Source: Edaphobacter aggregans DSM 19364 | GTDB taxonomy: Bacteria > Acidobacteriota > Terriglobia > Terriglobales > Acidobacteriaceae | Direction of reading: 5' to 3' | DNA length: 64,000 bases | Assembly: GCF_000745965.1 (NCBI RefSeq) | Contig: NZ_JQKI01000017.1 | Coordinates: 1 to 64,000, forward strand | Shown here: piece after piece, positions 1 through 64,000 of the stretch | Position numbering within the stretch: the stretch's first letter is position 1 | Layout of the letters: each line of letters starts with the position of its first letter | Notes under the pieces: generated by a model | Seen by the model: the letters and a program-made list of their open reading frames with translations, nothing else | The model's database searches: none | What the model was told of the DNA's origin: nothing | Position numbers and translations under genes: made by a program

Positions 1-177
1 CCGACTTCCTACTGGTGCTCTTGTGCCCGGATTAAGAGCATGGCTCCGGTACTGGCGATCGCTGGCATGGTGGCAAGGGCGGTCATAGCGGCAGCCCTTT
101 GACCCCGTTGGAGAGACTTTTCAACCTATCGTCACCGGGTTGAATCGGATCCTAATTTTCCATCGAGGAGACGACCG
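1..177 (+). other. IS110 5' non-coding segment, possible bridge RNA region
   Basis: In IS110-group elements the non-coding stretch between the left end and the transposase start is known to encode the bridge RNA that pairs with donor and target DNA. This segment has the right place and length and contains local inverted repeats, but I could not identify the donor and target loops. The transposase start is preceded by a GAGGAG ribosome-binding site at about 165-170. The assignment is by position only. Confidence 0.35.
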
Positions 178-1570
178 ATGACGGCAGGTAAGAAGTTGTG
201 GCGAAACCGGAAGGAGAGAAAGAAATGGGCGCGACGATTGCAATCGGAGGACCCAGGCCTGGAGGTGGTTCATCCGCACGCCGCGGGGATTGATGTGGGA
301 ACAGCGCGCATTACGTCGCGGTGCGGCCGGACCGAGATCCAGAACCAGTACGCCGGTTTGAGTGTTTTACGGCGGACCTGCATCGTCTGGCCGACTGGCT
401 ACAGAGTTGTGAAGTAAAGACAGTCGCTATGCAGTCGACTGGGGTTTATTGGATTCCGCTCTACGAGATTCTGGAAGAGCGTGGCCTGGAGGTTTATCTG
501 GTCAATGCGCGGCACACCAAGAACCTGCCAGGACGCAAGAGCGACGTGCAAGAGAGCCAGTGGTTGCTGAAATTGCACACCTATGGGCTACTGAACAACT
601 CCTTCCAACCCGTGTCCGAGATTCGGATGCTTCGAACCTATTGGCGGCAAAGGGGAGAACACGTGCGTCAAGCGGCGACCTGCATTCAGCGGATGCAAAA
701 AGCCCTGACGCAGATGAACGTGCAATTAGCCAACGTGATCAGCGACATAAGCGGGCTGACCGGACAGGCGATCATACGGGCGATCGTGGCCGGCGAACGC
801 AATCCACGGAAGCTGGCTACGCTCAGTGATCCGCGGGTTCAAGCCAGCCAGGAAGAAATCGCCAAAAGCCTGGAGGGCAACTGGCGTCCGGAACTGCTGT
901 TCGTGCTGCAACAGGAAGTAGACATGTACGACACCTATCAGAAACGAATCGCCGAGTGCGACCAGCGACTGCAGTAGCACCTCGCCAGCTTGACACATCC
1001 CCTCCCAGTCCAACCCCCGACACAAAAGCCCAAGACAAAGAAGCCAGCAGCCAAGAATGCCCCACACTTCGATCTCAGCAGCGAACTGCAGCGCTCACAG
1101 GCGTCGACCTCACCCGCATTGACGGCGTAGACGTGATGGTCGCCCAGACGCTGCTCAGCGAAGTGGGACTGGACATGAGTCGGTGGAAAACCGAGTCACA
1201 CTTCGCCTCCTGGTTGGGGCTTTGCCCGGATAACCGTATCAGTGGAGATAAGGTGCTGGGCAGAGGTACGCGTCGCGTGGTCAACCGCGCCGCTACTGCA
1301 CTACGACAGGCTGCTAACACCCTGATGCGAAGCCGCAGCTACCTGGGTGCTCAATACCGCCGTTTGCGTACCAAGCTAGGCGCTCCCAAGGCCATCACCG
1401 CTATGGCTCATCGACTCGCCCGACTTGTCTACCGCATGCTGAAGTACGGTCAAACATACATCGACAGAGGGACTGAGTACTATGAAGAAAGATTCCGCCA
1501 ACAACAAATCCAGTTACTCCGAAAAAGAGCTGCCAAGCTTGGACTCAAAGTCGCGGAGATTCACGCTTGA
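178..1570 (+). pseudogene. IS110-family transposase, broken by two frameshifts and one stop
   Basis: Three reading frames must be joined to rebuild one IS110 transposase of about 460 residues. The first frame carries the start and the GIDVG motif with the first catalytic Asp of the RuvC-like DEDD domain. A lost A near 300 (GGA-AAC-AGC read as GGA-ACA-GC) moves the reading to the second frame, which carries QSTGVYW and the KSDVQESQW motif. An in-frame TAG at 975-977 replaces what was probably CAG. A lost C near 1094 moves to the third frame, which carries the C-terminal Tnp_20 domain with LTGVDL, HFASWLGL and GTRRVVNRAA. Each lesion is visible by comparing the flanking motifs in the three frames. 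The element should be immobile by itself. Confidence 0.9.
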
Positions 1571-1663
1571 AAGAGTTTTTGGAGAGAGAGGCAATATAAA
1601 GTGTCAATTTGGCCAAAACGGATCAAGAGTTTCGCGGCTAACCATTGAAAATAAATGAATTAA

Positions 1664-1740
1664 TGGTCGGGACGACTAGATTCGAACTAGCGACCTCACC
1701 CACCCCAAGGGTGCGCTCTACCAGGCTGAGCCACGTCCCG
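1664..1740 (-). tRNA. tRNA-Pro (anticodon GGG)
   Basis: The minus strand folds as a complete cloverleaf: acceptor stem CGGGACG/CGTCCCG, D-arm GCTC/GAGC, anticodon stem CACCC/GGGTG with loop TTGGGGT (anticodon GGG), a five-base variable loop AGGTC, and T-arm GCTAG-TTCGAAT-CTAGT. Discriminator A is followed by an encoded CCA at 1664-1666. It reads CCC and CCU proline codons. Confidence 0.96.
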
Positions 1741-1804
1741 ACACTTTGCGCGCAGTCCAAGCGGACAGCGGCGGGGTTGTTCCGTTAAGTGTACACCGAG
1801 CGGG

Positions 1805-2077
1805 TTACTTGGTGGGAGGAACGTATTCCTTTGGCAGCGCTCCGCCTTCGCCGAAGAAGAACTCGTTCATCTGCTCCACCAGGAACTCCTGTGCCTCGCG
1901 GGTCCAGGGCTGCAGGCGGTACTCGTTCAGCAACATCTTCTGCCGCTCCACCCATTCGCCCCAGGCCTTCTTGGAGACGTTCTTGTAGACCTTCTGACCA
2001 AAGTCGGAGTCGAACGGTGGTTCGTCCAGACCCTCCATCTCGGCTTTGTACTTCGTGCAGAACACCATATGCGCCAT
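1805..2077 (-). CDS. yggX: Probable Fe(2+)-trafficking protein YggX
   Basis: This 90-residue protein matches the YggX family in length and in its conserved blocks: FCTKYKAEMEGLD near the start with the conserved Cys, the VSKKAWGEW block, the LNEYRL block and the C-terminal EFFFG. YggX proteins are small cytosolic proteins linked to protection of Fe-S clusters and iron handling under oxidative stress. It follows the RNase R gene on the same strand after about 60 bases and may be read from the same transcript. The ATG start gives exactly the family length. Confidence 0.9.
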   Translation of the reverse strand: MAHMVFCTKYKAEMEGLDEPPFDSDFGQKVYKNVSKKAWGEWVERQKMLLNEYRLQPWTREAQEFLVEQMNEFFFGEGGALPKEYVPPTK

Positions 2078-2138
2078 TGTTCGCCTTCACTCCTTCAAAC
2101 TTCCTTATTCTACGATGTTCCTGCGGCGAGGGACTCGC

Positions 2139-4805
2139 TTACCTGCGCTTTCCCTTTGCCTTTCGGTCACGCGCGCGGCTCTTCGTCTTGCCCTTCGATT
2201 TTGGTTTGCCGGAGCGATCCGGGCTTGTGTGCGTGGCATCCTTTCTGGACCTTCGGAGCGACCGCGGCGCGCTCGCGTTCTCGTACTCCGAGGGCATCAG
2301 CGCGAACTGCAGGCGGCGCTGCTGGCGGTCGATGCGGTCGAGCAGGACGTGGACCTTCTGGCCGATCTTGAAGACTCGTCCGTTACTCGCGCCGACGATG
2401 GTGCGATCGGTGTCGCGGAAGAAGTAGCGGTCGTCCTGAAGGCTGGCGAGGGGAACCATTCCTTCGATGAAGAGCTCATCCAACTCGACGAAGAAGCCGT
2501 ACTTCGTGCAGGAGAGGATGATGCCGGTGAAGTCCTCGCCGACGCGGTCCTGCATGAAGCGGATCTTCTTCCACTCGATCAGCTCGCGCTCGGCGTCGTC
2601 GGCGCGGCGCTCGGCCTGGCTGGACTCGGTGGCGATGGAGTCGAGTTCGCTGTCGGGAAGCGGGCCTTCCTTCGCCTGTCGTCCGTGCGGTGCACGAGTC
2701 GCTGCCTTCTCTCCCCAGGGCTGCGGCTCGGTGCTCGGGATCGCGAAGCCTTTCGGGTCGGCGCCTGCATGCAGCAGATAGCGCAGAAGCCGGTGGACGA
2801 TCAGGTCCGGATAGCGCCGGATGGGCGAGGTGAAGTGTGTGTAGCTAGGCGAAGCCAGCGCAAAGTGGCCGGCGTTCTTCTCTGCATAGCGCGCCTGCTT
2901 GAGCGAGCGCAGCATCAGGTACGAGAGGATGCGCTCCTCGGGCTTGCCTTGGATCTTTGCCGTCAAACGCTGATACATCTGCGGCGTGACCGGGATCGCG
3001 TCAGGGATCTCGTGCGTCTGAACACTGCGGCCTGAGCTGCGCGCGTCGCGCCGGTCGCCCTTCGTCGTCACACGCTTCACGGGCAGGTTGCTGAAGCCCA
3101 GCGTGTAGCCGAACTGCGCGGCGGTGTCTTCGAACTCGACGATGCGCTTGGGGTCGGGCGTCTCGTGAATGCGGTAGATGCCGGGAATTCCTTGCGCCTC
3201 GATCCAGTGCGCGACGCACTCGTTGGCCGAGACCATGAACTCCTCGATCAGACGATGCGACCAGCCGCGCTCGGAGCGCACGATGGCCTGCATGTTGCCT
3301 TCGGGGTCGAACTGCACCACTGGCTCGGGCAGATCGAAGTCGATGGAGCCGCGGCGTTTGCGTTTGGCGTTCAGCTTCAATGCAAGCTCGTGCATGCGCT
3401 CGAACTCGGGGACGAGCTCGCTGAACTCAAACCTCGCGACCTGGTTGCCGTCGAGGACCGCCTGCACCTGCGTGTAGGTCATGCGGCGCGCGCTGCGGAT
3501 GATGCCTTCGCAGACCTCGAAGCCGACGATCTCGCCGCGCGCGTCGATCTCCATCAGGCAGCTCTGTACGAGGCGGTCTTCGTCGGGGCGGAGACTGCAC
3601 AGGCCGCTCGAGAGCTCGTTGGGCAGCATCGGGATGGCGCGGTCGGGAAAGTAGACCGAGGTTCCGCGCAGGCGCGCCTCGAGGTCGAGCGACGTTCCCG
3701 GACGAACGTAGTGGCTGACGTCGGCGATGTGGACCTGCAACTGCCAGTTGCCGTTGGCGAGCGGCTCGACGTAGACGGCGTCATCGAAGTCGCGCGCGGT
3801 CTCGCCATCGATGGTGACGATGGGGAGGCGGCGGAAGTCGCGGCGTCTTGCGAGCTCGTCAGCGGCGAGCTTGTCGACGGTCTGCTGCGCTGAATCTACC
3901 GCTTCGGCGAGCACGTTGGCCGGGAAGACGTGCGGCAGATGGTGCTTGCGGATGACGATCTCGACGTCGACTCCGAAGGCGTCGGGCGGTCCGAGGACCT
4001 CAATGACGCGTCCGCGAGCCGGCCTTCCGGGAGTTGGGAAGGCGGTGATCTCGACGTCGACGGCGAGGCCTTCGAGCGGAGTCAGCGGGCTCTCGGCTGC
4101 GGTCCAGCGGCGCTGCTGCTCCTGTGCCTCTTCGCCAAGAACGCGGTGCGGCGTCGCGGCGGACTCGGGTACGATCTCGTCGCCTTCGGCGATGAGGATC
4201 GGCTGCGTCATGCGGTCGTCGAAGGGCGTGACGTAGTTTCCCTTCGCGAGCGGAAGGTCTTCCCACGGGCTGCGGCGGTGCGAGCGCGCGTAGTGGAAGA
4301 TTCCTACGACGGTCGGGTTGCGGCGTGTGAGGACGCGAGCGACGCGGCCGGAGCGGCGTCCGTCACGGCCGCGCGGGGCTTCGTCGACGAGGACCTCGTC
4401 GCTTTGCATGGCTCCGTTGAGCTCATTCGGAGGAATGAACAGGTCGTCTTCACGGTTGCTGCTGCCGTTGGGGCGGACGAAGGCGTAGCCGTCGCGGTGC
4501 AGGTCGATGCGGCCGGCGACGAGGCGCTCGCGTGTGGGGTGCGGCTCGAGCGCGTTGGAGTTCCGCGGAGCGCGTGCGGTTCTGGCCGGGACTGCGGACG
4601 GAAGGCTCCAGTGGTCGTCGTCGATCTTGACCAGGGCTCCGCGGGCGGTGATGCGGGCGAGCTGCTCGAGCAGCAGGCGACGCTCGCGGCCGCCGCCGAG
4701 GCCGAGCTCGCGGACGAGTTGCTTGTAGCCGGCGCGCTGTCCGGCGGATCGGTCGATGCGGTTGATCAGCTCGCGATCGGTGAACTTGTAAGGATGTCCG
4801 GACAT
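2139..4805 (-). CDS. rnr: Ribonuclease R
   Basis: This 888-residue protein is a 3'-5' exoribonuclease of the RNase II/R family that degrades structured RNA. An N-terminal winged-helix and cold-shock-like region precedes the RNB catalytic domain, where the acidic motif ETARDFDDAV and the SIDFDLPEP block are visible. An S1 RNA-binding domain (GIILSCTKYGFFVEL) lies near residues 750-830, and a Lys/Arg-rich tail ends the protein, as in RNase R rather than RNase II. The gene follows a secreted protein gene by 25 bases and precedes yggX, so the three probably form one operon. Confidence 0.95.
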   Translation of the reverse strand: MSGHPYKFTDRELINRIDRSAGQRAGYKQLVRELGLGGGRERRLLLEQLARITARGALVKIDDDHWSLPSAVPARTARAPRNSNALEPHPTRERLVAGRIDLHRDGYAFVRPNGSSNREDDLFIPPNELNGAMQSDEVLVDEAPRGRDGRRSGRVARVLTRRNPTVVGIFHYARSHRRSPWEDLPLAKGNYVTPFDDRMTQPILIAEGDEIVPESAATPHRVLGEEAQEQQRRWTAAESPLTPLEGLAVDVEITAFPTPGRPARGRVIEVLGPPDAFGVDVEIVIRKHHLPHVFPANVLAEAVDSAQQTVDKLAADELARRRDFRRLPIVTIDGETARDFDDAVYVEPLANGNWQLQVHIADVSHYVRPGTSLDLEARLRGTSVYFPDRAIPMLPNELSSGLCSLRPDEDRLVQSCLMEIDARGEIVGFEVCEGIIRSARRMTYTQVQAVLDGNQVARFEFSELVPEFERMHELALKLNAKRKRRGSIDFDLPEPVVQFDPEGNMQAIVRSERGWSHRLIEEFMVSANECVAHWIEAQGIPGIYRIHETPDPKRIVEFEDTAAQFGYTLGFSNLPVKRVTTKGDRRDARSSGRSVQTHEIPDAIPVTPQMYQRLTAKIQGKPEERILSYLMLRSLKQARYAEKNAGHFALASPSYTHFTSPIRRYPDLIVHRLLRYLLHAGADPKGFAIPSTEPQPWGEKAATRAPHGRQAKEGPLPDSELDSIATESSQAERRADDAERELIEWKKIRFMQDRVGEDFTGIILSCTKYGFFVELDELFIEGMVPLASLQDDRYFFRDTDRTIVGASNGRVFKIGQKVHVLLDRIDRQQRRLQFALMPSEYENASAPRSLRRSRKDATHTSPDRSGKPKSKGKTKSRARDRKAKGKRR

Positions 4806-4830
4806 TCACCCAAGGATACGCGAGCGAGCG

Positions 4831-5676
4831 TCAGCGCTGCGCTGCGAGAGCGGTCGGCTCGCCGCGAAGCAGGTTCGCGGCCTGCTCGAGCGTGGTTGCG
4901 GGCGGAGTCGGGCGGAAGTCGGTCTTGACCTCGTCCTCCTGCTCGCCGATGGACTTGAAGATCAGGGCGCGGCCGGTGATGTGGATGTGCGACTCGGTGA
5001 TCTGCCAGATACCTGGCGCCAGCTGGCTGCGCTTGACGTTGAAGGTTCCGCCTTCGTCGAGATGGCCGAAGAGACCGTAGGCGAACTTGACCTCGCGGAT
5101 GAGCCTGCCCTTGATGTTCAGGATGCGATTGCCGGGTTTGGAGACGACGATCTCGCCGGCCATCGAAGCGAAGACGCGGGCCTCCATCGATGGGGCATCG
5201 AAGTTCGGGTCGGGCGTAAAGGCGAGCGCTATGCCGTCCGCGCCATCGTTCTTGACGGTCCAGAGGAAGGCGTCGGGAAGGAGGCGGAGCATGTTTTCAG
5301 CTCGCTTGTCGTCCTGCTGGCTGTCCTTGCGCTGCCTGGCCTGCTGGGAAGGATCGTGAACGAAGGACTCGATCCGCTGCATCTCCTCGTTGAGGCGGGC
5401 GGAGTCGAGCGGCCGGCCATCCTGCTGGATCTTCTTCTTTACGGAGCCGTGATCGGTCTCGACGACGGCGTAGACGAAGGTGCCCTCCGGTTTGGTGACT
5501 GTGGAGCGATAGCGCCAGCGGGAGTGGTCGTCTCGGTCTGCGGCCAGCTCAGTCTGGACCGCGTTGCGAACAATGGCTTGAGCGAGCGGGTCCTGTTTGG
5601 TTTGTTGTGCCGATGCAAGCAGACCAGCGGAAAGAAGCGAGACAGCAATTGTGCAACCGAGTAAGCCAGATCTCAT
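4831..5676 (-). CDS. Exported protein of unknown function
   Basis: The 281-residue product begins with a signal peptide ending near ALLASAQ. The mature part has mixed alpha/beta character, with alternating charged strands (for example TEDH-like and ILNIKGRLIREVKF segments) reminiscent of the LolA/LolB lipoprotein-carrier fold, but I cannot identify a family with confidence. It lies directly upstream of rnr on the same strand with a 25-base gap, so co-transcription is likely although the two proteins act in different compartments. Function is unknown. Confidence 0.75.
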   Translation of the reverse strand: MRSGLLGCTIAVSLLSAGLLASAQQTKQDPLAQAIVRNAVQTELAADRDDHSRWRYRSTVTKPEGTFVYAVVETDHGSVKKKIQQDGRPLDSARLNEEMQRIESFVHDPSQQARQRKDSQQDDKRAENMLRLLPDAFLWTVKNDGADGIALAFTPDPNFDAPSMEARVFASMAGEIVVSKPGNRILNIKGRLIREVKFAYGLFGHLDEGGTFNVKRSQLAPGIWQITESHIHITGRALIFKSIGEQEDEVKTDFRPTPPATTLEQAANLLRGEPTALAAQR

Positions 5677-5743
5677 TTACGTCCCTTGACCTCGTTCTGT
5701 GGTGTTGGATGCGAACCGGCCGGTATTCGTCAGTAACGCATTG

Positions 5744-5870
5744 AGGGGACCCCCTCCCCTTTTTGCGTAAAATATTGATTTATAATGGCTTATCTTGGCA
5801 CTTCGATCGCAAAGTATTGATTCTATGCAGTTTAGATATCAATATTGATTCTAAACGGGAAAGGTCCCCG
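5744..5870 (+). repeat. Dispersed intergenic repeat, copy A
   Basis: The element has a C-rich tract, a T-tract, TTTTGCGTAAAATATTGATT, a TTGGCACTTCG block, GCAAAGTATTGATT, and a near-palindrome at 5831-5855 centred on ATCAATATTGAT. The same order of blocks is present in reverse orientation at 61188-61303. With copy A, the two dispersed elements in 5677-6157 account for most of this 481-base gap. Confidence 0.65.
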
Positions 5871-6007
5871 GCTCTGTTTAAGGCCAGTGTCTCTTTCTTT
5901 AAGTCTGATTTAAGGATAGCAAAGTGGAGGTAATTAATCGGCACTTTATATTTCTTTTAAATGAGGGAGATGCGCGGTTTTGGGGCTTGACAAGGTTTTT
6001 GGGGCGG

Positions 6008-6100
6008 GAGAGGCAATACCTCAGGGGCTGAAGCCCCCTTTTTGGGGGGACCGTAATGCCGGGGCTTAAAAAGCCCCGGCCTACCTCAGAAGCAAAGGCA
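6008..6100. repeat. REP-like double hairpin
   Basis: Two GC-rich hairpins lie side by side. GGGGC-TGAA-GCCCC is at 6024-6037. A perfect ten-pair stem GCCGGGGCTT/AAGCCCCGGC with loop AAA is at 6058-6080. I recall this double hairpin, followed by CCTACCTCAGAAGCAAAGGC, as a recurrent intergenic element in acidobacterial genomes. It sits just downstream of tyrS and may also end its transcript. Confidence 0.65.
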
Positions 6101-6157
6101 AAAACAACGGCAATTGCAATAACAACAGCAAAAACGAGGACACCGACTTTGGATTGT

Positions 6158-7432
6158 TCAGGTGGTCCACTCGATGCGGACGGCGCGTTTGCCTAGGCGA
6201 AGGATGGGGGATTCGCCCAGTTTTTCGAGGTCGATGGTGCGGTCGGAGAACTTTTCGCCGTTGATGCTGACGGCGTTTTCCGACAGCTTGCGAGTGGCTT
6301 CGCCGGTGGAGGCGGCGAGGCCGGCTAGCTGGAGGAGTTTTGTGGTGCGGAGGGCCTCGACGTGCTGGCCGGCTGGTTGTCCGTCAGGGGAGGCGGAGAG
6401 GCCTTCGGCGGACTTTGGGATTTTGACGACGGGAACGTCTTCGGCGACGGACTTCTGCTGGAACTGGCGGGCCCAGCCCTCGGCGGCGGCGGCGGCGGCG
6501 GCCTGGGAGTGGAAGTCGCGGGTGATGGTGTGGGCGAGGTTCTTTTTGGCCTGCATGGGGTGCAGGGCTCCGGAGGCGACGTCTTCCTGCATCTTCACGA
6601 TCTCGGAGCCGCGGAGGTCGGTGAGGAGTGTCCAGTACTTCCACATCAGGTCGTCGGAGATGGACATGAGCTTGCCGTACATCTCGGCGGGGGGCTCGTG
6701 GATCCCGATGGCGTTGTTGAGGGACTTCGACATCTTCTGGATGCCGTCGAGGCCCTCGAGGATGGGGTTCATGAGGATGATCTGCTGGGGCTGGCCGAAG
6801 TGGCGCTGGAGATCGCGGCCGCGCATGAGGTTGAACTTCTGGTCGGTGCCGCCTAGCTCGACGTCGCACTGGAGCGCAACGCTGTCGTAGCCCTGGGCGA
6901 TGGGGTAGATCATCTCGTGCAGGGCGATGGGCTGCTCGTCGTTGAAGCGCTTGTGGAAGTCCTCGCGCTCGAGCATCTGGGAGACGGTGAACTGGGCGAG
7001 AAGCTTGACGAGGTCGTAGTAGGAGAGCTTGTCGAGCCACTCGGAGTTGTAGCGGACCTCGGTTTTTTCAGGGTCGAGGATCTTGAAGACCTGCTCCTTG
7101 TAGGTCTCGGCGTTGCGGTTGATCTCTTCGCGGGTGAGGGGCTTGCGGGTGACGTTGCGGCCGGTGGGGTCGCCGATGAGGGCCGTCGAGTCGCCGATGA
7201 GGAAGATGACGGTGTGGCCGAGCTGCTGGAAGTGGCGCAGCTTGCGGATGAGGACGGTGTGGCCGAGGTGGAGGTCGGGAGCGGTGGGGTCGAAGCCGGC
7301 CTTGATGCGCATGGGCTTTCCGGAGGCGATGGATTGCTGGATGCGCTCCTTCAGTGCGTCGAGGGGGATGATCTCGGCGGTGCCCTTGGTGATGAGGTCG
7401 AGCTGGTCTTCTACGGAGGGGAATGTCGGCAT
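6158..7432 (-). CDS. tyrS: Tyrosyl-tRNA synthetase
   Basis: This 424-residue class I aminoacyl-tRNA synthetase charges tRNA-Tyr. The N-terminal Rossmann domain carries the HIGH-box variant HLGH (DLHLGHTVL) and the KMSKS motif follows GIQ. An S4-like RNA-binding module ([18 protein letters not shown]) forms the C-terminus, as in the TyrZ-type enzymes of about 400-430 residues. The reading frame stays open far upstream, but the protein family begins at [10 protein letters not shown], so the ATG at 7432 was chosen. The gene is divergent from the DUF2256 gene, with 42 bases between the starts. Confidence 0.95.
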
Positions 7433-7443
7433 GGTCTGTCTTT

Positions 7444-7470
7444 CAGTATAAAGACGGGTCAGTATAAAGA
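7444..7470. promoter_or_regulatory. Tandem CAGTATAAAGA repeat between divergent starts
   Basis: The 11-base word CAGTATAAAGA occurs twice, at 7444-7454 and 7460-7470, in the 42-base gap between tyrS and the DUF2256 gene. The second copy places TATAAA only six bases before the ATG at 7475. It may be an operator or a -10 element of a nearly leaderless transcript. No -35 box is convincing. Confidence 0.3.
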
Positions 7471-7474
7471 GGCT

Positions 7475-7885
7475 ATGCCGGACAGGGTGCGGAAGCACGA
7501 GAGGGAGACTCCGAGGAAGGAGAAGATCTGCAGGACGTGCGGGAGGGCGTTTGCCTGGAGCGAGGCTCGGGCGCGGGATTGGGATGTGGCGAAGTACTGC
7601 AGCCAGGTGTGCAGCGGGTATGCGAAGGGTGAGCGGGATGCCGAGCTGGAGGCGGCGATTCTGGAGTTGCTGGCGGAGCGAGGTGCGGGGAAGACGATCT
7701 GTCCTTCGGAGGCGGCGAAGCGGGTGGGTGGAACTGCGGCTCGTCGCGACTGGGAGGGGCTGATGCAGCCTACGCGTGAGACAGTGCGGAGGCTGGTGAA
7801 GGCGGGAAAGATTGTGGTGATGCAGAACGGCAGGGTGGTGGATTCGGAGAGGGCGAAGGGGGATCTGCGGCTGCGGCTGCGGTAG
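7475..7885 (+). CDS. DUF2256-DUF3253 two-domain protein
   Basis: This 136-residue protein joins an N-terminal DUF2256 zinc-binding motif ([11 protein letters not shown]...KYCSQVCS, four Cys in two pairs) to a C-terminal DUF3253 winged-helix-like domain ([22 protein letters not shown] through [17 protein letters not shown]). This fusion exists in other bacteria. Its function is not known, though the zinc ribbon plus helix-turn-helix suggest nucleic acid binding. The reading frame is open far upstream, but that part is antisense to tyrS, and the ATG at 7475 gives the natural domain start. Confidence 0.85.
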
Positions 7886-7943
7886 TAACCGTGGTTCAGT
7901 GTGCCATTGCGCCTTAGAAGGGTATAGCTCCCACGGCGAAACG

Positions 7944-7982
7944 CAGATCCTTCGACTTCGCTGCGCTTCGCTCAGGATGACA
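7944..7982 (+). repeat. Short dispersed repeat (CTTCGCTCAGGATGAC family)
   Basis: GATCCTTCGACTTCGCTGCG followed by CTTCGCTCAGGATGAC forms an imperfect hairpin closed by ATCCT/AGGAT. A related sequence occurs in opposite orientation at 48831-48867. I recall this type of element as abundant between genes in acidobacteria. It fills most of the 155-base gap before the next gene. Confidence 0.55.
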
Positions 7983-8039
7983 CTTCCTTGGTGTGACAAC
8001 GGAGACTCGCATCATGACTTCACGTCTATACTTTGGCGC

Positions 8040-8477
8040 ATGGATGCGGAGAAGATGCGCGCGATGCTGCTGAAGCTGCCGCATGTGGCGGAGACGATGC
8101 AGTGGGGCGCGAACCTTGTCTTCTGGGTGGCTGACAAGGCGATTGGCGGGAAGATGTTTGCCCTGGTGGACCTGGATGACAGGGGCGGGCCGGTGATCTC
8201 GTATGCGGCGGGGCCGGAGCGGTATGCGGAGCTGGTGGAGCGTGACGGCGTGATTCCTGCTCCGTATCTTGCGCGGGCGTACTGGGTGGCGGTGGAGCGG
8301 TGGGATGTGTTTCGCGCGAGTGAGTGGCAGAGCGAGCTGGAGGCGGCGCATGCGCTGATTCATGCCAGGCTGCCGAAGCGGACGCGCGACGTGCTGGCGA
8401 TGCCAGCGGGCGAGCGCAGGCGGCTGATCGCGGAGCGCAAGGCTCTGCTGGCGAGGCGTGCCGCAGCGAAGCGCTGA
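8040..8477 (+). CDS. MmcQ/YjbR family protein
   Basis: This 145-residue protein matches the MmcQ/YjbR (CyaY-like fold) family: an N-terminal LLKLPHVAETMQWGANLVFWV block, a FALVDLDD strand, the YAAGPERYAELVE block and an APYLARAYWVAVE block. Members are small cytosolic proteins of uncertain function, once annotated as DNA-binding. The ATG at 8040 gives the family start; a hexamer TATACT lies seven bases before it and no clear Shine-Dalgarno is present. It converges with a DoxX-like gene after four bases. Confidence 0.85.
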   Translation: MDAEKMRAMLLKLPHVAETMQWGANLVFWVADKAIGGKMFALVDLDDRGGPVISYAAGPERYAELVERDGVIPAPYLARAYWVAVERWDVFRASEWQSELEAAHALIHARLPKRTRDVLAMPAGERRRLIAERKALLARRAAAKR

Positions 8478-8481
8478 CCGC

Positions 8482-8868
8482 CTACACAGACGGCCTGCCG
8501 GGTCTTACGACTGCGTCGAAGTGGTGCCAGTGGGCGTAGATGAGGAAGATCACAAGCAGGGCGGCGAAGAGGGCCATGCCGATCCCCTTGGGGTCCATGG
8601 TGATGTGGTAGAGCAAGATGACGACGAGGATGGGGCCGAGGATGGTGAGGGCCACTCCGATGTAACGGCCGATGAGGAGCAACACGCCGGCGATGACATA
8701 GAGCAGGCTGAAGAAGGTGAACCATCCGTACTTGAACATGATGGTGAAGAGGGTTCCGGCGTCGCCGGGCGGAAGCTGCATGGGGATGAAGTGCAAGAAG
8801 CCGTTGAGGCCGAAGACGGTGAACATGAGGCCGAGGAGGAGGCGGGCGATGAGGACGGCAATCTTCAC
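8482..8868 (-). CDS. DoxX-family membrane protein
   Basis: The 128-residue product has four predicted membrane helices. Its N-terminal block (IARLLLGLMFTVFGLNGFLHF) is characteristic of the DoxX/DoxD-like family, followed by a loop with PPGDAGTLF. DoxX-like proteins are integral inner-membrane proteins, some tied to thiosulfate oxidation or redox homeostasis, but the substrate here cannot be told. The start is GTG, preceded by AAAGGAG at nine-base spacing. Confidence 0.85.
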   Translation of the reverse strand: MKIAVLIARLLLGLMFTVFGLNGFLHFIPMQLPPGDAGTLFTIMFKYGWFTFFSLLYVIAGVLLLIGRYIGVALTILGPILVVILLYHITMDPKGIGMALFAALLVIFLIYAHWHHFDAVVRPGRPSV

Positions 8869-8956
8869 GAGCGGTTCTCCTTTGGAGTTGGAGTGACCTG
8901 CGTAAGACCCGGGGAATAAGTTGCACCATAATAGAGGATTTGGGTAGGGTCAGCGT

Positions 8957-9760
8957 ATGGAAATTATGAATTTGGCAGGAGTGGCGCTTTCGCTGGAGGG
9001 ACGCGTGGCGCTGGTGACCGGAGGCTCGCGTGGCATCGGAGCGGCGACGGTAAGGATGTTTCGCAGGGCGGGAGCAAGGGTTGTGTTCAGCTATCGAGCG
9101 GCGGAGGCGCAGGCTCGCGCGCTGGTTGCGGAGTGCGGTGGCGAGGAGGTTTGCCGCGCGGTGAATCAGGAGCTGGCGGCGGCGGCGGATGGAGCGGCTC
9201 TGGTGAAGGCGGCGGTAGCGGCGTTTGGGCGGCTGGACTGCCTGGTGGTGAATCATGGCGTGTGGCCTCCGCATGACGCTCCCATCAGCGAGATGACGGA
9301 TGCGCAGTGGCGCTCGACGCTGGGGATCAACCTGGATAGCGTGTTTGGGCTGGTGCGGGCGGGCGTCGCCGAGATGCAGCGGCAGCAGCCGCTGGACGGA
9401 GCGCGCGGACATATCGTGCTGGTGGCGTCGACGGCAGCGCAGAGGGGCGAGGCGTTTCATGCTGACTATGCGGCGAGCAAGGGCGCGCTGCTGAGCCTGA
9501 CGAAGAGCCTCTCGAGCGAACTGGCCGGGCAGGGGATCTATGCGAACTGCGTGGCTCCGGGATGGGTGGAGACGGAGATGTCAGCCGCTGCCCTGAGGCA
9601 TCCGGAGACGTCCAAGAAGGTGCTGGCGACGATACCGCTGGGCCGAGCGGCGCGGGTAGAGGAGATCGCTGGACCGATACTGTTTTTGTGCACGCCGCTG
9701 GCGGGGTTTGTCTCGGGTGAGATATTCAATGTTAACGGCGGCGCTGTGCTGGTTGGTTGA
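8957..9760 (+). CDS. SDR-family oxidoreductase (FabG-like)
   Basis: This 267-residue classical short-chain dehydrogenase/reductase has the cofactor motif TGGSRGIG near residue 22, the NHG motif (normally NAG), and the catalytic pair in DYAASKGA. The C-terminal PILFLCTPLAGFVSGEIFNVNGG is typical of FabG-like ketoreductases. NADPH use is suggested by the basic residue after the glycine motif. It may act on a beta-ketoacyl substrate, but a sugar or steroid is equally possible. The stop overlaps the region of the next gene's start, implying translational coupling. Confidence 0.9.
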   Translation: MEIMNLAGVALSLEGRVALVTGGSRGIGAATVRMFRRAGARVVFSYRAAEAQARALVAECGGEEVCRAVNQELAAAADGAALVKAAVAAFGRLDCLVVNHGVWPPHDAPISEMTDAQWRSTLGINLDSVFGLVRAGVAEMQRQQPLDGARGHIVLVASTAAQRGEAFHADYAASKGALLSLTKSLSSELAGQGIYANCVAPGWVETEMSAAALRHPETSKKVLATIPLGRAARVEEIAGPILFLCTPLAGFVSGEIFNVNGGAVLVG

Positions 9761-9771
9761 TGGGAGCTGCG

Positions 9772-10617
9772 ATGAGGCGATCTGTTCTTCTGCTGGTGGT
9801 GCTGGCGGTTGTGAGCTCGGGACGGGTGTGGGGGCAGGCGCGCGAGATTCCGAGCGCAGCGCCGGCGCAGGCGACGGGGAGCCCTGAGGAACAGGGGCGC
9901 AAGCTACTGGACGAGATGGTCGAGGCGCTGGGCGGGCAGGCGTGGAAGGACCGCAAGGACATGCAGGTCTTGGGACGGACGGCGGCGTTCTTTCGCGGCC
10001 AGCCGAACGGCACGGTGATCGAGTACACGGGATGGCGGAGGTTTCCGGACGCTACGCAGGGTGGGGCGGAGCGCATTGGATTTCTTAGCGACAAGAGCAT
10101 GATTCTGCCGGGCAAGAAGATCGACATTGTGCAGATATGGACCGCCGATAACGGCTACGAGGTGACGTACAAGGGACGAACGACGATGCCGAAGGAGATC
10201 GTCGAGGACTATCAGCGGAGGAAGAAGCACTCGATTGAGAGCGTGGTGAACGACTGGCTGAAGGCTCCGGGGGTGATGATTCTGTCGGAGGGGTCGACGA
10301 TGGTGGACCGCCGCATCGCAGAGAAGGTGACGGTGCTGAGCGCGGACAACGACGCTGTGACGATCGAGCTGGATGCGGCGACGCATCTGCCGCTGCGGCG
10401 GGCGTTCAGGTTCCGCAACCCGCAGTTTAACGACTTCGACGAGGACGCGGAGACGTATAGCGACTACCACACGGTGCAGGGATTACCGACGGCGTACAAC
10501 GTGGCTCGTTATAAGAATGGCGAGATGGTGAACCAGCGTTTTCTGATGAAGGTGGAGTACAACATGGGGCTTTCGGCGGAGCTGTTCAACCCGGATAACT
10601 TGCTGAAGAAAAAATAG
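9772..10617 (+). CDS. Exported protein, LolA-like fold suspected
   Basis: The ATG at 9772 has a GGGAG Shine-Dalgarno at five-base spacing and opens a signal peptide (RRSVLLLVVLAVVSSGRVWGQ); starts at 9757 (TTG) and 9760 are less good. The mature protein of about 260 residues has a helical start (KLLDEMVEALGGQAW) then many beta strands with a DAATHLPLRR block. This style resembles acidobacterial outer-membrane lipoprotein-sorting-like proteins. It is coupled to the SDR gene. Function is unknown. Confidence 0.75.
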   Translation: MRRSVLLLVVLAVVSSGRVWGQAREIPSAAPAQATGSPEEQGRKLLDEMVEALGGQAWKDRKDMQVLGRTAAFFRGQPNGTVIEYTGWRRFPDATQGGAERIGFLSDKSMILPGKKIDIVQIWTADNGYEVTYKGRTTMPKEIVEDYQRRKKHSIESVVNDWLKAPGVMILSEGSTMVDRRIAEKVTVLSADNDAVTIELDAATHLPLRRAFRFRNPQFNDFDEDAETYSDYHTVQGLPTAYNVARYKNGEMVNQRFLMKVEYNMGLSAELFNPDNLLKKK

Positions 10618-10685
10618 CCGGGATACTGAAGGTGCGCGGGAGCGGGCGCGGAGCGCAAGCTGAGCGGTTTATACTCAAGGTTGTC

Positions 10686-11210
10686 ATGAGTGAATCGACT
10701 GAGAGCCTTGCCGTTGCGCCGACGGCGACCGGAACCCCTGCCGCGAAGCAGACGATGGACATCCTCGAGATCATGTCCATCCTGCCACACCGCTATCCTT
10801 TTCTGCTGATCGACCGCGTGGTGGAGATCGAGCGCAAGCAGCGGATCGTTGCCATCAAAAATGTCTCGTTCAACGAGCCGCAGTTCCAGGGGCACTTTCC
10901 GGACTACCCGATTATGCCGGGCGTGCTGATGGTGGAGGCGATCGCGCAGGCCGGCGGAGCGCTGCTGCTGACGGAGATTCCGGACCGCGAGCAGAAGCTG
11001 ATGGTGTTTACCGGGATCGACAGCGCGAAGTTTCGCAGGCCAGTGGTTCCTGGCGACCAGGTTCGCATCGAGGTGAAGGTGCTGAACTGGCGCACGAGCG
11101 CGGTAAGGATGCAGGGCATAGCGACCGTCGAGGGCAAGGTGGTGTGCGAGGCGACGGTGATGTGCGCGCTGGTTCCACGGGCGGCGAAGCCTGAGGCAAA
11201 GCCAGAGTGA
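10686..11210 (+). CDS. fabZ: 3-hydroxyacyl-ACP dehydratase FabZ
   Basis: This 174-residue hot-dog-fold enzyme dehydrates beta-hydroxyacyl-ACP in fatty acid elongation. The family signature is complete: LPHRYPFLLIDRV, then GHFPDYPIMPGVLMVEA with the catalytic His and Glu, and SAKFRRPVVPGD. About 24 extra N-terminal residues precede the usual family start. It begins the fabZ-lpxA-lpxI operon; the link of dehydratase and lipid A genes matches the common need for 3-hydroxyacyl-ACP. Its stop overlaps the GTG start of lpxA. Confidence 0.96.
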   Translation: MSESTESLAVAPTATGTPAAKQTMDILEIMSILPHRYPFLLIDRVVEIERKQRIVAIKNVSFNEPQFQGHFPDYPIMPGVLMVEAIAQAGGALLLTEIPDREQKLMVFTGIDSAKFRRPVVPGDQVRIEVKVLNWRTSAVRMQGIATVEGKVVCEATVMCALVPRAAKPEAKPE

Positions 11211-11992
11211 GCATTCATCCCACGGCGATCGTTGCTGAAGGCGCGAAGATTCCCGAGAGCTGCACGGTGGGGCCTTACTGCACGGTGGGCGCAAATGTCG
11301 TGCTGGGCGAGCGGTGCGAGCTGGTCTCGCACGTGGTGCTGGACGGCCACCTGACGATGGGCGCGGACAATCGCGTGTTTTCGTTCGCGTGCCTGGGGGT
11401 CGCGCCGCAGGACCTGAAGTACAAGGGCGAGCCGACGCGGCTGGTGATCGGCGACAAGAACGACTTTCGCGAATACGTGACGATCTCGCGCGGTACGGCG
11501 GGCGGCGGCGGCGTGACGCGCGTTGGCTCGGGCTGCCTGATTATGGCTTACACGCACATTGGGCATGACTCGGTGATTGGCGATGGCGTGATTCTGGCCA
11601 ATGCGGCGACGCTGGCCGGGCATGTGACGGTTGAGGACTACGCCGTGGTGGGCGCGCTGAATCCGGTGCACCAGTTCTGCACGATCGGGAGATATGCGTA
11701 CATCGGCGGAGGGACGACGATTACGCAGGACGTGCTTCCCTACTCGCTGACGAGCATCGAGCGGAATAATCATGCCTACGGGATCAATAAGGTTGGGCTG
11801 GAGCGGAAGGGCTTTACTCCGGAAGAGATCAAGCAGCTGCGCGCGGCGTACCGCGTGCTGCAGCGCTCGAAGTTGAACACGGCGGAGGCCGTTCAAGCGA
11901 TGCGCGAGAAGATTGCGTCCGGCGAGTTTGGCGAGAAGGTGGCGTATCTGGCGGAGTTCATCGCGAAGAGCGAGCGGGGCGTGATTAAGTAG
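11207..11992 (+). CDS. lpxA: UDP-N-acetylglucosamine acyltransferase LpxA
   Basis: This 261-residue enzyme performs the first step of lipid A synthesis, moving a 3-hydroxyacyl chain from ACP to UDP-GlcNAc. It shows the left-handed beta-helix hexapeptide repeats from residue 1 to about 190, with the LANAATLAGHV block holding the catalytic His and a helical C-terminus. The start is GTG, overlapping the fabZ stop (GTGA), so the two are translationally coupled. Its presence shows that the organism makes lipopolysaccharide. Confidence 0.96.
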   Translation: MSIHPTAIVAEGAKIPESCTVGPYCTVGANVVLGERCELVSHVVLDGHLTMGADNRVFSFACLGVAPQDLKYKGEPTRLVIGDKNDFREYVTISRGTAGGGGVTRVGSGCLIMAYTHIGHDSVIGDGVILANAATLAGHVTVEDYAVVGALNPVHQFCTIGRYAYIGGGTTITQDVLPYSLTSIERNNHAYGINKVGLERKGFTPEEIKQLRAAYRVLQRSKLNTAEAVQAMREKIASGEFGEKVAYLAEFIAKSERGVIK

Positions 11993-11993
11993 C

Positions 11994-12893
11994 GTGGACG
12001 AGAGAGCGCCTTTGAGTTACGGAGCAAAACTCGGTCTGATTGCAGGCAACGGGCACTTCCCTTTTCTGCTGCTGGATGCCGCTCGAGCGCATGGGCTTAC
12101 GGTCGTGGTTGCGGCGATCAAGGAAGAGACCGATCCTGCGATGGACATGCGCGCAAAAGCCGATACCAACGTGCATGTGTACTGGATGTCGCTGGGTGAG
12201 CTGTCGCGGCTGATCGAGACCTTTCAAAGAGAGGGTGTGAAACGCGCTGTGATGGCCGGGCAGGTGAAGCACAAGCAGATCTTCTCGAGCATACGGCCCG
12301 ACTGGCGGCTGGCGAAGCTGCTACTGAATCTGCGGACGCGGTCGACCGATGTGCTGCTGGGAGCGGTGGCGAAGGTGCTGGGCGACGAGGGGATCGAGCT
12401 GATCTCGTCGACGCAGTTTCTGGAGCCTCTGCTGGCGAAGGCTGGTGTGCTGACGAAACGCTCTCCGGATGAACACGAGCAGAAGGACATCACGTACGGG
12501 CGGATGGTCGCGCGCGCGATTGCGGGCTACGACCTGGGACAGACGGTGGTGATCGCGGGGCAGGCGTGCGTGGCCGTGGAGGCGATGGAGGGGACCGACG
12601 CGACGATTGAGCGCGCCGGGGCACTGTTCCGCTCACTGGAGGCCGAGGACGCCGTGCGCGAAGGAGCGAACGAGGGCACGACGCTGCGGCGCGCACTGAC
12701 GGTAGTCAAGGTGGCCAAGCCGAACCAGGACATGCGCTTCGATGTTCCGGTGGTTGGGGTCCCAACGATTCGGACGATGCAGCAGGCGGGCGCAACGTGC
12801 CTTGCGCTCGAGGCCGGGAGGACGCTGATGTTTGATCCGGCGGCGATCGTTACGGCTGCCGACGCTGCGGGGATCGCCATCGTCGCGGAGTAG
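11994..12893 (+). CDS. lpxI: UDP-2,3-diacylglucosamine diphosphatase LpxI
   Basis: This 299-residue protein is of the LpxI (formerly DUF1009) family, which hydrolyses UDP-2,3-diacylglucosamine to lipid X in bacteria that lack LpxH. Visible family blocks are GLIAGNGHFPFLLLDAA, VMAGQVKH, KDITYGRMVARAI, and VVKVAKPNQDMRFDVPVVG near the C-terminus. The start is GTG, one base after the lpxA stop, so it is the last gene of the fabZ-lpxA-lpxI operon. lpxB and lpxD are not in the window. Confidence 0.93.
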   Translation: MDERAPLSYGAKLGLIAGNGHFPFLLLDAARAHGLTVVVAAIKEETDPAMDMRAKADTNVHVYWMSLGELSRLIETFQREGVKRAVMAGQVKHKQIFSSIRPDWRLAKLLLNLRTRSTDVLLGAVAKVLGDEGIELISSTQFLEPLLAKAGVLTKRSPDEHEQKDITYGRMVARAIAGYDLGQTVVIAGQACVAVEAMEGTDATIERAGALFRSLEAEDAVREGANEGTTLRRALTVVKVAKPNQDMRFDVPVVGVPTIRTMQQAGATCLALEAGRTLMFDPAAIVTAADAAGIAIVAE

Positions 12894-13031
12894 CTGCGCG
12901 AGCGATGTTTGTCACCGGTTTGTCGCGTGCAGGTTTCGGCGGAGTAAAATTGCGGTGCGCCAGCGAGGGCGCGCGTCTTACCGGCCTGATACTCGTATAT
13001 AGATTGAAGCTCTACTAACAGAAGGGGAACG

Positions 13032-13577
13032 ATGATGCGCAAAGGGATGTGGACTGCGGTTCTAGTTGCAGTAGTAATGGCGTGCGGCTTTGGGTTGAAG
13101 GCGAAAGCCGCCTCGGATGCACCGGCAGTGGGCGCGGCAGCGCCGAACTTTACGTTGCCTTCGCAGGAAGACAAGCCGGTAAGCCTGAAGGACTACAAGG
13201 GCAAGTGGGTGGTGCTGTACTTCTACCCGAAGGACCAGACGACGGGCTGCACGATTGAGGCGCACAACTTCCAGCGCGATATGCCGAAGTACGACGCCGC
13301 CAATGCAGTAGTGCTGGGCGTGAGCCTGGATACGGTGGAGGGTCACAAGGCTTGGTGCGCGAAGGACACCTTCAGCTTCAAGCTGCTGGCCGATCCGGAC
13401 CACAAGGTAGTGGACATGTACGGCGTTCCGGTGGCTTCGCATGGCGACATGAAGTTTGCGGCGCGGCAGACGTTTCTGATCTCGCCGGAGGGCAAGGTGG
13501 TGAAGTTCTGGCCGAAGGTCGACGTGCAGACGCACAGCGAAGAGGTGCTGGCGGAGATCGCGGCGAACAAGAAGTAA
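13032..13577 (+). CDS. Exported peroxiredoxin of the BCP/PrxQ type
   Basis: This 181-residue thioredoxin-fold peroxidase has a signal peptide (to about residue 27), so it probably works in the periplasm. The peroxidatic site reads PKDQTTGCT with Cys73; the usual Pro of TPGCT is replaced by Thr. The Cys five residues later found in E. coli BCP is absent (EAHNF), but Cys109 in HKAWCAKD lies where some PrxQ proteins carry the resolving Cys. An AAGGGGA ribosome-binding site precedes the ATG. A strong hairpin terminator follows. Confidence 0.9.
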   Translation: MMRKGMWTAVLVAVVMACGFGLKAKAASDAPAVGAAAPNFTLPSQEDKPVSLKDYKGKWVVLYFYPKDQTTGCTIEAHNFQRDMPKYDAANAVVLGVSLDTVEGHKAWCAKDTFSFKLLADPDHKVVDMYGVPVASHGDMKFAARQTFLISPEGKVVKFWPKVDVQTHSEEVLAEIAANKK

Positions 13578-13610
13578 CGCTTCAAAGCAGAAGCGATTTT
13601 CTGCAGACGC

Positions 13611-13652
13611 AAAAAGGCCCGGGCGCTCACGGGGAGCAGACCGGGCCTTTTT
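13611..13652. terminator. Bidirectional intrinsic terminator
   Basis: A twelve-pair stem AAAAAGGCCCGG/CCGGGCCTTTTT flanks an 18-base loop. It has a T-run on the plus strand and, from the A-run, on the minus strand as well. It lies between the convergent peroxiredoxin gene and the H1-like gene and can end both transcripts. Confidence 0.9.
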
Positions 13653-13683
13653 GCTTGCCTAGAATGGTTGAGTTGCGGTTAAG

Positions 13684-14469
13684 TTAGACCATCTTCTTAG
13701 CGATGGCCTTCTTGACGATGGCTCGCTTAATGGCCTTCTTCACGATGGCCCGCTTGAGGGCCTTCTTGACGATGGCCTTCTTGACGGCCTTCTTGACGGC
13801 TGCCCGCTTGATGGCCTTCTTCACAACTGCCTTCTTGATTGCCTTTTTCGCTGCTTTCTTCGTTGCCAAGGTGATACCTCTCTTCTTAGGTTTTGTGGTG
13901 CTTGAGGTGCCCTTTTTACCGGCCGCTTTTTTAGGAGCGACCTTACCGCCGCGCTGGGCCCCGGTCTTCTTCGCGGCAGATTTCAATGTCTTCTTCGCTG
14001 CGGCCTTTTTGACGGCCTTTTTGGCAACCGCCTTCTTCACCGCAACCTTAACGGCCTTCTTCAAGACCGCCTTCTTGACTGCTTTCTTCAGGGCGGCCTT
14101 CGTTGCGAGCGCCTTCTTTGCCGGGGCCTTCACTACTGCCGGGGTCGGAACGCTACTCACAGGGAGCTCCGACTCACGGGTGGGAGGCGTGTAGGGCTCG
14201 GTCGTAGTCGGTGGTGGAGCAAAGATCTGCGCGTCCTCCGCGTGATCCTCGCGCTCGGTCTCTTCGGCTCCCAAAGCCTCCGCGCCCGCGTCGCTGTCCT
14301 CGCGGTCAAGAGAATCTTCGTCGTCGTCTGAGGAGACGAGGACCTCTTCCTCTTCTTCTTCCTCGTCCTCGAGAAAGCGATGGCTCAGGTCATCATCGTC
14401 ATCGTAGTCGTGGTCGTGGTCGTCTGCGGCCGTCGCGTAGAACTTGATCGTCTCGTCATCAAACATCAT
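13684..14469 (-). CDS. Histone H1-like protein with acidic N-terminal and Lys/Ala-rich C-terminal halves
   Basis: The product of about 261 residues has two opposite halves. Residues 1-85 are strongly acidic, with runs such as DYDDDDDL and DEEEEEEEV. After a Pro/Thr linker, residues 115-261 consist of repeated KKA(V/I)KKA-type units, as in eukaryotic H1 tails and bacterial H1-like proteins (Hc1, AlgP/AlgR3, HupB tails). The basic half should bind DNA or RNA and the acidic half may mask or tune it. ATG at 14469 lies ten bases after AAGGGG; a GTG at 14475 is also possible. Repeats make length variation by slippage likely. Function as a nucleoid protein is inference. Confidence 0.85.
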   Translation of the reverse strand: MMFDDETIKFYATAADDHDHDYDDDDDLSHRFLEDEEEEEEEVLVSSDDDEDSLDREDSDAGAEALGAEETEREDHAEDAQIFAPPPTTTEPYTPPTRESELPVSSVPTPAVVKAPAKKALATKAALKKAVKKAVLKKAVKVAVKKAVAKKAVKKAAAKKTLKSAAKKTGAQRGGKVAPKKAAGKKGTSSTTKPKKRGITLATKKAAKKAIKKAVVKKAIKRAAVKKAVKKAIVKKALKRAIVKKAIKRAIVKKAIAKKMV

Positions 14470-14652
14470 GATCACTCATCCCCTTGCTGCGTTAGCCTTC
14501 TGCTTGTTTTCTTGCGGCCCCACAGCTTGCATCGCTCTTCATCGCCTTTTGATGCAAACGTTGAATCTTCGTTGCAATCCTGCGCACGAGATTCTAGCAA
14601 CAGGATGCCTTTATGTGCCAGCAATGGCAAGCTTTCTTTTTGACAAGGAAGC

Positions 14653-16536
14653 TTATCGTGCAGCTTTCGATTTCGATTTGGAAGAGGAGGCCTTCGACTT
14701 GGACGATGTTGTCTTCGCGTGGGCGCCTCCAGAAGACTTCGCACTGGACTGCTTTGACGAGGCACGGCTCGTCTTCGCAAGCGATGAGGTGGACGCCGTG
14801 CGTTGCGCGCCTTTCCCGCGCGAGCTTTTGCCGCGCACACGCGTGCCGGGCGCGAGCTTTACGGGCGCGGCAACTGTGAGCGTACGGCCAGATGCGACTG
14901 TGTTGGAGGAGAGATGGTTCCAGCGCCGCAGATCCTCTACCGACACGCCGAAGCGATCGGCAACGGTGATGAGCGTGTCGCCGCGGCGCACGGTGTAGCG
15001 CTGCGCGTGCGAGCTCGTAGCGGTCGCAACAGGGATGACGAGCTCGTCGCCCTCGTCGAGCGATTCGCCGGGAGCGATGCTGTTGGTCTCGGCGATCTCG
15101 GAGGCGCGCGCGTGCATCATGGCGGCGATGGCGTCGAGGGATTCTCCGGCGCGGACGACATGGAAGCGCCAGCTGGAGCGCTTCTCTTCGGGGATCTCCT
15201 TGATACGCGCGAGATAGGCGTCGTGCGTGCCGACAGGAAGATGCAGGTCAAGGGGAACATCGTTTGGCGTGCTCATGCGCAGTAGGCTCGGGTTGAGGGC
15301 GACGATCTCCTGGAGAGACGCGTTGGTGACGTCGGCGACGAGACGCAGGTCGATGGCGTAGTCGATCGTGACGGTGTCAAACAACACCGGCGCGTCGGGG
15401 ACGAGGTTGTCGAGCCCATACTGCGTCGGGTTCTTTGCCATGATGATGGCGGCTATGATGCCGGGAACGTAGTTCTTGGTCTCGCCGGGCAGCACGTTGC
15501 GGCGATAGAGCTCCCAGAAGTCGGCGTAGCCGGTCCTCATGACGGCGCGCTGCACGTTGCCTGGACCCCAGTTGTAGGCGGCCATGGCGAGATACCAGTC
15601 GCCGAACTGGTTGTAGAGCTCCTTCATGTAGCGGGCGTAGGCGCGCGAGGACTTCTCGGGGTCGAAGCGCTCGTCAAACCATCCGTTGCGGGTGAGGCCG
15701 TAGGCTCCGGCGAAGGGCATGAACTGCCACATGCCTCCGGCGCCGGAGCGCGCGTTGAGGGCCTGCGGCTGGAAGCCGGACTCGGCGACGGCGAGGTAGA
15801 TGAGGTCCTGCGGCACGCCCTCTTCGCGCAGGTACCGGGAGATCATGTCCTTGTATTTGCCGGCGCGCTCGAGCGAACGCAGCAGATGGGCATGGCCGCC
15901 GGGCGAATTGGAGAAGTAGCTGATGAAGCCGGCGACGTAGTCGTTGACGACGAGAGGAAAGTCGGACTGCGTGGTCTTCAGCTCGGCGGCGAGTTTGGCG
16001 GTGAGCTCGGCGTTGGCGGGAAAGGTGACTTCGCTGGCGGCGTCGAGCGGCGCGGCCTCGATGGCGGGCGAGAGGCCATTGCCCTGCTTGAGCGCGGCGA
16101 TCTCGAGCGAGTTGATGGCATCGAGCAGATGTTCGAACTCATCGGAGAGCTGCGGATCGTGCTTGAGGTCAAGGCCGCTGGTGAGCATCAGGTCGACGGC
16201 GGAGTCGAAGTCGGCGCGCGCAGCCTCGAGATGGCCGGCGCGGTAGTTGTCCACGCCGCTGCGGTAGGTCTGCTCCACGCGATTGATGAGCTGCTGCGAC
16301 TTGTAGGCGGCGGCCGCGTCCTGCACGGTCTGCGCTGTGGATGGTTGCGGGGTCTGCGAGGCGCTTGCAGCAGCGGCGGTGCCGGCAGAGGGCGCTGTGG
16401 CCTGAGCGGGAACCTTGCCCGGCGCTCCGGTCTGCGCGGTCTTGTCCTGCGGACAGCCGGTGAGCAGAACCAGCGGCATGCACACCGCCATCAGTGCCCA
16501 CCGCCGCGCAAGGTTGTATCGATTTGGCCGATGCAT
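14653..16536 (-). CDS. mltD: Membrane-bound lytic murein transglycosylase D-like lipoprotein
   Basis: This 627-residue lipoprotein cleaves peptidoglycan glycan strands. The lipobox LLTGC puts the lipidated Cys at 28. After a helical region comes the SLT goose-lysozyme-like domain (YLAVAESGFQP with the catalytic Glu, then GAGGMWQFMP and AMAAYNWGPGNV) near residues 235-350. Two LysM domains follow (VVRAGESLDAIAAMM and YTVRRGDTLITVADRF), and the end is a Ser/Lys-rich disordered tail of about 60 residues that is unusual for MltD. The gene is divergent from lepA. Confidence 0.92.
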   Translation of the reverse strand: MHRPNRYNLARRWALMAVCMPLVLLTGCPQDKTAQTGAPGKVPAQATAPSAGTAAAASASQTPQPSTAQTVQDAAAAYKSQQLINRVEQTYRSGVDNYRAGHLEAARADFDSAVDLMLTSGLDLKHDPQLSDEFEHLLDAINSLEIAALKQGNGLSPAIEAAPLDAASEVTFPANAELTAKLAAELKTTQSDFPLVVNDYVAGFISYFSNSPGGHAHLLRSLERAGKYKDMISRYLREEGVPQDLIYLAVAESGFQPQALNARSGAGGMWQFMPFAGAYGLTRNGWFDERFDPEKSSRAYARYMKELYNQFGDWYLAMAAYNWGPGNVQRAVMRTGYADFWELYRRNVLPGETKNYVPGIIAAIIMAKNPTQYGLDNLVPDAPVLFDTVTIDYAIDLRLVADVTNASLQEIVALNPSLLRMSTPNDVPLDLHLPVGTHDAYLARIKEIPEEKRSSWRFHVVRAGESLDAIAAMMHARASEIAETNSIAPGESLDEGDELVIPVATATSSHAQRYTVRRGDTLITVADRFGVSVEDLRRWNHLSSNTVASGRTLTVAAPVKLAPGTRVRGKSSRGKGAQRTASTSSLAKTSRASSKQSSAKSSGGAHAKTTSSKSKASSSKSKSKAAR

Positions 16537-16655
16537 CGTTCCTGCTCATTGTATGACGCGTGGGGCTCAGAAACCTGAGCAGATGTTAGAGAGTGTGGCG
16601 CGGACGTTAGAGATGCGCTGGTATCATTGAAGATTGAGGCGTCGCGTCACACCGT

Positions 16656-18458
16656 ATGGATCCCAGTCACATCCGCAACTTCGCGATCATCGCGCATATC
16701 GACCACGGCAAGTCCACCCTGTCGGACCGGCTGCTTGAGCTGACCGGCTCGCTGACCTCGCGCGAGATGCAGGCGCAGGTGCTGGACGCGATGGACCTGG
16801 AGCGCGAGCGCGGCATCACCATCAAGGCCCACACGGTCCGCATGGTGTACAAGTCGAAGGACGGCGAGACGTATCAGCTGAACCTGATCGACACGCCGGG
16901 CCACGTGGACTTCAGCTACGAGGTCTCGCGCTCGCTGGCCTCGTGCGAGGGTGCGCTGCTGGTGGTGGACGCCTCGCAGGGCGTCGAGGCACAGACGCTG
17001 GCTAATGCGTATCTCGCCATCTCAAACGGGCTTGAGATCATTCCGATCATCAACAAGATCGACCTGCCGAGCGCCGATATTCCGCGCACCAAGGAGATGA
17101 TCGAGAAGTCTGTCGGGCTGCCGGCGGACGACGCGATTCCCGTCTCCGCGAAGACCGGGCAGAACGTCGATGAGATTCTTGAGGCCGTCGTGCACCTGCT
17201 GCCTCCGCCGAAGGGCGACGCGGACGCTCCGCTGCAGGCGCTGATCTTCGACTCGTGGTTTGACCCGTATCGCGGTGTGATCGTGCTGGCGCGCGTGATC
17301 AACGGACGCATGCGCAAGGGGCAGCGCATCAAGCTGATGTCGAACGGCAAGGTCTTCGATATCGAGAGCATGGGCGTGATGACTCCGAAGCCTGTGGAGT
17401 TGGAAGAGTTGAGCGCAGGTGAGGTCGGGTTCTTCGTCGCTACGATCAAGAACGTCGCGGATACGAAGGTGGGCGACACGATCACCGACGTCGAGCGGCC
17501 GTGTGCGGAGGCGCTACCGGGCTTTGAAGACATCAAGAGCATGGTCTTCGCCGGGCTGTACACCGTGGACTCACACGAGCACGGCATGCTCCGCGATGCG
17601 CTCGAGAAGCTGCGGCTGAACGACAGCTCGTTCAACTTCGAGCCGGAGTCGTCGGTGGCGCTTGGCTTCGGCTTCCGCTGCGGCTTTCTGGGGCTGCTGC
17701 ACCTGGAGATCATTCAGGAGCGGCTGGAGCGCGAGTACAACCTCGACCTGATCACCACTGCGCCGGGCGTGCGCTACAAGATCACGCTGACGGACGGCTC
17801 CGTCGTCGAAGTGGACAACCCTTCGCGCTGGCCTGACCCGAGCGAGATCGAGACGATCGAAGAGCCGGTGATCACGGCGAAGATCCTGACGAACGAAGAG
17901 TACGTCGGCGGCATCCTGAAGCTGGTCGAGGACAAGCGCGGGCGCCAGCAGAACTTCGAGTATGTGAGCGAGACGCGCGTGATGCTGACCTATGAGCTTC
18001 CGCTGAACGAGATCGTGCTGGACTTCTACGACCGGCTGAAGTCGGTCTCGCGCGGCTATGCTTCGCTGGACTACCACCTTGCGGGGTCGTGGGTCTCGCC
18101 GATGGTGAAGATGGACATCCTTGTTTCGGGCGAGCCCGTGGATGCGCTGTCGATCATCGTGCATCGCGACTTCGCCTACGATCGCGGCAAGGCTCTGGTG
18201 GCGAAGATGCGGGAACTGATTCCGCGTCAGATGTTCGAGGTGGCGATCCAGGCAGCGATCGGGTCGAAGATCATCGCGCGCGAGACGGTCTCGGCGATCC
18301 GCAAAAACGTGATCGCGAAGTGCTACGGCGGCGACATTAGCCGCAAGCGCAAGCTGCTGGAGAAGCAAAAGGAAGGCAAGAAGCGGATGAAGCGGATCGG
18401 CAAGGTCGACATTCCGCAGGAGGCCTTCCTGGCGGTCCTGAAGGTCGGCGAAGAATAA
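16656..18458 (+). CDS. lepA: Elongation factor 4 (LepA)
   Basis: This 600-residue translational GTPase acts on stalled or misassembled ribosomes. G1 is [10 protein letters not shown], the switch region shows RGITI, G3 is DTPGHVDF and G4 is NKIDLP. Domain II, the EF-G-like domains III and V and the LepA-specific C-terminal domain with the [22 protein letters not shown] block are all present, and the length is exactly that of the family. It is monocistronic as far as can be seen. Confidence 0.97.
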
Positions 18459-18767
18459 TCTCGACCCTTGGGCGGATCGCTCTAAACTACCGGGGCTCAG
18501 TTGCTATCGGCGGTTTCGATTAACACGACAGTAACTTTTATCTGTGGAAACCCCTGAAATCGGGTTATTTGGCGCGAGAGGGGACTTGGTCTGGTCTGCA
18601 ACGCAGACCAAGTCGCACAACCTACTGTATTTTCCGTATGTTACGATCCGGCAATTTATTGCGACATCTTAACAAATGGTCCTCCGAAACGGACCGCGGA
18701 AAAGTGCCTGGCACAGGATGCACAGGTTTTCCACAGAAATGGCCTTGATCAGAGAAAAACTTAAACA
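18459..18767. other. Intergenic region with inverted repeats
   Basis: No gene is seen between lepA and the OmpH gene. At 18583-18614 there is a perfect eleven-pair stem GACTTGGTCTG/CAGACCAAGTC with a ten-base loop and no T-run. AACCC/GGGTT and GGTCC/GGACC hairpins flank it. TCTGTGGAAA near 18541 and TTTTCCACAGA near 18728 form an inverted pair resembling one-mismatch DnaA boxes. Confidence 0.5.
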
Positions 18768-18802
18768 GCTATCTGGAAGCTCAATGAGAGCCTCCAGATA
18801 GC
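18768..18802 (-). terminator. Hairpin after the OmpH gene
   Basis: GCTATCTGGA pairs perfectly with TCCAGATAGC and is extended inward by GCTC/GAGC around a short loop. On the minus strand it lies 28 bases past the stop of the OmpH gene, and the sequence after it is moderately T-rich (TGTTTAAGTTTTTC). Confidence 0.65.
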
Positions 18803-18829
18803 GTATTCGTGAGGCTGGTTGATCAGCCC

Positions 18830-19546
18830 TTACTGTTTGGGGGGTGCGGGCCTGGTCGCGGCCGGGGGGGTCGTGCGCGGACGTGCCCCGGGCGCACCGG
18901 CCGACGGAGCGGACGGCGGAGGAGCCGCGACACCCGACGAGGCGTTGTAGGCATTCACGACCGCCAGGGTGATGTCGATGTTTGGGTTCTGGCTGGCCCA
19001 CATGACGTTGCTGTTCTGCTGGTTGCTGACGTCAAGCAGCAGCGTGTAGCCGTTCTGCGCGACGTAGCTCTGCACCGTGCCCGAGACCTTGCGGGCGACC
19101 TTGGCATAGGCCTCCTGCAGATCCGCCTGGTAGGCGTTGTTGGCATCTTCGGCGTCGCGGTTAAGCTGCTTTTCCTTGGTGTCGATGCTCTTCAGGCGGT
19201 TGGCGCGCTCTTCATCGCTGAGAGTTGCAGGGGCGCTCTGAAGCTGCTTCTTGAGCGAATCGACCTCCTGCGCGAGGGTGTCGATCTGGGCCTTCTTGGG
19301 CTCGTACTTCTTCTGAACTTCCTGAACGGCCCTCTGGCCCTCGTTCGTGGCGAAGACACACTGCTCAAAGGCGATGAGAGCGATCTTTGCGGGCACGGCC
19401 TGCGGCGGCAGGGGCGGCGTGTTGGCTGCAGGAGCGGCGGCGGGTGCAGCGGCAGCGGGAGCGGGCGTTGCAGCCGTCTGCGCCATCGCAGCGGCAGTCG
19501 ACAGTCCCGCACTAAGGGCGGAGACAAGAACAAGGGAGCGATTCAT
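18830..19546 (-). CDS. OmpH/Skp-family periplasmic chaperone
   Basis: This 238-residue product starts with a signal peptide (NRSLVLVSALSAGLSTAAAMA). After an Ala/Pro-rich linker it shows the Skp/OmpH pattern: a first strand KIALIAFEQCVFA, a long charged coiled-coil (about residues 80-150, with QKKYEPKKAQIDTLAQEVDSL), and a final SYVAQNGYTLLLDVS block. A Pro/Ala-rich disordered tail ends it. Skp escorts unfolded outer-membrane proteins through the periplasm. The reading frame extends upstream, but the signal peptide fixes the ATG at 19546. It is not near bamA here. Confidence 0.88.
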   Translation of the reverse strand: MNRSLVLVSALSAGLSTAAAMAQTAATPAPAAAAPAAAPAANTPPLPPQAVPAKIALIAFEQCVFATNEGQRAVQEVQKKYEPKKAQIDTLAQEVDSLKKQLQSAPATLSDEERANRLKSIDTKEKQLNRDAEDANNAYQADLQEAYAKVARKVSGTVQSYVAQNGYTLLLDVSNQQNSNVMWASQNPNIDITLAVVNAYNASSGVAAPPPSAPSAGAPGARPRTTPPAATRPAPPKQ

Positions 19547-20667
19547 GCGGTGTTTGGTACTCCTTCGGGGATCGTCCAAGAAATCATCCGGCCGTAGGTG
19601 CAGCATCGCGACCTTCCGAGCCAATGGCCCTGCATCCGCTCGATGATGCACCCTTCGAGAGTGGACCACCTGTGCCTCGACCATCCGGCGAAATTACGTT
19701 TTCGCCGACAGGGAGCGAGAGGGCTGCCAGAACAGGTCCGATTATAGGTCCGGGCCAGAGGCGGGTCAAACAAAACCCTTCAGGCGTCGTGGCTAATCCC
19801 AAAATATGGAACCTTTGAGTGACGGTCTCCTGTTTTTGGACGGCTCGACCCCAAAAAGGGCGTAAAGTCGCGGAAGATGGAACAAATTTATTTGGCCTCA
19901 GGATTGCTTTCGCCTTAGTCGTGTCGCGTGCCTGGGAGGCCCCTGAAGTCCAGTTCGCTACACCAACTGCCGGCCCGAAAGAAGCTGCTCCCATGACGGA
20001 CAGCCGTGAGTCGGTCGTTGGGATTCCCGCCCGGGAGTCACTTTTCTGGGAGGCCAGTGACTGGCCCTAGGAGCATCGGCCGCTTTCTTCCCTGGAAGCG
20101 GCTGCCATCCTTATAGATATAGATATTGCTCATTGATTCGTCTTTTTCGGTCTTTTAATTTTAGGTCCGCATAATCCAAGCAACCCAGGTGCCAAACGGG
20201 GATCAGGGCAGACGAGGCCGGTCGGGATAGACGCTCTACCCCCTTCGATGTAAAATAAGGATGACTCTGAAGAGAGTGCTTGCAAAGCATAAGGCTTTGC
20301 GCGTACCCTGTGTCTTGCCTCGAGAACCGGCTGTGGGTGCCGATCCTGCATAACCACCGACGAAGTTTGGGAGTGGTGGAGGCATTCGTTACAGTGCACT
20401 GGCGTGGTCGGGCAATGTTGCAAAGGATGAGAGGGTGAAAGGAACGGCCATATCAGGCGTTCCGTGCTGCCCAGGCTTGGCAGGCCAGCCGGCCGGGGAG
20501 CGAGTAGCGGCAATTTAGACGTCCGTTTTGAGTACAACTTGAGACCGGTTTCTCCGACGCTGCAATTCGAGTTTGGTTCGCGCTTCGTTGTCTCGACGAA
20601 GACGGATGTACTCGTTGTCGTGGGAGTAAATCGCTAATTGCGCTCCGGCGCAACAGGAAGTGGAAGC
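19547..20667. other. 1.1 kb region without a convincing gene
   Basis: Reading frames here lack codon bias, recognisable domains and ribosome-binding sites. Several structures are visible: CTGGGAGGCC as a direct repeat at 19932 and 20046; GGCCAGT-G-ACTGGCC at 20052-20066; GCCGCTT/AAGCGGC at 20079-20102; and CCACC/GGTGG at 20354-20379. A TAAAAT hexamer lies near 20251. The stretch could hold one or more non-coding RNAs and the promoters of the two divergent flanking genes. Confidence 0.45.
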
Positions 20668-21747
20668 ATGACTTCAGAGCAGAATATGCCCGACGTGCAG
20701 TCGCACCAGGGTTCCTCGGCGGCGCCCATCGAGGATGGCGAGTCGCAGTACACCGGGGCACAGATTCCCCACGGCATGGGCCAGTCCAAGAGCAGCCGCC
20801 GGCGGAGGCGCAAGCGGAAGAACAAAGGTATCGATGCCGGCGCTCCCGCAACCCAGCCCGGAGCTGAGCAGAGCGGCCAGGTCCCCGCGATTCAGGCGGC
20901 GGCGCCATCGCAGGGATTTCAGCAGCCCTCCGGCCAGCCCTACCAGGGCGGTGGCCAGCAACAGCAGGGCTCCGGCGGAGGCAAGCGCTGGAAGAAGAGG
21001 TTCCGTGACCGCGACCGGCAGCGGGGCTCGCACGCGCAGCAGAATCCCGGCAACGTCGCCGACTTCAACGGCGGCAGCGGCTTCCGCGGCGGTGAGACGC
21101 ACCAGCCGGGCAACAACGCCTACAAGCGTTCCAAGGGCGGAAAGCAGCAGCAGCGCGGCCCGCGCAGCTTTGTGGGTCCGATGGACCACAGCTACCGCGA
21201 GGTGAACGGCAACTTCGCCGACGCTCCTCCCTCGACGATTGAGACGGGCAACTTCCGCCGCTCGAATGGCGGTCGCCAGTATGTCAGCGACTCGCAGCCG
21301 ATCGACTACTCGCAGGGCCGCGCAATTCCCATTCCCGAGGACGCGCCGACGAAGATCTTCTTCTTTATCGAAGACCTGTTCTTCCTGGCGAAGATCCAGG
21401 AGACCGCGCGCAAGCTGGGAGTGAAGGTCGCCTTCGTGAAGAACGACAAGGAGGTCTTCGCGCAGCTGACCGGCGGCGAGGAAGAGGACCGTCCGGGACT
21501 GATCGTGTTCGATCTGAACAATGCGAGCGCCAAGCCGCTGACGCTGATTCCCAAGCTGAAGGCGAAGCTGAAGAAGGGCACTTCGATCGTCGGCTTCCTG
21601 TCGCACGTTCAGGGCGACCTGAAAGCCAAGGCCGTCGAGGTAGGCTGCGACACGGTGATGCCGCGCGCAGCGTTCTCGCAAAACCTGCCGAACCTTCTGC
21701 GCCGCTACGGCACCATCGAAGAGGACGACAACAACTACAACCAGTAG
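20668..21747 (+). CDS. Disordered basic protein with C-terminal degenerate receiver-like domain
   Basis: The 359-residue product has two parts. Residues 1 to about 225 are low-complexity, rich in Gln, Gly, Arg and Lys, with a basic cluster SRRRRRKRKNKG and a GGKRWKKRFRDRDRQRG block, as in RNA-binding disordered proteins. Residues 230-355 form an alpha/beta domain like CheY: KIFFFIEDLFF, then LIVFDLNN where the phospho-Asp would be, GFLSH at the Thr/Ser site, and VMPRAAF where receivers have a KP pair. The acidic pair and the Lys are not conserved, so it is probably a pseudo-receiver. ATG at 20668 follows GGAAG; an upstream TTG is less likely. Function is unknown. Confidence 0.75.
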   Translation: MTSEQNMPDVQSHQGSSAAPIEDGESQYTGAQIPHGMGQSKSSRRRRRKRKNKGIDAGAPATQPGAEQSGQVPAIQAAAPSQGFQQPSGQPYQGGGQQQQGSGGGKRWKKRFRDRDRQRGSHAQQNPGNVADFNGGSGFRGGETHQPGNNAYKRSKGGKQQQRGPRSFVGPMDHSYREVNGNFADAPPSTIETGNFRRSNGGRQYVSDSQPIDYSQGRAIPIPEDAPTKIFFFIEDLFFLAKIQETARKLGVKVAFVKNDKEVFAQLTGGEEEDRPGLIVFDLNNASAKPLTLIPKLKAKLKKGTSIVGFLSHVQGDLKAKAVEVGCDTVMPRAAFSQNLPNLLRRYGTIEEDDNNYNQ

Positions 21748-21789
21748 GGACTACGGATTCCACCACCTGTGACGAAGGCCTGTAAGCGG

Positions 21790-22698
21790 ATGGCGAACGA
21801 ACACAGTTCGGTCACGATCAGTGTAGTCATCCCCGCGTATAACGCCGGTTCGCTGATAGGCGAAACGCTTGACAGCGTGCTCGCACAGAGCTGTCCGGCC
21901 CACGAGATCATTGTGGTCGACGATGGCTCGACCGATGACACGGCAGAGGTCGTCCGCAGGTACGGCAATGCGGTTCGTTATCTCCGGCAGGAGAACCAGG
22001 GACAGGCGATCGCACGGAACACAGGCATTCACGCCGCGACCGGAGAATGGATTGCTCCGTTGGACAGCGACGATATTTCTGCCGGATCGTCTTCGCCGCG
22101 CGACGGAGGCGATCGAGGCGAACCCGCACCTGGTCGTCGTCTACTCGGCCTTCGACTATTTGAACGAGGACGGCACACGCATCTTCTTTCCTGTGTTTCC
22201 GGCGCGTGAGCTTTGGCCTGCTCTGCGCTACCGCTCCCCGGTCCTGCCTTCGACGGCGACAATTCGGCGGAGCGTGCTTCTGGCGGCAGGAGGATTTCGC
22301 AAGGTCTTCATTGAGGATTGGGACCTAGGTTCCGGCTGGTCAGGAAGCACTCGGCCGCAGCCTTTCACGAGCTGCCGGAGAGCCTGCTTCTCTATCGCCA
22401 GTGGGATGGCAACGCGACGAACAACCACATCCGATACGCCAAAGGGATGCTGGACCTGATGGATCACACTCTGCTTGAGGATCGGTCAGGACTTGAGAGA
22501 GCGATCTGGAGGCGGAGGATCGAGGCCCGAATTCATCACGAACTCTCGATTGAGCTGCGCAACAGCAATGATCCGCGCTACATGAAGCATGCTCTGACTT
22601 CGCTCGGCCGATGGCCGCTGTGGGACGAAGTTGTACCGCCGCGGCGGTACAAGATATTCGCAAAACATGCTGTACAAACGCGTCGCCGGCGAGGTTAG
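21790..22698 (+). pseudogene. Family 2 glycosyltransferase, broken by two frameshifts
   Basis: Three frames must be joined to give one GT-A fold glycosyltransferase of about 300 residues. The first carries SVVIPAYNAGSLIGETLDSV, VVDDGSTDDT and LDSDDI (the DXD site). A one-base loss near 22075 moves to the second frame, beginning FLPDRLRRATEAI and running to FIEDWDL. A second one-base loss near 22324 moves to the third, beginning FRLVRKHSA with LLLYRQWDGN. Rebuilding both sites gives the expected family strings DSDD-I-LPDRL and EDWDL-W-FRLVRK. Unless these are sequence errors, the gene is inactive. Its end overlaps the convergent HIT gene by four bases. Confidence 0.85.
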
Positions 22699-23039
22699 CC
22701 GGGAGGCCACTTCATGGGTCGGCCACCCAGCAGATGCAGATGGAGGTGATGCACGGTCTGACCGCCATCTTCGCCGGTGTTGATCACGACGCGGTAGCCC
22801 TTGTCGAGCTTCTGATCGCGTGCGAGGTTGGCGGCGGTCGCCACGAGGTGGCCGAGCAGAGGCTTGTGCTCGGCGAGCGCCTTGGCCTGGGATGCGATGT
22901 GCTCCTTGGGAACGATGAGCAGATGCGTAGGGGCCTGCGGATTGATGTCGGGAAATCCGATGCAGAACTCGTCCTCGTAGATGCGGTTTGCAGGGATTTC
23001 ACCAGCGAGAATCTTGCAGAACAAGCAGTCAGTGTGCAT
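22695..23039 (-). CDS. HIT-family (histidine triad) protein, HinT-like
   Basis: This 114-residue nucleotide-binding hydrolase shows the full histidine triad HHLHLHLLGG near residues 97-106, preceded by GEDGGQTV. The N-terminal pair Cys5/Cys8 (CLFCKI) is the zinc-site half seen in many bacterial HinT proteins. HinT-type enzymes hydrolyse purine nucleoside phosphoramidates and acyl-AMP adducts in the cytosol. Length is exactly that of the family. The downstream M48 protease gene lies on the opposite side of its start and shares the strand. Confidence 0.94.
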   Translation of the reverse strand: MHTDCLFCKILAGEIPANRIYEDEFCIGFPDINPQAPTHLLIVPKEHIASQAKALAEHKPLLGHLVATAANLARDQKLDKGYRVVINTGEDGGQTVHHLHLHLLGGRPMKWPPG

Positions 23040-23079
23040 TTTTTTGTACTGTCAGGTGCTCATTTTTCGCTGCAAAACT

Positions 23080-24423
23080 TCACTTCGCGAAGTACTTCGG
23101 ATGCTGGCCCGGAGACCATGGGTTGTATGCGGCCGCGAAGGCCGCGCGGCTCGAAACGGAGGGATGGCTGAAGGTCCAGAATTCAACAAAGGGGTTAGGG
23201 TTGGGATCGGTGAGCGACATCTCGCCCAATAGCTGGAAAGACTGCTGCGCAGTAGTTTGCGGGTCGGCGACGATGCCGTGAATGGCCTCCTGGCCGTAGA
23301 CGTCGGCCTCGTGCTCGTGCATTCGGCTGTAGCCGTTGACGATGGGTTCAGAGAAGAAGGAAAGCACGGCTAGCACCAGCAGGAGAACCACCAGCGCGCC
23401 CCAGTCGTTCTGCGAAGGGATGCGCCAGCGTGCGCCGTATCGCGCGATGAGCCACTGAATACCGCGGTAGCCGAGGTAGAACTCGACCAGCAGCAGGACC
23501 CCGAGGAAGACAAGGGTCTGCGGGATATGGTTCAGCACGTAGTGGCCCATCTCGTGGCCGAAGATAAAGCTGATCTCGTCCGGCGTGGCCTTCGTGATGG
23601 AGTTGTCCCAGACGACGACGCGCTTGGAGGCTCCGTAGCCGGTGACGTAGGCGTTCAGCGTGGTGACCTTCTCACTGGCCTTCATCAGAAACATGCGCTC
23701 CGCCGGAATCTCGATGCCGCCGCGGGCGACGACCTGCTCCAGCCGATCGACCAGCGCGGGGTTAGTCTTTGCGAGTGGCTCGAATTTGTTGAAGAGCGGG
23801 TCGATCAGCACCGGCGCCACAAAGACCGAGAGCAGCACGAAGACCATGGCCGGAATCCAGAACCAGAACCACCAGCGCGTGGGCGATCTGCGGATGACCC
23901 AGAAGAGCAGCATCACCAGAAGGCCACCGAAGACGAAGGTGAGCAGAAGGCTCTTAGCCGCGTCCCAGGCCCAGCTTCCCCACCCCTGCACGGACTGGCC
24001 GTAGGCGACCGCGGCGTGGTGGCCGTAGAGGTCCAGCGGGAGATCGAGCAGCGTGCTCGCCAGCAGGAGCAGGAGAATGAAGGTGAATCCCTGGACCCAG
24101 CGGCTCTTGCTGAGATTGACCGCGACGTTGCGCATGCGGGCGATCACACCGAGCGCCAGCAGAAGGATGAGCTGCAGGATGCCCCAGCCGCTGCCAAGAA
24201 AGTCGAGGATGACGCGAATGCGCGAGTAGTCGATCGCTTGCTGGAGCTTCTCCGGCGGTAGCGAGTAGGCGGGCTTGGCGGTCGACGCCTCCGGCGGCTG
24301 CTGGGTCTGGGCTTGCGCTTGGGATTGCGATTCGGGCTGCGGAGGAGCCTGGCCATAAAGCGGCAAAGCCGCGAGAACGGCGGCACAGACGAGGAAGAGA
24401 ACAACAAGGATACGGGTGCGCAT
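23080..24423 (-). CDS. M48-family (Ste24/CAAX-protease-like) membrane metallopeptidase
   Basis: This product of about 447 residues has a signal-like N-terminus, a Gln/Pro linker, about six or seven membrane helices, and the zinc motif HEMGH (FIFGHEMGHYVLNH); the third ligand Glu lies in MHEHEADVYG. The block ANAYVTGYG-like LNAYVTGYGASKRVVVWDN is a family signature. Ste24-type proteases cleave membrane or misfolded proteins at the inner membrane. ATG at 24423 starts the signal-like segment MRTRILVVLFLVC; the frame is open 13 codons further. It is divergent from the TldD-like gene. Confidence 0.9.
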   Translation of the reverse strand: MRTRILVVLFLVCAAVLAALPLYGQAPPQPESQSQAQAQTQQPPEASTAKPAYSLPPEKLQQAIDYSRIRVILDFLGSGWGILQLILLLALGVIARMRNVAVNLSKSRWVQGFTFILLLLLASTLLDLPLDLYGHHAAVAYGQSVQGWGSWAWDAAKSLLLTFVFGGLLVMLLFWVIRRSPTRWWFWFWIPAMVFVLLSVFVAPVLIDPLFNKFEPLAKTNPALVDRLEQVVARGGIEIPAERMFLMKASEKVTTLNAYVTGYGASKRVVVWDNSITKATPDEISFIFGHEMGHYVLNHIPQTLVFLGVLLLVEFYLGYRGIQWLIARYGARWRIPSQNDWGALVVLLLVLAVLSFFSEPIVNGYSRMHEHEADVYGQEAIHGIVADPQTTAQQSFQLLGEMSLTDPNPNPFVEFWTFSHPSVSSRAAFAAAYNPWSPGQHPKYFAK

Positions 24424-24685
24424 GCGGAGTCTTTCTATGCTTGAGGTTGAGTCAGTTTGCACGATCGCCTCGCGGACTGCAATCTATTCTCGCTGGTGGG
24501 CCGAAGAGGATTGGCCCTTGGGTATCTGCGAAGCTAAATCCACTCATGCTTCGTCCAACAGCCAGTCGCGCCCAAGAGCCAAGTCGAGCGTCCCCTGTCG
24601 AGAACCTCTCGACCAAGCACCGCCGAGGCACTTTCGATACACTCGGCCTAGTCAGATTCCCGCAGGTGAAACGAGCTCTCCTTCG

Positions 24686-26422
24686 ATGATGCGATTCCGT
24701 GCAGTTCCTTCCGGCCTCACCGGCCTTGCCTTGATCGTTCTCTGTCCCCTGAGCCGCGCGACGGATACGACACCTCCGCGGCCGCAGGCCAACATAGTCC
24801 TGATGGACGCGATGGATGCCGAGCTGCATCGCGCAATGTCCTCGCTGGGCAGTACGGGCGAGAACGGCCAGCCAAAGCCCTACTTCCTGAGCTATGCGGT
24901 TAGCGACTCAGACAGCTTCAACATGACCGCGCAGTACGGCGCGATCGTTCAGAACAACCAGAGCCGCCGCCGCACCGCCGACGTGCAGCTGCGCATCGGG
25001 ACGCCCCAGGAAGACAACACCCACGGCGACCATCGCAGCAGCGCACTGACGACGATTCCGCTGCCTCTCACCGACGACCGCGAGGCGATCGCCCGCAGTC
25101 TCTGGTTCGCCACCAACCGCGACTATGCCAAGGCGCTCGACAGCTACCTGAAGGTCAAGACCGAGCAGCAGGTGCGCGCCAAAGAGGAGGACGGCTCCGC
25201 TGACTTCTCAGCGGAGCAGCCAAAGGCGGCCGTGCTTCCCGCCTCGTCGCCGCTCGCCGTCGACAAGGCTGCATGGGAGAGCCGTCTGTGCGATCTCTCC
25301 GGCGTCTTCCGCCAGTACCCGGACATCTTCTTCAACAACGTTGTGGTGCAGGCCACCACGGAGACCGCGTACTTCCTCTCGTCGGAGGGAACAAAGGTGG
25401 CTTCGCCGAACCAAGTAGCGCGGCTGGTCATCGTCGCCCGCACCCGTGCCGCCGACGGCATGGACCTCTTCCGTACGGAGACCTTCGAGGCTGATACGCT
25501 GGCGCACCTGCCGGACCAGAAGACGCTGGTCGAGAAGACGACGACGATGGCCAAGAACCTGGTCGCGCTGCGCACCGCGCCGGTCACCGAACCCTTCAAC
25601 GGGCCGGCGATCCTCAGCGGCCGCGCCTCGGCTGTCTTCTTCCACGAGGTCCTGGGCCATCGCCTGGAGGGCCAGCGCCAGCGCGGCGATGACGAGGGCC
25701 AGACCTTCACCAAGCTGCTGGGTAAGCAGATTCTTCCCAGCTTTATCAGCGTTACGGACGACCCGACGCTCAAGACCTTCGACGGGCAGCCCCTGAGCGG
25801 CCACTACAACTACGACGACGAGGGCCAGCAGGCGCGCCGCGTGGACCTGATCAAGGACGGCGTGCTCGATACCTTCCTGATGTCGCGGCTACCGATCGCC
25901 AGCTTCTCGAACTCGAACGGCCACGGTCGCGCCGAGACGGGCCGCATGCCCACGGGGCGGCAGGGCAACCTGATCGTCAGCTCGACCAAGACGGTCAGCG
26001 ACAAGGAGCTGCGCCAGATGCTGATCGACGAGGCGAAGAAGCAGGGCAAGACCTACGGGCTCTACTTCGAGGACATCTCCTCGGGCTTCGCGGTCACGAC
26101 GCGGCGCTCGCCGCAGGCCTTCCAGGTGATCCCGCTGGTGGTCTACCGGGTTTACGTCGATGGGCGACCTGATGAGCTGGTGCGCGGCGTCTCGATCGTC
26201 GGCACGCCGCAGGCGGCGCTCAACCGCATCGTCGCAACGAGCAACAAACAGGACGTCTTCAACGGCATCTGCGGGGCCGAGTCCGGCAGCATTCCGGTCA
26301 GCGCTGTGGCCCCGGCGATGCTCGTCAGCGAGATCGAGACCCAGCGCCAGGCGCAAGGCACGACGCGTCCGCCGATTCTTCCGCCGCCGCCGGTAAGCGG
26401 ATCCGGAAAGGAGAACAAATAA
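24686..26422 (+). CDS. Exported TldD-like metallopeptidase
   Basis: The 578-residue protein has the TldD/PmbA fold and the TldD metal motif HEXXXH as HEVLGH at residue 320 (FFHEVLGHRLEGQ). Two starts overlap (ATGATG at 24686). Unlike E. coli TldD, it opens with a signal peptide (SGLTGLALIVLCPLSRA), so it probably works outside the cytoplasm. Other conserved blocks are YYDDEG-like YNYDDEGQQARR and SNGHGRAETGRMPTGRQGNLIV. Its stop and the ATG of the partner gene share one base (TAATG). The TldD/TldE pair is known to cleave unstructured peptides. Confidence 0.88.
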   Translation: MMRFRAVPSGLTGLALIVLCPLSRATDTTPPRPQANIVLMDAMDAELHRAMSSLGSTGENGQPKPYFLSYAVSDSDSFNMTAQYGAIVQNNQSRRRTADVQLRIGTPQEDNTHGDHRSSALTTIPLPLTDDREAIARSLWFATNRDYAKALDSYLKVKTEQQVRAKEEDGSADFSAEQPKAAVLPASSPLAVDKAAWESRLCDLSGVFRQYPDIFFNNVVVQATTETAYFLSSEGTKVASPNQVARLVIVARTRAADGMDLFRTETFEADTLAHLPDQKTLVEKTTTMAKNLVALRTAPVTEPFNGPAILSGRASAVFFHEVLGHRLEGQRQRGDDEGQTFTKLLGKQILPSFISVTDDPTLKTFDGQPLSGHYNYDDEGQQARRVDLIKDGVLDTFLMSRLPIASFSNSNGHGRAETGRMPTGRQGNLIVSSTKTVSDKELRQMLIDEAKKQGKTYGLYFEDISSGFAVTTRRSPQAFQVIPLVVYRVYVDGRPDELVRGVSIVGTPQAALNRIVATSNKQDVFNGICGAESGSIPVSAVAPAMLVSEIETQRQAQGTTRPPILPPPPVSGSGKENK

Positions 26423-28098
26423 TGAAGACCTCTCTTTCCCATCCGAGGCTCCGGCCCTCCCTCCGCAGCGCGCTGTCCGTTGCGGCGCTATTTGTCACGG
26501 TATCGGTTACAAGGATCTGCGCGGCCCAAACAGATGACCCCATGCTGAAGGCGATGCAGGAGGAGCTGAATCGCGAGAAGACGCAGCTTGTGATTCCCGG
26601 GATGCAGCAGCCGTACTTTATCGAGTACCGCCTGGACGATTTTTCGAGCTATGAGGCCGTGGCCAACTACGGCGCACTGACGCGCGAAGAGGAAGGCCGC
26701 CAACGCGTGGTTCGCGTCACCGTGCGGATCGGCAGCTACACCACCGACTCGAGTTCGGGCCGCGGCGACGGCACCGTACAGATGGCCCCGCAGGACAACA
26801 ACCCCGACGCCCTGCGCTATGCGCTGTGGATCGCCACCGACGATGCGTACAAGAACGCGCTCCGCGCCTACTCGACCAAGCGGGCGACGCTCGAGCGGTT
26901 CCAGCAGTCGCGCGCCGAGAAGGACTTCTCCCAGGAGAAGCCGGTGGTTCTCATCGAGCCGCTCCGCAGGCTGGAGATCGATCGCGCCGAGTGGAAGCGG
27001 CGCATCGTCGAGGCCAGCGGCCTCTATGCCACCGCGCCCGAGGTTTGCGCCTCCGCCGATCAGGTGCAATACTCGACCGCGAACGTTCGCGCCATGGTCC
27101 TCAACCGCTACCTGGTCAACACCGAGGGCACCACGCTGCGCTACAGCCTGAGCGGATACACGAACGCCATCAGCGTCGGCGGCCAGGCGTCCGACGGCAT
27201 GCGCCTCGCGCGTGACAACGGCTCCGTCGCAGTGACGGCAGCAGAGCTTGAGAGCTGGCCCGCGTTCCGCAAGCGCGTCATCGACGACCTGAAGAGCCTC
27301 GAGGCTCTGCGCAACGCCCCGGTCGTCGATGCCGAGGACTATCACGGCCCCGTGCTCTTCTCCGGAGACGCAGCCTCCGATGTGATGAACCGGTTCTTTG
27401 TACCGAACGTCGAGGCCGACCGTCCCGAGCTGGGAACAACGGCGCGCACCACAGGGATCTACAACTCCAGCTACAAGGCGCGCGTTCTGCCTGCGTTCTT
27501 CAGCGTCATCGACAACCCGGCAGAGTCGACCTTCGCCGGCCGGTCGGTCGTCGGCACCTACCAGGTCGATGATGAGGGCGTTCCAGCGCACGCTGTGCCT
27601 GTCGTCTCCAACGGCAGGCTCGACAACTATCTGATCGGCCGCGAACCCGTGAGGGACTTCCCCAGTTCCAACGGCCACGGCCGCGCAGCACCGGGAGCGC
27701 CCGCCCACTCGCGCAGCGGCGTCATGATCTTCAAGCCAAGCAACCCGGTCCCGGTAGCCGAGCTTCGCCAGCGCCTGCTGGCGATGGCGAAGGAGCAGAA
27801 ACGCGACGTCTATGCCGTAGAGACGATGGGCGGCGATATCCCGCGGCTGCTGTATCTCGTTCACCCCGACGGCACGCGGCAGCTGGTGCGCGGAGCCGCC
27901 TTCGACGAGCTGGACAACCGCAGTCTGCGCTCGGAGATCCTCGCCGCCGGCGACGATCCTTATGTCAACGACTCGCTCGGCACCCTGCCCCAGACGACCA
28001 TCGTGCCCAGCCTGCTCTTCGGCGACATCGGCGTGAAGCGCGCGACCGAGGAGCAGCAGAAGCTCCCTTACTACCCGCCGCCGCCGGCGACGAAGTAA
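26422..28098 (+). CDS. Exported TldE/PmbA-like partner protein
   Basis: The 558-residue protein resembles the preceding TldD-like product in length and order (YFIEYRLDD, NSSYKARVLPAFF, YQVDDEGVPAHAV, SNGHGRAAPGAP) but lacks the HEXXXH motif: the aligned site reads VLFSGDAASDVMNRF. This matches the non-catalytic TldE/PmbA subunit of the heterodimeric protease. A signal peptide (LSVAALFVTVSVTRICAAQ) indicates export. It is translationally coupled to the tldD-like gene and followed after 28 bases by a membrane protein gene. Confidence 0.85.
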   Translation: MKTSLSHPRLRPSLRSALSVAALFVTVSVTRICAAQTDDPMLKAMQEELNREKTQLVIPGMQQPYFIEYRLDDFSSYEAVANYGALTREEEGRQRVVRVTVRIGSYTTDSSSGRGDGTVQMAPQDNNPDALRYALWIATDDAYKNALRAYSTKRATLERFQQSRAEKDFSQEKPVVLIEPLRRLEIDRAEWKRRIVEASGLYATAPEVCASADQVQYSTANVRAMVLNRYLVNTEGTTLRYSLSGYTNAISVGGQASDGMRLARDNGSVAVTAAELESWPAFRKRVIDDLKSLEALRNAPVVDAEDYHGPVLFSGDAASDVMNRFFVPNVEADRPELGTTARTTGIYNSSYKARVLPAFFSVIDNPAESTFAGRSVVGTYQVDDEGVPAHAVPVVSNGRLDNYLIGREPVRDFPSSNGHGRAAPGAPAHSRSGVMIFKPSNPVPVAELRQRLLAMAKEQKRDVYAVETMGGDIPRLLYLVHPDGTRQLVRGAAFDELDNRSLRSEILAAGDDPYVNDSLGTLPQTTIVPSLLFGDIGVKRATEEQQKLPYYPPPPATK

Positions 28099-28126
28099 AC
28101 GCGCAAACGACAAAGGACCGAACGAG

Positions 28127-28627
28127 ATGCCTGTTGATCTGAAGACGCTGCAGCTGTTCATTCTCGCCGCTCTCTTCGCCATGCTCTACGCCGGACGCAT
28201 GGTGAAGGGCTCGCCGCGCGAGACCGCCGAGGGTCTGGCCTTTCCTCTGAAGCCGCTCGTGGTGTGGAGCCGCGGCATCGTGCTCCCGCTCTACTTCGCG
28301 CTCTTCGCTTGGCCGATGTGGCAGTCCCGGCATAACATCCCCCTGTGGCTGCCGCTGTTCATCGTGGCGCTGGTCGCGCTGATCCTTTACCAGATGCCCG
28401 GCACCATCGTGCTGACCCCGACCGCATTGGTGCAGCGCTTCTGGCTGCGTAGCGACAAGACCATCCGGTACGGCGAGGTGATGAGCATCCAGATCATCGG
28501 CGCCGGGCGAATGACTCGCGTGCTGGGCGACAACCGCGTCACCATCACGCATACCTGGAATCACAGCGCCTCCGAGCAGTTCCGCAAGGAGCTGGAGCGG
28601 CGGACCGGAAAGCGCGTCTTCCGCTAG
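28127..28627 (+). CDS. Small membrane protein, PH-like C-terminal part
   Basis: This 166-residue protein has three likely membrane helices (about residues 9-22, 47-63 and 73-88) followed by a soluble beta-rich part (TIVLTPTALVQRFWL through IRYGEVMSIQII and VTITHTWN) that resembles bacterial PH-like domains. A short helix with KELERRTGKRVF ends it. It lies 28 bases after the TldE-like gene and may belong to the same operon. No function can be assigned. Confidence 0.75.
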   Translation: MPVDLKTLQLFILAALFAMLYAGRMVKGSPRETAEGLAFPLKPLVVWSRGIVLPLYFALFAWPMWQSRHNIPLWLPLFIVALVALILYQMPGTIVLTPTALVQRFWLRSDKTIRYGEVMSIQIIGAGRMTRVLGDNRVTITHTWNHSASEQFRKELERRTGKRVFR

Positions 28628-28630
28628 CGG

Positions 28631-29416
28631 TTAGTCAGTCCGTATGAGATAGGGCTCGGCGCCGGAGACGTGAATGCTGTCGGCGACCTCGGTGGCGTGA
28701 GCCTTATCCGGCCTCGCCAGATTGATCCGCACCCAGTGCCCCGTCGGGCCCGGAAACTCGATCACCTTCGCGGTCGTGTAGCGGCGCATCAATTCGTTCT
28801 TCAGCTTCACCGCGTCTTTCTCAGTTTGGAACGCGCCCACCTGGACGCACCATCGGCCGCCGGGGATCGCGCTCGGGCTGGTGCTCGGCCCCGGAGTCCA
28901 CGCCTCGACCCGTACCTTCGCCACACCCATGCGATAGAGGCCCGTGGCCTTGGCGGCGGCCAGCGAAAGGTCGATGATCCGGCCGTGTACAAACGGCCCG
29001 CGGTCGGTGATCTTCACCATCGCCGACTGATTCGTCGTCAGGTTCGTCACCCGCACCATCGAGCCCAACGGCAGCGTCAGATGTGCCGCCGTCATGGCGT
29101 TCTGGTCGTAGACCTTGCCGTCGGCTCCTTTGCGGCCGGCATAGGGCGGGCCGTACCAACTGGCCAGGCCGGTCTCCACCAGGGAAGGCTTTCCGCGAAC
29201 ATCGGGCGGAGGCGCAGGCAGCGACGGCGCGTTTGCTGCCGATGACTTGCTCGAACCCGGCGATGCCGGGCGCGTATCCGGCTTCGCGTAGGTTCCCGAG
29301 CCGGCGGCAGGGGGAGGCGGCGGATGATAGGCGCGCGCCGTCTTCTTATGGCAGCCGCTCGCCGCCAGCGCAAGCGCCGTCACCAGTGCGGTGGACGCGA
29401 GGCGCGCGCGCTTCAC
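28631..29416 (-). CDS. rlpA: RlpA-like septal ring lytic transglycosylase lipoprotein
   Basis: This 261-residue lipoprotein has the lipobox LAASGC with the lipidated Cys at 22, a Pro-rich linker, a double-psi beta-barrel domain (ETGLASWYGPPYAG, TAAHLTLPLGSMVRVTN, KITDRGPFVHGRIIDLS) and a C-terminal SPOR domain (WCVQVGAFQTEKDAVKL). RlpA cleaves denuded glycan strands at the division septum, where SPOR recruits it. The start is GTG and overlaps the stop of the upstream small gene by four bases (GTGA), so they are coupled. Confidence 0.94.
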   Translation of the reverse strand: MKRARLASTALVTALALAASGCHKKTARAYHPPPPPAAGSGTYAKPDTRPASPGSSKSSAANAPSLPAPPPDVRGKPSLVETGLASWYGPPYAGRKGADGKVYDQNAMTAAHLTLPLGSMVRVTNLTTNQSAMVKITDRGPFVHGRIIDLSLAAAKATGLYRMGVAKVRVEAWTPGPSTSPSAIPGGRWCVQVGAFQTEKDAVKLKNELMRRYTTAKVIEFPGPTGHWVRINLARPDKAHATEVADSIHVSGAEPYLIRTD

Positions 29417-29673
29417 GGCTTCGGCTCATCCTTTGGGTCTTCCGGGGCTTCGCCTGGTGAGGGAGGCGTTCTCCCGGCCCGCTCATCCATCCGCTGGGCC
29501 AGCCGGTTCAGCTCGCGCGCCGCGGCGCGCAGAGCCTCGGATCCGTTCTTACGGATGTCGGGAACGATCTCGTCGTTGAAGTAGCGAACAAAGTCGCGCA
29601 CATCCTCTTCGATGCGGGCGCCCGCTTCGTGCCGCCGCTCCTCCCATGGACGCCTTGGATTCTCGTTGGCCAT
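29413..29673 (-). CDS. Small charged protein upstream of rlpA, unknown
   Basis: An 86-residue protein if started at the ATG at 29673 (ANENPRRPWEER); an ATG at 29697 would add eight residues. It is a hydrophilic helical protein, with EEDVRDFVRYFNDEIVPDIRKNGSEALRAAARELNRLAQRM and a Pro/Glu/Asp-rich tail, and has no membrane helix. Coupling to rlpA suggests a role linked to the cell envelope or translation of rlpA, but no family was recognised. Confidence 0.65.
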   Translation of the reverse strand: MANENPRRPWEERRHEAGARIEEDVRDFVRYFNDEIVPDIRKNGSEALRAAARELNRLAQRMDERAGRTPPSPGEAPEDPKDEPKP

Positions 29674-29940
29674 GACCGACACGTCTCCACCCTTCATTAT
29701 CGAAATGAGGAAAACGGCGGGTCAATCGTTCCCGCGGCGATTCCACATATGGTGCCGAGGTGGTAACGTCATGAAGATAACGGATAAATCGCACCGACCA
29801 GCGCAACGTACGGCTCTTCGCAGGCGTCTTTTCTATTAGAGGCAGACGCCAAATACTCCAGTGGCGTAGGGCCCCGGGTATTCGCCGCTTCTTTTTTTGG
29901 AGAGAACGCGAGACCGTAAGTTCTTTCGTGAGGTTCTCCA

Positions 29941-30753
29941 GTGACGACACCACTCTCCCGTTTCTCTTTGCCCTTGCTGTTGGCGCTTCTCACCTTGCCT
30001 GCAACTTATCGTGCTTTTGGATATGTGGTCGAATCGCCGAGCACTGACCCGCCCGCGGTTACGCTTCCGGATTCGCCGGGAGCGATGCTCTCTTCCCCGC
30101 TCGACTCCAGCTCCTTGACTGCCGAAGCTACCGGCCAGGCCGGGTTTGCCGGGCAGGCCACTGGGACAAGCACCAAGCCGATGGCGCTTCCCCGCGTGAA
30201 ACTCATCTATGCTGGGCAGCCGGTGCCAAAGCAGGAGGCGCACGACAAGATCCTGCTGGGACTGCGCGAGTCGGTGACTCCGTTCAGTATGCTGGGCTGG
30301 GTCTTCTCGGCCGGCTGGTCACAGCTGATCGACGGTATGCCGAACTACGGAACCAATAGCCAGGCCTTTGCCCAGCGCCTCGGGGCGGCTGCGGCTCTCG
30401 GCACGAGCAAGGAGATCTTCTCGGACGCCGTCCTGGCGACGGCCTTCCACCAGGATCCGCGGTACTACCAGCTCGGCAAGAGCCACAAATTCATCAATCG
30501 CGCTCTCTATGCAGGAACCCGGCCCATCGTCGGACGCACCGACAGCGGAAAGACGATCCCCAACTATGCCTTTATCCTTGGAACCGGCGGCGCGGCGGCG
30601 CTCACCCGTACCTACTATCCCGAGCGCAATCAGACGACCGGCAAAGTCTTTCAAACCTGGGCCACCTCGCTGGGCGGCTCAGCCCTCGGATCTCTTGTGA
30701 GTGAGTTCGGCGGCCAGGTGATCGGCTGGCTGCGCCTCGGAAAATACGAATAA
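29941..30753 (+). CDS. Exported acidobacterial LPDSPG/DPRYY-family protein 1
   Basis: The 270-residue product (GTG start) has a signal peptide, then the motif LPDSPG shared with the next gene. The C-terminal half contains FHQDPRYY, IVGRTDSGKTIPNYAF and two glycine/alanine-rich hydrophobic stretches that may insert in the outer membrane. It is a paralogue of the following gene. I know this type of protein as abundant in acidobacteria but cannot name a function; an envelope structural or transport role is only a guess. Confidence 0.8.
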   Translation: MTTPLSRFSLPLLLALLTLPATYRAFGYVVESPSTDPPAVTLPDSPGAMLSSPLDSSSLTAEATGQAGFAGQATGTSTKPMALPRVKLIYAGQPVPKQEAHDKILLGLRESVTPFSMLGWVFSAGWSQLIDGMPNYGTNSQAFAQRLGAAAALGTSKEIFSDAVLATAFHQDPRYYQLGKSHKFINRALYAGTRPIVGRTDSGKTIPNYAFILGTGGAAALTRTYYPERNQTTGKVFQTWATSLGGSALGSLVSEFGGQVIGWLRLGKYE

Positions 30754-30798
30754 TCCTTCCCGATTTCCTGCGTCTGAACCTTAGGAAGGGAAGAACGG

Positions 30799-31758
30799 GT
30801 GAACATGGACAGGGTTTTCATACTGGGGCTATTGCTCTCCCTAGGAACGGCTGTAGCCCAGACAACTGAGCCACCACTTACCAGGACCCCTGGACCGGAG
30901 AAGACTCCTGGACCAGAGACGACGGCGGCCGCACAGTCGAGTGCCGCCAACGCAGACAGCTCCTCCGGCAAGCTGCCGGATTCCCCCGGTGTTGTCGCGC
31001 GCCGCCAGGCGGACGTCGTCTCCGTCGGTGAGGCCTCGCTCAAGGCCAGCGGCAAAAAGCCCGGCGCCTGCAGTCCCCGGCACGCCCTCTGGATGATTAC
31101 CTACGATCCCAACAAGGTCGATCAGCCTCCTCCTCCCTGCAGCGAACTCGTCTACCCCTACCAGCGCTTCCTCGACACCAACGTCATCATTCCGCTCACC
31201 CGGAAGCAGAAGGGCTACCTGGCGCTGCACAATGCCACCGATCCCGCTACGCTCGGAACCATCATCGGCATCTCGGCCATCAGCATCGCCGCCGACTCGC
31301 ATACCGCCTATGGGCCCGGACTGGAGGGCTTCGGCGGGCTCGCCGGAGTGAGCATGCTCCAGAACACCACCGGAGAGTTCTTCGGCACCTTCGCCATCCC
31401 CGCCCTCACCCACCAGGACCCACGCTACTACCGCATGCCCCACGCTCCCTTCCCCAAGCGGCTGATCTACTCCCTCACGCGCAGCTACATCTCGCGCAGC
31501 GACTCCGGCAAGACCATCCCCAACTACGGCGTCCTCGGCGGGTACCTCGTCGCCGCCGAGATATCGAACCTCTACGTCCCCGGCATCGAGAGCGACGGCG
31601 CCTCCACCGCCGAGCGCATCGTCACCGGCCTCGCGCTTGACCCGGTCAACAACGTCATCAACGAGTTTCTGCCCGACGTCGCCAAACACGTTCACGTCCG
31701 CATCATCTTCGTTCAGCAAATCCTGAACAAGATCGCCGCCAACCAAGGCAGCCTGTAG
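30799..31758 (+). CDS. Exported acidobacterial LPDSPG/DPRYY-family protein 2
   Basis: The 319-residue product (GTG start with AGGAAGGG upstream) has a signal peptide, a Thr/Pro/Glu-rich linker and LPDSPG near residue 60. The conserved core reads [25 protein letters not shown] and NLYVPG. Compared with its neighbour it has an extra CSPRHALWM segment with cysteines and a longer C-terminus (VNEFLPDVAKHV-like). The 45-base gap and shared motifs point to a tandem duplication within one operon. Function is unknown. Confidence 0.8.
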   Translation: MNMDRVFILGLLLSLGTAVAQTTEPPLTRTPGPEKTPGPETTAAAQSSAANADSSSGKLPDSPGVVARRQADVVSVGEASLKASGKKPGACSPRHALWMITYDPNKVDQPPPPCSELVYPYQRFLDTNVIIPLTRKQKGYLALHNATDPATLGTIIGISAISIAADSHTAYGPGLEGFGGLAGVSMLQNTTGEFFGTFAIPALTHQDPRYYRMPHAPFPKRLIYSLTRSYISRSDSGKTIPNYGVLGGYLVAAEISNLYVPGIESDGASTAERIVTGLALDPVNNVINEFLPDVAKHVHVRIIFVQQILNKIAANQGSL

Positions 31759-32056
31759 TCTCCCATATTCCCCGTCGCGGGCTTTTGCATCTTTTTTCAC
31801 CCTTCCGCTCAGCCATCAGCTGTCGCCGTTCAATGCAGAATTTCCCCGTTCGCTTGTCCGACCTTCGATTCCGCCCCCGATCTGCGTAGTCTTAACTGGA
31901 CTCAAGCCCATTGCCTGCATCGACTTATCCGTGCAGCGCCGTGGGGCAGAATCAGGGTGTCTACTTCCGGCAGCACCCCGGGCCCGATACGATCGAAGTT
32001 CAGGCTTCAAACAAGTTTTTCCGAAGACGGAAACCATCAGGAGACAGAAAACGCAT

Positions 32057-34156
32057 ATGGCAAAGTCCGCGAAGTTAGCTGAAAAGGCGCTCACCTACGG
32101 CGCAAAGGCCGCCTGGGCAGTGTTCGACAAGCTGAACTCGATCTCGCCCAACCCGAGCTTCACCCCCAAGTGGAGCGACAAGCCCCTCCTGAAGAGTTAC
32201 CAGAAAGAGAAGCCCCCGCTAGGCTGGCCCCGCACCACCGACTCCCTCTGCCCCAAGTGCGTCCCTGAGATCCGCCAGCAGATCGTAGATGGCAAGCTGC
32301 CCCACGAGATCCTGCTCAACGAGAAGGTCGGCGAGATCAAGGCGCAGATCATCGAGCGCGACGGCCAGATCCTGATGGTCAAGGACTGCCCCATCCACGG
32401 CCACTTCGAGGACGTTATGTCCATCGACCCGCCGATGATGAAGCACCTCGAAGACGTCTTCCCCGGCCGCGACATCCGCGCCCACAACGACGAGAAGCTC
32501 CACAACCACGGTACTTCGACCGTGACGCACGGCCGCGGTTCGGTTCTGACCATCGACCTGACCAACCGCTGCAACATGATGTGCGACCCCTGCTTCATGG
32601 ACGCCAACCAGGTCGGCTTCGTCCACGAGCTGACGTGGGACGAGATCAAAACCATGCTCGACAACGCGATCACCATCAAGCCGCGTCGTCAGATGAGCGT
32701 TCAGTTCTCCGGTGGCGAGCCCACGCTGAGCCCCTACTTCCTCGACGCCGTCGCCTACTCCCGCAAGGTTGGTTACAACTCCGTGCAGGCCGCGACCAAC
32801 GGCATCGAGTTCGCGAAGTCCAAGGAGTTCGCCAAGGCCGCCGCTGAGGCCGGTCTGCGCTACGCCTACCTGCAGTTCGACGGCATCGGCAACGCTGCCA
32901 ACTCGCACCGCAAGGTCGGCAACGCATTCGACGTGAAGCTCCAGGCCATCCACAACCTGCACGAGGCCGGCGTCGACATCGTTCCCGTAACGACGATCGT
33001 CAACGGCATCAACAACGAGCAGGTTGGCCGCATCATCGAGTTCGCGCTCGACAACCCGAAGAAGATCAACTTCCTCTCCTTCCAGCCCGTCTCCTTCACC
33101 GGCCGCGACGAAGAGGTCTCCGACGAGCGCCGCGCCGCACAGCGTTACACCCTCTCGCACCTCGCGCACGACATCCGCAACCAGACCGGCCTCGGCGAAT
33201 CGACCCGCGACTGGTTCCCCATCTCCTTCATGAGCACCTTCTCTGACTGGGCCGACCTCGTACACGGACCGGATCACGACTGGGGCCAGCTCTCCTGCGG
33301 ATGCCACCCGAACTGCGGCATCGGCATGGCGCTGATGATCGACAAGGAGACCAAGGAAGCCGTTCCCGTCACCGCATTCCTCGACGCCGTGCAGCTGGCC
33401 AAGGACGTCGCCCGCGTCAACGACGCCGCCCGTGGCAAGTTCCTCTCCATCCTCGGCGTCTCGCTCGCGCTGCTGCGCAACTACGATCCCACCAAGGCCC
33501 CTACGCACTTCAAGATCGTTGACCTGCTCCAGAAGTTCGACAAGTGCTTCGGCGCCACCGGCCGCAACTACGGCAAGGTGACCGCTGACCGCACCATGGC
33601 CGATATCGAGAAGCGCCGCGGCGACCGCTGGAACTTCCTCTTCATCGCCGGCATGTGGTTCCAGGACCTCTTCAACTACGACTTCCGCCGCACCGAGCAG
33701 TGCATCATCCCCTACGCCACCCAGGAAGGCGAGATCAGCTTCTGCGCGTACAACACCGGCGTGGGCTGGCGCAACATCATCGAGAAGATGCACATGACCG
33801 CTACCCTCACCAAGTGGTACGAGGAGCACGGCCGTCATGAGATCTTCGCCGGCGGTAAGAAGGTCGGTATCGAGAAGCAGGAGAAGTATGACCTGGTCCT
33901 GAACGAGGCCCACGTCAACGCTGCTGCCAACGACACCTTCGACAAGAGCGGCATCGCCAAGAACGCCCGCGAGGAGAAGATCCGGGCGCGCGACGCGAAG
34001 ATCAAGCAGGACGCCGAGAACGCGAAGATGGCCAAGCTCTACCGCAAGGAGATCCTCAAGGAGCAGGAGCAGCCCGGCTTCATCTCGCTCGGCGAGATCA
34101 AGACAGCCCCGGCACCCGCGAAGGTCCAGTCCGAAGAGACTGTCGCTGGCGACTAA
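32057..34156 (+). CDS. Radical SAM enzyme resembling tetraether / membrane-spanning lipid synthase
   Basis: This 699-residue protein has the radical SAM cluster motif CNMMCDPC (Cys172, 176, 179) and SGGEPTL at 218-224. Before it lies a TDSLCPKC...CPIHGHFED module (Cys65, 68, 111) like the N-terminal metal site of archaeal Tes. After it comes CGCHPNCGIG (Cys414, 416, 420) followed by VPVTAFLD, again as in Tes. The Tes/Mss families couple lipid tails by carbon-carbon bonds. Acidobacteria of this group are known for membrane-spanning iso-diabolic acid, so this may be its synthase; this is inference from motifs. The ATG at 32057 follows AGGAG at 13 bases. A C-terminal Lys/Glu-rich helix (660-699) is extra. 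Confidence 0.75.
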   Translation: MAKSAKLAEKALTYGAKAAWAVFDKLNSISPNPSFTPKWSDKPLLKSYQKEKPPLGWPRTTDSLCPKCVPEIRQQIVDGKLPHEILLNEKVGEIKAQIIERDGQILMVKDCPIHGHFEDVMSIDPPMMKHLEDVFPGRDIRAHNDEKLHNHGTSTVTHGRGSVLTIDLTNRCNMMCDPCFMDANQVGFVHELTWDEIKTMLDNAITIKPRRQMSVQFSGGEPTLSPYFLDAVAYSRKVGYNSVQAATNGIEFAKSKEFAKAAAEAGLRYAYLQFDGIGNAANSHRKVGNAFDVKLQAIHNLHEAGVDIVPVTTIVNGINNEQVGRIIEFALDNPKKINFLSFQPVSFTGRDEEVSDERRAAQRYTLSHLAHDIRNQTGLGESTRDWFPISFMSTFSDWADLVHGPDHDWGQLSCGCHPNCGIGMALMIDKETKEAVPVTAFLDAVQLAKDVARVNDAARGKFLSILGVSLALLRNYDPTKAPTHFKIVDLLQKFDKCFGATGRNYGKVTADRTMADIEKRRGDRWNFLFIAGMWFQDLFNYDFRRTEQCIIPYATQEGEISFCAYNTGVGWRNIIEKMHMTATLTKWYEEHGRHEIFAGGKKVGIEKQEKYDLVLNEAHVNAAANDTFDKSGIAKNAREEKIRARDAKIKQDAENAKMAKLYRKEILKEQEQPGFISLGEIKTAPAPAKVQSEETVAGD

Positions 34157-34175
34157 CCCTTTTTCCTGGTAAAAG

Positions 34176-34204
34176 AAAGGCCGCCAGCAATGGCGGCCTT
34201 TTTA
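34176..34204 (+). terminator. Intrinsic terminator of the radical SAM gene
   Basis: AAAGGCCGCCA pairs with TGGCGGCCTTT around a GCAA tetraloop and is followed by T-residues. It starts 20 bases after the stop codon. Confidence 0.93.
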
Positions 34205-34394
34205 CGCTCGCAAACAGGCGCTCCGGCCGCAATTCCAATCTCGGCCACCCCCAAAAGTGTTACTCAGCCGCAAGCCTTCCCCGCTATCCCAAAAGTCTTC
34301 CTTCTGGGGATGTGTCCTTGAAGGCACGGTGAGAAAGTATTCGAAGTACACAAATCCCAGGTGCTTGATTGGATGAAACAAGGAGACGGCCGTG

Positions 34395-34601
34395 ATGAAT
34401 CTCATGGAAAGGGACGCGAAGATGGGAGAGATAACCTACTATCGGGATGCGACGACCGGCGATTATTCTTTATCCCTGCATGGCGCGATCGCTGTGTTAG
34501 CAGCAGAAAATGAGCGCTTGCAGATCATGATCGATGACCTCCTGAACAGAATCGAGTGCCTCCGTTGCAAGCCTGATCTGGTCGAATTAGGGTCTGCGTA
34601 G
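34395..34601 (+). CDS. Small protein, possible coiled coil
   Basis: A 68-residue frame starting at ATG 34395 (or GTG 34392), preceded by AAGGAGACGG. The sequence MGEITYYRDATTGDYSLSL followed by a helix AVLAAENERLQIMIDDLLNRIE looks like a real small coiled-coil protein rather than noise. It stands alone between two terminators. No family was recognised. Confidence 0.5.
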   Translation: MNLMERDAKMGEITYYRDATTGDYSLSLHGAIAVLAAENERLQIMIDDLLNRIECLRCKPDLVELGSA

Positions 34602-34724
34602 AACGCAGCTGCAATTTTGCGAGTTCGATTCCGATCGTTACGAGTATGTGCCCCACGGGGCGATGTCCTTCAGAGCCAGCTTCTCCAGGCTCAGCTCCAA
34701 GATCAACCGCTTCAGATCAGTAGA

Positions 34725-34754
34725 AAGGCCGCCATCGCTGGCGGCCTTCTTCTT
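34725..34754. terminator. Bidirectional intrinsic terminator
   Basis: AAGGCCGCCA pairs with TGGCGGCCTT around TCGC, followed by CTTCTTTTT on the plus strand and TTTCTA on the minus strand. It separates the small plus-strand gene from the LPKTG gene and nearly repeats the stem of the terminator at 34176. Confidence 0.85.
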
Positions 34755-34773
34755 TTTAGCTGTTGACCCGAAG

Positions 34774-35586
34774 TTACTTCAACGCCATCCGAATCCGGCG
34801 TGTCAGCATTCCCGCTGCCAGACTGCCAAGCCCGAGCAGCCCAACCAGCGGCCACTCGCTGCCCGTCTTTGGCAGTGCCGCTGGGGTTGGTTCAGCCGCA
34901 GCAGTCTGCGTTGGCTGAGGCGCAGGGTTCGAAGTCTCGATCAGCAGCACGTCCACTGTATCCGGCATCGGTTGCGCAGGAGGAGGTGGCGGCGGGGGCG
35001 CAACGCCTGCGACCAACTTCTGCTGCGTAACCACCGTTGTCGGCGCTTCCGTCACCACGGTCGCACTTACAGTCATCCCCTTCTTCAGATGGAACACCGA
35101 CTGCTGCGTGCCGTCGATGTTGAACATCTGCCCCTTTGGAACCTTGTACTCCTTGTTCGTTCCATCGGGCAGCGTGAGGATCACCATGCTTGGAGGGTTC
35201 ACGTACCAGACCTTGCCGTCGATCGTCCGTACCGTCTTTACCGTTGTGGGAACCGTCTTCGTTGTGACCGTTTGTGTTAAGTGGGTGCCAACCTTGAGTT
35301 GGTGAACGTTCATCGTCTTGCCATTCTCAGTGAACGTCTGGCTGTCAGGTACAGTGAAGTGCTTCACCTCTCCGGTGCCGTCCATCTTCACCACAACGTC
35401 ATTGCCGGATACATAGATCACGGTGCCGCCCTTCACTACGCTCTCATACTGCGCCGGCCCTTTCTGGGTTGTTGTCGAGCTAGTATCCTGGGCCCGGACA
35501 CCCGAGGACAACATGGCGCAGCCAAATGTGCACAGCGCTGCGCGTACGATCCATCTGCTTCTGATATTCCAATGTGCAATTGCCAT
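34774..35586 (-). CDS. LPXTG-type surface protein (LPKTG sorting signal)
   Basis: This 270-residue protein has a signal peptide (cleaved near residue 32), an ectodomain built of two related beta modules (about 53-110 and 123-180), a Pro-rich stalk (196-236), and a complete sorting signal: LPKTG at 238-242, a hydrophobic helix (246-260) and the basic tail TRRIRMALK. That tripartite end is the standard sortase substrate. The sortase gene lies immediately upstream on the same strand with a nine-base gap, so this is very likely its dedicated substrate. In a diderm the acceptor cannot be predicted. Ligand or role is unknown. Confidence 0.88.
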   Translation of the reverse strand: MAIAHWNIRSRWIVRAALCTFGCAMLSSGVRAQDTSSTTTQKGPAQYESVVKGGTVIYVSGNDVVVKMDGTGEVKHFTVPDSQTFTENGKTMNVHQLKVGTHLTQTVTTKTVPTTVKTVRTIDGKVWYVNPPSMVILTLPDGTNKEYKVPKGQMFNIDGTQQSVFHLKKGMTVSATVVTEAPTTVVTQQKLVAGVAPPPPPPPAQPMPDTVDVLLIETSNPAPQPTQTAAAEPTPAALPKTGSEWPLVGLLGLGSLAAGMLTRRIRMALK

Positions 35587-35595
35587 AGATCCTCC

Positions 35596-36306
35596 TTAGG
35601 GGTTAGGCCGCGCATTTCCGCGTGCGGCTGGCTGTGCATCTGCTCGCAATGACGCAGAGACGATGTACCGCTCCGGCGCGCTCCCGACAAAATAGAACGG
35701 GAAACAAGTAACCAGAGTGATTGAGGAGACGGGCCCGGGTTGAAGGACAGAGACATCCTGGGGGGTCACTACGGTTATCTGATCGACTTCGTACGTTGCT
35801 ACTGCATCGGGGAGAACGAGCTTGATCTCATCGCCTGGAGCGATCTCTTTCAGGCCACGAAAGAAGCCATCCCGGTGCCCCGCGATTCCGAGGTTTCCAG
35901 GCTGGCCAGGATGAGCCGTCCCAACAATGCGTCCCACGCCGCGGTCCAGCGTAAGATCGTCGGTGCCCTCAAAGACAGGCACCTCAAGATGAATCTTAGG
36001 AATGGTCAACACGGCCAGAGGCGTGCCGAAGGCATGGCCCAGGCTGGTGTTGTAGGCGCGAATCCGCTTGTCGCTCCAAAGACTTGTATCGACACCGGCA
36101 GCTCCCCCAGCCGTATCACTGCCGGCATGTGCCGGGAAGACACTCGCAGACGTCTGCTTGAACGCTGCGATGACGGTACGCGCCGCCACAAAGCTATACA
36201 GGCGCACTGCGGCGTAGCTGCAGACCATAAAGAGGCCTGCAATCAGGAATATCCGCTCCATCGAGCGGAGGAGCTGCATCGCCCTGGGGGTAGCGTTCCC
36301 ATTCAT
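35596..36306 (-). CDS. Sortase (class D/E-like)
   Basis: This 236-residue transpeptidase has one N-terminal membrane helix (about 18-38) and a C-terminal sortase beta-barrel. The catalytic triad is visible as His144 (IAGHRDGFFR), Cys201 (SITLVTCFPF) and Arg213 (APERYIV). The TLVTC block and the length fit class D-type enzymes. It would cleave LPXTG between Thr and Gly and transfer the protein to an amine or water. The LPKTG protein gene follows in the same operon. Sortases are rare in Gram-negative diderms. Confidence 0.93.
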   Translation of the reverse strand: MNGNATPRAMQLLRSMERIFLIAGLFMVCSYAAVRLYSFVAARTVIAAFKQTSASVFPAHAGSDTAGGAAGVDTSLWSDKRIRAYNTSLGHAFGTPLAVLTIPKIHLEVPVFEGTDDLTLDRGVGRIVGTAHPGQPGNLGIAGHRDGFFRGLKEIAPGDEIKLVLPDAVATYEVDQITVVTPQDVSVLQPGPVSSITLVTCFPFYFVGSAPERYIVSASLRADAQPAARGNARPNP

Positions 36307-36416
36307 GGAATGCCGTCCTCACACAACCGGGGCCCTTGGGGAGACAACCTCCTTGCCAAGCTTTACGAGCGTGCATCTCCCCACAAACTCTATGCGCCCG
36401 TACGATACACCGTTTT

Positions 36417-37280
36417 TCAACGTTTTGAAAGGGTGGAATCCTTGCTATCCGATGGCCCAGAAGCGCTCATCCCCGCCGCCGCATCTCTCGTATCGATCCC
36501 GGCGTTCATGCTGGCCCCGGATAGCGTGGCCAGCATGAACGCCATCCCGCTGAACGCTAGCGCCTCAAAGACACTCGTCCACTCGTTCCCCACATTCGTA
36601 TAAGGGTCTGCAATTGCCCTGGGAATATGGAGCATGATCAGCCACAAGAAGATCATCACTCCCACCAGCAGCGAAGCCAGCCGAGCCACGCGCTTCACCA
36701 TGATCCCCAAGCCGCCCGCAATCAGAGCAACGGCGGCAAAGTACGTCCAGAACATCTGCGCGCCAATCCACGCCGGAACCAGCGATGCCACGAACTTCGG
36801 GTACAGGAAGTGGTCGATGCCGAAGACGATCAGGGTTATCGCGAAGAAGTATCGTCCAAGCGGCAAAACCCTCTCCAGCCACTTCGGCAACTCCGGTCTT
36901 CCCTCCGCAAACGACAGCGCGGCGATCCACGCCCCACCCGCCAGCGTCAGCTCCTTGAACACATTCGTCCACGCGCCGAGCACGGCCGCAAACGCTCCCG
37001 TAAGCTGATTCGGAAGATGCGCGATCAGCACCAGGATCACTAGCATCGCGCCTGTCCAGGCCGCTACCTTCCGTCCCTTCCAGTCGAAGAGGATGCAGAT
37101 GCCGGAGCCAATCAGCGCCGCACCGACTGCAAACACCCAGAGCGTCCGCAGCGGTATCCAAGCCGGAAACTCCGGAAGGATCACTGGAATAAAGTTCGTG
37201 AAGAAGAAATGCTCGAGCCCGATTGAAATCAGGCCGACAGCGTAGAAGGCGCGACCGACAGAAACAAGCCACTTTGGCAT
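36417..37280 (-). CDS. DoxX-like integral membrane protein, internally duplicated
   Basis: The 287-residue product contains two repeats of a four-helix unit. The first starts PKWLVSVGRAFYAVGLISIGLEHF and the second PKWLERVLPLGRYFFAITLIVFGIDHF. Both continue with a VPAWI or FPAWI loop and three further helices, ending IAHLP and LHIPR. A short polar tail ends it. This matches DoxX-like membrane proteins of unknown function; no cofactor motif is evident. The neighbours downstream on the same strand are unrelated. Confidence 0.85.
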   Translation of the reverse strand: MPKWLVSVGRAFYAVGLISIGLEHFFFTNFIPVILPEFPAWIPLRTLWVFAVGAALIGSGICILFDWKGRKVAAWTGAMLVILVLIAHLPNQLTGAFAAVLGAWTNVFKELTLAGGAWIAALSFAEGRPELPKWLERVLPLGRYFFAITLIVFGIDHFLYPKFVASLVPAWIGAQMFWTYFAAVALIAGGLGIMVKRVARLASLLVGVMIFLWLIMLHIPRAIADPYTNVGNEWTSVFEALAFSGMAFMLATLSGASMNAGIDTRDAAAGMSASGPSDSKDSTLSKR

Positions 37281-37321
37281 GGGGCGAGTCTAGCCCAGAT
37301 TCCTCCCTCAGACGCAGCCAT

Positions 37322-37867
37322 TTATCCCAAATCTCCAGCCCGCTTCCGTGCTTTTTCCAACCGCCGCTTCGCGTGCCGCGCCCGGGCCTTCATCGCGAGC
37401 GTACCGTCCCTCAGCGCCTTTTCGATCAGTTCGCCGGCGATCTCGTAAAGCTCTGGCTCCTCGCTCGCCAGCAAACCGATCCCTTCCACCCCAGCGCAGC
37501 GGGCAACATTGCTCTCGTTCTCAAGCTGCACCTGCATCATCCTGGCAGCCCGCAGCCGCTGCTCGCGCGTATGCGCCGTACGCGAAACCACCAGCCCCAG
37601 GTGCCATAGCGTCCGGGATTCTTCCGGCGGCGTCTCCGCCAGCAGACCGGCGAGCTCGTCCGCATAGGGTCGCAGCAGCGCCACATCGATGTCCGTTACC
37701 CGGCGCGCAACGTCAGAGGCTCTCTTGCGTAGTTCCGCCTCCTCGGCGAACATCGTGCTGACCAGAGCCTTTACCGCGCCGCGCCGCGACACCACCTCAC
37801 GCGCCATCTCGCGCGCCCGCTCCAGTCCCCACCGCCCTTCGCTGAGTGACCGTGCCAGGCTGTTCAC
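37322..37867 (-). CDS. Helical-repeat protein, unknown
   Basis: The 181-residue product (GTG start) is all-helical, with Arg- and Leu-rich helices such as RRGAVKALVSTMFAEEAELRKRASDVARRVTDIDVALLRPYADELAGLL and RCAGVEGIGLLASEEPELYEIAGELIEKAL. The pattern suggests HEAT- or ARM-like repeats of the kind used in protein contacts. The end is basic (RARHAKRRLEKARKR). It precedes nothing obvious; the RidA gene lies 20 bases upstream on the same strand and may share its transcript. Confidence 0.7.
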   Translation of the reverse strand: MNSLARSLSEGRWGLERAREMAREVVSRRGAVKALVSTMFAEEAELRKRASDVARRVTDIDVALLRPYADELAGLLAETPPEESRTLWHLGLVVSRTAHTREQRLRAARMMQVQLENESNVARCAGVEGIGLLASEEPELYEIAGELIEKALRDGTLAMKARARHAKRRLEKARKRAGDLG

Positions 37868-37887
37868 CGCATCTCTCCAGAGAAGCG

Positions 37888-38259
37888 CTAATCCTTTACT
37901 GCAATTCCCTGCAGCTCAAACCGCGCCCCAAACAGCAGTGTCCCCGAGCCCAGAAACGCCCGCGCCGGAAGCTTTCCGGTGAAGTACGTCCGGTAGACCG
38001 CGTTGAACCTCTCCCACAGCGAGACGTCGCTCGCGAAGATCTGCAGCGATACCAGGTTGTCCATCGTCATCCCGGCCATCGCCAGTATGCGCTGAATCTC
38101 CTGCATCACCAGGTGCGCCTCTTCCTCGGCGGTCTCAGGAACGGTCGTCGTTCCGGGAATCAGCCCGATGCGGCCTGAAAGATAGAGGGTCTTGCCGTCC
38201 ACCAGCACGGCATCGGAGAAGGGCGAGTCAGGGTTGCTCGAAAGATATTCGCGGCTCAT
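37888..38259 (-). CDS. RidA/YjgF-family protein
   Basis: This 123-residue protein has the RidA fold pattern: an early SPFSDAVLVDGKTLYLSGRIGL block, TAEEEAHLVMQEIQRILAMAG, the VSLQIFASD strand, and KLPARAF with the Arg that in RidA contacts the substrate carboxylate. RidA enzymes hydrolyse reactive enamine/imine intermediates such as 2-aminoacrylate. The final block LLFGARFELQGIAV differs from the usual VEIEAIA, placing it outside the archetypal subgroup, so its substrate is uncertain. Confidence 0.88.
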   Translation of the reverse strand: MSREYLSSNPDSPFSDAVLVDGKTLYLSGRIGLIPGTTTVPETAEEEAHLVMQEIQRILAMAGMTMDNLVSLQIFASDVSLWERFNAVYRTYFTGKLPARAFLGSGTLLFGARFELQGIAVKD

Positions 38260-38349
38260 AGTCGGTGACCGCAGTGTATCCGATACCGAACCAGCCTTAG
38301 CTGCGAAAGGCTCCGCAACCGGAGCCCTTCGTCACTGATATTGCAATCT

Positions 38350-39000
38350 TTACTCGCCGCTAACGGCAGATGCCGCGTGGTGCGGGCTACGGCGCGTCGA
38401 CTTCGCCACCGTGCGCGTCTCGCCGGCCGCATGGCCGTACTGCCACTGCCGCACTGGTCCCACGTCCACATGCACGAACTCGTTCACCGGATAGTACCCC
38501 ACGCCGCCCGCGTGCAGGCTCAGCGCCGCATCGCGCAGGGTCGTCGTCGCCACACCGGGAACGCGGATGTCGATCGCCTTGGCCAGCATGTGCTGGCTGT
38601 GCTGCGCCACGCCGGAGTTCGCCGACCGCGACCGCAGAAGGCTATTGCTCCACGGCGTCCGGTACCCGCAGACGATGTCGATCTCGCCGTTCGGTCTGCC
38701 CAGCTTCTCCAACAGAGCGTGCAGCAGGTCGAACTCCTTCGGGTCGTAGCTGTTCTCCGCCTGGGTCCGATGGTCGCGCAGGAAGTAGTTCAGCTTCGCA
38801 ATCGCATCCGGCAGGTAGATATCGCCCACCCGGTACACCACGTCGATGTTCTCGCCCGTATGCAGATGGTGCAGCTTCAACCGGTACTGCTCCCCCGCGC
38901 CGGCGACGTTCGCCGCATCGTTCGCCCGGGAGACTCCACTCAGCCCAAGCAGCGCCACTGCCGTTACCGCTGCCGCAACGCGCAGCCTGATTCCTGTCAT
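38350..39000 (-). CDS. DUF882 / M15-like peptidase domain protein, exported
   Basis: The 216-residue product has a signal peptide and a domain of the DUF882 (YcbK) type, related to M15 D-Ala-D-Ala carboxypeptidases. The zinc-binding pattern is visible as SQHMLAKAIDIRVPG (His and Asp) and VHVDVG (His). IVCGYRTPWSNSLLRS is a further signature. Such proteins trim or bind peptidoglycan in the periplasm. The tail after residue 185 is basic and disordered. The stop is followed by about 90 bases before the RidA gene. Confidence 0.88.
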   Translation of the reverse strand: MTGIRLRVAAAVTAVALLGLSGVSRANDAANVAGAGEQYRLKLHHLHTGENIDVVYRVGDIYLPDAIAKLNYFLRDHRTQAENSYDPKEFDLLHALLEKLGRPNGEIDIVCGYRTPWSNSLLRSRSANSGVAQHSQHMLAKAIDIRVPGVATTTLRDAALSLHAGGVGYYPVNEFVHVDVGPVRQWQYGHAAGETRTVAKSTRRSPHHAASAVSGE

Positions 39001-39233
39001 TATTCCAACTCCCGGGGGACGATCTTCGGATAAATGGGCAGTCGCAAATGCGATTCGACGTTCGCCATTTACCTCGTTCCAGTTTACCGGACTATTCCCC
39101 CGAGAACCACGTTAGAGCGGAGCCTCGCATGTAACTTTTGTGTAACAGAAACCGCCTGGCGAAACCTCGTCCAAACTCTGCCACGAGCGGCAAAATCCAA
39201 GCCTCAGTAGCGGCCGCCTTATAGACTAGAGGC

Positions 39234-39908
39234 ATGGTGCTCGACCCCGTCCAGACCCGCGTCCTCGGCTCCCTTATCGAAAAGGAGATCACCACACCGG
39301 AGGCGTACCCGCTCTCCCTCAACGCTCTGGTCAACGCGTGCAACCAGAAGTCCAGCCGCGAGCCTGTGTTGAGCCTCGCCGAAGACGAGGTCCGTCAGGC
39401 GCTCCACGCCCTCGAGGACCAGGACCTGGTCAGCACTCTGCACGACGCCCGCGTCCCCAAGTACGAGCACCGCATCCGCACTGTGCTGAACCTGCGCCGC
39501 GACGAGACCGCCGTCCTCTGCCTGCTGATGCTCCGCGGCCCGCAGACCCCGGGCGAGCTTCGCAGCCGCTCCGAGCGCCTCTATGCCTTCGACGACCTCT
39601 CCGCCGTGCAGACCACGCTCGACCGCCTCGCCGCCCGCGAACCGGCCTCCGAGTCCTCCCCGTCCTCCACGGGCCCCCTTACCGCTGTCCTGCCCCGCCA
39701 GCCCGGCTCGCGCGAGGCCCGCTACACCCATCTGCTCTCCGGCGAAGCAGTCGTCCCCGCAGCCGCCCCGTTACCCGCTGTCCAGACGACCGGCGATGGC
39801 TCCGCTGCCCAGCGCTTTGCAGAGATCGAGGCTGAGCTGGCAGCGCTCTCCTCCACACTGCAGGCCTTGCAGGCCCGGATCGAACGCCTGGAGGCCGAGG
39901 CGTCATAA
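39234..39908 (+). CDS. YceH-family (DUF480) protein
   Basis: This 224-residue protein matches YceH/DUF480: two winged-helix domains, with VLGSLIEKEITTPEAYPLSLNALVNACNQKSSREPVL at the start and ETAVLCLLMLRGPQTPGELRSRSERLY in the middle. Function is unknown, though the fold suggests DNA binding. A variable Ser/Pro-rich linker and a C-terminal coiled-coil (AEIEAELAALSSTLQALQARIERLEAE) follow. A TATAGA hexamer ends eight bases before the ATG. Confidence 0.92.
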   Translation: MVLDPVQTRVLGSLIEKEITTPEAYPLSLNALVNACNQKSSREPVLSLAEDEVRQALHALEDQDLVSTLHDARVPKYEHRIRTVLNLRRDETAVLCLLMLRGPQTPGELRSRSERLYAFDDLSAVQTTLDRLAAREPASESSPSSTGPLTAVLPRQPGSREARYTHLLSGEAVVPAAAPLPAVQTTGDGSAAQRFAEIEAELAALSSTLQALQARIERLEAEAS

Positions 39909-39968
39909 CAATCTCATCCCTGCCTCTTGACGCCTGTGAGATGATCGTTTCCCAAGCTCAGAGTGCCT

Positions 39969-42629
39969 ATGTCAACCGTGTCGAACCCGCTTGCTCCCCA
40001 ACTCGACATCTCCCCCGGACGCAGAGGCTTCGGACGGCGGCAGAGCGACGCACTCAACGAGAGCCTGAGCCGCCTCCTCAACCAGATGCCCGACGGCGTC
40101 CTCTGCTGCGACCGGGACTGGCGCATTACCTTTGCCAATCCCGCGGCCGTCGGGCTGCTGCACCTCACCCCCGAGCAGATGAGCACGATGAACCACTGGG
40201 AGATCTTCCCCGAGAAGATCGGTACGGAGATGGATCGCATCTACCGCAGGGTCATGGAGACCGGCGAATGCGCCCACTTCGAATCCTTCTGCGATCTCCG
40301 CGACGTCTGGCTCGACAGCCATGTGATTCCCACCGCAGAGGGCATCACCATCTACTTTCGCGACATTACCGACCGCAAGGGCGCCGAGCTTCTTCGCGAC
40401 TCCGCCTCGCGCCAGCTCCTCCAGGTCCTTGAAGCCACCAGCGACGCGGTCGTCAGCATCAACCGCGAGGGAAAGTTCACCTTCCTGAACCGGCGCGCCC
40501 GCGAGCTGCTCGCGATCAAAGGCGACCTGGTCGGCAAAAATATCTGGCACGAATTCCCCTTCGTCAGAGGACACGGGCAATATCTCAACTACTACACCCG
40601 AGCCATGAACGACGGGCTCCCAGGTGAGTTCGAGGACTTCTACCCCGAGCCCCTCAATCTCTGGCTCTCCGTCCAGATGCGCCCCTCCGACGAGGGCATG
40701 GTTATCTTCTTCCGCGACATCACCGCGCGCCGCCAGTACGACATCGCCCTCAGGCAGCAGCAGGAGCTCCTCGCCGTCGTTCAGGAAACTGCCCTCGTCG
40801 CAACCTGGGATGTCGATCTCGCCACCGGCAAGATCTCCGTGGGCGACGGCTCCTATCCTGTCTTCGGTCACCCTCACAGCGAGCTGCCCGACCTCCAGGC
40901 CTTCACGAAGTTCCTGCTCCCTGAATACTTCCCGGTCCTCGGCGATTTCATCCGCCGAACTAGCGAGACTGGCGAGATGATCGTAGCCGACTTCCCCATC
41001 CGTGCCGCCGACGGCTCTATCCTCTGGGTCGAGAATCGCGCTCAGGCACTCATGGTCGACGGCGTCCCCACCCGTCTGCGCGGCCTCTCCATCGACATCA
41101 CCGACCGCAAGCGCAATGAAGAGGCCCTGGCCACCAGCGAGGAACGCTACCGTATCCTCACCGATCTGAACCCGCAGTGCATCTGGATGGCAGCACCCGA
41201 CGGCCACCTCACGTACGCCAATCAGATCCTGCTCGACTACCTCGGCTTCACCGAAGAGGATCTCCAAGAAGATACCTGGCTGAAGGCCTTTCACCCCGAC
41301 GATCGCGAGCGCGTGCGCATGGCCTCGAGTCACTCCGTCGCAACTGGCACCGACTACGATCTCGAAGCGCGCATGATCCGAGCCCGCGACGGCCGCGCCC
41401 GCTGGTGGTGGATCCGCGCCCAGCCCCTCCGCGACGAGCAGGGAAAGATCCTCCACTGGATCGGCGTCAACATCGACATTGACGACCGCAAGACCTTCGC
41501 CGACACCCTCCAGCAGCGACAGGAAGAGACCGAGCGCCAGCGCGCCGAGCTCGAGACCATCTACCGCACCTCGCCCGTCGGACTCGCCCTCTTCGATCCC
41601 GTGGAGTTCCGCTACCTGCGCGTCAACGATCGCCAGACAGAGACCCTCGGCCTGCCACGCGAAGAGATACTGGGCCGCCGCGTCACCGAGCTCGCACCCC
41701 TCGAGGGAATCGAAGATCTCTTCCGCCAGGTCGCCGCCGGCGGCACCGTCCGCAACCATCTCCTCGAAGGCGAACTGCCCACGCGTCCCGGCGAGTATCG
41801 CTACTGGAACCTCAACTACTCGCCCATCCAGGGCTCCGACGGCCACGTTGAAGCCATCGCCGCCGTCATCCAGGAGATCACCCACCAGAAGAAGGCGGAA
41901 CAGGCCCTAGTGCAGAGCGAAAAGCTCGCCGCAGTCGGCCGCCTCGCCAGTTCCATCTCGCACGAGATCAACAATCCGCTCGAGGCGATCACCAATCTTC
42001 TCTACCTCATCGCCACCTCCGACGAACTCCCCACCAGCCTCGCCGACTACGTCCAGACCGCGCAGAGCGAACTCTCCCGCGTCTGCCAGATCGCAACCCA
42101 GACCCTGCGCTTTCACCGCCAGGCCGTCAGCGCCACTCACGTCGCCGCACAGGATCTCGTCGAAGCCGTCCTCAATCTCTACCAGGGGCGGCTGGCCAAC
42201 TCCGGGATCCGCGTCGAGACCAGCTTCTCCAGTTCGAGCCATATCCTTTGCTTCGAAAACGACATCCGGCAGGTCCTCAACAACCTCATCGCCAATGCCT
42301 TGGACGCCATGCGGCAGACCGGAGGCCGCCTGCTGGTCCGCGCCCACGACGCCACCGACCACGCCTGCGACGGCGCCGGTGTCCGCCGGGGCATCCGCAT
42401 CACCATCGCCGACACCGGCCACGGCATGTCACCCGACGTTCGCGCCCGCATCTTCGAGCCCTTCTACACCACCAAGGAACTCAACGGCACCGGCCTCGGC
42501 CTCTGGATCTCGCACGGCATCGTCACGCGGCATCAGGGCCGGATCAGCCTGCGCAGCACCCAGCACCCGGTCCACCATGGAACCATCTTCTCGCTCTTCC
42601 TTCCCTGCGTCGAGAACGCCGAGCTCTAA
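39969..42629 (+). CDS. Soluble multi-PAS sensor histidine kinase
   Basis: This 886-residue kinase has no membrane helix. About five PAS domains follow one another (near 30-140, 145-255, 258-380, 388-505 and 530-640). The H-box is SSISHEINNPLEA with His665, then comes the N-box LNNLIANALDAM and the G-boxes IADTGHGMSP and GTGLGLWISHG. It senses a cytosolic signal or small ligand and phosphorylates a response regulator that is not next to it. Start is ATG 39969 (GTG 39963 is in frame). It converges with a PP2C phosphatase gene three bases away. Confidence 0.92.
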   Translation: MSTVSNPLAPQLDISPGRRGFGRRQSDALNESLSRLLNQMPDGVLCCDRDWRITFANPAAVGLLHLTPEQMSTMNHWEIFPEKIGTEMDRIYRRVMETGECAHFESFCDLRDVWLDSHVIPTAEGITIYFRDITDRKGAELLRDSASRQLLQVLEATSDAVVSINREGKFTFLNRRARELLAIKGDLVGKNIWHEFPFVRGHGQYLNYYTRAMNDGLPGEFEDFYPEPLNLWLSVQMRPSDEGMVIFFRDITARRQYDIALRQQQELLAVVQETALVATWDVDLATGKISVGDGSYPVFGHPHSELPDLQAFTKFLLPEYFPVLGDFIRRTSETGEMIVADFPIRAADGSILWVENRAQALMVDGVPTRLRGLSIDITDRKRNEEALATSEERYRILTDLNPQCIWMAAPDGHLTYANQILLDYLGFTEEDLQEDTWLKAFHPDDRERVRMASSHSVATGTDYDLEARMIRARDGRARWWWIRAQPLRDEQGKILHWIGVNIDIDDRKTFADTLQQRQEETERQRAELETIYRTSPVGLALFDPVEFRYLRVNDRQTETLGLPREEILGRRVTELAPLEGIEDLFRQVAAGGTVRNHLLEGELPTRPGEYRYWNLNYSPIQGSDGHVEAIAAVIQEITHQKKAEQALVQSEKLAAVGRLASSISHEINNPLEAITNLLYLIATSDELPTSLADYVQTAQSELSRVCQIATQTLRFHRQAVSATHVAAQDLVEAVLNLYQGRLANSGIRVETSFSSSSHILCFENDIRQVLNNLIANALDAMRQTGGRLLVRAHDATDHACDGAGVRRGIRITIADTGHGMSPDVRARIFEPFYTTKELNGTGLGLWISHGIVTRHQGRISLRSTQHPVHHGTIFSLFLPCVENAEL

Positions 42630-42632
42630 GGC

Positions 42633-43910
42633 TCACCGGCTGCGAATCAGCACCGCTGTCGCATCGTCGGAGCGAATCGCACCCTTTCCATGGCGCTGCA
42701 CCGCTTCGATCAGACCCCCCACGCATGCATCCGGCCGCAGAAAATGTTCGCTCAGCCGAGCCGGTCCAAACTCCTCGCCGTCGGCATCCTCAGCCTCGGT
42801 GATCCCGTCGGTATAGAAGAGCACCCGCGTCCCCGGCTTCATGTGTATCCTGTGCTCCGGGTACGAGGACGCGCCCAGCCCCAGCGGAAGGCCCGTATCG
42901 ACCTCCAGAAACGCGCTCTCGCCGTTGATCACCAGCGGCCGCAGGTGACCCGCGCTGGCGAAGGTCATCTCCCGCGACTTCGCATCGAGCACGGCATAGA
43001 TCATCGTCACAAACTTCCCCATCGGAAAGTCTTCCATCAGCGCCTGGTTCACCCGCACCAGCGTCTCGCTCGGCGACGAGTCCAGCTTCGCCACGGTGCG
43101 CAGAATCGCTCGCGTTGCCGACATCAGCAGCGCCGCCGGCATACCCTTGCCTGAGACATCGGCAAGCACGATCCCGTAGCGGTCCTCACCCAGATCGATG
43201 AAGTCGAACCAGTCCCCCGCCAGGCTTCCCGCCGGGTGCCACGCCGTCTCGAACGCAAACCCGGGCACCAGGGGATAGACCTTCGGAAACAGCGCCTGCT
43301 GAACTACACGAGCATCGTCGGCCTCACGCTGCATCCGGTCTCGCTCCACACGTTCTCGCTGAAACGCGCGCGCGTTTTCAATTCCGACCGTAATATGCCC
43401 AGCCAGAGCCTGGAAGATCTGCAACTGCTGCTTGGTAAAAGCATTCGTCTCACGATGGTCGATCGCAAGCACGCCGATGACCTCGCCCCGCACCTTCAGG
43501 GGAAAAGTTGCCGAGGAGCGGGTGTCGGGCTCGCATGCAATGTAGTACGGGTCCAGGGTCACATCCGTCGCATAGCGCATCTTGCCCGTCGCGGCCACAT
43601 GGCCCACCATCCCCTGTTTGCCGATCTTCAACCGCGCGCCTGTGCAGTACACCGTGCAGCCGCGAACGCCATGCAGAACCATCTCGTCGGTCTCAGGGTC
43701 GCGCAGCCACACCGAGACCTCCACACAACCGAGCGTAGCTGCAATATCGTTGACGACCCGGTCGAGCAGGGCATCAATGTCCAGGGTCGATGTAATCAGT
43801 TGGGCGGCGCGCTGCAGCTTCATCAAGGCCTGAACGAAGTCACAGGACGAATGAATGCGTGAAGGAATCGGCCCGCGTATGGAAATCGGGCGATATGAGG
43901 TGGCAACCAT
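42633..43910 (-). CDS. GAF-domain PP2C (SpoIIE/RsbU-like) serine phosphatase
   Basis: This 425-residue protein has a GAF domain (about 45-185, LQRAAQLITSTLDIDALLDRVV through GEVIGVLAIDHRE), a short coiled linker and a PP2C/SpoIIE domain (about 205-425). The latter shows AGDWFDF, LADVSGKGMPAALLMS and SDDATAVLI, with the metal-binding Asp residues. Such phosphatases dephosphorylate anti-sigma-factor antagonists or c-di-signalling partners. The start was set at ATG 43910 because AGGAGG lies seven bases upstream; eight extra codons are open. It faces the PAS kinase gene. Confidence 0.92.
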   Translation of the reverse strand: MVATSYRPISIRGPIPSRIHSSCDFVQALMKLQRAAQLITSTLDIDALLDRVVNDIAATLGCVEVSVWLRDPETDEMVLHGVRGCTVYCTGARLKIGKQGMVGHVAATGKMRYATDVTLDPYYIACEPDTRSSATFPLKVRGEVIGVLAIDHRETNAFTKQQLQIFQALAGHITVGIENARAFQRERVERDRMQREADDARVVQQALFPKVYPLVPGFAFETAWHPAGSLAGDWFDFIDLGEDRYGIVLADVSGKGMPAALLMSATRAILRTVAKLDSSPSETLVRVNQALMEDFPMGKFVTMIYAVLDAKSREMTFASAGHLRPLVINGESAFLEVDTGLPLGLGASSYPEHRIHMKPGTRVLFYTDGITEAEDADGEEFGPARLSEHFLRPDACVGGLIEAVQRHGKGAIRSDDATAVLIRSR

Positions 43911-44022
43911 ATACCCCTCCTGTCGGAGGAACACTTACACATTAGACTACGTCGCGATCACCGCGACACAATTACTTCATCCCCAGCCGCATCCCCCTCA
44001 TGCGCAACAGGATCGCTCGCGC

Positions 44023-44703
44023 CTACATCTCCGTCCAGCGCCGCAGCAGGTTGTGATACACCCCCGTCAGCTCCACTCCCACGGGGCTTCCCGGCAGATC
44101 CAAGGCTAGCCTCTGGATTGACCGATCGAGATCGAACAGCATCGCTCGGTCTCCATCGCTGCGAATCATGCTCTGGATCCAGAAGAAACTCGACACTCGC
44201 GCCCCGCGCGTCACCGGCTCCACGCGATGCAGACTCGTCGCCGGATACAGCACCATGTGGCCCGCCGGCAGCTTCACGCTGTGCGCGCCATAGGTGTCCT
44301 CCACGATCAGCTCGCCGCCGTCGTACTCCTCAGGAGCCGTCAGAAACAGCGTCGCCGAAACATCCGTCCTGATCCTCTGCCCTGTCGTTACGAGTTGGCG
44401 AATCGCGGTGTCCACATGCGTGCCAAACTGACCGCCTCCCGCATAGCGATTGAACATCGGAGGAAACACCCGCAGAGGAAGCGCCGCCGACATAAACAGC
44501 GGCGACCGCGCCAGTCCACCCAGAACCACCTCGCCCAGCTCCGCCGCCAGCGGCGAGCCCTCCGGAAGCTGCTGATTGTCCTTCACCCTCTGCGCCTGAT
44601 AGCCGGCCGTCACCTTGCCGTCCACCCAGTCCGCGACGTCCAGCTTCGCGCGCATCTGCCTCACCTGCTCGGCAGTCAACACATCGGGAATCGTAATCAA
44701 CAT
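44023..44703 (-). CDS. piuC: PKHD-type Fe(II)/2-oxoglutarate hydroxylase (PiuC/YbiX)
   Basis: This 226-residue dioxygenase of the PiuC/YbiX family has the Fe(II) site as HVDTAI and SLHRVEPV, with the 2-oxoglutarate Arg in [11 protein letters not shown]. The N-terminal [12 protein letters not shown] and [14 protein letters not shown] blocks are typical. PiuC genes usually accompany iron-regulated TonB-dependent receptors; here the siderophore receptor gene lies 35 bases upstream on the same strand. It may modify a siderophore or related compound. Length equals that of the family. Confidence 0.93.
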
Positions 44704-44738
44704 CTGTATCTATCTCCGTTACAAATTCTCTTCAGCCG

Positions 44739-47336
44739 CTAGAACTTGAAGTTCACCCCGAACAGCGCGCTCAGCCCCGCCCCCGGAATCAGGTGGCTCG
44801 GATGCGGCTGGTCAATATAAAAACGATTCGCCAGGTTGAAGATGTTCGCCTGCAGCTCGATCCGGTCCGTCACCGGCCGCGAGATCATCGCGTTGAAGAC
44901 CCAGTATCCCGGCACCTGCTTAATGCCCGTCGAAAGCACCTGGTAGCCCTTCTTCTGCGTCCCCGTCGCCGGATCGATATACGTCGTCAGCGGCCCGAAC
45001 GTCAGCGGCGTAAACGGCACCGTCGAGCTCGCCGTTCGCGCCGCAACATAGTTCGCGCCCAGCCCGGCCTTGATATGCGCCACAACATTCCGCGTCACAA
45101 ACGCATTGAACGTCTGCTTCGGAACATTCGCCAACGGGTATCCCACCGACGTCGGGAAGAACTTCGAGCTCAACACCTCGCTCTTCAGATACGCATATCC
45201 CAGCACCAGGTCCATGCCCTGCGGCAGCCGGCCTACGGCGCTCGCCTGCACGCCCTTTACACGCTGGTTTCCTGCCAGCACGATGTTGTTCGAGTTCGTC
45301 GGGTCCGTCTCGCGAGCATTCAGCTTCGTCGTCCGGAACCACGCGCCGTCCAGCAGCAGCCGGTCATTCAGTAGGCTGTACTTCGCGCCCACCTCGTACG
45401 TCTCGTTCTCCTCCGGAGGCAGCACGCTCGTCGACACGCTCAGACTCAACGACTCCGCCGAGGGGTTGAAGCTCGTCCCGTAGTCGAAGTAAACGCTGCC
45501 GTGCGCGTTCGGCTTATACACAAACGCCGCGCGATACGTCGGCTTGGTCACATCCTGCGAGGCCAGCGTCGCAGGAGTCGTCGTGTTCGGAACATACAGG
45601 CTGTACCGCGTGTCGAAGTAGTCCCACCGCACGCCGCCGCTCAGGTCGAACATGCGCCCCAGGTGTACCGTGTCGACAAAGTACAGCCCCACACTCTGCG
45701 ACTTCACATGCGTCACCGATGACACCGTTCCCGTCCCCGTGAAGGCATCGTGCGGATTCGGGTTCGCCAGGTTCGTCGGCGTCACATTCTTGTACGTCGT
45801 GCGCACAGGATTCGACGTCTCCTGCCCGCCCTCAACGCCGCCCACAAAATCGTTCCGCACGCCCAGCACCTTGAACCGTGCCGTCAGCTCTGTCTGGTCC
45901 CACAGGTCGCTCTCAACACTCTTGATTGCAATCTGATTGCGATTCACCGCAATCAGATCCGCCGGAGTCGCCGGCGTATACGTGCACGGCGCGCCCGTCA
46001 CCGAGCTCGTCGGCAGCGCGCTCACATACCTGCCCACCGGAATCGCCTGCGACGCATTCGAGCAGATCTGCGGCTCCGTAATCTGCGCCTTGCGCTGGTA
46101 GTTCGCCCAGCGTGCAATGCTGTGCAGCTGCAGATGCTCGTTGAAACTATGCGCCAGCCTCCCGGTCACCACATCCACATCCGCATGCAGATTGTTCGAG
46201 TCCGGAAACCCGAAGTACGCATGACGGTTCGCCGGCGCAAGCTTGTTGAACAGCCACGGCAGGCCGTAGTCCGGCGTATCGCTCTCCGTCACGTGGAAGT
46301 ACCCGATCGTTCCCGGCGTCGCAGAGTTCATCCCAAAGCTGATCGAAGGCGCAACGCCATAGTGCTTGTTCTCCGCATAAGGCCTGCCCGCAACCCCGCC
46401 GGCAACTCCCACCGCGTTCACACGAACAGCCGAGCCCGCAGCAAAGTCCTTCAGCGGCTCATTCACGTCCGCGGAGATCCTCCGCGTCGCGTCCGTCCCA
46501 AACTGCGTCTGCACATGAATGAACTTATCGGCAGCAGGAACCTTCGTGCTCTGGTTGATGATGCCTCCCGTCGATCCGCGCCCGAACTGCACGCCCGCCG
46601 GTCCCTCCAGCACCTCCACCTGCTCATAGTTGAAGCTGTCGCGGTAGTAGCTTCCGAAGTCGCGAATGCCGTCCAGAAAGATGTCGTTGCGCGCCGTAAA
46701 TCCGCGAATCGTCAGGTTGTCGCCCTGCGCGCCGGCCTCGCCCGCCGCCATGCTGATGCCGGGAACATTTCTCAGAGCATCGCGAAGCGTCGTGTTCTGC
46801 TGCTCGTGCAGCACAAACTGCGGAACAACCGCCACCGTCTGCGGAGTATCGATCAGCGGCTGCGTAAACTTGTTCATCGAGACCGTATCCGGCAGCGACG
46901 CCGTCACCTCCACCGACTCCGACCGCTTCAGCCCCACCACCATCGTCGACGAGCCCTGCACCGCATAGCTCAGCCCCGTGTCCTCCAGCAGAAGCCGCAT
47001 GCCCTCCTCCACCGTATGCAGCCCCGTCACGCCCTTCGTCTGAAACCCTGCCAGCGTTCCGCCCGGAAGCTCCACCCTCACCGTGAGCCCCGTCGCCTGC
47101 TCGTACGCCTTGATGCCATCCTCCAGCCCACCCGCTGCGATGTTGAAGCGCTTCACCGGAAGATTCGCCACCGGTCCGCCCGGCCCGGGAGAAACCTCGC
47201 TGCCCGGCTTCACCGCCGCCAGCGACTGCCGGCTCGACCCCATCACCGTATAAGCCGCCAGCGTCCCCACCGCCAGCCAGCTTCGTGATCCGGCAAATCG
47301 TCTCCGCAGGCTCTCCCGCCTCTGGTCCTTCTTCAT
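44739..47336 (-). CDS. TonB-dependent siderophore receptor with STN domain
   Basis: This 865-residue outer-membrane receptor starts at ATG 47336, behind GGGAGGAG. A long signal region is followed by an STN domain (about 60-125, FNIAAGGLEDGIKAYEQATG) that usually signals to an anti-sigma factor. The TonB plug (TPQTVAVVPQFVLHEQQN, NLTIRGFTARNDIFLDGIRD) and a 22-strand barrel to the C-terminal Phe (LFGVNFKF) complete it. Siderophore-receptor features such as GGIINQSTK are present. It forms an operon with piuC. The absence of a visible FecR/FecI pair beside it is noted. A Fur box was not recognised. Confidence 0.92.
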   Translation of the reverse strand: MKKDQRRESLRRRFAGSRSWLAVGTLAAYTVMGSSRQSLAAVKPGSEVSPGPGGPVANLPVKRFNIAAGGLEDGIKAYEQATGLTVRVELPGGTLAGFQTKGVTGLHTVEEGMRLLLEDTGLSYAVQGSSTMVVGLKRSESVEVTASLPDTVSMNKFTQPLIDTPQTVAVVPQFVLHEQQNTTLRDALRNVPGISMAAGEAGAQGDNLTIRGFTARNDIFLDGIRDFGSYYRDSFNYEQVEVLEGPAGVQFGRGSTGGIINQSTKVPAADKFIHVQTQFGTDATRRISADVNEPLKDFAAGSAVRVNAVGVAGGVAGRPYAENKHYGVAPSISFGMNSATPGTIGYFHVTESDTPDYGLPWLFNKLAPANRHAYFGFPDSNNLHADVDVVTGRLAHSFNEHLQLHSIARWANYQRKAQITEPQICSNASQAIPVGRYVSALPTSSVTGAPCTYTPATPADLIAVNRNQIAIKSVESDLWDQTELTARFKVLGVRNDFVGGVEGGQETSNPVRTTYKNVTPTNLANPNPHDAFTGTGTVSSVTHVKSQSVGLYFVDTVHLGRMFDLSGGVRWDYFDTRYSLYVPNTTTPATLASQDVTKPTYRAAFVYKPNAHGSVYFDYGTSFNPSAESLSLSVSTSVLPPEENETYEVGAKYSLLNDRLLLDGAWFRTTKLNARETDPTNSNNIVLAGNQRVKGVQASAVGRLPQGMDLVLGYAYLKSEVLSSKFFPTSVGYPLANVPKQTFNAFVTRNVVAHIKAGLGANYVAARTASSTVPFTPLTFGPLTTYIDPATGTQKKGYQVLSTGIKQVPGYWVFNAMISRPVTDRIELQANIFNLANRFYIDQPHPSHLIPGAGLSALFGVNFKF

Positions 47337-47404
47337 CGCCTCTTCTCCTCCCAAAGCACCGAAAAAAGCGCGCAATGAGGCATTGACCGCTCAAAGCCAG
47401 CCCC

Positions 47405-47427
47405 GCGGCGGCAGTTCAGGCCGCCGC
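47405..47427. repeat. GC-rich hairpin upstream of the siderophore receptor
   Basis: GCGGCGGC pairs perfectly with GCCGCCGC around AGTTCAG. It lies about 70 bases before the receptor ATG, in its likely leader or promoter, and could act as a structured 5' element. Confidence 0.55.
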
Positions 47428-47940
47428 AAGCACCAGCAAACCGTGATGTTAGGAATGGAGCGAGAACGATCGGCGCATTCGCTTTGAAACAGTTGAAGCG
47501 CGCCCTATAATCGCAGACAACTCTACCGTCCTAATGGACCGTAGACCCCAGATCCTCGCGGCCTCCGCCAAGAGATAAATCCGCGGGGGTCTGGCCTCTC
47601 TTCCACTCCAGAGCTCCTCGCGAACCGCGAAAGACCCGCCAGATCCTCGCGCAAAGCCCCCAAAATTCTTGTTAAATTGAATATAAGACAAGAGCAGTCC
47701 GAGATCAATCAAAATATGCGACAAATCCAGTCTGATATCGGATTTTGGTCGGTATTCGGACACATCAGGCCGTCACACTCCCTCACGCCTCCGTACCCAC
47801 CAGCCTTCACGCACTGGAGTCGCTAATGCGTTAGATACATAATTCGCTATCAAGTAAGTCGTTCATTCATCGAAAAGCTTTGACAATTTCCATAAATAAC
47901 CTTGCTTTCTTCCACTAACCATGTCACTCTAGTCAGCACG
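47428..47940. other. Intergenic region between the iron operon and the Rsr locus
   Basis: No gene is convincing here; a 104-codon minus-strand frame at 47449-47763 has no recognisable domain. The stretch becomes AT-rich from about 47830. TTGACA at 47880-47885 is a good -35 candidate for the RNA array and genes that follow, but no matching -10 is evident at 17 bases. Confidence 0.5.
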
Positions 47941-48071
47941 TAGGAGTTAGCCCGATGAAAGTAACATCGCACAACACGATGCGTAGGTCCCCGGAGACGA
48001 TTCAATTCGTCGCGGGTGATCGCCGGGCGCTCTATCCTACCTGGCTATAACTCCCAAGTTCGGCTCCTACG
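47941..48071 (+). ncRNA. Structured RNA candidate heading the Rsr locus
   Basis: The segment is closed by GTAGGAG (47941-47947) and CTCCTAC (48065-48071), or alternatively by GGAGTTAGCC against GGCTATAACTCC. Inside are CGATG-AAAGTAA-CATCG (47954-47970), GTAGG/CCTAC, CCCGG/CCGGG and a GACGA-TTCAAT-TCGTC hairpin, all nested without conflict. The loop complement GTTACTTT resembles the TTACTTC motif of the downstream units. It is a probable non-coding RNA of about 130 nt or the leader of the array. Confidence 0.55.
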
Positions 48072-48088
48072 TTGATCCGTATCTCAAC

Positions 48089-48165
48089 TTACTGAGTGGT
48101 GAAGAGCACAGTTACTTCGACTGTCATCGATCAAACCACTGTTCTCGCCCGTTCCCTCAGTAAGC
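48089..48165 (+). ncRNA. Y RNA-like candidate, unit 1
   Basis: A 77-nt segment is closed by the perfect nine-pair stem CTTACTGAG/CTCAGTAAG. Inside, TGGT/ACCA encloses the hairpin ACAGT-TACTTCG-ACTGT, and the strand after it is pyrimidine-rich. The AGTGGTGAAGA...AGTTACTTCGAC element is shared with units 2 to 4. Size and closed terminal stem suit a Ro-bound Y RNA. A strong separate hairpin CCGGCGC-CAACT-GCGCCGG follows at 48170-48188. Confidence 0.6.
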
Positions 48166-48219
48166 CCTCCGGCGCCAACTGCGCCGGCACGATGCGCCTG
48201 CCCGCGCAGCCGCGAATCT

Positions 48220-48307
48220 GCGCCTGCAATGGCAAAACCGCCAGTGGTGATAGAGCAGAGTTACTTCTTCTGCCCGAACGGCAGGGATAGAAACCCTGCA
48301 GGAGCAA
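48220..48307 (+). ncRNA. Y RNA-like candidate, unit 2
   Basis: An 88-nt segment is closed by TGCGCCTGCA/TGCAGGAGCA, nine of ten pairs. Inside are TGGC/GCCA, the shared element AGTGGTGATAGAGCAGAGTTAC with a GCAGA/TCTGC stem, and a T-arm-like hairpin GCAGGG-ATAGAAA-CCCTGC that partly competes with the closing stem. It belongs to the same family as units 1, 3 and 4. Confidence 0.55.
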
Positions 48308-48401
48308 AGACAGTTAAGGACGGAGTCGTCACCTCGACTTACAAGGTTCCTTGTTGCACTTACTCCGAAACTCTACTCGATAGTTCCCTGGCGAAGCATC
48401 G

Positions 48402-48466
48402 TTGTAACTCACAACTCGGCCGGTGGTGTAGATCGCAGTTACTTCGACGCGGCCATAAACCTCCAG
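48402..48466 (+). ncRNA. Y RNA-like candidate, unit 3
   Basis: GTTGT-AACTC-ACAAC is followed by the shared element GGTGGTGTAGATCGCAGTTA with loop TACTTCG and flanks CGCAGT/ACGCG. GGCCG/CGGCC or GGTGGT/ACCTCC encloses it. The closing stem is less clear than in the other units. It ends just before the hairpin CCAGC/GCTGG and the ribosome-binding site of the small protein gene. Confidence 0.5.
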
Positions 48467-48495
48467 CTCACTCGCTGGCAGAAAGGAGCCTCACC

Positions 48496-48795
48496 ATGAG
48501 CAGGCCATACATCAAGGGCGGAACCCCGGTCGGCTCCGAGTCGCGGTGCAGAACCTGCAGTAACGCACACATTATGCGCGGCTATCGCGCGTCAGAGATG
48601 GTCACCATCTGCAACGAGGTCAATCCGAACGTCGTCGTACCGTTCTCGATCTACGACTGCACCGGCTACTACGACAAGAACCGTCCCGACTGGGAGCAGA
48701 TGACGAAGCTGGCGATCGACGTCACCACCGCGCCGCTCAAGCCCGTCGGCTTCAAGGTCGGAGCCGGATTCCTCGCAGACGCCGATGAAGACTAA
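48496..48795 (+). CDS. Small Cys-containing protein in the Rsr locus
   Basis: This 99-residue protein starts at ATG 48496, seven bases after AAAGGAG. It contains CRTC at residues 18-21, a third Cys in VTICNEV and a fourth in YDCTGYYDKNRPDWEQM, so a zinc ribbon or knuckle is likely. The C-terminal part is hydrophobic with little charge. It lies between RNA units 3 and 4 and upstream of rsr on the same strand. No known family was recognised; a role in RNA handling with Rsr is inferred from position only. Confidence 0.8.
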   Translation: MSRPYIKGGTPVGSESRCRTCSNAHIMRGYRASEMVTICNEVNPNVVVPFSIYDCTGYYDKNRPDWEQMTKLAIDVTTAPLKPVGFKVGAGFLADADED

Positions 48796-48830
48796 CGCAT
48801 CGCTCGCCCTGAACGACCCCCTCAGGTCCG

Positions 48831-48867
48831 TCATTCTGAGCACAGCGAAGAATCTCAGTATTTCTTA
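48831..48867 (-). repeat. Short dispersed repeat, reverse copy
   Basis: GTCATTCTGAGCACAGCGAA followed by GAATCTCAGTATTTCTT is, on the minus strand, a relative of the element at 7944-7982 (GAT-CTTCGCT-GCTCAG-ATGAC order). It lies between the small protein gene and RNA unit 4 and may have been inserted there. Confidence 0.5.
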
Positions 48868-48930
48868 GGTTTGTGCCGACCCTCATCCCCATAGGTTCGC
48901 ACCAACCAAAGCTACTGACCAAATCCATTC

Positions 48931-49004
48931 GCCGGTGGCGAAGACAGCGGCTACTTCGACGGATGCCACGCAGGTTCGAATCCTGCCTTGAGCCTCACCG
49001 GCTC
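48931..49004 (+). ncRNA. Y RNA-like candidate, unit 4, with tRNA-like T-arm
   Basis: An acceptor-like seven-pair stem GCCGGTG/CACCGGC (48931-48937 with 48996-49002) encloses the shared element GGTGGCGAAGACAGCGGCTA with TACTTCGAC, a GTGGC/GCCAC stem, and a textbook T-arm GCAGG-TTCGAAT-CCTGC at 48970-48986. Nine extra bases separate the T-arm from the 3' strand, and there is no anticodon arm, so it is a tRNA mimic rather than a tRNA. An alternative hairpin GAGCC/GGCTC ends at 49004. It lies 63 bases upstream of rsr, as YrlA-type RNAs lie near rsr in other bacteria. Confidence 0.65.
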
Positions 49005-49066
49005 ATGGGAACCGCCGTCGACCATTCCCCGGCGAAAACCAAACGCACTTTGAAAGGAGGTGCGAG

Positions 49067-50383
49067 ATGAGACTGAACGTACTCAAGCTGAGCCTGCTGG
49101 CGCGCCCCCGCACCCACGAGGGAGCGCCCGCCGTACCCATCTCTCCGGAGGCCGCGCTGCGCCGCAGCGTGCTCGCCTGCATGCTCTGGGAGAACGAGTT
49201 CTACGAGTCCGGCGAGACCATCGCCGCGCGCATCCGGGCACTCGTCCCCCAGGTCGAACCCGCCGTCGTCGCCGCGCTCGCCGTTGAGGCCCGCACCGCC
49301 ATGAAGCTGCGTCACGCGCCGCTTCTGCTCGTGCGTGAGATGGCCCGCTACGCCGCGCACCGCGCTCTCGTCGCCGAGACGCTCGTGCGCGTCATCCAGC
49401 GCGCCGACGAACTCGCCGAGTTCGTCGCCATCTACTGGGCCGACGGTCGCACGCCGCTCGCCGCATCGGTGAAGAAGGGCCTCGCCGCCGCCTTCACCGG
49501 CTTCGACGAGTACGCGCTCGCGAAGTACGACCGCGCCGGAGCAGTGCGTCTGCGCGACGTCCTCTTCCTCTCACACGCGCGTCCCCGCGACGCCGCGCAG
49601 GCGGAGTTGTGGAAGCGTCTCGCAGCCGGAGAGCTGCGCACTCCCGACACCTGGGAGGTCGCGCTCTCCTCGGGTGGAGACAAGCGTGCGCACTGGGAGC
49701 GGTTGCTCATCGAAGGACGCCTCGGCGCCCTCGCCCTCCTGCGCAACCTTCGCAACATGAAGGACGCCGGAGTCAGCGAGGACTACATCGCCGCTGCGCT
49801 CGAGACGATGCGCACCGACCGCGTGCTCCCGTTTCGCTTCCTCGCCGCGGCGCGTCACGCTCCCGAGTGGGAGCCGAGCCTCGAACGCGCAATGTTCCGC
49901 TCGCTCGAGGAAGCACCTCGGCTTGTCGGACGAACCGTCCTGCTCGTCGACGTCTCCGGAAGCATGGTCGCGCCGCTCTCGGCTCGCTCGACGATGCTGC
50001 GCACCGACGCGGCCTATGGCCTAGCAGTGCTGCTCAGCGAGGTCGCAGAGAAGGTCAGCATCTACACCTTCTCCAACACCTGCGTCGCGATTCCGCCTCG
50101 CCGCGGATTCGCCCTGCGCAACGCGATGGAGCTCTCGCAGCGCCACAGCGGAACCATGCTTGGCGCCGCGCTCGACTCCATCCGCGAGCCGTACGACCGC
50201 ATCATCGTCATCTCTGATGAGCAGTCGCACGACCGTGTCGGAGCGCCCCGCGGACGCGGCTACATGATCAACGTAGCCAGCGCCCGCAACGGAGTCGGCT
50301 ACGGCCCGTGGACCCACATCGACGGCTTCAGCGAGGCCGTCATCGACTACATCCGCGAGTTCGAGCGAACTAGCCTCAACTAG
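49067..50383 (+). CDS. rsr: Ro60 orthologue Rsr (TROVE and vWA domains)
   Basis: This 438-residue protein has an N-terminal helical TROVE ring domain (SVLACMLWENEFYESGETIAARIRALVP, MKLRHAPLLLVREMAR, LRNLRNMKDAGVSEDYI, RVLPFRFLAAARHAPEWE) and a C-terminal von Willebrand A domain. The latter carries the MIDAS DVSGSM from residue 295, HSGTMLGAAL, and VISDEQSHD. Rsr rings bind Y RNAs and misfolded RNAs and help exonucleases such as PNPase. Here it follows a set of Y RNA-like candidates. AAAGGAGG lies six bases before the ATG. No rtcB or rtcA is adjacent. Confidence 0.95.
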   Translation: MRLNVLKLSLLARPRTHEGAPAVPISPEAALRRSVLACMLWENEFYESGETIAARIRALVPQVEPAVVAALAVEARTAMKLRHAPLLLVREMARYAAHRALVAETLVRVIQRADELAEFVAIYWADGRTPLAASVKKGLAAAFTGFDEYALAKYDRAGAVRLRDVLFLSHARPRDAAQAELWKRLAAGELRTPDTWEVALSSGGDKRAHWERLLIEGRLGALALLRNLRNMKDAGVSEDYIAAALETMRTDRVLPFRFLAAARHAPEWEPSLERAMFRSLEEAPRLVGRTVLLVDVSGSMVAPLSARSTMLRTDAAYGLAVLLSEVAEKVSIYTFSNTCVAIPPRRGFALRNAMELSQRHSGTMLGAALDSIREPYDRIIVISDEQSHDRVGAPRGRGYMINVASARNGVGYGPWTHIDGFSEAVIDYIREFERTSLN

Positions 50384-50393
50384 CAAAACAAAA

Positions 50394-50420
50394 CGGCGGA
50401 GAGCATCAAGCTCTCCGCCG
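50394..50420 (-). terminator. Intrinsic terminator of the large TonB receptor gene
   Basis: CGGCGGAGAGC pairs over eleven bases with GCTCTCCGCCG around ATCAA. On the minus strand it is followed by GTTTTGTTTTG. On the plus strand, where rsr ends, a T-run is missing but the stem may still halt transcription. Confidence 0.88.
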
Positions 50421-50447
50421 CTCCTCTAGCAAGAGGAATCAACCAAG

Positions 50448-53400
50448 TCAGAAATTCAGCTTCAATTGGAACTCCGTCGTGCGTGGAGCCCCTGACGAGA
50501 ACGTTCCCGAACCACGCTGCGTGCGCAAACCATTCTGCACAGCATCATTGTTCGGTCCGTTCAGGTAATTCTCCGTCGTCCCTGGACCGCTGCCCTGCGC
50601 CAGCGTACCGGTCAACCGGCTAAAGTTGGCCATGTTGAACACGTTGTACATCGCCACCGTCGGAACCAGGCTCACACCCTCGCGGATGCGGCTCAGCTTG
50701 ATCGGGTACGACAGTTGCGCGTCGAACGAGCGGAACGCCGGGTTGCTGATCGGGTTGCGCGGAGCGTCGGCAATCGGCTGCTGCACCGCGTTCAGCGCCT
50801 TCAGCTGCGCCGGAGTCATCAGGCCCGCGTTCACCAGAGCCTGACCGGCCGGCGTCAGCTGACCCGCGTGCGTCGAGTTGTAGTTGCCGATCAGCTTCTC
50901 CAGACCCGCGCCCTTCACGTCGTGCATGTAAGCACCCGGATTCGTTCCCGGAATCAGGTCGCCCGTCGTACCGTCACCCGTCACGTCCGTGCGGAAGATC
51001 TCGCCCGGAGCGCCCGACGTGTTGTCCAGCGTCAGCGACGTCGCGCCAGCCGAGTAGAAGTGACCCTGCATGCCAACGTTCAGACCATACTTCACCGCAA
51101 GCGTGCCGCCGAAGCTGATCTGGTTCGAGTGGTCAAGCTCCGACCGCCCCATGTACTGGTTCGGATTGTCGTAGTCATACGGATACGAGCTGAAGAACTG
51201 GTCGCCCGAGCTCGAGCCGCTGATCGGGTTCACGGCCTGCGACAGCGAGTACGAAATCTGGAACACCGAGCTGGTGACGCCCGGCATAGGATGCGTGACC
51301 TGCTGCTTCAGCACAATCTGCAGAGCGTCGTACGCCGAGCGCCCTACCGGAAGGATGAACAGGCCTGTACCCACGTTCGGGTTCGCTCCGCCAAACGCAA
51401 CCTGCGGAACACCGGCGTTTGAAGCGGAGTAGCCGCCCGTGACCTGGTTCAGCGAATCCAGCCCGTTGCCCGAGAAGTCGTCAATCACAGCGCCTTTGTT
51501 GATCGCGCAATTGATCGCCGCAGTCGTAAAGCCGCCCGAGCAGCCAAACTGAGCCGTCGTCGCGGCAATCGCAGACTGCGCCGCCGTCTGGTTCAGGAAC
51601 CGCGCCGCGCCGACGTGGTTCACGTCGATCAGCATCGGAACCTTCAGCGTTGCATTGTGCACATAGTCCACGCTCAGGATCGTTCCACGCGCAATCTCAC
51701 GCTGGATACCGCCGTTGATCTGGATCGAGTACGGGCTGACAAACGGAGCGCCGTAGATGCCGTTGGCATACAGGCCGCCGCCGCTCGAACCGATGTAAGC
51801 GGGATTCGGTCCACCCGTCTGCGAAGCCGCCTGGTACATCGCCTTCAGCTTCGCAATCTGCGGAGCTGCCTGCGCAATCGGCTGATTGCAGATCGTCGAC
51901 AGCGAGACGCCATCCACCGAGTTGATGTTGGTTCCGTCCGGCAGGGTAATCACATTGATGCCGCCGCACACGCGCACGTCGTTCCAGTAGTTGCCGTTCA
52001 CGTTCACCACTGAGCTGCGAGCGTTCGACGAATTGTTGAACACATCGCTCTCGTAGAAGATGCCCATGCCGCCGCGGATCGAAGTCTTGTGATCCCCGGG
52101 GCTGAACACGAATCCAGCCTGTGGTCCAAAGTTCGCCCACGGCTGGTGCGTCTTCTTGCCCAGACCCTGCTGGAACTGATCGAACAGAGGCGTGTTGCCC
52201 GTGCAACCCGTGAACTGCATCGAAGGATCGACGCTCGAGCACAACGGTGTCGAAAGGTCCTGGTTCGCACGGTCGGTGTCCACGCTCCAGCGCACGCCGG
52301 CGGTCAGCGTCAGATACGACGTAGCCTTCCACGTATCGGCGATGTAGGCGCCCGAACGCCAGTCTTGCTGGCCGCCGCCCTTCAGGCCGAAGCCCGACCT
52401 CTCGCTAAAGAACCCGTTGCCGTTGCCCAGCGTAAAGTAGCGAGCCGAATAACCATTGATCGGATCGCCCGCGCAAGGACCCGCACCGGTAACGCCGCCG
52501 CAGTTCGCCAGCTGATTCGCCGAGCTGAATCGCGTGAACAGCGATGCTCCGTAGAACTCCGCAAAGCCGCCACCCAGAATCCGGTTCATGCTCGCGCCGA
52601 ACTTCAGCGTGTGCGTGCCCTTCGTCCACGTGCCGTCATAGCGAAGCTGCTTGTCCGACTGGAACGTTCCCTGCGGTGCAAGGTAGTTCGGGCCGGCATA
52701 GAAGTTGTCCACCGTGTCATACAGCGTCACGCCGCCGCCAACAGTCGGAAGCGGGTTGTAGATCGAAGTCAGCCCGCCCGTTCCGTCGCCGAGAATGTTG
52801 TGGAACTTCTCATAGCCGCCGCGGATCGAGTGCGTGAACCGGCCGGTGACAAAGTCAGCGCCGCCTACGATCGCAGGCGTGTTGTTGCGCGACTTGAACA
52901 GCGAATAAAGCTGCGAGTAGTTCGAGGTGTCGGCATTCACGTTGTAAACGCCGCGAACGAAGTAGTGAACGCCCTTGGGTCCGTTGTAATCCAGGCGGGC
53001 CGTCGAGTACGTATCGCGGAACGGCGCCGGAGTGAACGGATGCTGGGTCGTGATCGAGGAGAAGATCGGGCTGGTCGTCGCCGAGGCCTGCTCATCCTGC
53101 TTCACGCGCTCCACCGCGCCGAAGAAGAACAGCTTGTCCTTGATGATCGGTCCGCCCACGCTGCCGCCGAAGTTATTGCGCTGGAACGGCGCATCGAAGC
53201 CGTTCGTCGTCCGCGCAAAGCCCACGCTGTGATCCTGAAAGTTATAGAAGAGTTGTCCGTGAATGCCGTTCGTGCCCGAACGCGTCGCCATCAGAACCTG
53301 CCCGGTCGAAGTCACCTCGCCCGAGACGTCCTGCGTCGAGCGGTTCAGCTGGAACTCGTCCACTGCCCCCACCGGAATGTTGAAGAGTGTCGTGCCGACA

Positions 53401-54008
53401 GTCTCGTCGGTCACGTCCTGGCCGTCCAGAAGGATACGCGTCGTGCGGCCCGAGACTCCGCCCACCGAGATCGCCGAAAATCCAGCCTTCGTCGGATCGA
53501 AGTTGTCGCCGCTCTGCAGAATCACGCCCGGCTGCAGCTGCGCCGCATCCAGAACGTTGCGCCCGTTGATCGGAAGCGAGTCAATCTGCTCCCGAGAGAT
53601 CACGTCGGAGACGCCCGCCTGGTCCGTGTTCACCTGAACCGCGCCCGCGTTCACCTCCACCGTCGTATTCGACGAGCCAATCGAAAGGTGGTAGCTGCCG
53701 CTGGTCACCGTTCCGGTCTTCACCACCGTGTTTACCGACAGCGTCTGGAACCCCGGCGCGCTAACCGTAATGGTGTAGTTGCCAGGCGTCAGAGGCCCGA
53801 CACTGTAATAACCCGACGAGTCAGTCGTGATCTCGCGGGCCGTACCCATATCTGTGTTTTTGATTAGTACCTTCGAGTTCGGAACAACGGCGCCGGTCGA
53901 GTCAGTAATAGCACCCTGAATCGAACCTCCGTTTACCGAAACGGCCTGACCCACGCTGAACGCCGTCACCGACAACAGCACCAACACAAGCGCAACAAAT
54001 CTCTTCAT
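50448..54008 (-). CDS. Oar-like TonB-dependent receptor with carboxypeptidase-regulatory-like domain
   Basis: This 1186-residue outer-membrane protein starts at ATG 54008 behind AAGGGGGAG. A signal peptide (KRFVALVLVLLSVTAFSVGQ) precedes a CarboxypepD_reg-like domain (about 28-115, SIQGAITDSTGAVVPNSKV, TPGNYTITVSAPGF), then the plug (SREQIDSLPINGRNVLDAAQL, VSGRTTRILLDGQDVTDE) and a long barrel ending RTTEFQLKLNF. Such giant receptors are multiplied in acidobacteria and are thought to import plant polymers or oligosaccharides. The substrate cannot be told, and no hydrolase is adjacent. Confidence 0.93.
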   Translation of the reverse strand: MKRFVALVLVLLSVTAFSVGQAVSVNGGSIQGAITDSTGAVVPNSKVLIKNTDMGTAREITTDSSGYYSVGPLTPGNYTITVSAPGFQTLSVNTVVKTGTVTSGSYHLSIGSSNTTVEVNAGAVQVNTDQAGVSDVISREQIDSLPINGRNVLDAAQLQPGVILQSGDNFDPTKAGFSAISVGGVSGRTTRILLDGQDVTDETVGTTLFNIPVGAVDEFQLNRSTQDVSGEVTSTGQVLMATRSGTNGIHGQLFYNFQDHSVGFARTTNGFDAPFQRNNFGGSVGGPIIKDKLFFFGAVERVKQDEQASATTSPIFSSITTQHPFTPAPFRDTYSTARLDYNGPKGVHYFVRGVYNVNADTSNYSQLYSLFKSRNNTPAIVGGADFVTGRFTHSIRGGYEKFHNILGDGTGGLTSIYNPLPTVGGGVTLYDTVDNFYAGPNYLAPQGTFQSDKQLRYDGTWTKGTHTLKFGASMNRILGGGFAEFYGASLFTRFSSANQLANCGGVTGAGPCAGDPINGYSARYFTLGNGNGFFSERSGFGLKGGGQQDWRSGAYIADTWKATSYLTLTAGVRWSVDTDRANQDLSTPLCSSVDPSMQFTGCTGNTPLFDQFQQGLGKKTHQPWANFGPQAGFVFSPGDHKTSIRGGMGIFYESDVFNNSSNARSSVVNVNGNYWNDVRVCGGINVITLPDGTNINSVDGVSLSTICNQPIAQAAPQIAKLKAMYQAASQTGGPNPAYIGSSGGGLYANGIYGAPFVSPYSIQINGGIQREIARGTILSVDYVHNATLKVPMLIDVNHVGAARFLNQTAAQSAIAATTAQFGCSGGFTTAAINCAINKGAVIDDFSGNGLDSLNQVTGGYSASNAGVPQVAFGGANPNVGTGLFILPVGRSAYDALQIVLKQQVTHPMPGVTSSVFQISYSLSQAVNPISGSSSGDQFFSSYPYDYDNPNQYMGRSELDHSNQISFGGTLAVKYGLNVGMQGHFYSAGATSLTLDNTSGAPGEIFRTDVTGDGTTGDLIPGTNPGAYMHDVKGAGLEKLIGNYNSTHAGQLTPAGQALVNAGLMTPAQLKALNAVQQPIADAPRNPISNPAFRSFDAQLSYPIKLSRIREGVSLVPTVAMYNVFNMANFSRLTGTLAQGSGPGTTENYLNGPNNDAVQNGLRTQRGSGTFSSGAPRTTEFQLKLNF

Positions 54009-54162
54009 CGATCGAAGCTCCCCCTTCTGCCGCGCACCACACCCGGGCGCTCTTCCTTGCTTGCAGCGAGGGGCCCCAAAATCTGTATGACGACGGACAC
54101 ACTTGCCGATGCATTTCAGCGACCATTTCCGACAAGCAGCTCCAAAGTGGGACAAATCACTC

Positions 54163-54192
54163 TTTATAAAACCTTTATTAATCGCCTGTCAT
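54163..54192 (-). promoter_or_regulatory. Promoter candidate for the large TonB receptor gene
   Basis: On the minus strand ATGACA (54187-54192) and TATAAA (54163-54168) are separated by 18 bases in an AT-rich stretch, about 155 bases before the ATG. Each hexamer has one mismatch to the sigma-70 consensus. The remaining 500-base gap up to gyrA shows no gene. Confidence 0.45.
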
Positions 54193-54509
54193 GGGCGCTA
54201 TTCGCACACCGGAAACTAGCAATTCCATTTTCGGGACGACATTCTTCAAAAAATAATATTCCTGAAAATAGGCATTAACTTAGGGTAGGTCGTGCTTTAG
54301 ACACATGCACCTACAAAAAGTTGTGGCAAAAAATGCGACTCCAAAGCATTTTTCATACCATCGTTCTGCACTTGAAGACTGTGAATTACCCTCCTTGGCA
54401 GATCAGGCAGCCTGCCGCCCATCGCCAAGGGTCTCCGCTCCGTCAACCCTTCAACACACGCCGATGGGGCCAGACCCCCGCGAAACCTCTATAATGGAGG
54501 TTAGAAACC

Positions 54510-57407
<2,898 letters not shown>

Positions 57408-57416
57408 GAGTTTCAT

Positions 57417-59405
57417 TCAGCTAGTTGCGAATGCCACAATTTTTTCGCACGCTCTGTCCAATGAGGGCGGAATCGCTTTTGCTTCGGCCAATCTTTGCAG
57501 AAGATGGCTGACATAGATTGTGTTTTTATGCAGATCACCTGCATGGCCTGTGTCCGCAATAGCTTTTTCAACCATGGATCCCCACTGTTCTGCGCCTTGA
57601 ATACCTAAAGCAACAATAGATTCACGTTCGACAATGTCTGCTAGGTCAGAAGGCCAAATGATTAAATTCTCTAAAGATAGAACCCCTGATGGAAAGACTT
57701 GCGTTTCGTCTTCTTCGAAAAGCTTGAGCATTGCTAAGTTATCTCGCTTGTGGTCCGCGGTTAGAGATGGGCAGAGCTCCTTGTGATTGGTGACTTTGTT
57801 CATCTTCATGAGCTTGTCACCATCCGCATCAAGGATCACAAGCAACGGAATATTTAGTCCCTTCGCAATAATCGCGGGGCGTATGAGTTCACTCTTTCCA
57901 TTGACGTGGACTATGTGCACCCCTGATCGCCTGTATTCCTCCCAGCGATTTGACAGAATCATCCAAGTTTGGAGATATGCAACGTCCTCCAAACCTTCTA
58001 CTAAAACCAGCTTCCGCGTGAAAAACATTTCTGAAAGTGATGGTTGGAGAGCTTGGTGCAACTTAGCGGTTGTAGCCGTGACGTTCTTGATTGGTTTGTT
58101 AGTAAGATCAGAAAATTTCTTAGCGAGAGCTTCAAACGTATATTGGTGAATGTTTGCGGACATCTTCTGCTGATCTCGACGTACCATTCGAACGCTTTCG
58201 AAATTTTCTCCAGATATGAAATATGGGCTGTGAGTCGTTACTAGAATTTGTGAATTGTCGCCAGCGAGGCGTTCAAAGACTCCTGCAAGATGTTTGCCTT
58301 GCGGAGGATGTTGATACAGCTCTGGCTCCTCACAGCCAAGAATCAATGTTGGAGCATCCTTGGAATCAAACGTAGAAAGTTCCTGAAGAAGGGCAAGAAG
58401 AAAGCTGCGCTGTAAGCCATGGCCTAACCGCGCCAACTTGCCTTCAAATCCGTTTTCACCAGCCACAACACTGGCCAATGGAGGTTGAACTTTAACTGCT
58501 GCGTTAGAATCTTGTTCCCATTCAATACGAAGAGTTGTGTCGGGATGTGCCCACTCGCTCAATTTCTTTTGTAGTGAAACCGAGATGCCATCGAGTGCGC
58601 CCTGATTGGCATCTAGCATCGTTTGATACTTTTGTCTGGCGTCTGCGGCAATTGTCTCGATAGAAGATTGAAAATTGGTTTGCGCACTAACGGTTCTTGT
58701 CAGTAGTTTCCCCAGAGCACTATTTCGGGTGCCAATTTGCTCTTCACTGGCATTTTTAACAGCTGGAATATATATCCATTGAATATAATTCGAGAGTTTG
58801 TCCTTCCCGCCACTTACTCCGTAGAACTGATCATCGCTTCTAAGAGGTACGCAAAGATCTGAATGTGCTGCCTCAAAAGACCGGAGGCCATCCGCCATTC
58901 CATCTTTGGTAGTTTTCAATTTGAGTGCAGCAAGCTCGGGATTATTCTTTTCAATTTCTTGAAAAATGGTTTTCAATTCCCCAGCCGTAGCGTTGTCACC
59001 CATTTTCTTAAAGAATGGGGAAAAATCCTTCATCCCCATCCTTTGTCCATATTGTTTAACTTCGGCTTTGCCTGTCTTAGGATCAAATACTGCTTCCGTC
59101 GTAACAATCAACCGATCTTGACGGACATAATCACTCAATTCTTTTTTTGCTTCATCAGAAAGATCTTTAAACGTAACAGTAATCTCAATCGGCTTGGAGA
59201 TGTCTTGAAGGTGAAAGTCTTCCGCCGCTAGCGATGCTAAGTCTGTCGGCGCGCTTTCTAGATTTCGAAAGAAGATGTTAAGAGCACAGAGGACAGTCGA
59301 TTTACCGGCACCGTTAGGTCCAACAAAACAAGTGTAATTGTCGAGGTTTACTGCCGCATCCTTGATGCAGCGAAGGTTCTTGATGGAAACACTTTCAATT
59401 CGCAC
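57417..59405 (-). CDS. OLD-family ATPase-nuclease (class 1 type)
   Basis: This 662-residue protein (GTG start) has an N-terminal ABC/SMC-like ATPase with Walker A GPNGAGKST (29-37) and a later LILGCEEPELYQHPPQGKHL and LVTTHSPYFISG for Walker B, D-loop and His switch. A C-terminal TOPRIM nuclease shows LVEGLEDVAYL (catalytic Glu) and VILDADGDK. OLD proteins act in phage defence and DNA repair. There is no UvrD-like GajB partner, so it is not Gabija. The gene is clearly more AT-rich than all its neighbours, which suggests horizontal transfer. It converges with gyrA after nine bases. Confidence 0.9.
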   Translation of the reverse strand: MRIESVSIKNLRCIKDAAVNLDNYTCFVGPNGAGKSTVLCALNIFFRNLESAPTDLASLAAEDFHLQDISKPIEITVTFKDLSDEAKKELSDYVRQDRLIVTTEAVFDPKTGKAEVKQYGQRMGMKDFSPFFKKMGDNATAGELKTIFQEIEKNNPELAALKLKTTKDGMADGLRSFEAAHSDLCVPLRSDDQFYGVSGGKDKLSNYIQWIYIPAVKNASEEQIGTRNSALGKLLTRTVSAQTNFQSSIETIAADARQKYQTMLDANQGALDGISVSLQKKLSEWAHPDTTLRIEWEQDSNAAVKVQPPLASVVAGENGFEGKLARLGHGLQRSFLLALLQELSTFDSKDAPTLILGCEEPELYQHPPQGKHLAGVFERLAGDNSQILVTTHSPYFISGENFESVRMVRRDQQKMSANIHQYTFEALAKKFSDLTNKPIKNVTATTAKLHQALQPSLSEMFFTRKLVLVEGLEDVAYLQTWMILSNRWEEYRRSGVHIVHVNGKSELIRPAIIAKGLNIPLLVILDADGDKLMKMNKVTNHKELCPSLTADHKRDNLAMLKLFEEDETQVFPSGVLSLENLIIWPSDLADIVERESIVALGIQGAEQWGSMVEKAIADTGHAGDLHKNTIYVSHLLQRLAEAKAIPPSLDRACEKIVAFATS

Positions 59406-59439
59406 GAGCCCTCATCAATAGTGCGTAACTTACGTGATA

Positions 59440-59500
59440 GGGACGGGGTGGCCCATACCTCAAATCCAAGCACGCTGGGTGCCCCATTCATCGCAGATGA
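59440..59500. repeat. Dispersed repeat fragment (GGTGCCCCATTCATCGC type)
   Basis: GGGACGGGGTGGCCCATACC and GGGTGCCCCATTCATCGCAG resemble a dispersed intergenic element that I recall from acidobacterial genomes. It lies between the OLD gene and the next gene and may mark an insertion boundary. Confidence 0.4.
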
Positions 59501-59550
59501 GTAGGCAATCTTCGCGAAAACGAAGACCGCCTCACCACGACGGCCAACTT

Positions 59551-60144
59551 CTAAGAGACAGGCAAGAGCGAGATATCGTCTGCAACATAGGCATGTAGAG
59601 CCTGTCCTTGTTTGATCTCCACATTCTTGCCATGTTTGATCAAACCGATCGGACCAAAGAGAACGGTAAGGACAACCGTGCTGGTAACACCGCTCTCACC
59701 CTCTTTGCCTTTGGTGCCGCGTAGCCTGATCTTCTCTTCCCCCACCTTCAGGTAGTTGAGTCGAATACTCAGCTCGCCGGCCTTGCCCATCATTCCGGAT
59801 TTTTCAGCCTTGCTCACTTCTCCGAAGGCCTTGCTTCCGGCCTTCGCCACTACAACGCCACCCACCTTGAGGTCATCCACCAGCGTCAGAGCGACAGGGT
59901 CGCCCTCCGCAGCCGTCTTTGAACTCAGGTCTTGCGCGAATTGCAGGCTTACATCTTCACCCTCACGCAACTTGTACTTCCCCGCAGCGTCAGGCCCGGA
60001 TGGCACCGGAGCAGTCGTCGCAGCCGCAGGAGTGACAACGGCAGCGGAAACGGCTGTCGAAGCTACTGCTGTTTGTTGTGCTGTAAGGGATTCGGAAAAG
60101 GCGAGAAGGCAAACCAACGTGCAGGCAGTCCACGAGCGGATCAT
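59551..60144 (-). CDS. Exported beta-rich protein of unknown function
   Basis: The 197-residue product starts at ATG 60144, giving a signal peptide (RSWTACTLVCLLAFSESLTAQ). An Ala/Val/Thr/Pro linker follows, then a beta-rich domain: YKLREGEDVSLQFAQDLSSK, DPVALTLVDDLKVGGVVVAK and GEVSKAEKSGMMGKAGELSIRLNYLKVGEEKIRL. This pattern, and the ending KQGQALHAYVADD, fit a family of surface or envelope proteins seen in acidobacteria, without known role. The reading frame is open further upstream, to 60210. Confidence 0.75.
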   Translation of the reverse strand: MIRSWTACTLVCLLAFSESLTAQQTAVASTAVSAAVVTPAAATTAPVPSGPDAAGKYKLREGEDVSLQFAQDLSSKTAAEGDPVALTLVDDLKVGGVVVAKAGSKAFGEVSKAEKSGMMGKAGELSIRLNYLKVGEEKIRLRGTKGKEGESGVTSTVVLTVLFGPIGLIKHGKNVEIKQGQALHAYVADDISLLPVS

Positions 60145-60244
60145 CAAAAGTCCTTCAAAATCAATATGGGGGAGTAGAGGAAGCTTACCGTCAGCCACCT
60201 CTCGACGCAATAACTATTCCGTGGGATACCGCGATGAGTGGGTC

Positions 60245-60263
60245 ATTCGCGCAAAGCGCGAAT
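60245..60263. repeat. Perfect eight-pair hairpin
   Basis: ATTCGCGC pairs with GCGCGAAT around AAA, in the 190-base gap between two divergent genes. It could be an operator or a cruciform site. Confidence 0.5.
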
Positions 60264-60334
60264 CAAACCCTCAAATTGCGCAAACGCCACACTTCAGATA
60301 CCTTCTATCTCGCATCGAGAGGCTGGCCGGCCAA

Positions 60335-60904
60335 ATGACACCTCACAACACCATGCATCTCTCCTTACGAGCCACGCTCATCTTCGCCCTCACCACTACC
60401 CAACTCGCCTGCGACCGCGCAAAGCTCCCCCCGGAACTCCCCTCCCTCGAGCTCAAAAGCTCCAGCTTCTCCGGAACCATCCCCAACCAGTTCTCCTCCT
60501 GCGAGGGCCAGGTCAACGACTCCCCCGAGCTCTCCTGGCAGGCCCCGCCCGCCCGCACCCAGAGCCTCGCCCTCATCGTCACCGACAGCGACGCCCCCAT
60601 CGGCACCTTCGCCCACTGGATCCTCTACAACCTTCCCCCGGACATGCGCGAGCTCCCCCAGGCAATCCGAAAGGCCGAAGAGCTCCCCAACGGCTCCCGT
60701 CAGGGCCTCAACGACTTCGGAGAGATTGGCTACGACGGCCCATGCCCGCCCTTACGCTCCTCCTCCCACCGCTACGTCTTCGATCTCTACGCCCTCGACG
60801 CCAGACTGAACCTCCCTGCAGGAGCTACAAGAAGGCAGCTCCTTGACGCCATGACCGGCCATATCCTCGCCCACGGCCAAACAACCGGACGCTACCAGCA
60901 CTAA
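60335..60904 (+). CDS. YbhB/YbcL-type PEBP lipoprotein
   Basis: This 189-residue product begins with a lipoprotein signal ending TTTQLAC. The domain is of the phosphatidylethanolamine-binding/Raf kinase inhibitor type: NDSPELSWQAPPARTQSLALIVTDSDAP, FAHWILYNLPPDMREL, NDFGEIGYDGPCPP and HRYVFDLYALDARL are the known blocks, with the ligand-site His of AHW and HRY. Bacterial members have no defined role. The ATG at 60335 has GAGAGG upstream; ATG 60353 is the alternative. Confidence 0.9.
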   Translation: MTPHNTMHLSLRATLIFALTTTQLACDRAKLPPELPSLELKSSSFSGTIPNQFSSCEGQVNDSPELSWQAPPARTQSLALIVTDSDAPIGTFAHWILYNLPPDMRELPQAIRKAEELPNGSRQGLNDFGEIGYDGPCPPLRSSSHRYVFDLYALDARLNLPAGATRRQLLDAMTGHILAHGQTTGRYQH

Positions 60905-61145
60905 CCTCGCCCACCCACGACGTCATCCGAGCGAAGAGCGCCGAAACGATCCCTGAACCCAGCCCATAACCCCAACCCATAACCCCAGCCCCACCCATTA
61001 CTTACACCCAAACACCCTAGAAACTCCAGCAAAAACCCTTGTCAAGCCCATAAACCTAATAACCCATGCTCCACCAGCAACATACAAGTGCCGATCAATC
61101 CCCCTCCACCCGCTACAATAGAAATAGAGTCAGAAAAAACAAACA

Positions 61146-61165
61146 GCCTCGGCCCACGCCGAGGC
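61146..61165. terminator. Perfect eight-pair hairpin, possible terminator
   Basis: GCCTCGGC pairs with GCCGAGGC around CCAC. On the minus strand it is followed by TGTTTGTTTTTTC, which fits an intrinsic terminator, but no minus-strand gene lies close upstream. On the plus strand only ATTTC follows. Confidence 0.5.
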
Positions 61166-61187
61166 ATTTCTGTCCCATAAACCATGT

Positions 61188-61303
61188 GCTTCGAATACTT
61201 TACAGGCATAGCCCCCCTGTAAATACAGCGCTTTGCAACCAAAGTACCAGCCTAAACCAAGAAAAATGAATACTTTGCGCAAAACAAGGGGGAGGGGGGA
61301 GGG
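61188..61303 (-). repeat. Dispersed intergenic repeat, copy B
   Basis: On the minus strand the order is C-rich tract, TTTTGCGCAAAGTATTCATT, a TTGGTTTAGGC and GGTACTTTGG block, GCAAAG, and TAAAGTATTCGAAG, the same order as copy A at 5744-5870. A perfect stem TTTACAGG/CCTGTAAA lies at 61199-61223. Confidence 0.6.
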
Positions 61304-61433
61304 TTAATCACCGCCCGCTCGAACGCCACCTCGACGCCGGGAAGCATCCGACAGTAGAATCATCCACACCGCTGGGCTCCGAAGCAAAACCACCGCGAAG
61401 CGACCGACGTCGCCGCAGCCAGGAAGGCCCCAC

Positions 61434-61973
61434 ATGACCAGCAGGAATCCACCCACCCCAACAGCATCCGCAGCTCCCGGCTTCAAGCAGCGCGCCGCCC
61501 ACGAGCTCAAGGACTTCGCCATCGTCTCCGCCTACCTGGCCGTCCTCTTCTGCGCCGTCATCACCTACACCAACCTCCTCGTGCAACGCTACGACGACCC
61601 CGCCACCCTCAACTACACCTTCGCCATCATCAACGCGCTGGTCATCGGCAAGGTCATCCTCATCGGCGAGATGATGCACCTCGGCAAGAGTGCCGAAAGC
61701 CGCCCGCTCTACCAGTCCGTTCTTCTCAAATCGCTCGTCTTCGCCCTCTTCGTCTTCGCCTTCCACATCCTCGAGGAGTTCATCAAGCGCCTCATCCACC
61801 ACAAACCAGCCGGAACCGTCCTCCACGAGATGGAGTGGGACCAGCTCATCGCCCGCTCCATCATCATCCTCTGCGCCTTCCTTCCTCTCTTCGCCTTCCG
61901 CGAGCTTCGCCGCGTCCTCGGCGAAGAAAAGCTCTACGACCTCTTCACCCACCACCCCGAAACTTCAAGCTAG
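61434..61973 (+). CDS. Four-helix membrane protein of unknown function
   Basis: The 179-residue protein has a polar Thr/Pro-rich start and four predicted membrane helices (about 30-50, 60-82, 96-116 and 140-160). FAIINALVIGKVILIGEMMHLGK and FAFHILEEFIKRLIHHK hold buried charged residues typical of acidobacterial and proteobacterial hypothetical membrane proteins. No signature identifies a transporter or enzyme. It stands alone on the plus strand. Confidence 0.75.
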   Translation: MTSRNPPTPTASAAPGFKQRAAHELKDFAIVSAYLAVLFCAVITYTNLLVQRYDDPATLNYTFAIINALVIGKVILIGEMMHLGKSAESRPLYQSVLLKSLVFALFVFAFHILEEFIKRLIHHKPAGTVLHEMEWDQLIARSIIILCAFLPLFAFRELRRVLGEEKLYDLFTHHPETSS

Positions 61974-62006
61974 CTTGCCGTACCAAGGCGCCCAGCCTCA
62001 ACAGAA

Positions 62007-62657
62007 CTATCGCGACCCTCGCAGCGGCTGCACATCCTTATCCAGCATGCTCGCCAGATCCTGAGCCAGAGCCGGCCCCTTCGGCTGTGTGTACGTTCCA
62101 AGCTGTCCCTTGAGCTCAGCCTCCGCATTCTTTCCGCCCGCTCCATCCACGCACGGAGTCGCCGTGACGTAAGAAGCCGTGTATCCGATCGTCCTCTTCC
62201 CCAGCGTCTGCTCCTGGATCACGACATGCAGCACGCGGTCTGCGTTCGCCGCGGCATCCACCACGTCCACGCCGCTCAGCGCGCCGACCGCCTGGCGAAT
62301 CTCGTCCGCCCGCTGCCCCTGCGGATCGTCCCCCGCAACGGTCACCAGAACCCGCACACGCCCCGCCTGCCCCGGCGTCGCCGGCCCGCACGTCAGCGGA
62401 TGCTTGCGCGGATCGCCCGCCGTCCCAATCTTCGCCGCATTCACCAGCGCATCCAGCTGAGCCTTCGACAGACGGTTCAACCCCACCATCGTAAAGCTGC
62501 CCTGCTGGACTCCAAGATACTGCTGCACGTCGGGCGTCCACGCCGCCGCTCCCGCCGCCGGCTTCGCTGCCGTCTTCGACTTGTGACTCGCCGTCTGCGC
62601 AAGAACAAACTGGCCTGCAAAAACCGCTACGACGCATACACGAAAGAGATTCTTCAT
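62007..62657 (-). CDS. Exported protein of unknown function
   Basis: The 216-residue product starts with a signal peptide (KNLFRVCVVAVFAGQFVLAQ) and a Lys/Ala linker. The mature part has two conserved-looking cysteines (LTCGPATPG and TPCVDGAGG) that may form a disulfide, and strands such as VRVLVTVAGDD and RVLHVVIQEQ. RLSKAQLDALVNAAK is a helical start. No family was recognised. It is followed by convergent, unrelated genes. Confidence 0.7.
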   Translation of the reverse strand: MKNLFRVCVVAVFAGQFVLAQTASHKSKTAAKPAAGAAAWTPDVQQYLGVQQGSFTMVGLNRLSKAQLDALVNAAKIGTAGDPRKHPLTCGPATPGQAGRVRVLVTVAGDDPQGQRADEIRQAVGALSGVDVVDAAANADRVLHVVIQEQTLGKRTIGYTASYVTATPCVDGAGGKNAEAELKGQLGTYTQPKGPALAQDLASMLDKDVQPLRGSR

Positions 62658-62733
62658 CAGTTGTCTCGCTCCAAAGCTCCTAGATCAACAATAGAACAAG
62701 GCAGGAAAGCAACAGTACTAAGGCTTGGAACGA

Positions 62734-62981
62734 CTAAGGCTTGAACCCAACCGACTCCCACAGCGGAGCGGGATCGTAGACTGCTCCGCCCTCGATACTC
62801 TTTACGATGCGTCTCATGTTGTGGATGTCAGCCAGCGGATCGGCATCCAGCAAAACCATATCGGCGCATTTCCCAACCTCGACCGTCCTTCGCTCCCGCC
62901 AAGCCCCATCACCCGCGCAGACACGCTCGTCGCCGCCTCCAGAGCCTTTTTGAATTGATTCAGACAATATTCCTCAATCAT
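62734..62981 (-). pseudogene. C-terminal remnant of an amidohydrolase
   Basis: The segment encodes only the end of a metal-dependent amidohydrolase. From 62981 one frame reads KALEAATSVSARVMGLG. A lost base near 62895 then moves to a second frame with TVEVGKCADMVLLDADPLADIHNMRRI and GGAVYDPAPLW. The barrel and metal ligands are absent. It is a frameshifted and 5'-truncated remnant with about 80 residues left. Confidence 0.8.
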
Positions 62982-63064
62982 GGCCGAAATCTAACGGGAA
63001 CACTGACTGTAACCATAGCAAAGATGTCGCCCAACAATATTTTCCTGGGCTTAGGACCCAAAGC

Positions 63065-64000
63065 TCAATGAGCCTGCCCGAGGGTCTTTATATTTTGCAG
63101 TGTGTCTTCATCGTTCGGCTTCAGTTCGAGGACTTTCTTGTAGAGAACAAGGGCAAGATCCCCGCGACCTGCCTGTTGGAAAAGCATGGCAAGATCATAG
63201 TAAGGAACAGGGTCTTTGCTCTTCAAATCGATTGCCGATGCAAATTGGTGTGCAGCGTCGTTCGATCTTTTCTCTTTGAGGTAGAGCACGCCTAGATTCA
63301 CATGGGCTGCACTACTGGCCGGATCGAGTTGTAGCACCCGTTGGTATGTAGTTTCTGCCTCGCTCAAAGCGCCGGCGCCCTGGTAAGCTGCCCCACTGTT
63401 CAACAGGACGGCAATATCTTTCGGATTCTGTACGAGAGCCTGCTTGTACGCCGCCTGGGCAGCCTGGAATAAATCAAGCTGTAGGTAGACATCTCCCAGG
63501 CTTGCGAAGGCATGAGGGAAATTTCTGTCCACCTGAAGTACGCGGTTGTACTCTGTAAGCGCTCCATGGAGGTCTCCTCGCTCACGCAGCGAGAAAGCGA
63601 GATTGTATCGAACGGATGGACTTTGTGGCGTCGCCTGCAACGAGTTCTGGTAAAGGCGGACTGGGTCGGACCAATCTGCCACCCGCAGCGTAGTCCTGTA
63701 AATATTCCATACGCCCCAGACCGCTATGAACATCATCAAGAGATTGCGAAGTCGTGGCTGACTTGGAATGGAGCACACGGCAATAACGGCTGTGACGATT
63801 CCGATTGAGGCGAGATAGGTGAAGCGCTCCGCCACCCCCTGATAGCTCATGAGCAGGCAAAAAGGCGCGATGCAAATTGCGAACCATGTGAGGCCGCCAA
63901 GAAGCGCAGGATTGCTCCGACGGCGGAGCACGGCATAACTAAGCGTAAGGGCAAAGCACAACATCCCAACAATCAGCCATCGATATGGCTGGCTTGGGGA
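63065..64000 (-). CDS. Membrane protein with C-terminal TPR repeats (5' end outside window)
   Basis: The frame is open to the window edge, so the start is missing and at least 311 residues are visible. Two or more membrane helices (LTLSYAVLRRR region, LTWFAICIAPFCLLM, LLMMFIAVWGVWNIY) with YQGVAERFTYLASIG between them match O-mannosyl/TMTC-like membrane proteins. At least five TPR units follow, with signatures such as VRYNLAFSLRERGDLHGAL, AFASLGDVYLQLDLFQAA and AHVNLGVLYLKEKRSNDAA. It may be a glycosyltransferase-like or assembly protein. Confidence 0.85.
   Translation of the reverse strand, partial: SPSQPYRWLIVGMLCFALTLSYAVLRRRSNPALLGGLTWFAICIAPFCLLMSYQGVAERFTYLASIGIVTAVIAVCSIPSQPRLRNLLMMFIAVWGVWNIYRTTLRVADWSDPVRLYQNSLQATPQSPSVRYNLAFSLRERGDLHGALTEYNRVLQVDRNFPHAFASLGDVYLQLDLFQAAQAAYKQALVQNPKDIAVLLNSGAAYQGAGALSEAETTYQRVLQLDPASSAAHVNLGVLYLKEKRSNDAAHQFASAIDLKSKDPVPYYDLAMLFQQAGRGDLALVLYKKVLELKPNDEDTLQNIKTLGQAH

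What the first reader, a model, noticed from the sequence alone, without database searches (positions are those of the whole stretch)
47941..50383. Ro60/Rsr locus with an array of Y RNA-like RNAs and an unknown small protein
The sequence shows a clear TROVE-vWA gene, four related tRNA-sized RNA candidates upstream, a further structured RNA at the head, and a small Cys-rich protein gene embedded in the array. Bacterial Rsr is known to work with one or two Y RNAs (YrlA being tRNA-like), usually near rtcBA. A row of four diverged copies without RtcB, plus a new protein partner, looks like an undescribed variant. That the RNAs bind Rsr is inference.
Basis: partly seen in the sequence, partly recalled or inferred. 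Interest (0 to 1): 0.9.

Follow-up and report, generated by a model that had tools for sequence, protein, structure and literature searches.

The report
Y RNAs carrying anticodon-bearing tRNA mimics
In a soil acidobacterium a row of Y RNA-like units lies upstream of the gene for the predicted ring protein Rsr, and in related bacteria the same kind of row carries rearranged tRNAs with genuine anticodon loops, which likely lets the RNAs serve as bait for enzymes that read or cut tRNA anticodons.

Summary
Upstream of a TROVE-vWA (Rsr) gene lie four copies of a bipartite Y RNA-like motif: three close with an end stem, one is truncated. They are the only matches in the window (0.05 expected). Arrays of two to six units recur in acidobacteria and Alphaproteobacteria; viral contigs carry Rsr kin and further units. 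In relatives the full-length class is a circularly permuted tRNA opened in the anticodon stem, with strong covariation. Turned back in silico, 38 of 72 units are called tRNAs by ARAGORN, with 20 anticodons; rotations and shuffles give none. 24 of 48 testable loops equal a real anticodon loop of the window's genome (0.34 expected). Rfam's YrlA consensus has no anticodon arm. The 'structured RNA at the head' encloses a conserved ~30-codon leader ORF whose Shine-Dalgarno pairs past its stop. The four-Cys protein is an unnamed family kept under selection in congeners without Rsr and Y units, so it is not simply an Rsr partner. The genome lacks RtcB. Bait for anticodon-reading enzymes is my preferred, untested mechanism. 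The window copy is partly degenerate: only unit 1 keeps an anticodon-like hairpin, with a 6-nt loop.

The parts
47901..47946 (+). candidate promoter and 5' end: CTTGC element, then a weakly kept TATGGCAAAGT-like element, then Shine-Dalgarno GTAGGAG (47940-47946)
   Evidence: upstream of 39 heads CTTGC occurs in 29 and TGGCA in 25; promoter function inferred
47955..48050 (+). leader ORF of 31 codons, MKVTSHNTMRRSPETIQFVAGDRRALYPTWL
   Evidence: 36 of 39 heads have an ORF of 28-37 codons from the equivalent ATG (25, 27 and 27 codons in the other three); 11% each expected for shuffled sequence; weak coding signal
48064..48072 (+). anti-Shine-Dalgarno CTCCTACGT, pairs with the Shine-Dalgarno at the 5' end
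   Evidence: 8-9 of 9 possible pairs in 36 of 39 heads; shuffled mean 6.9, 18% of shuffles reach 8 or more; pairing forms in the window fold
48088..48164 (+). Y RNA-like unit 1 (minimal class); hairpin TCGA-CTGTCA-TCGA at 48117-48130 resembles the tRNA-Asp anticodon arm (6-nt loop here; CTGTCAC, the exact Asp loop, in L042 and L089)
   Evidence: closing stem of 9 bp, fold z -3.87, loops in relatives
48239..48393 (+). Y RNA-like unit 2 (long class, inner structure of unknown kinship)
   Evidence: motif and 6-bp closing stem, fold z -1.75; 14 long-class units among 249
48416..48480 (+). unit 3: 5' part of a Y RNA-like unit, 3' half lost; by position the permuted-tRNA unit of relatives
   Evidence: motif present, no genuine closing stem, fold z -0.37
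48496..48795 (+). small protein, 99 aa, four invariant Cys (C18, C21, C39, C55), acidic tail
   Evidence: 36 of 200 family genomes, the window's own included; 953 homologues, none of the 120 listed with a Pfam domain; no Pfam or NCBIfam match
48928..49036 (+). Y RNA-like unit 4: end stem, T-arm GCAGG-TTCGAAT-CCTGC (48970-48986) and closed acceptor-like hairpin; D-arm and anticodon arm not kept
   Evidence: 8-bp closing stem, centroid fold; 14 post-small-gene or similar units of relatives keep a fuller tRNA set
49067..50383 (+). rsr: TROVE-vWA (Ro60-like) protein, 438 aa, DVSGSM motif of a vWA MIDAS
   Evidence: PF05731; 66-78% identity to 33 family relatives with the motif invariant

Best explanation
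The locus is a row of three closed and one truncated Y RNA-like units with a 31-codon leader ORF, a four-cysteine small-protein gene and an rsr gene; each unit would be bound by the predicted ring protein Rsr through the shared end stem and, because the full-length units of relatives are circularly permuted tRNAs with genuine anticodon loops, the row likely presents a set of tRNA baits to enzymes that read, cut or mend tRNA anticodons. Shown by calls: the array, its conserved order in non-alphaproteobacterial loci, the covarying folds, the permutation, the anticodon loops in relatives, the leader ORF, the absence of RtcB from this genome. Inferred: transcription as one RNA from the promoter before the head, processing into separate Y RNAs, Rsr binding, and the bait function. 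The acceptor stem is closed by a short loop, so the mimics could not be charged with an amino acid but would still show a tRNA elbow and an anticodon loop. Under this view a cut bait spares a real tRNA and the ring would carry the cut RNA or the captured enzyme to decay or repair (RtcB in the relatives that keep it). Translation of the leader, whose Shine-Dalgarno is predicted to be sequestered by pairing just past its stop, would tune expression to the state of translation.
For: Covariation: permuted class, 36 sequences, 95.5% of cells paired, 169 two-sided changes against 41.8 shuffled; partner slides give 34-45%. The anticodon stem is made of two separated segments (inner helix 80.9%, outer 94.4% paired). 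Loop length: in 33 of 77 permuted-class units exactly 7 nt follow the TACTTC-linked stem; each other length from 4 to 12 occurs 0-2 times. 48 of 249 units have a 7-nt loop and an outer pair: U33 in 43, purine 37 in 45, exact match to one of 44 loops from the window genome's tRNA genes in 24; shuffles mean 0.34 (max 5 in 5000 trials), with positions 33 and 37 fixed mean 2.65 (max 9); non-alphaproteobacterial units 18 of 35, alphaproteobacterial 6 of 13. Unpermuted in a script, 38 of 72 units are called tRNA with 20 anticodons, 0 of 72 in each of 10 random rotations and 10 shuffles. Second data set, viral contigs: U33 20 of 22, purine 37 20 of 22, 6 exact matches, 0.14 expected, 0.80 with 33 and 37 fixed. 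The tRNA body does not follow the anticodon (2 of 27 with loops masked), so loops differ on a common scaffold while staying valid anticodon loops. A bacterial Y RNA was already suggested as competitive inhibitor of an anticodon nuclease in Salmonella (PMC7790460, passages).
Against: No transcript, binding or nuclease data. In the window itself unit 3 is truncated, unit 4 has lost the D-arm, and only unit 1 keeps an anticodon-like hairpin, with a 6-nt loop. By the strict test 44 of 77 permuted-class units lack the 7-nt loop and 36 of these show no such stem-loop of 4-12 nt at all; 34 of 72 rotated units are not called tRNAs and 13 of 72 are called even as they stand. In viral units loops of 9 and 11 nt also occur (11 and 9 times against 24). 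The 14 long-class units showed no 7-nt loop. The sequences are related and no tree correction was made. Salmonella YrlA was not cut by the SOS-induced nuclease (PMC7790460). I did not search these genomes for anticodon nucleases.
Confidence: 0.45

Rival explanations
1. Adaptor view: the units are ordinary Y RNAs whose tRNA-like domains tether Rsr to PNPase and to tRNA-modifying enzymes, and the array offers several tethers; the anticodon arm is only a structural stem.
For: Known role of bacterial Y RNA as Rsr-PNPase tether and of YrlA as DusA/TruB substrate (PMC8394870, passages; PMC7790460, passages). Minimal and long units have no tRNA body.
Against: A merely structural stem need not keep 7 nt, U33, purine 37 and exact real anticodon loops; the Rfam YrlA consensus does without the arm.
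Confidence: 0.3
2. Relic view: the units are captured and decaying tRNA genes beside rsr; anticodons reflect the captured tRNAs and have no present role.
For: Window units 3 and 4 are degenerate; three congeners lack rsr and units.
Against: The aligned full-length units share one permuted register and the same end motifs, with many compensatory changes; body and anticodon mostly do not match the same isoacceptor (8 of 27, 2 of 27 with loops masked); the minimal unit comes first in 23 of 24 non-alphaproteobacterial loci that have one plus another unit.
Confidence: 0.1
3. Modification-trap view: the anticodon loops bind tRNA-modifying enzymes such as tRNA-guanine transglycosylase (its taste for GUN anticodons is recalled), since GUN anticodons are over-represented.
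For: 17 of 43 bacterial U33 loops are GUN, against 4 of 44 real loops.
Against: Only 1 of 20 viral loops is GUN; the counts are not corrected for relatedness; many other anticodons occur.
Confidence: 0.1

Closest known systems
YrlA-type bacterial Y RNA (Rfam RF02553; Salmonella structure 6CU1)
   Same: Ends pair to form a basal stem; T-arm, closed acceptor and D-arm follow in permuted order; CUUGU near the 3' end. 6CU1 superposes on tRNA with circular permutation (PMC11472068, passages).
   Different: RF02553 consensus has no anticodon arm and a review names only D, T and acceptor arms (PMC8394870, passages). Here a 5-bp anticodon stem with genuine 7-nt loop is present in part of the units, a second register opens the tRNA in the D-loop, and minimal, T-arm and long classes stand in one array. 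The window has no Rfam YrlA match.
Salmonella rsr-yrlBA-rtcBA RNA repair operon
   Same: rsr with Y RNA genes; in some relatives of the window with rtcB
   Different: Two Y RNAs there (PMC7790460, passages), up to six closed units here; no rtcB in the window genome; leader ORF and four-Cys protein added.
Permuted tRNA genes of algae and archaea (recalled, no call)
   Same: 3' half of the tRNA precedes the 5' half
   Different: Here opened in the anticodon stem or D-loop, with the acceptor closed by a short loop, so not a precursor of a chargeable tRNA.
Phage-encoded tRNAs that counter host anticodon nucleases (PMC10264068, passages)
   Same: tRNA-shaped RNAs with many anticodons carried by mobile genomes
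   Different: Those are proposed to be nuclease-insensitive working tRNAs; these could not be charged.

Membership tests
Rsr / Ro60 (TROVE-vWA) | TROVE domain | tested here: met
   PF05731 66.4 bits, cut-off 23
Rsr / Ro60 (TROVE-vWA) | vWA domain with MIDAS | tested here: met
   DVSGSM invariant in 34 sequences; but PF25045 and PF13519 score below their cut-offs
Rsr / Ro60 (TROVE-vWA) | binds Y RNA | not testable with these tools
   needs a pull-down
YrlA RNA (RF02553) | reaches Rfam gathering score | tested here: not met
   no match in window 46000-52000 (E up to 1) or genome; none at gathering score in 12 and 13 relatives' loci; 1 of 297 phylum genomes over cut-off, 61 at E 0.001 or better, a level also reached in 6 of 14 control genomes
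YrlA RNA (RF02553) | 5'/3' end stem with T-arm, closed acceptor, D-arm order | tested here: inconclusive
   met in the permuted class of relatives; window unit 4 keeps only end stem, T-arm and acceptor
RNA repair operon (rtcBA) | RtcB present | tested here: not met
   0 PF01139 matches in own genome
Functional tRNA | open acceptor stem that can end in CCA | tested here: not met
   acceptor strands joined by a loop
Functional tRNA | anticodon arm with 7-nt loop, U33, purine 37 | tested here: inconclusive
   met in a part of the units of relatives; not in the window's units

The most novel reading that the evidence does not exclude
Rsr arrays are a bait library: one RNA-binding ring displays interchangeable, unchargeable permuted tRNAs whose anticodon loops are swapped in evolution to match the tRNAs that nucleases attack, a decoy defence against tRNA-cutting toxins used by bacteria and by their phages.
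Probability: 0.35. Interest if true: 0.95.

Novelty: new variant of a known kind. Interest (0 to 1): 0.84.

Why it matters
What bacterial Y RNAs and Rsr are for is largely open; the one detailed case in the papers I saw is Deinococcus (PMC7790460). Finding that many Y RNA-like units hold a complete tRNA body, anticodon loop included, in a permuted form gives a direct handle: the anticodons name candidate partners (nucleases, modification or repair enzymes) and predict which. It also links Rsr to the tRNA-damage theme of the rtcBA operon and to phage-host conflict over tRNAs, and suggests that Rfam's YrlA model misses most of this group.

Tried and rejected
Rfam on the window and relatives: no Y RNA family at gathering score. 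Structure of the small protein: two AlphaFold2 runs, mean pLDDT 62.5 and 59.9, too weak to search; no fold search was made. Solved-structure search with it: chance-level only. Idea that captured tRNAs keep their isoacceptor body: not supported, 8 of 27 best matches agree with the anticodon and 2 of 27 with loops masked. Idea that the head is a further Y RNA: not supported, it lacks the motif and holds an ORF. Idea that the small protein depends on Rsr: not supported, omega 0.17-0.22 among three congeners without rsr. First head test used a faulty pattern that caught 7 heads; redone. First fold of the head left out its Shine-Dalgarno; redone. A note put the opening of the permuted class in the anticodon loop; the pair counts put it inside the 5' strand of the anticodon stem. 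Post-small-gene units were first read as D-loop-opened throughout; L099 instead has a contiguous D-arm, so that register rests on the 14 aligned sequences only. Papers: PMC6281776 is not held; the 2014 YrlA survey and the 2018 review cited in PMC8394870 were not read. PMC11555353 and PMC12409363 were seen in search listings only.
Full report
What is in the window. Upstream of a TROVE-vWA gene (49067-50383) a bipartite motif, GTGGYG then TACTTC, occurs four times on one strand (48096, 48244, 48423, 48935) and nowhere else in the 64 kb (0.05 expected). A fixed-spacing form of the pattern, which does not match the window copies, had one match in the whole genome, no more than its reversed control. 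Three copies close by pairing of their ends (9, 6 and 8 bp); the third copy lacks its 3' half. Neither Pfam nor NCBIfam names the small gene at 48496-48795. ARAGORN finds no tRNA in the array and Rfam nothing up to E 1 in 46000-52000. RtcB has no match in the genome; the assembly is 8.2 Mb with 7.2% estimated contamination.

Conservation. Of 200 genomes of the family, 36 have the small protein and 47 a TROVE match, fragments included. In 29 of 35 fetched small-protein loci a TROVE match lies within the fetched stretch, in one of them only fragments (L072); in one more genome (G056) it lies about 6.5 kb away. A scan of named genomes found 222 relatives, of which the best 80 are kept, among them Granulicella, Edaphobacter, Terracidiphilus, Bryocella, Bradyrhizobium and Hyphomonadaceae. 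After removal of identical copies 249 closed units remain (the spurious closure of window unit 3 among them) in 89 loci, 24 of these alphaproteobacterial: one unit in 10, two in 31, three in 22, four in 21, five in 3, six in 2. Classes assigned by a simple script: permuted 77, T-arm 79, minimal 33, long 14, other 46. The minimal unit comes first in 23 of 24 non-alphaproteobacterial loci that have one and another unit.

Permuted tRNAs. From 46 listed non-alphaproteobacterial permuted-class units of 115-150 nt (of 49) I aligned 36, leaving out 10, several of them of the second register below. The order is end stem, inner stem, TACTTC, anticodon arm, variable loop, T-arm, acceptor closed by a loop, D-arm, inner stem, end stem. 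Thirty pairs, anticodon stem included, give 95.5% paired cells and 169 two-sided changes (shuffled 41.8); sliding the partners by 1-3 columns gives 34-45%. The outer two anticodon-stem pairs join bases after the D-arm with bases before the variable loop, so the break lies inside the 5' strand of the anticodon stem. A second set of 14 units, picked by a motif and by eye, has the D-stem split around the rest (88.5% paired, 59 two-sided changes against 19.1); its anticodon arm is mostly capped by a short loop. Both sets were chosen for T- and D-arm signatures, so covariation, not the presence of the arms, is the test.

Anticodon loops. In the permuted class 33 of 77 units have exactly seven bases closed by three Watson-Crick pairs next to TACTTC; each other length from 4 to 12 occurs 0 to 2 times and 36 of 77 have none. 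Over all classes 51 units have a 7-nt loop, and 48 of these, from 41 loci, also have an outer pair. Of the 48, 43 have U33, 45 a purine at 37 and 24 equal one of 44 different loops of the window genome's tRNA genes; shuffled loops give 0.34 on average and at most 5 in 5000 trials. Alphaproteobacterial units were scored against the same acidobacterial loops (6 of 13; the rest 18 of 35). Exact matches: Asn 8, Met 3, Asp 3, Ser 3, Ile 2 and one each of Tyr, Pro, Val, Phe and Lys. When 72 units with T-arm before D-arm were turned back in a script, ARAGORN called 38 tRNAs with 20 anticodons, and none in 10 sets of random rotations or 10 sets of shuffles; 13 were called without turning. The bodies mostly do not match the isoacceptor named by the loop (8 of 27; 2 of 27 with loops masked). 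Related sequences are not independent, and no tree correction was made.

Viral contigs. 296 stretches of IMG/VR encode a TROVE relative (80 kept), and a motif scan gave 71 stretches. In 150 viral loci, some overlapping, I found 141 closed units, in 71 loci; 24 have 7-nt loops, against 11 with nine and 9 with eleven. Of 22 with an outer pair, 20 have U33 and 20 a purine 37; 6 match an own-genome loop, 0.14 expected (0.80 with 33 and 37 fixed). I did not check whether each contig is a phage.

Head and small protein. The 5' element is a leader: in 39 heads the ORF after GCGTAGGAG has 25-36 codons, 36 of them in 28-37 (11% each by chance). The Shine-Dalgarno can pair with a stretch usually 13-16 bases past the stop (8 or 9 of 9 pairs in 36 of 39; shuffled mean 6.9, 18% of shuffles reach 8); in the window this pairing forms in the predicted fold (z -2.7). 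The codon signal is weak (0.63 in frame, 0.78 and 1.07 out of frame), so a regulatory leader is likelier than a working peptide. Three congeners keep head and small gene without Y units or rsr and their small genes are under selection (omega 0.17-0.22); these genomes also lack RtcB. In L054 the small gene is followed by rtcB.

Reading. The Ro-binding role of the end stem rests on analogy with known Y RNAs. Known YrlA resembles the D, T and acceptor arms (PMC8394870, passages), and the RF02553 consensus has no anticodon arm, though the one acidobacterial member over its cut-off (L215) carries an extra hairpin with an Ile-type loop there. I saw no description of anticodon-bearing Y RNAs in eight searches of the paper library, which lacks most subscription papers, among them the 2014 YrlA survey. 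I commit to the bait view at 0.45: anticodon loops are what nucleases, modification and repair enzymes read; they vary while staying valid; and the locus family sits with tRNA repair. The window is a worn copy of the system, best studied in relatives.

Noticed in passing
L054 4560-6151: Small four-Cys gene followed directly by rtcB, without rsr in the fetched stretch; head ORF upstream.
   Followed up: partly
L215 61-1632: Two YrlA-type RNAs directly after a run of tRNA genes (six RF00005 matches listed); one has an Ile-type anticodon hairpin inserted.
   Followed up: partly
viral loci L223-L372: TROVE (Rsr) relatives on many IMG/VR contigs; Y units found in 71 of 150 viral loci.
   Followed up: partly
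window 48239-48393 and kin: Long-class unit with a recurring inner element (GGGACGGGGGCGTAGTCCCGAA..CACAAGG-like in relatives) of unknown kinship.
   Followed up: no
window 44436-44525: ARAGORN reports tRNA-Ile(tat) on the minus strand inside an open reading frame; probably spurious.
   Followed up: no
bacterial Y unit loops: GUN anticodons over-represented (17 of 43) but not in viral units (1 of 20).
   Followed up: partly
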